Shown here one piece after another: positions 1-35,244 of a stretch of 35,244 bases of DNA. The DNA comes from Candidatus Sericytochromatia bacterium. Lineage in GTDB: Bacteria > Cyanobacteriota > Sericytochromatia > S15B-MN24 > JAQBPE01. The number at the start of each line of letters is the position of its first letter. Positions within the stretch are counted from its first letter, which is position 1. Both the position numbers and the translations under genes were made by a program. Below the pieces are notes generated by a model. It searched no databases, was not told the origin of the DNA, and saw nothing but the letters and a program-made list of their open reading frames with translations. The DNA lies in NCBI GenBank assembly GCA_035285325.1, contig JAYKJB010000015.1:1-35244 (forward strand), given 5' to 3'.

Positions 1-1
1 G

Positions 2-625
2 CTGAGCGGCTGCGGCCAGGGGGGGAGCTCCATCGCCGCACGAGCCGTTGCCCCGCAGACCGCCACGATGCGGGCCGAAAGCACGGAGCGGGCCCAAGCC
101 GATGAGCCAGGCTGGCTGGCTGGAGGCCCCCGGGAGGACCTCGGGCATTTTTTCAGGGTCGATGACACGCTGTATCGCGGTCAGCAGCCAACGGACAAAG
201 GTCTGGCCCAACTCAAGGACCTGGGCATTCGCCACGTGGTCTACCTTCATTTCAATCAGAAGCAGGCCGTCCACGAACGGCAGGTCGTCGAGAGCTTGGG
301 CATGCGCTTCACACACATCCCGATGAGCTGGTTGACGCCGCCCAAACCCCAGCAGATCGACACCTGGCTCAAACTGACCTTGGACCCCACGACCGGCCCG
401 GTGTTCGTCCACTGCCAGCACGGCCGCGATCGCACGGGGGCCATGGTGGGTATCTACCGCATCGCCCACGACAAGTGGACGTTTGAGAAAGCGTATGCGG
501 AAATGAAGGAGAAGGGCTTTCGCACCTTCTTTCTGGGCCTCTCCTACGGGGTGAAACGCTATGCCAAGGCGAACGGGGCGACGGACACGGCCTACACGGA
601 TGCCGAAATGGCGCTCGGATTCTGA
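2..625 (+). CDS. Secreted dual-specificity/tyrosine phosphatase-like lipoprotein (5' partial)
   Basis: Cysteine-based protein phosphatase of the dual-specificity/tyrosine type. The P-loop HCQHGRDRTG is present (catalytic Cys codon 413-415, CX5R followed by TG), as is the family's N-terminal stretch DDTLYRGQQP, which leads into a strand-helix with LGIRHVVYL. A start at ATG 68 would give 185 residues, but the frame is open to the window edge and reads LSGC at positions 2-13. This is a good lipobox followed by a flexible Gly/Ser/Ala linker. I therefore think the gene begins upstream of the window and encodes a lipoprotein whose phosphatase domain sits outside the cytoplasm. The substrate cannot be told from sequence. 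The 3' end overlaps or abuts the msrA frame, so the two are probably co-transcribed. Phosphatase family: confident. Lipoprotein status: likely. Confidence 0.85.
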   Translation: MSGCGQGGSSIAARAVAPQTATMRAESTERAQADEPGWLAGGPREDLGHFFRVDDTLYRGQQPTDKGLAQLKDLGIRHVVYLHFNQKQAVHERQVVESLGMRFTHIPMSWLTPPKPQQIDTWLKLTLDPTTGPVFVHCQHGRDRTGAMVGIYRIAHDKWTFEKAYAEMKEKGFRTFFLGLSYGVKRYAKANGATDTAYTDAEMALGF

Positions 626-1361
626 GGGGCCTGACGAAACCGGCTCGGAAGGTCCCGTCTTCGTTCCCCGCACGGCGGTCACGGTGCGGGCTGCCCTGTC
701 CTTGCTCCTGCTGATGGGCGTCTGGGTGGCCCTGACTCGCCTGGGCCCGGCCAAAGGAGAGGCGCCTACGGCCGGCCCATCCGCTCCTGCGGCCAAGTCC
801 GCTCCAGGGTTTCAAGAGGCTTATCTGGGAGGAGGCTGCTTCTGGTGCGTCGAAGCAGCCTTGGAGCAACTCGCCGGCGTGGGTGACGTGGAAAGCGGCT
901 ACGCCGGCGGCCACCTGGCGGCGCCTGGCTATGCCGAGGTCTGCACGGGCCAGACCGGCCACGCGGAAGTGGTGAGAGTCCCCTTCGACCCGAAGGTGAT
1001 CCCCTACGAGACTTTGCTGGACGCCTTCCTGCTGGTGCACGACCCCACCAGTCGGGACCGCCAAGGAGCCGATGTCGGCAGCCAGTACCGGTCGATCATC
1101 CTGGTGCGAGACCAAGCAGAACGGAAGCGCGCGGAAGCCGTCCTCCGAGGGGCTCAGGCCCGATTTCCGCGTCCCATCGTGACCGAGGTGGCGGTTTTGA
1201 AGCGGTTCTGGCCCGCCGAAGCGGAGCACCAGGACTACTTTCAAAAGCATCCTGAGCTGCCCTACTGCGCGGGGGTGATCGCCCCCAAGCTGGAAAAACT
1301 GCGCAAGGCCAGGCCCCAGGCCATCAAGACGCCACCGACGGCGGGTGCATCTCGTCCGTGA
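600..1361 (+). CDS. msrA: Peptide methionine sulfoxide reductase MsrA, exported
   Basis: Reduces the S-epimer of methionine sulfoxide in oxidised proteins. The catalytic motif GGCFWC is seen (codons near 835-850), followed by SGYAGG, TGHAEVV, GSQYRS and AEHQDYF. A C-terminal PYC then VIAPKL supplies a resolving cysteine, so the domain is complete. In front of it lies a hydrophobic segment (ALSLLLLMGVWVAL) and an Ala/Pro-rich linker. The enzyme therefore appears to be exported or membrane-anchored and to act in the envelope. The start is uncertain: ATG 561 and ATG 600 overlap the phosphatase gene, and GTG 684 lies just before the hydrophobic segment. None has a convincing Shine-Dalgarno, so coupling to the upstream gene is plausible. 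The stop is 3 bp from the stop of the convergent FNR gene. Confidence 0.93.
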   Translation: MPKWRSDSEGPDETGSEGPVFVPRTAVTVRAALSLLLLMGVWVALTRLGPAKGEAPTAGPSAPAAKSAPGFQEAYLGGGCFWCVEAALEQLAGVGDVESGYAGGHLAAPGYAEVCTGQTGHAEVVRVPFDPKVIPYETLLDAFLLVHDPTSRDRQGADVGSQYRSIILVRDQAERKRAEAVLRGAQARFPRPIVTEVAVLKRFWPAEAEHQDYFQKHPELPYCAGVIAPKLEKLRKARPQAIKTPPTAGASRP

Positions 1362-1364
1362 GCG

Positions 1365-2231
1365 TCAGTAGGTGTCGACCAGCCAGCGCTTCGCCCGCAC
1401 GAGCGCGGGCTTGAGAGCAGCGAAGTCCTGGCCTGAGGGGGACAACAGACGCTGAAAAGCCGCCTCGACCCCAGTTTCCATGCCCTTCAGTCCGCACTGG
1501 TAGACCGTGAGATGACGCGCCTCCAGCCAGGGCAGCACCCGCTCGGCCAGTTCAGCCAGGCGATCGCCGACATACATTCGCCCCCCGTCCGCATTGGTCT
1601 GTTCACGCGAGATCGCCAGGGCAAAGCGATCATCCGGCCCGTCGAGCAAGGCGCGCAACTCGTCGGCATAGAGCAGGTCTGCCGAGGTCCGCACGCCAAA
1701 GACGAGCAAGGCAGGCCCTCGTTCAGACTGACGACCACGCTGATGCAGAAATGCCCGGAAAGGCGCGATACCAGTCCCTGTGGCCACCATCAACACCGGC
1801 GCAGTCGGATCCTCCGGCAGCAGAAAGTGTTTCCCGATCGGGCCGCAAATCCGCACGCGGTCCCCCGGCACCAGATCGTTCAGGTAGTTGGAGCACAGGC
1901 CGCGCACCGTCTCCCCCGCCTCGTTCTGGTAAATCGTACGCTTGACACACAGGCTGACGGTTCGGCCGCTGGCGTCATCCCCGGCCCGCGCGGAGGCGAT
2001 CGAGTAGAGCCGCAGGCGATGGGGTTTTCCCGCGGCATCTGCCCCAGGGGGGATCACCCCGATGGACTGTCCCTCCAGGTAGCGCAACCCACTCTCTCCC
2101 AGGTCGAAGACGAGGTGGCGAACGTCCTCGGAACTGTCCGGCGTCAAGGCACGGTTTTCAAGCACCAACGCCTCGTAGGGAGTGCTCGGTTTGACCAGGT
2201 TCAACGGGATGTCTACGGTGGGGGAGGACAT
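1365..2231 (-). CDS. petH: Ferredoxin-NADP+ reductase, plant/cyanobacterial type
   Basis: FAD enzyme moving electrons between NADP(H) and ferredoxin or flavodoxin. The motifs of the plant-type family appear in order: RLRLYSIAS (FAD), GLCSNYL (FAD phosphate), VATGTGIAPFRAFL (NADP), VFGVRTSADLLYADE, YQCGLKGME and a C-terminal Tyr in WLVDTY that would stack on the flavin. At 288 residues it is a bare FNR without the CpcD-like or transmembrane N-terminal extension of many cyanobacterial PetH proteins. The ATG at 2231 is chosen because AAAGGAG lies six bases before it; a GTG three bases upstream is in frame but too close. The gene diverges from the PRMT-like methyltransferase. No photosynthesis gene is in view, so a role in feeding reduced ferredoxin to biosynthesis or Fe-S assembly is an inference. 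The symbol follows the family. Confidence 0.92.
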   Translation of the reverse strand: MSSPTVDIPLNLVKPSTPYEALVLENRALTPDSSEDVRHLVFDLGESGLRYLEGQSIGVIPPGADAAGKPHRLRLYSIASARAGDDASGRTVSLCVKRTIYQNEAGETVRGLCSNYLNDLVPGDRVRICGPIGKHFLLPEDPTAPVLMVATGTGIAPFRAFLHQRGRQSERGPALLVFGVRTSADLLYADELRALLDGPDDRFALAISREQTNADGGRMYVGDRLAELAERVLPWLEARHLTVYQCGLKGMETGVEAAFQRLLSPSGQDFAALKPALVRAKRWLVDTY

Positions 2232-2366
2232 CACTTACTCCTTTCGGGTAGATACAGGATAGCACGCTGTCAGCCCCCAGGGACCGTCGTGTCCTGGCGC
2301 TTGAAAACGGTGGTTCCGCTTTCCATCGGCGCGTCCGCCTGGGCGCTCCGCCCTCGAGGTCCTACG

Positions 2367-3281
2367 GTGAGCTTTCCGGACCTGGGCCGTATTCCGCAAC
2401 CTTATCATCACATGATGCTGTCGAATGGGCGCCGGATGGCGGCCTTCAGACACGCCATCGCGCGGACCGTTCGCCCCGGCGACCGGGTCATCGAAGCCGG
2501 CACGGGCTCGGGCATCCTATCGGCCCTGGCCGTGCGGGCCGGCGCGGAGCACGTCTGGGCACTGGAAAGGGACCCGGAGATGGCCGCGGTGGCCCGTCGC
2601 ACGATGCAATTGAATGGACTCTCCGAGCGCGTCAGCGTGGTGGAGGGACCGGCAGAAGCGTTTGACTGCCCGGAACGTCCTGATGTGGTGATCTGTGAGA
2701 TGCTCCACGTCGGGCTGGTCAACGAACAGCAAGTTCCGGTGATGCGGGCTTTACTCGCACGTCACGGGCATCCCGGGCTGCGCATCATTCCCCACGCCGC
2801 GGTCAGTGCGCTGCAGCTGATGGCGGTGGATGACCATTACGAAGGCTTCCGGATTCCCCTGATCCGCTCCTCCCATCCCTACGTGGAGGACCCGCGCCTT
2901 GCCGCGGTGTCAGAGCCCGTCACCTACTGGGTCTGCTTGATGCAGGAGGCCGCCCCCGAGATCGACGTGTGCGTGCCCTTGGAGGCCGCTTGCGACGCCA
3001 CCGTCAACGCGGTCAGCCTGATCACCAAGGCGGTGATGACCGAGGCTTTCGACCATCCCGACAACGACTGGTACCTCTTCCAACTCCAGTTGCCGCTTCC
3101 GCCCCGCGAGGTGCAGGCCGGAGAGTCCGTGACGGTTCACCTGTCCTATCGCGCGGGCGCGCCCTTGGAGGCGATCCGGCTCGGCTGGGCTTCCCCCACC
3201 CGGGGCGCGGCCCCGCCTCCATCACCTCAGGCCGACGGGCCCGCGGGCGACGCCCCAGCGCCAAAGTCGCTCAGGTGCTGA
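2367..3281 (+). CDS. PRMT-like class I SAM-dependent methyltransferase
   Basis: Probable protein-arginine-methyltransferase-like enzyme of 304 residues. The N-terminal YHHMMLSNGRRMAAFRHAI matches the region before motif I of PRMTs. Motif I is VIEAGTGSGILS (residues 41-52), and an acidic residue (ALERDPEM) follows strand 2. The segment PDVVICEMLHVGLVNE contains two glutamates, E111 and E120, with the nine-residue spacing of the PRMT 'double-E' loop. The C-terminal half looks like a beta-rich barrel with a Pro/Ala tail, also as in PRMTs. GTG 2367 is chosen because GAGGT lies six bases upstream; the frame stays open further upstream, but that part is antisense to FNR. The last 11 bp overlap the end of the A-type carrier gene on the other strand. 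The substrate is unknown. Methyltransferase: confident. Arginine specificity: inferred. Confidence 0.85.
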   Translation: MSFPDLGRIPQPYHHMMLSNGRRMAAFRHAIARTVRPGDRVIEAGTGSGILSALAVRAGAEHVWALERDPEMAAVARRTMQLNGLSERVSVVEGPAEAFDCPERPDVVICEMLHVGLVNEQQVPVMRALLARHGHPGLRIIPHAAVSALQLMAVDDHYEGFRIPLIRSSHPYVEDPRLAAVSEPVTYWVCLMQEAAPEIDVCVPLEAACDATVNAVSLITKAVMTEAFDHPDNDWYLFQLQLPLPPREVQAGESVTVHLSYRAGAPLEAIRLGWASPTRGAAPPPSPQADGPAGDAPAPKSLRC

Positions 3282-3630
3282 AGCTCTCGCCGCAACCGCA
3301 GCTGGTCTTGGCGTTGGGATTGCGGAACTTGAAGCCCGCATTCATCAGATCGTCGTCATAGTCGATTTCCATGCCGGCCAGGTACAGGGCACTCTTCATA
3401 TCCACGATCACCTTGACCCCCCCTTCGGCCGGGATCAGCTTGTCGGCCGGTCCCGCCTCGGCGGCCACGTCAAGCTTGTACGACATTCCGGAGCAGCCCC
3501 CGCCGGCCACGGCCACTCGCAGGTAGGCGTCCGGTTGGCCCTTGCGAGCAAACAGGATCTTGACGTGCTCGGCCGCCCGCGACGTGAGCGTCACCAATGG
3601 TTTGGTCGAGGGCTTGGATTCAGTGGTCAC
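3271..3630 (-). CDS. A-type iron-sulfur carrier protein (SufA/ErpA/IscA-like)
   Basis: Small A-type carrier (HesB/IscA family) that receives Fe-S clusters from the scaffold and passes them to apo-proteins. The 119 residues include the three family cysteines: C46 in GGGCSGM, and C111 and C113 in the C-terminal SCGCGESF. They also include the typical YDDDLMNAGFKFRNPNA stretch. The start is GTG 3630, with a strong AGGAGGAG five bases upstream. It follows the Rrf2 gene by 38 bp on the same strand, so regulator and carrier are probably one transcript, divergent from sufBCDSU. SufA, ErpA and IscA cannot be separated from sequence alone; the neighbourhood favours a SufA role. Its 3' end overlaps the convergent methyltransferase gene by 11 bp. 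Confidence 0.93.
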   Translation of the reverse strand: MTTESKPSTKPLVTLTSRAAEHVKILFARKGQPDAYLRVAVAGGGCSGMSYKLDVAAEAGPADKLIPAEGGVKVIVDMKSALYLAGMEIDYDDDLMNAGFKFRNPNAKTSCGCGESFST

Positions 3631-3668
3631 GGGACTCCTCCTGGTAGGGTGGGAAAATGAATGGGGGA

Positions 3669-4133
3669 TCAGCGAGGTCCAGCCGGGGAAAGGGCGTCGG
3701 AGGCTGGCGGGGGGACCTGGTCAGCCGTGTAGCGGTCGTCCCGCACCAGGTCTGCCAACGTGACAGCATCCAGGCGCGCCAGATAGACCTGCTGGGCAGC
3801 CGAGAAGGCCGATTTCAAGGAACACCCCAGGCGAAAGCAAGCATAATCCTGCGAACCGGTGCAGAGGTTGACCGCCAGCTCCCCCTCGATCGCCTCAACC
3901 ACCTGCTTGAGGGTGATGGCCTGTGCGTCCCGCGCAAGTTCCAGTCCCCCACTTGGCCCCCGACGAGACGTCAACAGGCCCGCCTTGCTCAGCTGGTTGA
4001 TCACCTTGGCCAGAAAAGAGGGCGGAATGCGCTCCTCACGGGCCACATCCGCGGTGTTCACGGTCTCACCCTGCGGTTGTTTGGCCAAGTAAAGCATGGC
4101 CAGGCAAGCATACTCGGTGGCGCGGGTGATCAT
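3669..4133 (-). CDS. Rrf2-family (IscR-like) transcriptional regulator
   Basis: Winged-helix DNA-binding regulator of 154 residues. The N-terminus MITRATEYACLAMLYLA and the recognition region with IPPSFLAKVINQLSKAGLL and RRGPSGGL are classical Rrf2 signatures. Three cysteines, C91, C99 and C104 (CX7CX4C), lie where IscR and NsrR hold their cluster, so a redox or Fe-S sensing role is likely. The frame extends upstream to 4316, but that part has no Rrf2 similarity, and family alignment fixes the start at ATG 4133. A TGGAG lies about 12 bases upstream, which is a weak ribosome site. A Pro/Ala-rich tail of about 20 residues follows the conserved domain. It is divergent from sufB, and the shared upstream region carries repeated TGTCA/TGACA half-sites, which suggests that it controls both directions. 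Confidence 0.93.
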   Translation of the reverse strand: MITRATEYACLAMLYLAKQPQGETVNTADVAREERIPPSFLAKVINQLSKAGLLTSRRGPSGGLELARDAQAITLKQVVEAIEGELAVNLCTGSQDYACFRLGCSLKSAFSAAQQVYLARLDAVTLADLVRDDRYTADQVPPPASDALSPAGPR

Positions 4134-4266
4134 GGGGAGGCGTGACTCCAATCTGGTATCGGCGGGCGTCAATCGCCGGATGACACCCCGCAATGTTAGA
4201 ATGGCCTGAACCGCGTTGACCAGTCGAACGGCCCCCCACTGGAGAGGGAATCCTCTCGCCGCCGGG

Positions 4267-4289
4267 TGTTCGGGCCGCCAGCCCGAACA
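4267..4289. repeat. Perfect 9-bp inverted repeat (hairpin) in the suf/rrf2 control region
   Basis: Arms TGTTCGGGC (4267-4275) and GCCCGAACA (4281-4289) are exact reverse complements separated by CGCCA. No T-run follows on either strand, so it is not a standard terminator. On the minus strand it would lie in the rrf2 leader; on the plus strand it lies about 180 bp upstream of sufB. It could be a DNA operator or an RNA element. Confidence 0.6.
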
Positions 4290-4359
4290 TCTGGGAATCG
4301 AGTCCAGGCTCGTCAAAAGGTCCGACCCGTGCGATCTGGCAAGGGATTGCCCCAGAGCG

Positions 4360-4416
4360 TGTCAGCCGTCGCCGTCTGACATGCTGTCATCATAACGGAT
4401 CGACGCCCTGGTGACA
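4360..4416. promoter_or_regulatory. Candidate Rrf2/IscR-like operator cluster upstream of sufB
   Basis: TGTCAG (4360-4365) and CTGACA (4376-4381) form a 6-bp-arm inverted repeat with a 10-bp spacer. The second arm also pairs with TGTCA at 4385-4389 (TGACA-TGC-TGTCA). A further TGACA lies at 4412-4416. Rrf2 proteins bind dyad sites near their own and their target promoters, so this is the best operator candidate. Which protein binds is inferred from position only. Confidence 0.5.
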
Positions 4417-4441
4417 AACGGGACCGGAATTATCCGAAATA

Positions 4442-4450
4442 TGCTATGAT
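4442..4450 (+). promoter_or_regulatory. Extended -10 promoter element for sufB
   Basis: TGC-TATGAT fits the extended -10 consensus TGn-TAtaaT (5 of 6 in the hexamer). No good -35 is found at 16-18 bp, as is usual for extended -10 promoters. Transcription would start near 4457, about 15 bases before the sufB ATG. Confidence 0.5.
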
Positions 4451-4471
4451 GCGAATCAGAGGTCGTATCGA

Positions 4472-5908
4472 ATGAGCACCCAGGTCGAAAAAGTCATCAA
4501 CCGCCCCTACGAAGCGGGTTTCGTCACTCCCATCGAGTCGGAACGCTTCGCCAAAGGGCTCAATGAAGACGTGGTCCGCCGCATCTCGGAAAAGAAGGGC
4601 GAGCCTGAGTGGTTGCTGAACTTCCGCTTGAAGGCATTTCGTCACTGGCTGTCGATGGAAGAACCCCACTGGGCCCACGCGGATTACCCGGCCATCGACT
4701 ACCAAGATATCGTCTATTACTCGGCGCCGAAGCAGAAGAAAAAGCTCGGTTCAATGGACGAGGTCGACCCGGAGCTGGTTCGGACCTTCGAGAAACTCGG
4801 CATTCCCCTGCACGAGCAGAAGATGCTCGCCAATGTGGCCGTGGACGTCGTCTTCGACAGCGTCTCGGTCACCACGACCTTCAAGGACAAGCTGAAGGCC
4901 GCCGGGGTGATTTTCTGTTCCTTTTCTGAGGCCGTGCGCGAATACCCTGACCTGGTCCAGCGGTATCTCGGCACCGTGGTGCCCTACACGGACAACTACT
5001 TTGCCGCCCTCAACTCGGCCGTCTTCTCGGATGGGTCGTTCTGCTTCATTCCCAAGGGCGTGACCTGCCCGATGGAACTGTCTACCTACTTCCGGATCAA
5101 CACGGAGGAAAGCGGCCAGTTCGAACGGACCTTGATCGTCGCCGAGGAGGGCGCCAGTGTCAGCTACCTGGAAGGCTGCACCGCGCCCAAGTTCGACACC
5201 AATCAGCTTCACGCAGCCGTGGTGGAACTGGTCGCCCTCGACGACGCCAATATCAAGTATTCGACCGTGCAAAACTGGTACGCCGGCGACGAGAACGGCG
5301 TGGGGGGCATTTACAATTTCGTCACCAAGCGAGGCCTGTGCAAGGGCAAGCGCGCCAAGATCTCCTGGACCCAGGTCGAGACCGGGTCGGCCATCACGTG
5401 GAAATACCCTAGCTGCGTGCTGATGGGAGAGGAATCGGTCGGAGAATTCTACTCCGTGGCCCTGACCAACCACTGCCAGCAAGCCGACACCGGCACCAAG
5501 ATGGTTCATATCGGCCCGCGCACGCGCTCAACCATCATCAGCAAGGGCATTTCGGCGGGCCGGTCCCGCAACACCTATCGCGGGCTGGTGCAAATGGGGC
5601 CCAAGGCGGCTGGTGCCCGCAACTATTCGCAGTGCGACTCCATGTTGATCGGGCAAGCCTGTGCCGCGGACACCGTGCCCTACATCCGCGTGCAAAACGA
5701 CACAGCGCGCGTCGAGCACGAGGCGACGACCTCGAAAATCGGCGAGGACCAGATGTTCTACTTTGCCCAACGCGGCATCGGCGCGGAAGAGGCGATCGCC
5801 ATGATCATCAACGGATTCTGCAAAGACGTGTTCACCCAACTGCCGATGGAGTTCGCCGTGGAAGCGACGAAATTGCTCGGTTTGAAGCTTGAAAACAGCG
5901 TAGGTTGA
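4472..5908 (+). CDS. sufB: Fe-S cluster assembly scaffold SufB
   Basis: Core scaffold subunit of the SufBCD complex, on which Fe-S clusters are built in the cytoplasm. The 478 residues match the usual SufB length and show the diagnostic stretches [41 protein letters not shown] (C388, the position of the essential cysteine of E. coli SufB) and [19 protein letters not shown]. The start ATG 4472 has AGAGG nine bases upstream. It is the first gene of a seven-gene run, sufB-C-D-S-U-nfu-FAD oxidoreductase. The sufC frame begins at or within its stop codon, so translation is probably coupled. Control is likely through the operator cluster just upstream. Confidence 0.98.
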
Positions 5909-5913
5909 CCCCC

Positions 5914-6702
<789 letters not shown>

Positions 6703-6706
6703 GACC

Positions 6707-8023
6707 ATGGCCACCACCACCTCCAGGGAAAGCTGGCTGGGAAACGTGCTGGCGCAAGCCCCCGCACTGGAAGGCACAGGGCCGCTTGCCCGTCTGCGCC
6801 AGCAGGCGGACCAGATCTTGCGCCACGCCGCCCTGCCCTCGCCACGAGACGAAGCCTGGCGATTCACCTCGCTGGCTCCCCTGACCGCCCATGAATACAG
6901 CCGGGTTCAAGCCCCTGGGCAGGTGGAGCACTCGGAGGTGGCCCGCTATCTGTGGCCCGAGGCCGAAGGGTGCCGGCTCACCTTCGTGGATGGTCACTAC
7001 GCCGCCCATCTGAGCAGCCGAGAGCCTGGGGCCTCCCTGACCGTGCGGGCCTTTTCTGAACTGGACGGCGAGGAGTGGGCCGCGATGCTCGGTCGCGTAG
7101 CGCCCACGGACGGCGACGTGATGGCGGCTCTGGCGGCTCGCCACTGCCGGGATGGCGCCCTCGTCCGGATTCCTGCCGACTGGTGCGAGGAACGTCCGAT
7201 CCACCTGCTGTTCATCTCCACCGGCCTGCCCATTCCCAGTCTGATCGCCCCCCGGGTACTGGTCGTGGCCGAATCGGGCTGCCGGGCCACGCTGGTGCAG
7301 GCCTATGTGGCCTTGCAAGAGACAGTTCAGGCCGTGCATGCCGTGACCGAGGTACTGGTGGAAAGAAACGCACGCCTGCATCACCTGCGCGTGCAAAGTG
7401 AAAGTCGACTCGCCACGCATCTGGAAACCTGGGCCGCGCGGCTGGCGCCCTCCGCCCACTACACCCTGAAGCACATCACGCTGGGCGGACGGCTCTCCCG
7501 ACTTGATGTCACCATCGACGGCCAGGGCAACGAGATCGATGCTCACCTGGATGGGCTGGCCTTGCTATCGGGCGACCAGGTGGCCGACGTCCATTCTCGT
7601 CTCATCCACGCTTTTCCGCACGGGCGCAGCCGACAGACCCAGCGCATGATCCTGGACGAGCGCTCTCACGCGATTTTTGCGGGCATGATCAAGGTCTTAC
7701 CGGGGGCCGTGCAGACCGATTCGGCCCAAAGTTCACGCGGACTGCTGCTCTCCCCGCACGCCCGACTGGACACCAAACCCGAGCTGGCGATCGAGGCAGA
7801 TGACGTCAAATGCGCCCACGGGGCCGCGATTGGCCAGCTGGATGCGGATCAGCTCTTCTACCTGCGAGCGCGGGGCATTTCAGAAACCGAGTCTCGCGCG
7901 TTGCTCACGTATGCCTTCGCCTCTGAGGTGCTGGAGGGAGTCGCCATCCCGACCCTGCGCACGCAGTTGCAAGCCGTGATGCTGGGACGCACCACCGCTC
8001 CCAGGCCGAGGCTCACGCCGTGA
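6707..8023 (+). CDS. sufD: Fe-S cluster assembly protein SufD
   Basis: SufB-like partner in the SufBCD complex, needed for iron entry and cluster formation. The 438 residues are divergent in the N-terminal half, as is normal for SufD. The C-terminal beta-helix region is recognisable from AGMIKVLPGAVQTDSAQ, LDTKPELAIEADDVKCAHGA and LFYLRARGI; the His of KCAHG corresponds to a functionally important SufD residue. ATG 6707 lies 4 bp after sufC. The stop TGA overlaps the sufS GTG start (GTGA), so the two are translationally coupled. Confidence 0.96.
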   Translation: MATTTSRESWLGNVLAQAPALEGTGPLARLRQQADQILRHAALPSPRDEAWRFTSLAPLTAHEYSRVQAPGQVEHSEVARYLWPEAEGCRLTFVDGHYAAHLSSREPGASLTVRAFSELDGEEWAAMLGRVAPTDGDVMAALAARHCRDGALVRIPADWCEERPIHLLFISTGLPIPSLIAPRVLVVAESGCRATLVQAYVALQETVQAVHAVTEVLVERNARLHHLRVQSESRLATHLETWAARLAPSAHYTLKHITLGGRLSRLDVTIDGQGNEIDAHLDGLALLSGDQVADVHSRLIHAFPHGRSRQTQRMILDERSHAIFAGMIKVLPGAVQTDSAQSSRGLLLSPHARLDTKPELAIEADDVKCAHGAAIGQLDADQLFYLRARGISETESRALLTYAFASEVLEGVAIPTLRTQLQAVMLGRTTAPRPRLTP

Positions 8024-9258
8024 ACGCCGCGCTGGTAGACGATCTGGACCTGGCGGCAATCCGGGCGGACTTCCCGATTCTCTCGCGCCGGGTGAATGGC
8101 CACCCCCTGGTCTACCTGGACAATGCGGCGAGCACACAACTGCCGCGTCCAGTGCTGGATCGGTTGATTCACTATCATAGTTACGAACACGCCAACGTGC
8201 ACCGCGGCGTCCATACGCTCAGCCATGAGGCGACGGCCGCTTACGAAGGCGCGCGTGACATCGTGAGGGCCTTCCTGAACGCCGAACAGCGGGAAGAAGT
8301 CATTTTCACGCGCGGCACCACCGAGGCCATCAATCTGGTAGCACAGACGTTCGGCCGCACGCGCCTTGAGCCGGGAGACGAGGTCCTGATCACGGCCCTG
8401 GAACACCACGCCAATCTGGTTCCGTGGCAAATGGTGTGCCGGGAACGGGGGGCTTTGCTGAAGGTGGCGCCGATTCATGACGACGGGAGTCTCGACATCG
8501 AGGCCATGATCGCCTTGATGGGCGCCAAAACGCGACTGGTCGCCGTCACCCACGTGTCCAACGCCTTGGGGACGATCGTCCCGCTCGAACCCATCATCCA
8601 GGCCGCCCACGCCCTTAACATCCCTGTCCTGGTGGACGGCGCCCAGGCCGTGCTCCACCAACCAGTCGACGTTCGGGCGTTGGATGCCGACTTCTACGTC
8701 TTTTCGGGGCACAAACTGTGTGCCCCGACGGGCATCGGCGTGCTGTATGGCAAACGGGCCTGGCTGGAATCCTTGCCGCCCTGGCAAGGGGGTGGGGATA
8801 TGATCCGCACCGTGACCTACGCGCACACCAGCTTCAACGACCTGCCCTACCGCTTCGAGGCGGGCACCCCTTCCATCGCCGCGGCGGTCGGCCTCGGGGC
8901 CGCGATAACTTACCTGCAGGGCATCGGCCTGGGGCGTATCCAAGCCCACGAGCAACGCCTGCTGCAATACACCACGTCACGCCTCGCTGAATTGCCGCAG
9001 CTTCGCATCCTGGGAACGGCTCGGGAAAAGGCTGCCGTCATTTCCTTCGAACTGGCCGGTGTCCACCCCCACGACGTGGGCAGTGTGTTGGACGGAGAGG
9101 GCATCGCCATTCGGGCCGGACACCATTGTGCCCAGCCCCTCATGGCGCGCCTGGGCGTGCCAGCCACGGCACGGGCGTCGTTCACCTTCTACAACACGCT
9201 GGAGGAATGTGACGCCCTGATTCGGGGACTGCACGTCGTCACGGAGTTGTTTGCCTGA
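8020..9258 (+). CDS. sufS: Cysteine desulfurase SufS
   Basis: PLP enzyme that takes sulfur from L-cysteine as a persulfide and passes it to SufU. The 412 residues show the N-terminal VYLDNAASTQLP, the TTEAINLVA and LEHHANLVPWQ motifs, the PLP lysine in SGHKLCAPTG (K222) and the catalytic cysteine in RAGHHCAQP (C370). The SufS (group II) pattern is clear, as opposed to IscS/NifS. Translation starts at GTG 8020, overlapping the sufD stop by 4 bp, and the stop overlaps the sufU ATG by one base. Confidence 0.98.
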   Translation: MNAALVDDLDLAAIRADFPILSRRVNGHPLVYLDNAASTQLPRPVLDRLIHYHSYEHANVHRGVHTLSHEATAAYEGARDIVRAFLNAEQREEVIFTRGTTEAINLVAQTFGRTRLEPGDEVLITALEHHANLVPWQMVCRERGALLKVAPIHDDGSLDIEAMIALMGAKTRLVAVTHVSNALGTIVPLEPIIQAAHALNIPVLVDGAQAVLHQPVDVRALDADFYVFSGHKLCAPTGIGVLYGKRAWLESLPPWQGGGDMIRTVTYAHTSFNDLPYRFEAGTPSIAAAVGLGAAITYLQGIGLGRIQAHEQRLLQYTTSRLAELPQLRILGTAREKAAVISFELAGVHPHDVGSVLDGEGIAIRAGHHCAQPLMARLGVPATARASFTFYNTLEECDALIRGLHVVTELFA

Positions 9259-9746
9259 TGTCGACCGCGCTTTACAACCAGCTGATTCTCGAACACAACA
9301 AGAAACCGCGCAACCACGGACGTTTGGAACAGCCGACCCACCAGAGCGAGGGGCTGAACCCGCTTTGTGGTGACCACATCTGGCTGACGGCTGTGGTCGA
9401 GAACGAAGCCATCCGTGAGATCCGGTTCGAGGGACAAAGTTGCGCCATCTGCCAGGCCTCGGCCTCGATCATGACCACCCAGGTCAAGGGAAAGCAGGTG
9501 CAGCAAGCCGCCCAGCTGATCCAGGATTTTCGCCACGTGGTGACGGGGCAGGCGTCTGCGGTGTCGCCAGAAAACACCGAGAATCGTTACTTTGACGCCT
9601 TTTCCGGTATCGCGAACCTGCCGGCTCGCGTGAAATGCGCCGTGCTGCCCTGGCACACGCTGCAAGCCGCCCTGTCCGGTCAGGACGCCAGTTCCACCGA
9701 GGGAACCTCGGATCCCATCCCCGGCTCCGGGCACGCCAGCCCCTGA
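9258..9746 (+). CDS. sufU: Zinc-dependent sulfurtransferase SufU
   Basis: Accepts persulfide sulfur from SufS and delivers it to the SufBCD scaffold. At 162 residues it resembles the SufU branch of the IscU fold. NPLCGDHI gives C37 and D39, SCAICQAS gives C62 and C65, and VKCAVLPW gives C127. C37, D39, C62 and C127 would be the zinc ligands. The insertion between the second and third cysteine motifs and the Pro/Ser-rich tail are typical of SufU rather than IscU. It starts on the last base of the sufS stop. A separate SufE is not seen in the window, which agrees with a SufS-SufU pair. Confidence 0.96.
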   Translation: MSTALYNQLILEHNKKPRNHGRLEQPTHQSEGLNPLCGDHIWLTAVVENEAIREIRFEGQSCAICQASASIMTTQVKGKQVQQAAQLIQDFRHVVTGQASAVSPENTENRYFDAFSGIANLPARVKCAVLPWHTLQAALSGQDASSTEGTSDPIPGSGHASP

Positions 9747-9779
9747 GTCTCTCTTCCCGCTTGAGCCCTTGACCCTCCC

Positions 9780-10343
9780 ATGCCCAAAATCGCCGAAATC
9801 GAATTCACCCCGAATCCCAACGCCAAGCGCTTCGTGCTGAAAGAGCCGATCACCACGGGCACAGCCCGCTCCTACGACAGCAGCGCGGGGGCAGCGGATG
9901 ACCCGCTGGCACGGGAGCTCTTTGCCATTCCCCACGTCACCGAGGTTTACTACGTCGATCGCTACCTGACCGTGGTGCAAGACGGGGCAGCCGCTTGGAG
10001 CGAGTTGGAACGCGCCTTGGCCGTTCCGATTCGGGCGGCCGATGCGCAAGCGCTGCAAAAGGCTTTTGCCACGCCAGCCGCAGCCAAGCTGTCGCCCGAC
10101 GACCTTTCGGAACTCGACCGGGGACGCCTGGAGCGCATCAATGCCCTGCTCGACGAGCGAGTCAGACCCGCCCTGATGATGGATGGCGGCGGCCTGGAGG
10201 TGGTTGGATTCAGCGGCAACACGCTGCAGATCCACTACATGGGCGCCTGCGGCACCTGCCCCAGCTCGATCACCGGCACCATGGCGGGCATCGAAGCCTT
10301 GCTGCAAACGATCGAACCGGCCCTGCAAGTGGTGGCCGTCTGA
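9780..10343 (+). CDS. nfu: NifU-like Fe-S carrier Nfu
   Basis: Late-acting carrier that holds a [4Fe-4S] cluster and transfers it to target enzymes. The 187-residue protein has two parts: an N-terminal Nfu-type domain (PNPNAKRFV near residue 12, then FAIPHVTEVYYVDRYLTV) and a C-terminal NifU domain (VRPALMMDGGGLEVVGF, then MGACGTCPSS). C157 and C160 form the CxxC cluster ligand. The two-domain form resembles mitochondrial NFU1 and alpha-proteobacterial proteins rather than the short cyanobacterial NifU-C protein. It follows sufU by 33 bp and ends directly against the FAD oxidoreductase start, so it belongs to the suf transcript. Confidence 0.95.
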   Translation: MPKIAEIEFTPNPNAKRFVLKEPITTGTARSYDSSAGAADDPLARELFAIPHVTEVYYVDRYLTVVQDGAAAWSELERALAVPIRAADAQALQKAFATPAAAKLSPDDLSELDRGRLERINALLDERVRPALMMDGGGLEVVGFSGNTLQIHYMGACGTCPSSITGTMAGIEALLQTIEPALQVVAV

Positions 10344-11768
10344 ATGGGACCGCTGGAGCAAGACTTCGATGTGCTGGTGGTCGGCAACGAAACCGAGGGT
10401 TGCCTGACGGCTGTGGCGGCCGCGCGCGCCGGCGCTCGGGTGGCCCTGCTGGTAAGCCCGGAAGCCATGCTGGGAGGGCTGTTGACCGAGGACGGCCTGG
10501 CCTTCGTCGACCGCGACGCCCGTCACCTGACGCCACCGGAGCAAAGCCCCCACGATGGAATCTTTGGACAGTTCCTGGCGCGGGCGAAGGTTCCTCTGGT
10601 GGCCTTGCCGGCTGATGTCGGCGCCGCGACCCTGCAGGAGATGCTGACGGAGGCTGGGGTCACCCTGCTGCGATGCGACTGGCAAGGCGTGCGGATGGAC
10701 GGCGATCGCCTGGCCGCGCTCCATACGACCGAGGGAGAATTGACGGCCCGCGCCTTCATCGACGCCACCCCGGACGCCGACCTGGCCGAGGCGTCAGGCA
10801 TGCCATTCAGCGACGGATTTACCGATTACGGGCTGACCAAGCGCCTGGGCATCAGTCCCCTGCCGGTGGTTCACGGCGTCTCGCCAGACACGATCATGGC
10901 CACCTGCGAGGCTCTGGCTCAGGACCCTTCTCTGGAGACGCTACGGCAACAGGTCTTCGGAGACCGCCACTTTCTGGATCTGGAGCAGGGCGACGACTAC
11001 CTGCTGATCGGGCCGCCCCACCTGGGCCTGGCCTACCAGCGCTGGCGAGAGGCCGAGGGACTTCAGGAGGGGCCGTACCGCTTTGAAGCGGATGGCTTCA
11101 ACACGGCCATCGTCGGACCTCAGGCCACCTCCTGGAACGGGCTGATCTATTTCAGCGAAGACGGAGACGAATTGCTCAGGCTGTCCCGCGAAGGCGCCAA
11201 TGACTTTTTTCGGGAGGAAGCCCGGCGTTTCGAACGGTTCCTGCAAACCCGACTCGGCTGGCGCGAGGCCCGCGTCGAATTGCCACGGGGGGTGTACGTG
11301 CGCCAAACGCGCCATGCCCGCGATGTTCGCCAACGCCTCTCGCTGCAAGCGCTGGCCACCGGTGATGCCCACCGGCGGGTGGGCACGTTCTGCTATTACC
11401 CCGACTTTCGCGGTTTCCGAGCGGTTTCCGTGCCAGGCGCGCTGGCGGCACACGTCGTGCTGGAGGCGGGCCTGGCCTCGCGCGTCAAAAACCTGGGGCT
11501 GGCTTGCCGGGCCGCCGGCTACACCCCCTTCGCCCACTCCGTCTGCCGACTCGTCCAGTACAACGTCACCCTGGGCGCGGCGCTGGGGGTGGCGGCGGCT
11601 CTGATGCCGGGCGACGATCTTGGCGCAGTGGACTCTGCGGAGATTCGGGCGGAGCTGGCCCGTCACGGCTTCCTGGCCGACGATTCCAGCGGCTTCGAAC
11701 GCAATGCGGCGATCGCCGAAGCGATGACGCGGGATCCGGTGTTGATGCTGGAATTGGCCCACGCCTGA
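10344..11768 (+). CDS. FAD-dependent oxidoreductase at the end of the suf operon
   Basis: Predicted FAD-dependent oxidoreductase of 474 residues (FAD_oxidored-like family). The N-terminus DFDVLVVGNETEG (nucleotide-binding loop G14 to G19) is followed by AAARAGARVALL and a MLGGLLTEDG segment that fits the flavin-binding fold. FIDATPDADLAEASG and LGLACRAAGYTPFAHSVCRL fit the later FAD-contacting parts. The loop reads GNETEG rather than GxGxxG, so the middle glycine is a glutamate; related families also vary here, and I do not treat it as inactive. ATG 10344 directly follows the nfu stop with no spacer. It has no signal peptide and no CxxC cluster motif. The substrate is unknown, and a role linked to Fe-S assembly is inferred only from operon position. 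Confidence 0.85.
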   Translation: MGPLEQDFDVLVVGNETEGCLTAVAAARAGARVALLVSPEAMLGGLLTEDGLAFVDRDARHLTPPEQSPHDGIFGQFLARAKVPLVALPADVGAATLQEMLTEAGVTLLRCDWQGVRMDGDRLAALHTTEGELTARAFIDATPDADLAEASGMPFSDGFTDYGLTKRLGISPLPVVHGVSPDTIMATCEALAQDPSLETLRQQVFGDRHFLDLEQGDDYLLIGPPHLGLAYQRWREAEGLQEGPYRFEADGFNTAIVGPQATSWNGLIYFSEDGDELLRLSREGANDFFREEARRFERFLQTRLGWREARVELPRGVYVRQTRHARDVRQRLSLQALATGDAHRRVGTFCYYPDFRGFRAVSVPGALAAHVVLEAGLASRVKNLGLACRAAGYTPFAHSVCRLVQYNVTLGAALGVAAALMPGDDLGAVDSAEIRAELARHGFLADDSSGFERNAAIAEAMTRDPVLMLELAHA

Positions 11769-11786
11769 ACCTTCCGGGAGCACCAC

Positions 11787-11826
11787 GGCCAGCCCGCTCT
11801 GGCCTGCGCCGGGATGCATTTATTTA
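11787..11826 (+). terminator. Weak candidate terminator after the suf operon
   Basis: GGCCAG (11787-11792) and CTGGCC (11799-11804) form a 6-bp stem with a 6-nt loop 18 bases after the FAD oxidoreductase stop. The T-rich stretch ATTTATTT (11818-11825) comes 13 bases later, further than in a classical intrinsic terminator, so the call is tentative. Confidence 0.4.
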
Positions 11827-11851
11827 ACCTGAAATTAAACGAAGCAATAAT
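11824..11851 (+). promoter_or_regulatory. Candidate promoter for the EF-hand gene
   Basis: This is an AT-rich island in GC-rich surroundings. TTAACC (11824-11829) and AATAAT (11846-11851) are separated by 16 bp and could serve as -35 and -10. The EF-hand ATG lies at 11930, behind AAGGAG (11917-11922). Confidence 0.4.
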
Positions 11852-11929
11852 TTTCTCTTACCGAATTTGGCTGGCGCCCTGGCGATAACCCTCTCAGTGG
11901 TTCGCGACAACCATCCAAGGAGAGAGACG

Positions 11930-12214
11930 ATGCGTATCGAGCAGTTCACCCGCAACCTGATGAAGAATTACGACCGCAATGGCGACGGGTGGATCAACAT
12001 GACCCAGATTCCGGCCTTGGGCGTTTACTCGGAGGTCGATGGCCGGGCTCGCGACTTTTTTCAACGCTCCTCGCCAATTGGGCAATTCGTGACCCACGAG
12101 GCCTTGGTGGCGCAGGCCGTCGCGCACGAGGTCGATACCAACCGGGACGGTCATGTGAGCTTTTTGGAGGGCTTGATGGCCTGGGCTCGCTTCGGCATTA
12201 ACGGACTATTCTGA
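11930..12214 (+). CDS. Small EF-hand calcium-binding protein
   Basis: A 94-residue protein with two EF-hand loops. Loop 1 is DRNGDGWINMTQ (residues 15-26; the last ligand is Gln instead of the usual Glu/Asp). Loop 2 is DTNRDGHVSFLE (69-80), a complete consensus loop ending in Glu. About 40 residues separate them, with helical flanks. There is no signal peptide or membrane segment, so it is probably cytoplasmic and acts as a calcium buffer or sensor. ATG 11930 is chosen because AAGGAG lies seven bases upstream; an in-frame start at 11867 lacks support. It is monocistronic, preceded by an AT-rich promoter-like stretch and followed by a strong hairpin. Its partner is unknown. Confidence 0.85.
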   Translation: MRIEQFTRNLMKNYDRNGDGWINMTQIPALGVYSEVDGRARDFFQRSSPIGQFVTHEALVAQAVAHEVDTNRDGHVSFLEGLMAWARFGINGLF

Positions 12215-12287
12215 AGCCTTGACCCTCGCGGTGCCCGCACCAAAGCGGCCCCCCCGAGACAACAACAACCTCGGCCGTTCCCAGTGC

Positions 12288-12317
12288 AACGCCCTCGGTC
12301 CAACGACCGGGGGCGTT
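12288..12317. other. Strong 13-bp hairpin without T-run
   Basis: Arms 12288-12300 and 12305-12317 pair over 13 bp with a single T-G wobble around a CAAC loop. Neither strand has a T-run behind it. It sits 74 bp after the EF-hand stop and about 160 bp before the Cys-rich gene. It may be a U-less terminator, an RNA 3' stabiliser or part of a small RNA. Confidence 0.6.
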
Positions 12318-12429
12318 AGACTGCGAACGGCCTTCCCAATGCCACCACCGGTCTCCCTGGCCAGCAAGATGGCTAAGTTTGCGTTAAAATATCGGGCACG
12401 GGGTGCCTGATGGCTCCCATGACGTAGCT

Positions 12430-12451
12430 GCTCGTTTGATTTCAAACGAGC
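12430..12451. repeat. Perfect 10-bp-arm palindrome upstream of the Cys-rich gene
   Basis: GCTCGTTTGA (12430-12439) and TCAAACGAGC (12442-12451) are exact reverse complements with TT between them. It lies 26 bases before ATG 12478. As DNA it is a typical dyad operator size. As RNA it would form a stable leader hairpin just ahead of the ribosome-binding region. Confidence 0.65.
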
Positions 12452-12477
12452 GACCGAGCGCACGAGAAAGTAGCACC

Positions 12478-13632
12478 ATGCGTCTGTCAAAACTTTTCCT
12501 GGCCGTGACGACGGCCTGGGCGCTGATGACCATGCCCCTTCAGCAGGCATCGGCCGCCCCCCTGCAAACGGATGCCACCGTGGTGGCGTCCCATCACAAG
12601 TCGGCGGCCAAGGCCAGCAAGCCGACGCCCAAAGCGGAGAACAAGTCGGCCAAGCCGGCCTCGGACTGCTGTCAACCGGAGGCCAAGCCAGCCGCCAAGG
12701 CACCCGCAGGCTCAGGGGAAGCCAAGGCCGCTTGCGGCGGCAAGTGCTCCCCCGAAATGAAGGCCCACTGCAAGGGCAACTGCTCGCCGGAGATGAAAGC
12801 AGCGTGTGGGGGCGCCTGTGGCGACGCGTGCAAGGCGGAGCAAAAGGTCGCCTGCACCTGCAAGCCCGGCACCACCTGCCAGGGCGAGTGCAAGTCCGGC
12901 AAGGTCGCCTGCACCTGCAAGCCTGGCACTAGTTGCCAGGGCGAATGCCAGTCGGGCAAGGCGGCCTGCGACTGCAAGACCAGCACCTCGTGCGACGGGG
13001 CCTGCAAGGACAAGGGCGCGGCGGCGTGCAAGGATGACTGCCACGGCAAGCCTGCCGCCAAGTGCGAAGGGCATGGCAAGATGGCCTGTGCGTGCGCGCC
13101 TGGCACCGCCTGCGAGGGTGAATGCAAGACGAAGCGCAAGCAGCACGACAAGGGCTGGAGCCGCCATTTCCCCGGCTCGAAGCCTTACCGGGCGCGTAGT
13201 TTCCGCTACATGCCAGCCCTGGCTGGAGCGGCCAATCAGCACCTGGTGTATGGCGCGGAACGCGGCCTCAAGGTCAACTCGTGGCTGTCGCTCGGTGGCC
13301 AGATGAACTATGCCCTGCAGCTGGGTCAGGCGGCGCCCTTGGGCCCCTGGTTGACGATGTATGGCGGCTTCCTGCCCAAGCTGGGCACCGACCTGGGCCC
13401 GGTGCGGGCGGATGTCGGTGCGCTGCTGGGTGGCGGTGCCATGTTCCGCACGAACAAGGACAGCCTGCTGGAAGCACGCGCCCTGTGGACGGTGGAACCT
13501 CGCCTCGACCTGGGCTGGACCTCCGAGGGCAAGGGCTACGGCATCTCGGCCGGCTACCTGCTCTCGAACAGCCAGGCGGACTTCGGAGGCCCCTCGATTG
13601 GCCTTCGCATGACCTGGAAGCACGCCAAGTAA
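12478..13632 (+). CDS. Secreted Cys-rich tandem-repeat protein with beta-strand-rich C-terminal domain
   Basis: I do not recognise this family. The 384-residue product starts with a signal peptide (positive MRLSK, hydrophobic core, cleavage near ASA-A, residue 26). Residues 30-62 are Lys/Ala/Ser-rich. Residues 64-216 carry 28 cysteines, including an approximately 19-residue tandem unit of the form KVACTCKPGTTCQGEC at 123-141 and 142-160, with decayed copies at 161-180 and 201-218. A separate CSPEMKA repeat lies at 90-109. After a basic linker, residues 240-384 have alternating hydrophobic/polar strands with aromatic and Gly residues, ending in GLRMTWKHAK. This looks like outer-membrane beta-strands, though too short for a large barrel. 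ATG 12478 is chosen because it opens the signal peptide. Thiol-rich repeats suggest metal binding or disulfide cross-linking in the envelope; this is inference. Confidence 0.85.
   Translation: MRLSKLFLAVTTAWALMTMPLQQASAAPLQTDATVVASHHKSAAKASKPTPKAENKSAKPASDCCQPEAKPAAKAPAGSGEAKAACGGKCSPEMKAHCKGNCSPEMKAACGGACGDACKAEQKVACTCKPGTTCQGECKSGKVACTCKPGTSCQGECQSGKAACDCKTSTSCDGACKDKGAAACKDDCHGKPAAKCEGHGKMACACAPGTACEGECKTKRKQHDKGWSRHFPGSKPYRARSFRYMPALAGAANQHLVYGAERGLKVNSWLSLGGQMNYALQLGQAAPLGPWLTMYGGFLPKLGTDLGPVRADVGALLGGGAMFRTNKDSLLEARALWTVEPRLDLGWTSEGKGYGISAGYLLSNSQADFGGPSIGLRMTWKHAK
12844..13137 (+). repeat. In-frame 57-bp tandem repeats within the Cys-rich gene
   Basis: Two near-identical 57-bp copies (12844-12900 and 12901-12957) are followed by a diverged third (12958-13017, 60 bp). 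After a spacer comes a fourth, decayed copy (13078-13137). Each encodes a 19-20-residue unit with four cysteines. Copy number may vary between strains. Confidence 0.8.
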
Positions 13633-13658
13633 AGCCTGCGTCCATCGGTTTTACCCAT

Positions 13659-13690
13659 CACCGCCCGAGACCATCGGGCGGTGTTTTCTC
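13659..13690 (+). terminator. Rho-independent terminator after the Cys-rich gene
   Basis: A perfect 10-bp stem CACCGCCCGA / TCGGGCGGTG (13659-13668 and 13674-13683) with loop GACCA is followed at once by TTTTCTC. It lies 26 bases after the stop codon at 13632. It is the clearest terminator in the window. Confidence 0.9.
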
Positions 13691-13785
13691 TTGTACAATA
13701 CCGGAGGGTCTCGCCAGACCCGCCGCGGCCTCTGGGCCATTCGCGACGGGCAGTTCGGCCATCCCTTGAACAGGTGTTTCGCTCC

Positions 13786-14337
13786 ATGGTCCGGCCCAGT
13801 CTTTCCCTCATCCGCCTTGCCGCGCCGCTGCTGCTGACGTTTGCGCTTGTCTTCACGCCGAGCGCACCGGCCCTGGCCGCGAACGTCGAAACTGTGGCCT
13901 TCCGCTTCGTGCTCCCGACGGGCTATCAACTCAAAGCCCTGCCGGACCTGGGAAAGGCTCCGCGGCTATTGAAACAGTGGGAACTCACGCGCGAATTCGG
14001 CCGCCAGCGCCTGCGCATCGACATCGAATGGGACCGCTCGGAGGTGCCCACCAAGTATCCCGTCCGCGAAAGCCGCCTGCGGGCTCGGCGCGTGGCGGAA
14101 GCACTGCGTTATCAAAACTATCACTGCCGCGACCTGATGCTGAAGGGAGCCCCCGGCTTCTACGACACCTGGACGGCCCAAGTTCCCCCCAAGCCGCGCT
14201 TTTGCGTGACGGCGGCGCAGGCTTTTCGCCACGGCGCACGCATACGCATCGCCGCCATCGCGGAACCCGGGGAAGGAGCCTACGTGGTCCGGACGGATCT
14301 GCACGCCCTGCTGAACAGCTGGGCGTGGGCCGATTGA
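13786..14337 (+). CDS. Small secreted protein of unknown function
   Basis: I do not recognise a family. The 183-residue product has an N-terminal signal peptide (basic start, hydrophobic LAAPLLLTFALVF, likely cleavage after APALA near residue 31). The mature part is about 150 residues, begins NVETVAFRFVLPTGYQL and continues with alternating strands and basic helices. Two cysteines (in YHCRDL and RFCVTA) could form a disulfide. ATG 13786 is chosen because it heads the signal peptide; the open frame reaches back to 13681 without any sign of coding. A TACAAT at 13694-13699, just past the upstream terminator, could be its -10. It converges on the SpoIIE phosphatase gene with a 10-bp gap. It is probably periplasmic. 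Confidence 0.75.
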   Translation: MVRPSLSLIRLAAPLLLTFALVFTPSAPALAANVETVAFRFVLPTGYQLKALPDLGKAPRLLKQWELTREFGRQRLRIDIEWDRSEVPTKYPVRESRLRARRVAEALRYQNYHCRDLMLKGAPGFYDTWTAQVPPKPRFCVTAAQAFRHGARIRIAAIAEPGEGAYVVRTDLHALLNSWAWAD

Positions 14338-14347
14338 CGCAGCGGGT

Positions 14348-16600
14348 TCAGGTCAAGATCACCCGAACGGCCTCCGGGTGCGCCGGAACCTCCGCGTGGC
14401 GCCGCAACACGATCACCGAGATGTCATCTAGTTGCTCGTGCAACCATGCCTGCACGTCCGCCAGAATCGCCGCCTGGATCTCGCCGACCGGCAGATGGGC
14501 CCGACGCGCCAGAGCCTCTTCAAGACGTGCCATATCAAACTGCTCCTGCTGGGCATTGCTGGCCTCGATCAGCCCGTCCGAGTAGAGCAGCATCACATCC
14601 GAGGGGCCGAGGAAAAAGGAAGTGTCGTGGGTCATCTCCGCAATGTCCGGCATCAACCCCGTCCAGAAGCCTGGCACCTCGATGCGTTCCACCGACCCGG
14701 ATGCCGCCCGCCACACCAGAATGTCACAATGCATGCCGGCTGCCACGAAATGGCCGTCGCCCTGGTGATGAATCAACTGAAGCGTCATGTAGTTGTCATT
14801 TCGCATGCGGTTGCGCACGTTCTGGTACAGGGCCTGGTTGATCCGCACGAGCCGCTCCGCCGGACTCGCCAGCGGCGCATCGAGAACGTAACCGGTAATC
14901 AGACTCTGTGCCATCATCATGACCAGTCCCGGTGTCAGGCCGTGACCGGTGACGTCCCCAATGGCGAGCCAGAAGCGCCCATCGGGTTGCGGGATGTAAT
15001 CGATCAGGTCGCCACCGACCTCGGCTGCGGTTTGAAGGGACATGGCGATATCAAACCGTTCGATTGGCATGTCCGTGGGCACCAGGGCGGTTTGAATGCG
15101 CGTGGCAATTTCCATCTCCTGCCCCATGCGCGTCAGCTGGTCCTGGACCCGATTGGCCTCCGTCACGTCCTGGGCGATGACCTGGAGACAGGGACGGTCT
15201 GCGAACACCATCCGGTTGGCCGCCACCTCCAGATCGAGGACCTCCCCCTGAGCTCCCAGGCCCTTGAGCTCCATCCGCGCCACCTCGAGCTCCGCGGCGG
15301 CCAGCCGTTGGAATTCCCGCTCCGCCAGTCCCCTTGATTCCTCCGTCGCGAGCAACGAGGAGAAGGCCCGCCCTTTCCAAGATGCATCGGCCGGCAATCC
15401 CAACACCCGGGTGGCGTAGGGGTTCGCATAAAGGAGCTGTCCCTCCGTCACGATCAGCACCAGGGCAGGCGCTGCGTCCATGAGTTCGGTGTAGCGCTGC
15501 TCACCCTTGCGCCAGGCTTCAAGCTCCAGAATGGCGGCCTGGGAGCGTTCGAGTTGGCTGAGCATGCCGTTGACCTTGCTGGCGACGGTGGCGATTTCAT
15601 CGCCCCCTGTCGCATCCACCCGGGCGGCCAAACTACCGACGGAGCCGATCGCCGCAACTTGCTCGGACAACCTGGCCAGGCGCTGCAACACAATGCCGCG
15701 CAACAGAAAAATATTGAGCAGGGCGAACACGGTGCCACTGATGGCCAGCAAAGTCAGGCTCTGGCGCACGGTGTCGCGGCCTTGTGCATAGAGCGTGCGA
15801 GGAGCCCGCACGGCGATCAGCACGGCAGGCTTCCCGTAGACATCCCGCATCAAGGCATGTCCCACCAGCGTCTGTTCATCAATGGCCGCCAACTCGACCT
15901 GGCCCTCCTTCCCTCGCTCCAGCGTCGCCAGGGCGACCTTCTGCGGCTCGCTGAGCGCCGTCGTGTGCAACGGCAGCGCTTCGAAGGGCACGTGAATCAG
16001 CTCAGCCAGCCGCTGGACCTCCGTGGGCTGCAGTTCCGTGGCAAAGATCATCGTGCCCCGGATGTCTCCCGTGTAGTCGCCCCGCGTGATGGGATGCGAG
16101 CCAACCTGAGCCACGCCCGTCGGCGTCTGGATCAGCGCGGCCAGCTTGGAGTGATGATCGCGGTGCGCCAGCAAGGGCGAGCCTGGCTTCAAATGCTCGC
16201 CCAGCCAGCTGGGCAGAGGACGCCAGTGCTTGCCGTCTTGGGTGTCGATGGCGAGGGCGTGCTTGATGGAAGCATCTGTCCTGAGAAACACGGTGTAGTG
16301 AAATCCCATCTCGGCCATGGTGATGGGCTCGGGAAAGTTGTTGACGATGTAACCCGGCTCTTCGCCGGCCACGAAGCGCCAGGTCGAATCCCAGGCAGCC
16401 CAGTCATTCAGACGCAAGGAGGGTACCTGGGTGTCTTCCCGGAGCGCATTGAAGGCCCGTTCCACCTGCCGGGTCATTTCCACGCGTTCGAAGGAGGCAT
16501 AGGAATCGAGCAGGGTGTCGCGCCAGAAAAACGACAGCAAGGCCACCAGCACCACGATGGTGGCGACCACGGCAGCGAGCGTTTTATGGACGATCGTCAT
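14348..16600 (-). CDS. Membrane CHASE4-HAMP-PAS-SpoIIE (PP2C-type) phosphatase
   Basis: Transmembrane sensor with a Ser/Thr phosphatase output (RsbU/SpoIIE type), 750 residues. In order: membrane helix 1 (about 7-25); an extracytoplasmic CHASE4-like sensor (about 30-270, with LNDWAAWDSTWRF); membrane helix 2 (about 280-303); HAMP (about 304-356); PAS (about 367-485, with LLYANPYATRVLGLP); and a SpoIIE domain (about 515-735). The metal-binding motifs are GGDLIDY (529-535), GDVTGHG (548-554), YSDGLIEA and DDISVIVL (725-732), so catalysis looks intact. The likely targets are phosphorylated anti-anti-sigma (STAS) proteins, but none is encoded nearby. The start is ATG 16600 with GAGG five bases upstream. 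It is the last gene of a four-gene minus-strand run, 50 bp behind the beta-rich protein. Confidence 0.95.
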   Translation of the reverse strand: MTIVHKTLAAVVATIVVLVALLSFFWRDTLLDSYASFERVEMTRQVERAFNALREDTQVPSLRLNDWAAWDSTWRFVAGEEPGYIVNNFPEPITMAEMGFHYTVFLRTDASIKHALAIDTQDGKHWRPLPSWLGEHLKPGSPLLAHRDHHSKLAALIQTPTGVAQVGSHPITRGDYTGDIRGTMIFATELQPTEVQRLAELIHVPFEALPLHTTALSEPQKVALATLERGKEGQVELAAIDEQTLVGHALMRDVYGKPAVLIAVRAPRTLYAQGRDTVRQSLTLLAISGTVFALLNIFLLRGIVLQRLARLSEQVAAIGSVGSLAARVDATGGDEIATVASKVNGMLSQLERSQAAILELEAWRKGEQRYTELMDAAPALVLIVTEGQLLYANPYATRVLGLPADASWKGRAFSSLLATEESRGLAEREFQRLAAAELEVARMELKGLGAQGEVLDLEVAANRMVFADRPCLQVIAQDVTEANRVQDQLTRMGQEMEIATRIQTALVPTDMPIERFDIAMSLQTAAEVGGDLIDYIPQPDGRFWLAIGDVTGHGLTPGLVMMMAQSLITGYVLDAPLASPAERLVRINQALYQNVRNRMRNDNYMTLQLIHHQGDGHFVAAGMHCDILVWRAASGSVERIEVPGFWTGLMPDIAEMTHDTSFFLGPSDVMLLYSDGLIEASNAQQEQFDMARLEEALARRAHLPVGEIQAAILADVQAWLHEQLDDISVIVLRRHAEVPAHPEAVRVILT

Positions 16601-16650
16601 GACAGCCTCGGACTCCTTGCAGGGAACTGGCCATTACGTACCCGCTCACG

Positions 16651-17454
16651 TCATTCCGTCGCCTGGGGCAGGAATGCTTTGGCGATGTCGAAATTCGTGT
16701 AAGTTTGGATGAAATAGGCGTCCGGATAGGCCAGCGAGCGATCGTGGGCGATCGCGTAGCCGAGCGACAGGAACGTGTCCGGCACGATCTCCACGTTCAT
16801 CACCAGGCAGGTGCCGGAAATCTCGCTCACCCCCCCGACGGTGTCGATGGCGAAACTGAAGGGGCCAACCGGCGGAAATTCGTGCCCCCCAAAAAAGGCT
16901 TGCTGCCCTGTCGGCAATGGCCAGGTGGGAACGAACAGGTCAGCCCCTCCGGGGGTGACACGGGCCAGGCCCAAGGTGGTGCGTCCCAGGTCACGTCCCC
17001 CCCACGTCAGGGTCTTGGTCGTGGCGAGGTAAGCGAAATTCAGGCTTTTGTTCGGGTGCAGAAAGCCCCAGGACATGAAACCGACGGCGCAGGACGGCCA
17101 CCAGGAGGCCTCCTCGATCAAGCCCAGCTTGAGATTCCCGAGGGGTTTGACGGGAGGTTCGCCGCCCGGTGTAGCCCACAGGTCCAGGCCTACTTCCAGA
17201 CCTGGCAGGCGATAACCTGTGTCTCCCAGAGGCATCGCCGGAAGAATTCCGACATTCAGCCCGGTCCAGGAGTCCACATTGCCGCCATAGAAGGCATTGT
17301 AAAAGGACATATTGCCCTTTCCCCGCGGCGCCACCTCTCCCGTCGGCGCAAAGATCAAGCTGGTGGGGTAGGCCGCCGCTGGCGCCAGGGTACCGCCCCA
17401 GCATAGCGCTGAGACAAGCGCCAGAAAGCCTGCTTTGTAAAGGTGCGGAGGCAT
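16651..17454 (-). CDS. Secreted beta-rich, possible outer-membrane protein
   Basis: Family not recognised. The 267-residue product has a signal peptide (MPPHLYKAGFLALV onward, cleavage near PAAAYPTS, residue 28). The mature chain is rich in Gly, aromatic residues and alternating strands: GNMSFYNAFYGG, GYRLPGLEVGLDLWA, LGNLKLGLIEEASW, SLNFAYLATTKTLTW and FLSLGYAIAHDRS. This looks like an 8-12-strand barrel. The ATG at 17454 is preferred because it opens a clean signal peptide; a GTG at 17553 would overlap the pentapeptide stop as GTGA but adds an unlikely 33-residue lead. It is the third gene of the minus-strand run. Function unknown; an outer-membrane location is inferred. Confidence 0.75.
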   Translation of the reverse strand: MPPHLYKAGFLALVSALCWGGTLAPAAAYPTSLIFAPTGEVAPRGKGNMSFYNAFYGGNVDSWTGLNVGILPAMPLGDTGYRLPGLEVGLDLWATPGGEPPVKPLGNLKLGLIEEASWWPSCAVGFMSWGFLHPNKSLNFAYLATTKTLTWGGRDLGRTTLGLARVTPGGADLFVPTWPLPTGQQAFFGGHEFPPVGPFSFAIDTVGGVSEISGTCLVMNVEIVPDTFLSLGYAIAHDRSLAYPDAYFIQTYTNFDIAKAFLPQATE

Positions 17455-17549
17455 CTCCCGTCGTTTCCCTCGTCTGTGAGCAAGCGTGCGATTGATTGTC
17501 CCGCAGACGGCGACGTTGGTCCACATCGGCCAGGCCAAGCGAGGCCATT

Positions 17550-18929
17550 TCACGAGGATGCCTCCCGACGCTGCATTTCGGTGGCACTGAAGAAAGCCCC
17601 TTCAAAGACGGCCCCTGCCGTGTTGGCATCGCCCAGATAAGCCTCAGCCAGGCGTGCCTCTCGAAAATTGACGCCTGGCAGATTGGCCATGCCCAGATTG
17701 GCCCGCGTCAGGTCTGCCCGCCGCAGGTTCGCTCGCGCCAGGTCAGCCCCCTTGAGGTCAGCCTCACCCAACTGGGCCATGGAAAGGTCAGCGTCCCGTA
17801 AATCAGCCCGACGCAGGTCGACACGGTGCAAGTCGGCCCGGTTCAGGTGAATCCGGTTCATGACCGCCGCGCTCATCCGGGCGTGATTGAAACAGGCCTC
17901 GTGGGCCCTGCATTGGCCCAGATTGGCGCGTACCAGGTGAGCCGAGCGAAAGCTCACCCGCGAGAGATCCAGGCGGCTGAAATTGGCTTCGAACAACCGG
18001 GCCTCATCGAAACACGCTCCCTCGAGCGTGGCCCGAATCACGCCTCCACTGGGGGAGGCCTGGCTGAACTGGGCCCCGGAAAGTTCGGCCCGGCTCAGGT
18101 CAGCGCCCGTCAGGTTGGCTTGCGCCAGCACCACATCCGGCATGACACACCAGCGCAAGCAGGCCTGGGCAAAATTGACGCTGCGTAGATTCGCACCAGA
18201 CAACCACGCGCCGGAAAGGTCCGCGCGACTCAAATCCGCCCCGGTCAGAACACTGCCCTGCAGACACGCCCCGGCCAGGCAAGCGTGACGGGCCCGGACC
18301 CCACGCAAATTGGCCTCCGTCAGGTCGCAGCCGCCCAGCAAGGCGCCCTCCAGGTTGGCCCCTTCCAGATCAGCCTGCACCAGCTGGGCCCGGGACAGAT
18401 TGGCTCCTGACAGGTCTGCCCCACGCAGATCGATCCCCGTCAGGTCAAAACCGCTCAGGTTAAGGTTCTTGAGGATGGCCTCGGACAGGTTGGCTCGTCC
18501 CAGGGTGGCCCCAGTCATCACGGCACCCGTCAGATTCGCGCGATGAAGGATGGAGCCCTGCAGTTGCGCATAAGAGAGATCCGCGCCGCCCAAAAATGCG
18601 CCCGTCAGATTGGCCTCGACCAGGGAAGCCCAATCAAGGTCGGTTCCTCCCAGTTGGGCCTCGTGCAGATCCGCACGCCGCAGGTCGGCGCGATGAAGGT
18701 TGGAGGAGACAAAATTGGTTTTCCTGAAGGAAATCCCAGGAGCCACCAGGCCCGGCAAATCTCGTTCGGCCAGGTTGGCCTCATCGAGGGGAATCCCGGC
18801 CTCAACGGCTGCTTCGACCGTTTGACGCCACGTGTTGTCCAGCGCCCCGTGCGAGAACAAGACGTGGTCGTAAGGATTTCGCTTATAGATGACCAGGTCC
18901 AAATGGCTGCACCAGAGTCCACCGCCCAC
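17550..18929 (-). CDS. Long pentapeptide-repeat protein
   Basis: About 459 residues. After an N-terminal part of about 45 residues, nearly the whole chain (about 46-445) follows the A(D/N)LXX pentapeptide rule, for example HRADLRRADLHEAQL and GADLSGANLSRAQL. That is about 75-80 units, enough for a right-handed square beta-helix of nearly 20 coils. Central Leu/Phe positions are well kept, with some Met, Ile and Val substitutions. There is no signal peptide, membrane segment or enzyme domain, so it is probably a cytoplasmic scaffold or binding rod. The start is uncertain: GTG 18929 has AAGGG five bases upstream, and an in-frame TTG nine codons later is possible. It lies 24 bp behind the OmpA-like gene and runs into the beta-rich gene, so it is likely part of one transcript. 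Confidence 0.93.
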   Translation of the reverse strand: MGGGLWCSHLDLVIYKRNPYDHVLFSHGALDNTWRQTVEAAVEAGIPLDEANLAERDLPGLVAPGISFRKTNFVSSNLHRADLRRADLHEAQLGGTDLDWASLVEANLTGAFLGGADLSYAQLQGSILHRANLTGAVMTGATLGRANLSEAILKNLNLSGFDLTGIDLRGADLSGANLSRAQLVQADLEGANLEGALLGGCDLTEANLRGVRARHACLAGACLQGSVLTGADLSRADLSGAWLSGANLRSVNFAQACLRWCVMPDVVLAQANLTGADLSRAELSGAQFSQASPSGGVIRATLEGACFDEARLFEANFSRLDLSRVSFRSAHLVRANLGQCRAHEACFNHARMSAAVMNRIHLNRADLHRVDLRRADLRDADLSMAQLGEADLKGADLARANLRRADLTRANLGMANLPGVNFREARLAEAYLGDANTAGAVFEGAFFSATEMQRREASS

Positions 18930-18953
18930 CAGGGCCCTTGCGAGTCGGGACGT

Positions 18954-20123
18954 TCAGCGAGTGGAGGGCGCGGGCTGGAAATGAACCTCGACGCGGCGAC
19001 CGGCCAACCCAGCGACCGGCGTCGACAAGAGCTTCACCTCGACTGAGACGCCCGTTCCCCCCGTGTGTCGACGCAGCAGGGCTGCGACCGCATTCACGCG
19101 TCCCTGGGCCAGCCCAGGCGCCAAACGGCCAAACCCTGGCTGGGCCTGCACCACCAAGCGCCCTGGTGCATTCTCCAGGCGCCCAGAGAAACTCCACAGG
19201 GCCTCGACCTGAGGTCCTGTCAGAACCACCACCCCGGGGGCGAACTCCAGAACGAGCTTCTCGGGCTGGCGAACGGCCGGGGTGACCGGCGGGCCCTTGC
19301 GCGCCGGCGCCTTGGACGCCGTCGTCGGCAGACGTGGCGTCGCCCCGCCCGGGGAAGGCCGGGTCGTGGGCAGCGTGGCGGGGGAGGGCGTTTTTGACAC
19401 CGCGGCCTGAGAGGGCTTCGATGGCAGTGGGCTGGCTGGGGTGGGGGAAAGAAGCGGTACCGCCGTCCGCAACGCCACCAGCGGCGCCATGCTGGCCTGG
19501 ACAGCTGGCCCAGCCTGAGGCGTCGAGGAGGGGAGCGGCGTGCGACTGGGGGCAACCAGGGGGGTTTCCAGCGCAGGTGGAGCGCCGGAGCCCTGAGTTG
19601 GCTGCCTCAGAGCAGGCGCAGGGGCGGTGCTCATCTCCGAAGCCGAGGCAAGCGTGTCTGGCTCCTCACCCGGCCCATCAACGGGTGCCACCCCCAACAC
19701 ATCGGAGGCCAGCGGCGTCGGCTCGGGGGAGGGAGCAGGCAGGGGTTGCCCCACCAGCACCGCCCACGCGCGCTGGACCCGTTTGGGATAGTCCCCCAGC
19801 GCCCGCTCGGCAGGGCCTCCCACCACGCTGGCCATCAGGTAGTAGCCTGCCCCAGCCGCCAGGACCACGGCCGCCATCCCACCAACGGCGATCGCCAGGG
19901 GAGACGTGCGCGGTCCAGCTTCATCCGGGCCGGCCGCCCGGGCGCCCACCCCACGGTCCGTTCCACGCGCGGCGGCCCCGGAGCGGGCTGCCGCGCGCTC
20001 ATCGAGGGGTTCCTCCTCGTAGGCCCCGTCCACCACGCGGTCATAGGCCTCGTCGTCAAACCACTCGGAATCGAAGTCCGGGTCATCGTATTCCGCGTAG
20101 CCGCCTGACTTGGGTTTCTTCAT
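18954..20123 (-). CDS. Membrane-anchored Pro/Ser/Thr-rich protein with OmpA-like C-terminal region
   Basis: A 389-residue protein. Residues 1-45 are strongly acidic (DDPDFDSEWFDDEAYD), residues 46-75 are charged and Ala-rich, and one membrane helix (AIAVGGMAAVVLAAGAGYYL, about 77-98) follows. Then comes a long disordered Pro/Ser/Thr/Ala stalk (about 130-290), and a folded C-terminus (about 292-389) with LVLEFAPGVVVLTGPQVEALW and then LAQGRVNAVAALLRRH and GRRVEVHF. The last part resembles the end of an OmpA/MotB peptidoglycan-binding domain, but the usual D and R ligands are not all there. The acidic N-terminus would be cytoplasmic and the OmpA-like part periplasmic. ATG 20123 has GGGGA seven bases upstream. 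It is the first gene of the four-gene run. Confidence 0.75.
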   Translation of the reverse strand: MKKPKSGGYAEYDDPDFDSEWFDDEAYDRVVDGAYEEEPLDERAAARSGAAARGTDRGVGARAAGPDEAGPRTSPLAIAVGGMAAVVLAAGAGYYLMASVVGGPAERALGDYPKRVQRAWAVLVGQPLPAPSPEPTPLASDVLGVAPVDGPGEEPDTLASASEMSTAPAPALRQPTQGSGAPPALETPLVAPSRTPLPSSTPQAGPAVQASMAPLVALRTAVPLLSPTPASPLPSKPSQAAVSKTPSPATLPTTRPSPGGATPRLPTTASKAPARKGPPVTPAVRQPEKLVLEFAPGVVVLTGPQVEALWSFSGRLENAPGRLVVQAQPGFGRLAPGLAQGRVNAVAALLRRHTGGTGVSVEVKLLSTPVAGLAGRRVEVHFQPAPSTR

Positions 20124-20180
20124 GGGCAATCCCCGTGTGAGGGTCGATGAGTACGAATACGCTGGCCACAGCCGCCGCTG

Positions 20181-20194
20181 TACCATATACCATA
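20181..20194. repeat. Tandem 7-mer in the divergent intergenic region
   Basis: TACCATA occurs twice in direct tandem (20181-20187 and 20188-20194), read as TATGGTA twice on the minus strand. It lies 58-71 bases upstream of ATG 20123 and about 70 bp upstream of the dehydrogenase. It contains the most AT-rich, -10-like sequence in this gap and could be a promoter or binding site. Confidence 0.4.
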
Positions 20195-20264
20195 GCGAAG
20201 GCATCATGCCACGTCATCCGCCCCGCCAAGCCTGAATGACGGGACGCCGAAGGGATGGGAATCC

Positions 20265-21152
20265 TTGAAAGAAGCTCGCTTGCGGAAAACCTGCCTGATC
20301 ACCGGCGCCACCCGAGGCATCGGACTCGAACTGGCGCTCGCGCTCGCCCGCGAGGGTCACGACACCATCCTGCTCGGACGCGACCGCGCGCGCCTGGCCC
20401 AAGCGGAGGAAGACGTGACCCGAGCGGGGCAAGCGGCAGGCGCACAGTGCCACGGCTTGCTGGGTGACCTGAGTGACATGGGGGACGTCGCCCGCATCGG
20501 GGAAGAGGTGAAACGTCGCTTCGACCGCCTTGACCTCCTGGTCAACAATGCTGGCGCCATCTTTCCTCAGCACGAAACGACCGCGGATGGTTATGAGAAA
20601 ACCTTCGCGTTGAATCATCTGGCCTACTTCGGCCTGACCTTGCGGCTCGTCCCGCTGCTGGCCGCAGGCTCCGCTGGACGCATCATCAATGTGGCGTCGC
20701 GCGCGCACGAGGGAGTGGACCTCGACTTCAACGACTTGATGCACACGCGGCGCTACCGTCCTTGGCGTGCGTATCAGCGCTCCAAGCTGGCGAACATCCT
20801 GTTTACGCGTGAGCTGGCTCGCCGCCTACGCCCCCACTCGCTGGAGACCTTCGCGGCCCATCCCGGCCTGGTGGCCACTCACTTCGGCCACGAGCGTCAC
20901 CCCGGCTGGTCCCTGTTGTTGTGGCTCGCCCGTCCCTGGATGCTGGATGTCACGGCGGGGGCGGCCACCCCCCTCCATCTGGCGCTTGCGCCGACGCTGG
21001 CAGCGGGCAGTGGAAGCTACTGGGCGCGTTCGAAGCCCGTCTCCCCCAGTTCAGCAGCCTTGAACGACGAAACGGCGCTCAGGTTGTGGCAAGCCTCCGA
21101 GCGGCTGACAGGTCTCGTGTGGGAACCTCCGGCGCCCGGAACGAATCTGTAG
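20265..21152 (+). CDS. Short-chain dehydrogenase/reductase (retinol-dehydrogenase-like)
   Basis: NAD(P)-dependent oxidoreductase of the classical SDR fold, 295 residues. The cofactor loop TGATRGIG (near residue 14), an Arg after strand 2 (LLGRDRARL) that favours NADP, NNAG, the catalytic Ser in INVASRAH and YQRSK (Tyr-X3-Lys) are all present. FAAHPGLVATHFGHE and the long C-terminal part resemble the WWOX/retinol-dehydrogenase-like group. The substrate cannot be deduced. The proposed TTG start at 20265 has AAGGGA nine bases upstream; a TTG at 20280 is an alternative, as the fold begins at RKTCLITG. It ends 5 bp from the convergent ankyrin-peptidase stop and appears to be monocistronic. Confidence 0.93.
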   Translation: MKEARLRKTCLITGATRGIGLELALALAREGHDTILLGRDRARLAQAEEDVTRAGQAAGAQCHGLLGDLSDMGDVARIGEEVKRRFDRLDLLVNNAGAIFPQHETTADGYEKTFALNHLAYFGLTLRLVPLLAAGSAGRIINVASRAHEGVDLDFNDLMHTRRYRPWRAYQRSKLANILFTRELARRLRPHSLETFAAHPGLVATHFGHERHPGWSLLLWLARPWMLDVTAGAATPLHLALAPTLAAGSGSYWARSKPVSPSSAALNDETALRLWQASERLTGLVWEPPAPGTNL

Positions 21153-21157
21153 CTCGC

Positions 21158-22489
21158 TCAGATGCCGTAGGCTCCGGCGCGCTGCAACGCCCCCATGCTG
21201 ACCGAGGGTTCCAGGGCGACCAGCAGGGAGTCTCGTACCTTCCGCCAGAGTTGGTCGGGCCCTTCGAACCCCACTTCCAGAGTCACAATAGGGATGCCCA
21301 TCGCATTGGAGGCGTGTTGCCCCAGCGAGCCCGGGGTCTCATAGCCGATGAACGGCAACAAACGATAGCCATTGGCCCGTGACATGGCCCGAGCAATGGC
21401 GGCCGCCCCCGCCCCATCGTAATTGTTGCACGCCATGTGCGCGTGAAAGGCCACGATCAAGGCTGGCCGTTCGTTCTCGATGACCCGCATCACGGCCTGC
21501 GATTCCGGCTCGGAGAGCGGCCGGGGCCCACTGAAGTAACGGCCACGGACCGTGGGACGCCAGCGGGTCGGGAAATTGCGATTCAGGTCCACCCCGTTCA
21601 GGTTGGTGCGAATGTGGCGGGTGAAACCATCCGGGTTGGCGTTGGGAATGGCGAGAAAGCGATTGCGTGCCAGTACAGGCTTGAACTTATCCGACTCGCG
21701 CATCATCCGGAAAATGAGGTCCGTGCCCTGCGGTTCATCGCCGTGAATCGAGCCGATAAACAGCACGCTGCGTTCACCCTGGCCGATCGACGCCAGATGA
21801 ATCGGCGCCCCAAGTTTAGAGCGACCGACTTCTTTGAACATCGAAGGCAGCGCGACCTCGTGGCGTCGCGCCGTGGGAGCCACCCCGGCCTCGCGTTCAA
21901 CGGCGCGGGGCGCGGCCGGGGCCGGAATGCTCGCGGCAGAGGCCCTGGGCGGCGTGAAAAGTCGCACCATGGCGGGGAGGCCCTGGCGACGAGCCAGGTC
22001 ACCGGCGGTAAAACCCCAGCGGGTGCGTCGCAGCGGGTCGGCGCCGTAGGACAGCAACACCTTGACCGCCCCTACTCGACCCTCCCAGGTGGCCCACTCG
22101 AGGGCGGTGTAGTCATTTTTCTCGCGGGCATCAATGTTGGCACCGCGCAGCAAGAAAATTTCGACGAGGTCTGCATGGCCCTGTTGGGCCGCCCAGATCA
22201 GCGGCGTGTATCCATTCTCATCCTGAGCCTCGAGGTCTGCCCCCGAGGACAGCAGCACCAAGGCCGCCCGCTTCTGACCCTGCTGCGCGGCCATGATCAG
22301 AGGCGTGTTGCCCCGATCATCGCGCGATTCCAGAGAGACACCGGTGGCCAGGCAGCGATTCAAGGCCACCAGGTCACCCGTTCCAGCGGCCAGCAACAGA
22401 TCGGACCCGGATTCCGCCACCGCCACCGGCGTGGCCAGCAGGCACGACGAGAGCAGCACCAACGAAAGCAAGGAACGAGCGGCGGTCAT
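21158..22489 (-). CDS. Secreted ankyrin-repeat / M14-family zinc carboxypeptidase fusion
   Basis: A 443-residue protein joining two unrelated parts. A signal peptide (residues 1-26, AVA-ES) is followed by about four ankyrin repeats (about 29-175, for example NGYTPLIWAAQQGHADLVEI), a Pro/Ala linker (about 180-208) and an M14-type peptidase domain (about 210-435). Zinc ligands are H249 and E252 in GSIHGDEPQG and a His in AFHAH (349 or 351). Substrate residues lie in NANPDGF and VDLNRNFP, and the likely catalytic Glu is in VTLEVGF. The order and size resemble murein-peptide amidase MpaA or other small M14 enzymes that cut peptidoglycan peptides. An alternative lipobox LSSC (13-16) is present, so it may be a lipoprotein. 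The start ATG 22489 lacks a clear ribosome site. Confidence 0.92.
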   Translation of the reverse strand: MTAARSLLSLVLLSSCLLATPVAVAESGSDLLLAAGTGDLVALNRCLATGVSLESRDDRGNTPLIMAAQQGQKRAALVLLSSGADLEAQDENGYTPLIWAAQQGHADLVEIFLLRGANIDAREKNDYTALEWATWEGRVGAVKVLLSYGADPLRRTRWGFTAGDLARRQGLPAMVRLFTPPRASAASIPAPAAPRAVEREAGVAPTARRHEVALPSMFKEVGRSKLGAPIHLASIGQGERSVLFIGSIHGDEPQGTDLIFRMMRESDKFKPVLARNRFLAIPNANPDGFTRHIRTNLNGVDLNRNFPTRWRPTVRGRYFSGPRPLSEPESQAVMRVIENERPALIVAFHAHMACNNYDGAGAAAIARAMSRANGYRLLPFIGYETPGSLGQHASNAMGIPIVTLEVGFEGPDQLWRKVRDSLLVALEPSVSMGALQRAGAYGI

Positions 22490-22548
22490 GGAACGATTCG
22501 AACTCCGGGGCGCTGTCGACGGAACGCGCGGGGATCTGCTGGAGACAC

Positions 22549-22557
22549 ACTATCACA
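22549..22557 (-). promoter_or_regulatory. Candidate extended -10 for the ankyrin-peptidase gene
   Basis: On the minus strand TGT-GATAGT (22557 down to 22549) fits an extended -10 with 4 of 6 hexamer matches. It would start transcription about 53 bases before ATG 22489. The remaining 150 bp up to the kinase gene's stop show nothing else I can support. Confidence 0.3.
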
Positions 22558-22707
22558 ATAGCAAGCAGGGGCCCAAGGCTACGTGACGGATGCACACCGA
22601 GCAAGCGTGCCGCACGCTCAGAAGCATATCACCCCCTGATCGAGAAACCAACGCTGATGCGGGGTGCGCTTGGAACAATAACCGGGCGCGAGCAGTCGCC
22701 ATCGCCC

Positions 22708-25700
22708 TCAACGCATCCACAGATGAAGATTCACGGATGGCGAGGACAAGCTTTTCTGCACCTGACGGGGCAGACTGAAGCCGATGTAATTCCCCTCGAG
22801 CACGCGCTGCAACTCCGTCGGAGCCAACATCTTTTCCCGCGCCTCGGCGGTCAGGCCGCTAATGGTCTGGGAAAGCAGGCTGCGGGCCTCACTGGCCCGG
22901 TTGGCCGCATCCGGCGCGTAGGGTTGGGCAGCGGCGAGCCCAAACTCGGCCAGCGATAACAGCAATGGCAGACCATCTGCCGCCGCAAAGGCCCGCATCC
23001 CGTCGAAGTCCTCGAAGGCGCCCGCCTCATTCGTGGCCAGCCGAGCCTCTGCGCGCAGCCCCAAGGCCAGGGCCTCGGCGTGCCGAACGCCGAGCGCCCG
23101 GGCCATCAGCAAGGACTCCTCCGCGCACTGGCGGGCCAGTCCCCAATCTTCCGACTGCAAAGCCAGGCGAGCACGCAGTAACTGCACCCGCAATTGCACT
23201 CCCCTGGCCTTTCCGGATTCGGCCAGGCTCAGCGCCATATCGAGATACTCACGGGCCTCCGCGGGGTCCCCCGCCCGCACGAGATTTTCACCCCAGAGGG
23301 CGCACAAGCGACCCTGGGGCTCCAGGCTGCCCGTCTCCACCATGAGCTGTTGAAGGCGCTCCGCCGTTCTCATGGACTCGGAATATCGGCCCATCGCGGC
23401 CAACACCTCCCCCTTCAAGGCCAGCATGCGCACTTCTCGCCACAGGTGCAGCCCGCCGCCAGCCTGATCGAAGGCCACGTCCATGAGGGCGGAGGCTTCC
23501 TGAAAATGGCCGAGCCAGACATTGGCCAGGGCTTCGGTCATCAAGCCGATGCCCAGCAGGTGCCGGGCCCCCAGCCGGCCGGCCTCCGCCACGTTGCGTT
23601 GGGCCGTCAGGGCGGCCAGTTTGAAGTCACCCCGCTCAAGATCTATCAGGGCCAGGAGCGTTTCGAGCGAACACAGTTCCAGCGCGTTCCCGATGGGGGC
23701 CGCCACTTTCCGAGCACGGAGCAAATGTTGCCTGGCGCCCAGCACCTCACCCTGGGCCAGGCCTGCCTGTGCAAGCAAGGTCAGGGATTGAATGATGCCG
23801 CGCGCATCCCCCAACGACTCCGCCAGATGCAAGGCCTCCTCGACCGTTTGCAGCCCGACCTCCAGTCCCTCCGCCAGACAGGTGAGATGAAGGTAGCCGA
23901 GTTCGGCGAGGACCTCTCCTTCCAGCGCACGCTCCTCGGTCAAGCGCGCCAGGCCCAGCGCTTCCTGCAGCCATTCCAGGCTCTCCCGGGTGCGACCTGT
24001 CAGGCCGGCCGCCCGTGCAGCCAACAAACGCGCCCGCGCCGCACCAGCCAGGTCAGAGGCGTCCAGGGCCACGCGATGGGCACGTTCGGCCAACTGAACC
24101 GCGTGGTCGAGTTGGCCTTTCCCGTGCAGAACCTGACTGAGCCCCACCAGCAGGCGCGCCAGCAAGAAGCGATCGCCCAGCGCCTCCACCAGCGGAATGG
24201 CGTGCTCAAAACTGTCCGACGCGCGGTCGAGTTGTCCTTGTTGCAGATACACCTCACCCAGCAAGCGCAGAAATACGGCTTCTCTCGGATCCCCTGGGCT
24301 ATGGACCTCGACCAGCTGTAAACCTGCCGTCAGATGATGCAGGGCCTCGTCCAGGGCAGAGAGCGCAGCCAGTCGGGTGCCCAACTCGAGGGTGGCCTGA
24401 ATCGCACGCAGCGGCTGGTTGCTCTCCAGCAGATGCGCCGTCACCTGATTCAGGGGCGCCAAGGGCAGGTCGAAATAAGAGGGGTCCCCAGCCCGTCGCA
24501 GGTAAATCGACGCGATGCGGGCGTGCAGATGCTGCCGGTCGAGCAGATGGATCGAGGCGGCAATGGCGGCCCTCCAGGCGTCCTGGGCCAAGCGATAACC
24601 GCCAGACTCGCCGGGTGCCAGGAGTTGCTGGGCCAGCAAAGGTTCCAGGGCTTCGAAAAAAACGTTTTCCGGGAAGTCGGCCACCTCCCGGAGAAGGTCC
24701 AGCGAAAATTCCTCGCCGATAACCGTCGCGATGCGGGCCAGGGCTTGGCTGACATCGGGCAGGTCGGAGAATTTGCGGGCGTAGACCGACTGCAAGGCGT
24801 ACGGCTGCGCATCCACCATCGGAGGCGGAAGGAATTGCCAGGCACCGTCGTGACGCGTCAGGGCGCCCAGGCGAACGTGATGCGTCAGCAAGGCTTGAAT
24901 GTGGTCTGGAACTCCCACGGAGGCCGAGACGAGATGCGACATCAACCGGTCTGGCAGCTCGGTCGTTCCCAGCATCGACTCCACCATCCGCTGGAGCGCG
25001 GGAGCGTCCAGGGCCCCCAGCGGGATGAGTGTTGCCCCTGCGGCCGCGAGCCAAGGCTCATTCCGTCGAGAGGTGCCAAGCAGCAGCAAGGGCAAGCTGG
25101 GCGTCAATCGCTGGATGGCCACCAGGAGCTCCTGGGTCAGCGGATCGACCCACTGTTGGTCCTCCAGCACCAGTACGGTGCCACGTCGCTCGGCCAGGGC
25201 TTGCAACAGCGCAACCACCGCGCCGTGAAGACGATACTTGGCATCCAGCGCATCCAGCTCCGGCGCGGGCGTCACGGAGAGTTCCGGCAGCAGTTCGACC
25301 AGGATGGGGGCCAACTGGGCCAGCACCTCAGGAACCTCCTCACGAACGTGCGGCAACAGGCCCTTCAGCATGGCTCCGATCGGTGCATAAGGGGTCTGCG
25401 CGAACTCATGATTGTGGGCCTCTGCATAGGCCAGATTCTCCAGCCGGACGTTGAAGCTGAACTCTCGGACCAGACGACTCTTCCCGGTACCGGCCGGCCC
25501 CACGAAACAGATGCTTCCTCCTGGCTTGCCGGCCGTCACGCGGGCCAGTTGCACGAACAACTTGGCCATCTCACTCACCCGGCCGACCATGGGCGAGGTC
25601 AGCAAGCCCCCCCCTCCACCGACCGTGGTCTCGGCATAGCCGAGGGCCCGGAGGACGGCTTCGGCCGAATCGGGACGGTCGAGCGGGTCCTTGGCCAACA

Positions 25701-26448
25701 AGCGCAGCACCAGCGCTTCATGCACAGGGTCCACACCGGCGCTCGAGGACGACAGGGAAGGGGGCGGCTCGCCCATATGGGCCCGGATGATGTCCCCGGG
25801 CGTCGGACCATCGCAGGGGAATCGACCGCTCAGGAGGTAGAACCCCAGCACCCCCAACGCATAGAGGTCCGTGCGGCGGTCGATCAGGCCCCGCCGGAAG
25901 GTCTCAGGCGCCAGGTAGTGCAAGGTTCCCTTGATGGCTCCCCCTGTCCGCCCCGCATATTCCATCAGGCCATAGTCCATGAGCTTCACCACCCCGTCAG
26001 GGCGCAAGCGAACATTGGCGGCCTTGACGTCACAGTGAACGAGCCCACGGGCATGGACGTAACCCAGCGCCATGGCCACCTGCCCCATCAAGCGCACGAA
26101 GGTGTCCCGGTCCACCGGAGCGACCTCGTCCAGCCCACGGCCGGGCACGTACTCCATGGTGAGGTAGGGCGTGTCGGTGTTCAGCAGGCCGTACTCGAGA
26201 ACCTCACAGCAGTTCGGATGGCGGAGTTGCGTCATCAAGCGAAACTCCTGGATGAAATCGAGATACGACTTTTCTTGCGAGTGCCTGGCCGGCTCGCTGC
26301 CTCCCGGCGCCGGGGCACGCGACGTGATCACCTTCAAGGCCACATCTCGTTCCGTGGTGCTGTCGTGAACGAGCCAGACCTGCCCCATCGCGCCCTCGCC
26401 CAGCAGGCGAAGGACCCGATATCGATTGACCAGCACGTCTCCCAGCAT
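22708..26448 (-). CDS. Ser/Thr protein kinase - AAA ATPase - TPR signalling protein
   Basis: A 1246-residue multidomain signalling protein. The kinase domain (about 9-270) has a GEGAMGQV glycine loop, VALKV (K39), HCDVKAANV (D140, N145), DYG (158-160) and a LHYLAPE. HRD is HCD (a 'non-RD' kinase) and DFG is DYG, but all catalytic residues remain. A STAND/AAA-type ATPase follows (about 285-620) with Walker A GPAGTGKS (317-324) and Walker B TVLVLEDQQ (D430). The rest (about 680-1210) is helical TPR-like repeats (AEYLEMALSL-type units). There is no membrane helix. The architecture resembles the kinase-ATPase-TPR proteins known from Myxococcota and Cyanobacteria. ATG 26448 has AGAGGA nine bases upstream. 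It is divergent from the GT-C gene. The input signal is unknown. Confidence 0.95.
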   Translation of the reverse strand: MLGDVLVNRYRVLRLLGEGAMGQVWLVHDSTTERDVALKVITSRAPAPGGSEPARHSQEKSYLDFIQEFRLMTQLRHPNCCEVLEYGLLNTDTPYLTMEYVPGRGLDEVAPVDRDTFVRLMGQVAMALGYVHARGLVHCDVKAANVRLRPDGVVKLMDYGLMEYAGRTGGAIKGTLHYLAPETFRRGLIDRRTDLYALGVLGFYLLSGRFPCDGPTPGDIIRAHMGEPPPSLSSSSAGVDPVHEALVLRLLAKDPLDRPDSAEAVLRALGYAETTVGGGGGLLTSPMVGRVSEMAKLFVQLARVTAGKPGGSICFVGPAGTGKSRLVREFSFNVRLENLAYAEAHNHEFAQTPYAPIGAMLKGLLPHVREEVPEVLAQLAPILVELLPELSVTPAPELDALDAKYRLHGAVVALLQALAERRGTVLVLEDQQWVDPLTQELLVAIQRLTPSLPLLLLGTSRRNEPWLAAAGATLIPLGALDAPALQRMVESMLGTTELPDRLMSHLVSASVGVPDHIQALLTHHVRLGALTRHDGAWQFLPPPMVDAQPYALQSVYARKFSDLPDVSQALARIATVIGEEFSLDLLREVADFPENVFFEALEPLLAQQLLAPGESGGYRLAQDAWRAAIAASIHLLDRQHLHARIASIYLRRAGDPSYFDLPLAPLNQVTAHLLESNQPLRAIQATLELGTRLAALSALDEALHHLTAGLQLVEVHSPGDPREAVFLRLLGEVYLQQGQLDRASDSFEHAIPLVEALGDRFLLARLLVGLSQVLHGKGQLDHAVQLAERAHRVALDASDLAGAARARLLAARAAGLTGRTRESLEWLQEALGLARLTEERALEGEVLAELGYLHLTCLAEGLEVGLQTVEEALHLAESLGDARGIIQSLTLLAQAGLAQGEVLGARQHLLRARKVAAPIGNALELCSLETLLALIDLERGDFKLAALTAQRNVAEAGRLGARHLLGIGLMTEALANVWLGHFQEASALMDVAFDQAGGGLHLWREVRMLALKGEVLAAMGRYSESMRTAERLQQLMVETGSLEPQGRLCALWGENLVRAGDPAEAREYLDMALSLAESGKARGVQLRVQLLRARLALQSEDWGLARQCAEESLLMARALGVRHAEALALGLRAEARLATNEAGAFEDFDGMRAFAAADGLPLLLSLAEFGLAAAQPYAPDAANRASEARSLLSQTISGLTAEAREKMLAPTELQRVLEGNYIGFSLPRQVQKSLSSPSVNLHLWMR

Positions 26449-26478
26449 TCCGCCGTCCTCTTTCGGCCCGAGGAGGCG

Positions 26479-26487
26479 ATTGTCTCA
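26479..26487 (-). promoter_or_regulatory. Weak extended -10 for the kinase gene
   Basis: On the minus strand TGA-GACAAT (26487 down to 26479) is a 4-of-6 hexamer with a TGn extension, about 31 bases before ATG 26448. It is weak evidence but well placed. Confidence 0.3.
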
Positions 26488-26543
26488 CCCCCCCAAGCGC
26501 GTGGCAAATCCGGGGTCCTCGCACCAGGCAGCCGCAGACGTTG

Positions 26544-26552
26544 TGATACGAT
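26544..26552 (+). promoter_or_regulatory. Extended -10 placing transcription start at the GT-C gene's GTG
   Basis: TGA-TACGAT (26544-26552) fits the extended -10 pattern. Transcription would start about seven bases downstream, at or next to GTG 26559, which suggests a leaderless mRNA. No ribosome site is visible. Confidence 0.4.
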
Positions 26553-26558
26553 CGCCGC

Positions 26559-28139
26559 GTGAGTCGACCGCCCCACGCCCCCCCCCCGACAGCCTCTGAA
26601 TCCGACTGGCGAGTGGCCTTGTACCTGTGGGGCTTTGCGCTGGCTCTGTACTTGGTGGGTGCGGGGGGGCACTTCTACGCCAGCGACGACCAGCAGAAGT
26701 TCGAGGCCCTTCGCACGCTGATGACCGAAGGCTCGTGGACCTGGCCAGGCGGCTGGGGAACGGGACAGGCAGGCCAGCCGGTCTCCTGGTTTTCGCTCGG
26801 GGCCTCGCTGGTCATGCTGCCAGGATTCTTGCTGGGGGCAGTTCTGTCGGGCGCCTCCCCGCAGTTTTCTGCTGATGACTGGCAACGTGGGGTGATCGCG
26901 TTTCAGAATTGCGTGATATCGGCCAGTTTGCTCGCGATCAGCTATCTGGGTGCGCGTCGCCTGAATTTTGCCCCTCGCACCGCGCTCACAGGCGCGATTG
27001 TGCTGGGCTTCTGTACCATCATCTGGCCCTACGCCAAGACAAGTTGGTCCGAACCCGCGGCCACGCTGGCCCTCTTTGCCGGTGCCCTGTCACTGTGTGA
27101 ACACGTCGGTCATGCGCGGGCTTCGACCCTCCGAGGGGCCTGGTTGGCGGGGGCGTTGATGGCGATCGCCTGTTTGATTCGCACGGAATACCTGATCGCG
27201 GTGACCGGAATGCTGATTGCCGCCTTTTCCATCGCCAGGCATCGCCCGAATGTCAGCGTCAAGACCTGGCAGGCGATCGGATGGCCGCTCCTGGCCGCAT
27301 TGGCCATCCACGCCGGCTATGAATGGGTCCGCCACGGCAGCCCGCTGGCCTTTCCCAATTACTGGATGCCACAAGCGGCCCTGACGCAACCGCGCGCCTG
27401 GCGGGCCTGCGAGAATCTCTACCTGGCCTTGCTGAGCCCGAATCAAGGGTTCTTCTGGTATTCCCCGCCGCTCCTGTTGGCCCTGTGCGGCTGGCCGCGA
27501 TTTCGCCAACGCCTGCCGGACGTCGCCTGGATCTGGTGGGGCGGGCTGTTTCCCCTGGCCCTATTTTACCTCGTGGGCTGGGGCACCTCCACCTGGGCCT
27601 GGGGCCTCCGCTACGGCTACGTGTTCGTGCCCTTCCTGCTGATGCCCGTGCTCAGTTGGTACGAAACGGGACGAAACCGTTTGGCCAAGGCCCTTTTGGT
27701 GGCGGGCTGCGGTGTCCAGGTGCTGGCCTGGCCGTTCGACTTCGGCTATCTGTACCTGGATGCCCTGAACCTCCAGAAATTCGAGACGATCGAGCAGGTT
27801 CGAACCGTTCCCAGCCACGCGCCGCTGCGGCTGGCCTGGGACCGCTGGCCGAGCAGCCTGAAGGAGGCCCGGGAGGCGTTCGCGGCCCCTCCGAGTGACG
27901 CCCCGGCCATCCAGGCGATGCGTGAGGCGCGGGTCCACTTCGTGCCGGATACCTGGTGGATGCTCTTGCGCCGCACTTCCTTCCCGCGCGCGCCCCTTGA
28001 CGGCGTTCCGCTGGCCTTGCTGGCTGTCGCGGTTTATTGCGGATGGCGTGCGGCGCGCCTCACCCAGCCATCCGACGCCTGGCGATCACCACCAGGTTCA
28101 AGCCAGGCTGGGTCCCCGCCGCAATCCGGATGTCGCTGA
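26559..28139 (+). CDS. Multi-pass membrane glycosyltransferase-like protein (GT-C/GT39 type)
   Basis: Predicted integral membrane protein of 526 residues with about ten hydrophobic helices. The first loop carries an acidic pair in YASDDQQKFEALR, placed like the catalytic Asp of GT-C enzymes (PMT/ArnT-like), which use lipid-linked sugars. The periplasmic-side loop WGTSTWAWGLRYGYVF and a C-terminal soluble segment also fit. The sugar and acceptor are unknown. The start is GTG 26559 without a Shine-Dalgarno; an extended -10 close upstream suggests a leaderless start. The last 80 bp overlap the convergent methyltransferase gene, and the final about 25 residues (low-complexity Ser/Pro/Gln) look like read-through into it. 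Confidence 0.8.
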   Translation: MSRPPHAPPPTASESDWRVALYLWGFALALYLVGAGGHFYASDDQQKFEALRTLMTEGSWTWPGGWGTGQAGQPVSWFSLGASLVMLPGFLLGAVLSGASPQFSADDWQRGVIAFQNCVISASLLAISYLGARRLNFAPRTALTGAIVLGFCTIIWPYAKTSWSEPAATLALFAGALSLCEHVGHARASTLRGAWLAGALMAIACLIRTEYLIAVTGMLIAAFSIARHRPNVSVKTWQAIGWPLLAALAIHAGYEWVRHGSPLAFPNYWMPQAALTQPRAWRACENLYLALLSPNQGFFWYSPPLLLALCGWPRFRQRLPDVAWIWWGGLFPLALFYLVGWGTSTWAWGLRYGYVFVPFLLMPVLSWYETGRNRLAKALLVAGCGVQVLAWPFDFGYLYLDALNLQKFETIEQVRTVPSHAPLRLAWDRWPSSLKEAREAFAAPPSDAPAIQAMREARVHFVPDTWWMLLRRTSFPRAPLDGVPLALLAVAVYCGWRAARLTQPSDAWRSPPGSSQAGSPPQSGCR

Positions 28140-28881
28140 CATCTCCAGGGAATGTCCCTGGGGTCTGCCCGGAGCGAGCGAGACGCTGCAGACCTCGCAA
28201 CGCCTCGAGTCCCGCCACCCGGTACCAATCGGGAAGTCCTGGCAGGGTTACCGGCAAGGTCAGCCAGCGAATCAGACGGTAGCGGGCCAATTCCGGTTCG
28301 ACCAGGCGGGCCTCGGCTCCCATCATCAACGCCGTGACCGGTTCGAAACACGGCGCAAGGAGCCGTTGCAAGGTTCTTTGGTCGAATTCGCGCGGATGCC
28401 AGCGATTCCAAGGGCGCTGATAGCGGAAGAGGCGCACCTCCCGATTGGGCGTGGCCAGCAGCAAGCAGCCCCCAGGGGCGAGCAAGCGGGCAATTTCTCG
28501 CAGGTGGGCCGCCGGGTCGTCCACGTGCTCGAGCACCTGAAAGGAGAGCACCACTTCGAAGGCGGCCTCGTCAAACGGCAATGCTCCGTGGTCCGACACC
28601 CGCTGAAATTGAAGGTTCCCTCGCTCAAACCGGGTTTTGGCATAGGCGAGACTGTCGGCACACACGTCGACCCCCAGCACCGCATCGGCGACCTCGGCGA
28701 TCGCGAAGGTCCCGTAGCCCGTTCCACAGCCGAGGTCCAGCACCCGCTTTCCCGCACAGTGTTCCAGGGCAAAGGCATAGGTGGCCTGATGAACCAGGCG
28801 ATTCAGATGGTCTTCCCGGGAACGCGCTGGCCCCTCCAGCAGCAGACGCTCACCCGAATCACGCCACGCACCCGTCATCAC
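28060..28881 (-). CDS. Class I SAM-dependent methyltransferase (UbiG/Methyltransf_11-like)
   Basis: A 273-residue soluble methyltransferase. Motif I VLDLGCGTGYGTFAIAE (near residue 47), the acidic end of strand 2 in LGVDVCADSL, and the ALPFDEAAFEVVLSFQVLEHVDD segment give a standard Rossmann core; LLAPGGCLLLATPN is motif III. The C-terminal half (RYQRPWNRWHPREFDQRTL) is like methyltransferases in polysaccharide or lipid clusters. The substrate is unknown. GTG 28881 has AGGAG eight bases upstream; ATG three bases later is possible. Its 3' end overlaps the GT-C gene by 80 bp, and together they may modify the same glycan, which is inference. Confidence 0.92.
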   Translation of the reverse strand: MMTGAWRDSGERLLLEGPARSREDHLNRLVHQATYAFALEHCAGKRVLDLGCGTGYGTFAIAEVADAVLGVDVCADSLAYAKTRFERGNLQFQRVSDHGALPFDEAAFEVVLSFQVLEHVDDPAAHLREIARLLAPGGCLLLATPNREVRLFRYQRPWNRWHPREFDQRTLQRLLAPCFEPVTALMMGAEARLVEPELARYRLIRWLTLPVTLPGLPDWYRVAGLEALRGLQRLARSGQTPGTFPGDVSDIRIAAGTQPGLNLVVIARRRMAG

Positions 28882-29016
28882 TCACAAGACTCCTGGAGAA
28901 AACACACTCCCCATTCTAGGACCTCACGATCCGCCTCGACAGCCCCCATCCCCCCGTTTCCCTGCGGTCGGAGGCAAGGCTGCCATCCCCCTGCCCCGTG
29001 GCACGCGAACGCAAGG

Positions 29017-29025
29017 TGCTAGAAT
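29017..29025 (+). promoter_or_regulatory. Extended -10 for the C39-like gene
   Basis: TGC-TAGAAT (29017-29025) matches the extended -10 with 4 of 6 hexamer positions plus the TGn. A start near 29032 leaves a 41-base leader before ATG 29073. A second TAGAAT occurs on the minus strand at 28913-28918, upstream of the methyltransferase. Confidence 0.45.
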
Positions 29026-29072
29026 CTGACGGTCGTCACCGTTCGTGTCACTCTCCCATTCCGGGGCACCCG

Positions 29073-30251
29073 ATGTTGCGCTTCCTCCTCTTCCTGTCCC
29101 TGATGCTCACAAGTTGGCCGTCCGAGGCGGCCGACACCGCCCCACCCCCGCTGAGCAAGACCGATGTTTTTGCCGAGGAAGGCGATTTCACCCACGCCCA
29201 GGCCAACGCCCTGCGTTATGACCGGCGAACCGGTGGTTGGCGGCTGCAGGATGACCCTTCGGGGGGCTTCGTCGCCCTGGGCCAGCTCACGCTGCCAGCG
29301 CTGCGCTACGGGGCAGGCTTCACGGACGCGGTGGTCTCCTGGAATGCGGATTGCCCGCTCGGCACCTGGCTGCAACTGGAAGCCAGTGCCAGTCGAGACG
29401 GGGGAGACAGCTGGAGCCAGTGGTTGGAGCTGGCGCGTTGGGGAGACCGGGACACCCTTCGGTTTCAGAGTGGTGCCCCGGGTTTGCAGCAGGACGGAGA
29501 GGTCCGCGTGGACCAGGACACGCTGGTGGTCAAGCCGGCCGGCGATCGCCTGCGCCTGAGAGTCACCCTGCACTCCACCCGCCCGGCCGTGACCCCCCTG
29601 CTGTCTCTGCTCAGCGTGGCCACCGTCAATCGCAACAAAGCCGTCGACCCTGATGGCCCCGTCCGAACCGCCTGGGGCCGGGAGGTGCCGACCCAGTTCC
29701 GCGCGCAGAGCTGGGAAGCGGCGGACCGTAGCTACCGCGTCTGTGGACCGACCTCCGCCACCATGGCCCTCGCCGCTCACGGGATCAAACTCCCGAGCAG
29801 ACAAGTCGCGGCTGCCTGCTGGGATGAGCGCCACGGCATCTACGGCAACTGGCCTTTCATCGCGGCCGCGATGCACCGCCTGATGAACTCCCAGGCCGAC
29901 GGGCTGCCACACAAACCAGGACAGCGATTCGTGGGGCGAAGCTGGGTCGCCTGGCCGGCCGGCTGGAAAATGCTGGAAGAGGAAATCCTGGCCGGACGAC
30001 CGAGCATTGTGAGCATTCATTTTGCGGAAGGCGAACTGCCCGGCGCCCCCACGAGCAGTTCAGACGGCCACCTGGTGCTGCTGACAGGCTTCACCAAGGC
30101 CGGGGACCCGATCGTGCGCGACCCCGCGGCTCGGCGGGTGGAAAATGGTCGGATCGTCTATCCGCGTGACGCCTTCCATCGCGCCCGCCACGGCGGCCCG
30201 GTGATTCTTCTTCAGCCGTGGCGGGAACACCCCAGGGAGACCCTACCGTGA
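29073..30251 (+). CDS. Secreted C39-like (papain-fold) peptidase-like protein
   Basis: A 392-residue secreted protein. A signal peptide (MLRFLLFLSLMLTS, cleavage near SEAAD, residue 19) leads to a beta-rich region (about 50-200) that resembles a jelly-roll or binding module. A C39_2-type papain-fold domain follows (about 225-385). The catalytic Cys is in VCGPTSATMALAAHG, and the His is in SDGHLVLLTGF. An Asp/Asn follows in PIVRDPAA, as in the family's Cys-His-Asp order. It may cleave peptides or peptidoglycan cross-bridges; the substrate is unknown. ATG 29073 is chosen because it opens the signal peptide; the frame is open back to 28998. The TGA stop overlaps the next gene's GTG by 4 bp, so the two are translationally coupled. 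Confidence 0.85.
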   Translation: MLRFLLFLSLMLTSWPSEAADTAPPPLSKTDVFAEEGDFTHAQANALRYDRRTGGWRLQDDPSGGFVALGQLTLPALRYGAGFTDAVVSWNADCPLGTWLQLEASASRDGGDSWSQWLELARWGDRDTLRFQSGAPGLQQDGEVRVDQDTLVVKPAGDRLRLRVTLHSTRPAVTPLLSLLSVATVNRNKAVDPDGPVRTAWGREVPTQFRAQSWEAADRSYRVCGPTSATMALAAHGIKLPSRQVAAACWDERHGIYGNWPFIAAAMHRLMNSQADGLPHKPGQRFVGRSWVAWPAGWKMLEEEILAGRPSIVSIHFAEGELPGAPTSSSDGHLVLLTGFTKAGDPIVRDPAARRVENGRIVYPRDAFHRARHGGPVILLQPWREHPRETLP

Positions 30252-33200
30252 ATCACGATCCTCGTACCGCTTCGCCCGTTGCCGAGGCCCCGTCGATCGA
30301 GCAAGCAGAAGGCTATGATCTGCGAGCCACGCCTGAGACGATCGCTCAGGCCCACCGCTGGATGCCGCTGATAATCTCGGCACAAGCCTTCCTGCTCGCC
30401 GGATTGGCCTGTCTGGGCAGTTGGTATGCCTGGGGCCTCGCTCCAAACACCGGCCTGGCGTGGCACGATGGCCTCGCGGGGCTCCTCGCCGCGACCGCCG
30501 TGGGCGCTTGGCTGGGGGCCCGATCGGCGGTGCGGGTGAGCAACGCCCTGTACCTGGCCGCCTGGCTGGCGCTGGCGGGAGGATTGACCCTTGGTTCGCT
30601 GCCATCTTTGGTCCGGAGCCTGGAGGCCGCTCAGCCGCTGGCCTCGCCTCTCGCCATCCTGGTCGCCCTGGGGATGCTGCCGACGGCCTTGCTGCTGGGC
30701 TGGTGCGCACAGGCCGTGATCGAGTTCGACCTGCTGGCCGTGCTGAATCGCCCGTGGCGTCATCTCAGCTGGGTCTGGCTGGGATTGGGCGCGGCTGGCG
30801 GCGTGCTCTGGGTGCAGCGGATGGAAATTCCGCGCAACGGACTTGACAATGCCACCTACGCCCTCAGCCTGGGCTCGGCCATTCTCGGCGTCTGGTGTCT
30901 TCACCTCTCCAAGCAAGGCCTGGCGCCGGCTACGGCCGGTTCGAACCGGGAAGAGGCGCCCCCGACGGTGGCTTCGACGGCGGTGCCATCCCGTCGCCAG
31001 ATGGCGTTGACCCTGCTGGGTGGGGTGCTGATGGCCAGCGTCGGGCTGGGGTGGTTGGAGGCCCTGGGCATGCTGGTCCGTCGCGACATCTACGCCACCA
31101 CAGCCCTGATGACCATCTGGCTGGCGGCGCTGGCGCTTGGCGCGGCTCTGAGTGCGCGGTTCGTGGCGGAGAGAAGCCCTCGCTGGATGGGCATCGCGGG
31201 CCTCGGAGCGGCGGCAGCCACTCTGCTGAGCCTGGTCTTTGCTGAACGGGCCAGCTACGCGTTTCATCGTTTCACCACCCTGCTGGCCGGCACCACGGAC
31301 GCTTTCCCGCTGTTCGAGGCGGCGCATTACGCCGTCGCACTCGTTCTGACCGGAGCAGGGGCGCTATTGCTGGGTGCGTTCTGGGAACTGTGCAGCCGCG
31401 CGCCATCAGCCCAGGCAAGGCACGGTCACTCGGCCCCCCGTTTGCCGCTCACCTGGCTGGGAATCAGCCTGGGCCTCTCTCTGACAGGGGGGCCTGTCGG
31501 CGCCGCGCTGGGTGCCAAAGGGATCCTGCAAGTGTCCTTGGTCGGCCTGCTGGGCCTCAGCCTGCTTGCCACCTGGGAAAGTTCAATCTGGACGCCCTTG
31601 CGGCGTGGCCTCGCTGTCGCTCTGAGCCTCTTGTGGTTGTTGCTGGCGCGTGCCGTCAGCCCCTCCTTCGACCAGGGCATGCTGGCGACCCTGCACGAAG
31701 CGCCCGCGCCTGCAGCCTGGGGTGCGCTGCGGGTTGCGGCAGGAGACTGGTTGACCCGATTCCATCGCGAAGGCCCACACGGCAGCGTCACGGTCCTGTC
31801 CCATCGCGCTGAGCGAGAACACGATAGGCTGCTCCTGAACGACACCAGTGCGACACCGTGGCTGCGTCGTCCCGGCTCGATCGTGGCGGCCCACCTGGCC
31901 TTCCTGGCTCATCCCGCTGCCCGGCGCGTGGCCATGCTCGGCCTGAGCGATGGCGTGACAGCAGCCAGCTTGCTGAGCCAGCCCCTCTCGCGGTTGGACA
32001 TCGTCGAGCCCCGAAGCGCGCTATGGGAGGCGGTCAGCCTGCTGGATCTGGACCTGTCAGCGACCTTGCAGGACCGCCGCATCCAGAGGCTGACAACGAT
32101 CCCATCGAACGACGAACCACCCTACGACCTGGTCTTCCTCACCGACGCGCGAGGGTTGGGCCCGCGCGGGATGGCGCAGCCGACCCTGGAGGGCTACCAG
32201 AGCTGGAGCCGACGCCTGCATCCGGATGGCATCCTGGCGCAGGAACTCGACCTGTCGGTGCTGGATGCGGAGGCCTGGCGGGTCACGATCGCCGGATTGA
32301 AGGCTGTCTTTCCTGCGCTGACCTTGTGGCAAACGCAGGACCACCGGGTCCTGGCGATCGCCGCCCGCCGCCCGCTGCAATTTTCTCAAGTCGCGCTGAA
32401 CACCTTCGCGCAACGTCCCGCCGTGATGCGAGACCTCGCCCGTGCGGGCGTGACCCGTGTCGAGGCTCTCCCCTTGCTCCAGATGGCCACCGAGGACGCC
32501 GGCCACGGGACCGATTTCCGGGTGGCGCCTCACCAGATCAGGCGCCCGACCCTGGCCTATCAGTTGCCGATTGTCCGGGATTTTGGCGATGCCGCGCTGA
32601 CGCCCTATGAGGAAGACATCCGCCTGGTCGGGAGCGCGCGGCGTGACCCTACGCATGCCGTCCATCAGATATGGAGAACCAGCGCCCCGCTTCCGGCGCC
32701 GGTGTTCGAGGCATTCGATGCTTATCAGTCCAGGAACCTGCCTCTCAATGCCGTCAAAGGCATGGCGGCGAAATTCAATCGAGAATGGCGTCGCGCCTAC
32801 CCGAACGATTGGCACGCCATCGAAGCGGAGGGAAGGAGACTGGTACAGGCGGGCCAGCCGACGCAGGCGCTGGCGGTCCTGGCGTCGCCCGGCGCAGCCC
32901 CACGGTCTGCGGGGGCCAGAGAGATGCTGGCCAAGCTCCAGATGACCGATACCTTGGCGGGCTGGGGCTTCCTCTCGAACGCTCCTCCAGAACGGGCAAA
33001 GGAAGTAGCCCGCATCTGGGAGGCACGCTTGCGTGCCAAACAGGTGCCGGCCGGCGAGGGATGGCATCGGTTGGCAGCCCTGGCCCATGCCCGTGGCGAC
33101 GCAACGGCGGAATTTCAAGCGGTTGAAAGGGCGTTTGCCGCCTTCGAGGCCGATGAGCGCACGGACGTGCCGAGCGAGGTCAAGGTGAAGCTGCTCGTGG

Positions 33201-33349
33201 CAGCAGGTCGAACGGCCTTGGCCGTCGGGCAAAGAGACAAGGCGCTGCAGTTCGCGGAGCGGGCAGCCGCGCTGGACCACCTTCACCCAGAAGTCCACCG
33301 GCTACTCCAGCAAATCGCCCGCTCGGGCTCCCCACATCCGTCGAATTGA
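30248..33349 (+). CDS. Polytopic membrane protein with degenerate spermidine-synthase-like domain and helical C-terminus
   Basis: A 1033-residue protein in three parts. About a dozen hydrophobic helices fill residues 38-472. A soluble spermidine-synthase-like Rossmann domain (about 505-705) follows, with the family's opening DRLLLNDTSATPW. The position of the usual GGGDGG loop reads LGLSDGVTAAS, and the following acidic residue is in LDIVEPRSA. The last 300 residues are helical and TPR-like (QALAVLASPGAAP, DKALQFAERAAALDHLHPE). Fused membrane/spermidine-synthase proteins are known in bacteria, but the changed glycine loop suggests that this one may not make polyamines. GTG 30248 overlaps the C39-like stop (GTGA) and has AGGGAG eight bases upstream; a GTG at 30218 is less likely. 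The pair is a single coupled unit. Confidence 0.8.
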   Translation: MNHDPRTASPVAEAPSIEQAEGYDLRATPETIAQAHRWMPLIISAQAFLLAGLACLGSWYAWGLAPNTGLAWHDGLAGLLAATAVGAWLGARSAVRVSNALYLAAWLALAGGLTLGSLPSLVRSLEAAQPLASPLAILVALGMLPTALLLGWCAQAVIEFDLLAVLNRPWRHLSWVWLGLGAAGGVLWVQRMEIPRNGLDNATYALSLGSAILGVWCLHLSKQGLAPATAGSNREEAPPTVASTAVPSRRQMALTLLGGVLMASVGLGWLEALGMLVRRDIYATTALMTIWLAALALGAALSARFVAERSPRWMGIAGLGAAAATLLSLVFAERASYAFHRFTTLLAGTTDAFPLFEAAHYAVALVLTGAGALLLGAFWELCSRAPSAQARHGHSAPRLPLTWLGISLGLSLTGGPVGAALGAKGILQVSLVGLLGLSLLATWESSIWTPLRRGLAVALSLLWLLLARAVSPSFDQGMLATLHEAPAPAAWGALRVAAGDWLTRFHREGPHGSVTVLSHRAEREHDRLLLNDTSATPWLRRPGSIVAAHLAFLAHPAARRVAMLGLSDGVTAASLLSQPLSRLDIVEPRSALWEAVSLLDLDLSATLQDRRIQRLTTIPSNDEPPYDLVFLTDARGLGPRGMAQPTLEGYQSWSRRLHPDGILAQELDLSVLDAEAWRVTIAGLKAVFPALTLWQTQDHRVLAIAARRPLQFSQVALNTFAQRPAVMRDLARAGVTRVEALPLLQMATEDAGHGTDFRVAPHQIRRPTLAYQLPIVRDFGDAALTPYEEDIRLVGSARRDPTHAVHQIWRTSAPLPAPVFEAFDAYQSRNLPLNAVKGMAAKFNREWRRAYPNDWHAIEAEGRRLVQAGQPTQALAVLASPGAAPRSAGAREMLAKLQMTDTLAGWGFLSNAPPERAKEVARIWEARLRAKQVPAGEGWHRLAALAHARGDATAEFQAVERAFAAFEADERTDVPSEVKVKLLVAAGRTALAVGQRDKALQFAERAAALDHLHPEVHRLLQQIARSGSPHPSN

Positions 33350-33503
33350 CCCCAACACGCGCCAGCGCGGCCAGGTGAAAAGCTGAGCTGCCAGGGAAGC
33401 CTCCAGGCATCCCCCTGGGGAAGTCAATGGTTGGAATGACGCCAGGCAGCGACGTGACTCCGTTCCAGAGTGGTAGCGGCACCGTGGGGGGTATATAGTC
33501 GCC

Positions 33504-34094
33504 ATGGCGAGTGCATTCTTGTTTAGTTTTGCCGTTGGTATCTTCTTCACGCTCGTCTCCGGACTCCTGCAAGCCAGTCACGGTCACCTGGATGGGGGCG
33601 CAGCGAGCGGCAAGATCGCCGCACCGGAGGGGGCGGAGACCCCTGGCGGAAAGTTCGCCTGGCCGAGTATCAATCTCTCCGCGTGGATGATGTTCCTGAC
33701 CTGGTTCGGCGCTGCCGGCTTGATCACGCTGAAGGTGACGACCTGGGGTACCCTGCCTGCCCTGCTGGTGGCGATTGCCTGCGGGCTGCCCGCCCACGTG
33801 CTGGTCACGAAATTCTTCGCCTTGCTGCGCAGCCCTCCCCCTGCGGCCGCCCTGCCTGCGCCGCGGCTCGAAGGGCAAGTCGCCCGCGTCACGGTCGGCA
33901 CCTCGGGGGAAGAGGTGGGGGAAATCGTCTTCATTCTCAACGGGGTCCAGCGGATCGAGGGTGCCCGCAGCGCCGACGGTCGCCCCATCGCGCAGGGTAG
34001 CCACGTCTGGATCGTCGATTATCAAAATGGGGTAGCGCTGGTGGAACCCGCGCCGGAACTACAAGCGTCGCCCCCCGAGCCACCCCCCTCGTGA
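33504..34094 (+). CDS. NfeD-like membrane protein (flotillin partner)
   Basis: A 196-residue protein with an N-terminal hydrophobic helix (FLFSFAVGIFFTLVSGL, about 5-21), a Gly/His loop, two more helices (about 58-75 and 82-107) and a C-terminal OB-fold-like domain (about 118-180: LEGQVARVTVGTSGEEVGEIVF, then GARSADGRPIAQGSHVWIVDY). This is the layout of NfeD/YqiJ-type proteins, which pair with flotillins. The next gene is a flotillin, 113 bp downstream, so the pair is likely functional. ATG 33504 is chosen because it gives the first helix. A TATATA at 33492-33497 is close enough to put the transcript start at the ATG; no ordinary ribosome site is seen at the usual distance. Confidence 0.85.
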   Translation: MASAFLFSFAVGIFFTLVSGLLQASHGHLDGGAASGKIAAPEGAETPGGKFAWPSINLSAWMMFLTWFGAAGLITLKVTTWGTLPALLVAIACGLPAHVLVTKFFALLRSPPPAAALPAPRLEGQVARVTVGTSGEEVGEIVFILNGVQRIEGARSADGRPIAQGSHVWIVDYQNGVALVEPAPELQASPPEPPPS

Positions 34095-34099
34095 GGGGG
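34084..34099. other. 7-bp GC hairpin at the NfeD-like stop codon
   Basis: CCCCCTC (34084-34090) and GAGGGGG (34093-34099) pair around GT and include the TGA stop (34092-34094). No T-run follows, so it may be a weak attenuator between the two genes, or chance in GC-rich DNA. Confidence 0.35.
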
Positions 34100-34207
34100 A
34101 CGGGAGCGTGAAGATAAGCCCTCGCCCGACTGGGGAAATTACCCGCTTGGCAAGTTAGCCCCAACAACACCCGGTTGAGAAGCAGATCGCATAGACAGGA
34201 GACGACG

Positions 34208-35244
34208 GTGGAAAGCTGGATTTTCGTGATCATGGTGGCGGGACTCGCCGTTGCGGCCATTTTTCTGATGATGTGGATCGCCGCGAGCATTTATCGCCAG
34301 GTGCCTCCGAACCGGGCCTTGGTCGTCTTCGGCTGGGGCGGCACGAGCATCGTGACGTCCGGCGGTCGCCTGGTGATCCCCATGATCCAGAGTTGCAAGG
34401 AACTGTCGCTGGAATTGATGAGTTTCGACGTGACGCCCGACCAGGACCTGTACACCAACCAGGGCATCGCGGTGAGTGTGGAGGCGGTGGCCCAGATCAA
34501 GGTCAAAAGTGACATCCAGAGCATCCAAACGGCCGCGGAGCAGCTGCTGGACAAGCAAAAGGCGGAGCGCGAAGACCTGATCAAACTGGTCATGGAAGGA
34601 CACCTGCGGGGCATCGTGGGGTTGCTCACGGTGGAGCAGATCGTCAAGGAACCCGAGAACGTGGTGAAGAAGGTGCGCACGACCGTCGCGGAAGACCTCA
34701 ACAAGATGGGCCTGGAACTGGTGTCCTTCACCATCCGCAAGGTCACCGATGATCAGCAGTACATCGCGAACATGGGACGCCCTGACGTGGCCAAGGTAAA
34801 GCGCCAGGCCGAGATTGCCGATGCCGAAGCCGCGCGCGACATTCAGATCCGGCGGGCCGAGACGTCGCGGGAAGCCTCCGTGGCTCAGGCTTCTGCTGAC
34901 CAGGAGCGGGTGCTGGCCCAATCCATTTCCGAAACGAGCCAGGCTGAGGCGCAGCGCGACTTGAACATGAAGAAGGCCGAGTTCGATGCCAAGGTCAACG
35001 AACAGCGCGCCCTGGCGGAGAAGGCCTATGACATCGCGGCGAATCAGGCGCAGCAGAAAGTCATCGCCGAGCAGGTGCGTATTGCGCAGGTGGAGAAACA
35101 GGAACAACTACGGGTGCAGGAACTCGAGGTTCAGCGCAAGGAATTCGAGCTCGAGGCCAGCGTGATCAAGGCGGCCAATGCGGAGCAGCGCCGCATCGAG
35201 ATCATGGCGGAGGCCGAGCGGTTGCGCCTGGCCAAGGAAGCCTC
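34208..35244 (+). CDS. Flotillin-family membrane scaffold protein (3' partial)
   Basis: Membrane-anchored SPFH/flotillin protein, cut off at the window end after 345 codons. An N-terminal membrane helix (IFVIMVAGLAVAAIFLMMWIA) is followed by the SPFH domain, seen in YRQVPPNRALVVFGWGG, RLVIPMIQSCKELSLELMS and DLNKMGLELVSFTIRKV. After it comes a long coiled coil rich in Ala/Glu (AEIADAEAARDIQIRRAE, then repeats of Q-A-E spacing). No stop codon lies in the window. The start GTG 34208 has AGGAGA five bases upstream. Flotillins organise membrane microdomains, often with NfeD-like partners, which agrees with the upstream gene. Confidence 0.95.
   Translation, partial: MESWIFVIMVAGLAVAAIFLMMWIAASIYRQVPPNRALVVFGWGGTSIVTSGGRLVIPMIQSCKELSLELMSFDVTPDQDLYTNQGIAVSVEAVAQIKVKSDIQSIQTAAEQLLDKQKAEREDLIKLVMEGHLRGIVGLLTVEQIVKEPENVVKKVRTTVAEDLNKMGLELVSFTIRKVTDDQQYIANMGRPDVAKVKRQAEIADAEAARDIQIRRAETSREASVAQASADQERVLAQSISETSQAEAQRDLNMKKAEFDAKVNEQRALAEKAYDIAANQAQQKVIAEQVRIAQVEKQEQLRVQELEVQRKEFELEASVIKAANAEQRRIEIMAEAERLRLAKEA

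Follow-up and report, generated by a model that had tools for sequence, protein, structure and literature searches.

The gene described here, at positions 12478-13632 on the plus strand of a 35,244-nucleotide contig from a Candidatus Sericytochromatia bacterium (the whole of which we call the window), encodes a protein in which a putative signal peptide and a predicted disordered arm with 28 cysteines precede a small beta-barrel of a lineage-restricted family. Computation establishes the layout of the sequence, the fold of the barrel, the family, and the recurrence of arms rich in metal ligands among its members. The best reading of these results, which by analogy with known systems we regard as probable if by no means secure, is an outer-membrane anchor whose disordered arm faces the periplasm and binds soft metals or metalloids. 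We put forward more tentatively, as a serious possibility that falls short of the balance of probability, a broader proposal: that the family serves repeatedly as the anchor of disordered metal-binding arms that are exchangeable (Cys, Met/His, or none), yielding in this genome a membrane-tethered periplasmic metallothionein, which an envelope lacking the usual enzymes of disulfide formation would make possible.

The open reading frame spans 384 codons plus a stop. Its first 26 residues (12478-12555) read by eye as a Sec-type signal peptide, with MRLSK, a hydrophobic core and cleavage expected between ASA and AP, and AlphaFold2 models a helix at residues 2-17; inspection thus agrees with the export signal called in the first-pass annotation, which was made from the sequence alone. 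A linker rich in Ala, Lys and Pro and free of cysteine follows (residues 27-63; 12556-12666; pLDDT <50), and then the cysteine-rich arm (residues 64-216; 12667-13125), where the earlier count of 28 cysteines in 153 residues is exact. The arm also holds 21 lysines and no Phe, Trp or Tyr, and its cysteines form one CC, four CxC and nine CxxxC motifs; against the cysteine rate of the neighboring suf genes (1.3%), the binomial probability of at least 28 cysteines in 153 residues is 8e-24. In the full-length AlphaFold2 model nearly all of residues 19-230 have pLDDT <50, and the arm is accordingly predicted to be disordered. The 19-residue repeat noted earlier is a real unit, but it covers only part of the cysteine region, as three tandem 57-bp copies (12844-13014; first copy KVACTCKPGTTCQGECKSG) with 100, 88 and 68% identity to the first, and one dispersed copy (13078-13134; 70% to the first). 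Outside these units the cysteines lie in two 12-residue units ending in CSPEMKA (ACGGKCSPEMKA and HCKGNCSPEMKA; residues 85-108; 12730-12801) and in irregular CxxxC spacings. The first two 57-bp units differ at 7 of 57 bases, the change being synonymous in four of the six altered codons, and every cysteine codon is retained between them.

The strand-rich, outer-membrane-like C-terminus that was suspected from the sequence is borne out by structure prediction. Built on a six-sequence alignment, the AlphaFold2 model of the domain (residues 235-381; 13180-13620; conserved in A1/A2) has eight antiparallel strands in an up-and-down arrangement (pLDDT 85.4, pTM 0.76), and the full-length model gives the same eight. 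Foldseek against the PDB returned the OmpA transmembrane domain as top match (1qjp, E 4.3e-6; 1bxw, TM 0.74 on the query), with further matches to Ail, NspA, OprF, OmpX and OmpW, a superposition that would imply a closed barrel. Hydrophobicity alternates clearly by residue in five of the eight strands. The domain ends in SIGLRMTW (residues 373-380; 13594-13617), a putative C-terminal beta-signal for BAM to go with the signal peptide; its pattern, ..G..[hydrophobic].[aromatic], recurs in 9 of 11 family members where the barrel ends, against 2 of 1541 8-mers elsewhere in the barrels, and Omp85/BamA-type proteins are encoded in the same genome. Given the model, the Foldseek matches, the beta-signal and the presence of Omp85, the C-terminal domain is an OmpA-type outer-membrane barrel by fold, and one that lies outside every named sequence family. 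Neither the whole protein nor the barrel matched a family in Pfam, NCBIfam, PHROGs or PDB sequences at E up to 1, and the OmpA, OmpX and OmpW models of Pfam and NCBIfam gave no match to the barrel at the same limit. By this model, the domain would sit in the outer membrane with both termini in the periplasm.

How widespread is the family? In profile searches, 9 of the 18 genomes of the class had the barrel, the one with the Cys-rich gene among them, and no further genome had it out of 292 from the phylum. Relatives yielded twelve homologues or fragments, all within one Sericytochromatia-like class; the named records among them are metagenome genomes (for example, "Cyanobacteria bacterium RYN_339"), and the genus of the Cys-rich gene is represented by one genome in the comparison set. 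A plasmid collection and IMG/VR gave no match, and a Gemmataceae locus (L031) considered as a homologue was rejected as a chance match, with a short frame and none of the layout.

Paralogues of the barrel are present in several genomes of the class, and the segment between signal peptide and barrel varies strongly among members. Cys-rich extensions occur in three genera: the arm has 28 cysteines in the genome of the window (G000); that of the sister genus (G001) has 9 Cys and 9 His, and that of G010, which belongs to another family, has 12 Cys and 8 His. Cys, His and Met together make up 18-22% of these extensions. Two other extensions are Met/His-rich, mainly Met, and reach 50% in G009, where the start of the homologue is uncertain and no signal peptide is seen, and 32% in G007. 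Those of the G005, G008:C507 and G006 copies are short and poor in ligands. In all, 7 of 11 extensions have at least 13% Cys+His+Met and 4 of 11 are short and ligand-poor, while the barrels themselves contain 1-8%. As judged from sequence, then, the barrel carries interchangeable extensions, whether Cys-rich, Met/His-rich or plain, and metal binding cannot be its universal role given the four ligand-poor members. The Cys regions of the three genera are alike in composition, with no convincing sequence homology; searched alone against the class, the Cys arm had no credible homologue (best match outside, E 0.04). The family tree is poorly resolved, and we make no claim about the number of origins of the Cys form.

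The Cys-rich gene probably forms its own transcription unit, as its own 263 bp of upstream space with a palindrome and its own terminator-like hairpin suggest. The perfect palindrome, GCTCGTTTGA-TT-TCAAACGAGC (10-2-10; 12430-12451), ends 26 bp before the start codon, and the intrinsic-terminator-like hairpin (13659-13683, plus strand), followed by TTTTC, lies directly 3' of the gene. The palindrome is the sole one with 10-bp arms in the whole window (mean in shuffles, 0.4), and with an RNA fold z of -2.5 it is possibly an operator or a 5'UTR hairpin. It occurs once in the genome, and its use as a regulon marker was therefore rejected; the upstream regions of those homologues that were checked contained no palindrome, and Rfam gave no match around the gene.

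On the upstream side lie the suf iron-sulfur operon and then a small EF-hand gene, and no metal transporter, oxidase or metal sensor is found beside the Cys-rich gene. The operon (3271-10343) encodes SufB, C, D, S and U and an Nfu-like protein (SufB, SufC, SufS and SufU assigned by NCBIfam, the Nfu-like protein by Pfam, and SufD by position); an Rrf2-type regulator oriented divergently and an IscA/SufA-type carrier accompany it. The small protein between it and the Cys-rich gene (11867-12214) has two EF-hand-like motifs, DRNGDGWIN and DTNRDGHVS, with weak Pfam EF-hand matches. A functional tie to the suf operon was considered and set aside: the adjacency is probably incidental, since the Cys-rich gene has its own upstream space and terminator and the homologue of the sister genus (G001) is not near suf. 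Elsewhere in the window, the minus strand encodes an exported protein in which ankyrin repeats are apparently joined to a zinc-carboxypeptidase-like (M14) domain (21158-22489, by eye), and another of up to 300 residues without a Pfam family (16651-17553; a sub-threshold YjbH hint only), which may be a further unannotated envelope protein.

Only some of the homologues have neighboring genes that hint at a link with metals, metalloids or sulfur. The Met/His-rich paralogues G007:C261 and G009:C295 adjoin genes for an SQR-like flavoprotein and for a fusion of an ArsR-type regulator with rhodanese; DsrE is also nearby in the case of G009:C295. G008:C114 adjoins an ACR3 arsenite exporter (TIGR00832, 456 bits), the plain copies in G005 and G007:C172 adjoin an ornithine carbamoyltransferase-like gene (by eye), and the neighbors of the Cys-rich copy in G001 differ from those in G000. 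The conserved cluster of Met/His-rich barrel paralogue, SQR-like flavoprotein and ArsR-HTH-rhodanese (L032, 3460-7430; L039, 7407-10260, with DsrE in L039) is itself a candidate sulfur- or metal-responsive locus. A different locus (L037, 8664-16001) encodes at least four related exported proteins with the mature start AATKTMTGPTTK.PE.RDG.KG..HEYVEYTY and no assigned family, beside a divergent barrel homologue.

Why hang 28 cysteines from a barrel? We propose that the protein would leave the cytoplasm via Sec and that its last ~150 residues would fold in the outer membrane as an eight-stranded barrel of the OmpA type. Because barrels of this type have their two ends on the periplasmic side, the disordered arm would hang in the periplasm, as a metallothionein-like sink for soft metal or metalloid ions such as Cu(I), Zn, Cd or As(III), among which we do not single one out. 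Binding would keep the ions by the outer membrane and clear of the inner membrane and the cytoplasm, and because an eight-stranded barrel is too narrow for an obvious channel, sequestration or buffering seems more likely than transport. Membrane insertion, orientation, metal binding and a protective or storage role are what we infer from the layout, fold and family.

Whether the cysteines would bind metal or pair with one another depends on their redox state. Where an envelope has enzymes that form disulfides, oxidation of 28 cysteines would be expected. Across the class, VKOR and DsbB go undetected in most genomes, VKOR being found in G005, G007, G008, G011 and G013 and DsbB in G007 only. Neither was detected in the genome of the Cys-rich gene (98.6% complete), and both went undetected in all three draft genomes with Cys-rich arms (G000, G001 and G010), so the thiols may stay free; VKOR is present in three of the six family-bearing genomes without such arms, a comparison of draft genomes too few for significance. 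This pattern leans toward free thiols and metal over the disulfide-knotted fiber that the first-pass annotation had offered as one option, and the replacement of Cys by Met/His in homologues favors metal as well. A disulfide-structured spacer, in which cross-links would make the arm a stiff rod or knot in the periplasm, connecting the outer membrane with other layers, would suit the even number of cysteines in a compartment that is oxidizing in many bacteria, the regular 19-residue periodicity, and a Lys-rich linker that could contact peptidoglycan. We nevertheless consider it unlikely, since no enzyme of either kind was found in the three genomes, the number and spacing of cysteines vary between genera, and homologues with Met/His instead of Cys are incapable of disulfides. 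Somewhat less likely still is a role in which the protein handles sulfur or arsenic instead of buffering cations, with the thiols trapping As(III), persulfide or other sulfur species. The ACR3 gene beside one paralogue, the SQR-like and ArsR-rhodanese genes beside two others (one with DsrE), and the position of the Cys-rich gene 3' of suf all speak for this role, but the paralogues with such neighbors are Met/His-rich rather than Cys-rich, and the sister Cys-rich copy in G001 lacks them.

The other option in the first-pass annotation, a surface metal scavenger, fares differently in its two parts. Metal binding gains support from homologues whose arms, in the same position, are rich in Cys/His or Met/His, whereas the surface location fits poorly with a barrel whose ends both face the periplasm. 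An arm pushed out through or past the barrel could be imagined, as the domain is a barrel and an N-terminal arm before it repeats the passenger-barrel order of autotransporters; autotransporter barrels, however, are 12-stranded (4 x 3 in trimers), as opposed to the eight strands of the OmpA-type barrel predicted here, and we regard surface exposure as improbable. More improbable again, and largely refuted, is that a ribosomally made metallophore of the bufferin/HvfA kind arises from this protein by post-translational modification, an MNIO enzyme acting on the cysteines. The GGKC and GEC motifs in a Cys-rich, exported sequence are reminiscent of the precursors of such metallophores, but the Cys-rich region is fused to a barrel, and the PF05114 enzyme was found neither in the genome nor in the window, while control genomes gave matches.

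If the periplasmic metal-binding arm is real, a metallothionein anchored in the outer membrane would represent a new site and format for soft-metal storage. It would also offer a putative function for an unannotated outer-membrane family in a non-photosynthetic class that is sister to the cyanobacteria, and one may ask whether envelopes that have lost their disulfide enzymes can use cysteine to bind metal.

Set beside known systems, the protein shares parts with several. With the OmpA transmembrane domain, OmpX, NspA, Ail and OprF it has in common the eight antiparallel strands, Foldseek E-values down to 4e-6 and the beta-signal; it differs in matching none of their sequence families, in lacking the C-terminal peptidoglycan-binding OmpA domain and in its long N-terminal Cys arm. 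The arm resembles metallothioneins in its 18% Cys, CxC and CC motifs, abundant lysine, absence of aromatics and repeats, and by this analogy may bind metal through thiolate clusters. Known metallothioneins, though, both bacterial (SmtA, PF02069) and eukaryotic, are free cytosolic proteins, whereas this one would be exported and tethered to an outer-membrane barrel, and no metallothionein model in Pfam or NCBIfam matched it. The copper storage protein Csp1 (DUF326) is likewise exported and Cys-rich, with the CxxxC spacing seen here in residues 86-118, but our arm is Gly/Pro-rich and predicted to be disordered, not a four-helix bundle, and has no Csp/DUF326 match in Pfam.

Closest of all are PcoB/CopB (Pfam PF05275), although the CopB model of Pfam does not match our protein. 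The first-pass annotation had recognized no family with this layout; that holds for sequence families, but the layout has a partial precedent in these proteins, and our literature search found none for a barrel with a Cys-rich arm. In PcoB/CopB, a disordered N-terminal arm rich in His and Met precedes an outer-membrane barrel; the arm of PcoB very probably points into the periplasm, and Cu efflux depends on its His and Met residues (PMC12509749). The likeness lies in a disordered N-terminal arm rich in metal ligands, here mainly Cys, joined to a C-terminal outer-membrane barrel. The differences lie in the barrel (12 strands in PcoB, eight here), in the ligands (His/Met against Cys in this copy) and in the context, PcoB being in an operon with the multicopper oxidase PcoA, with no pcoA among the ORFs of our window. 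The Cys-rich-arm protein is thus, on these comparisons, best described as an analogue of PcoB/CopB and not a member, and if our reading is right it would suggest that bacteria outside the Proteobacteria reached a PcoB-like design of barrel plus metal-binding arm independently, with cysteine as the ligand.
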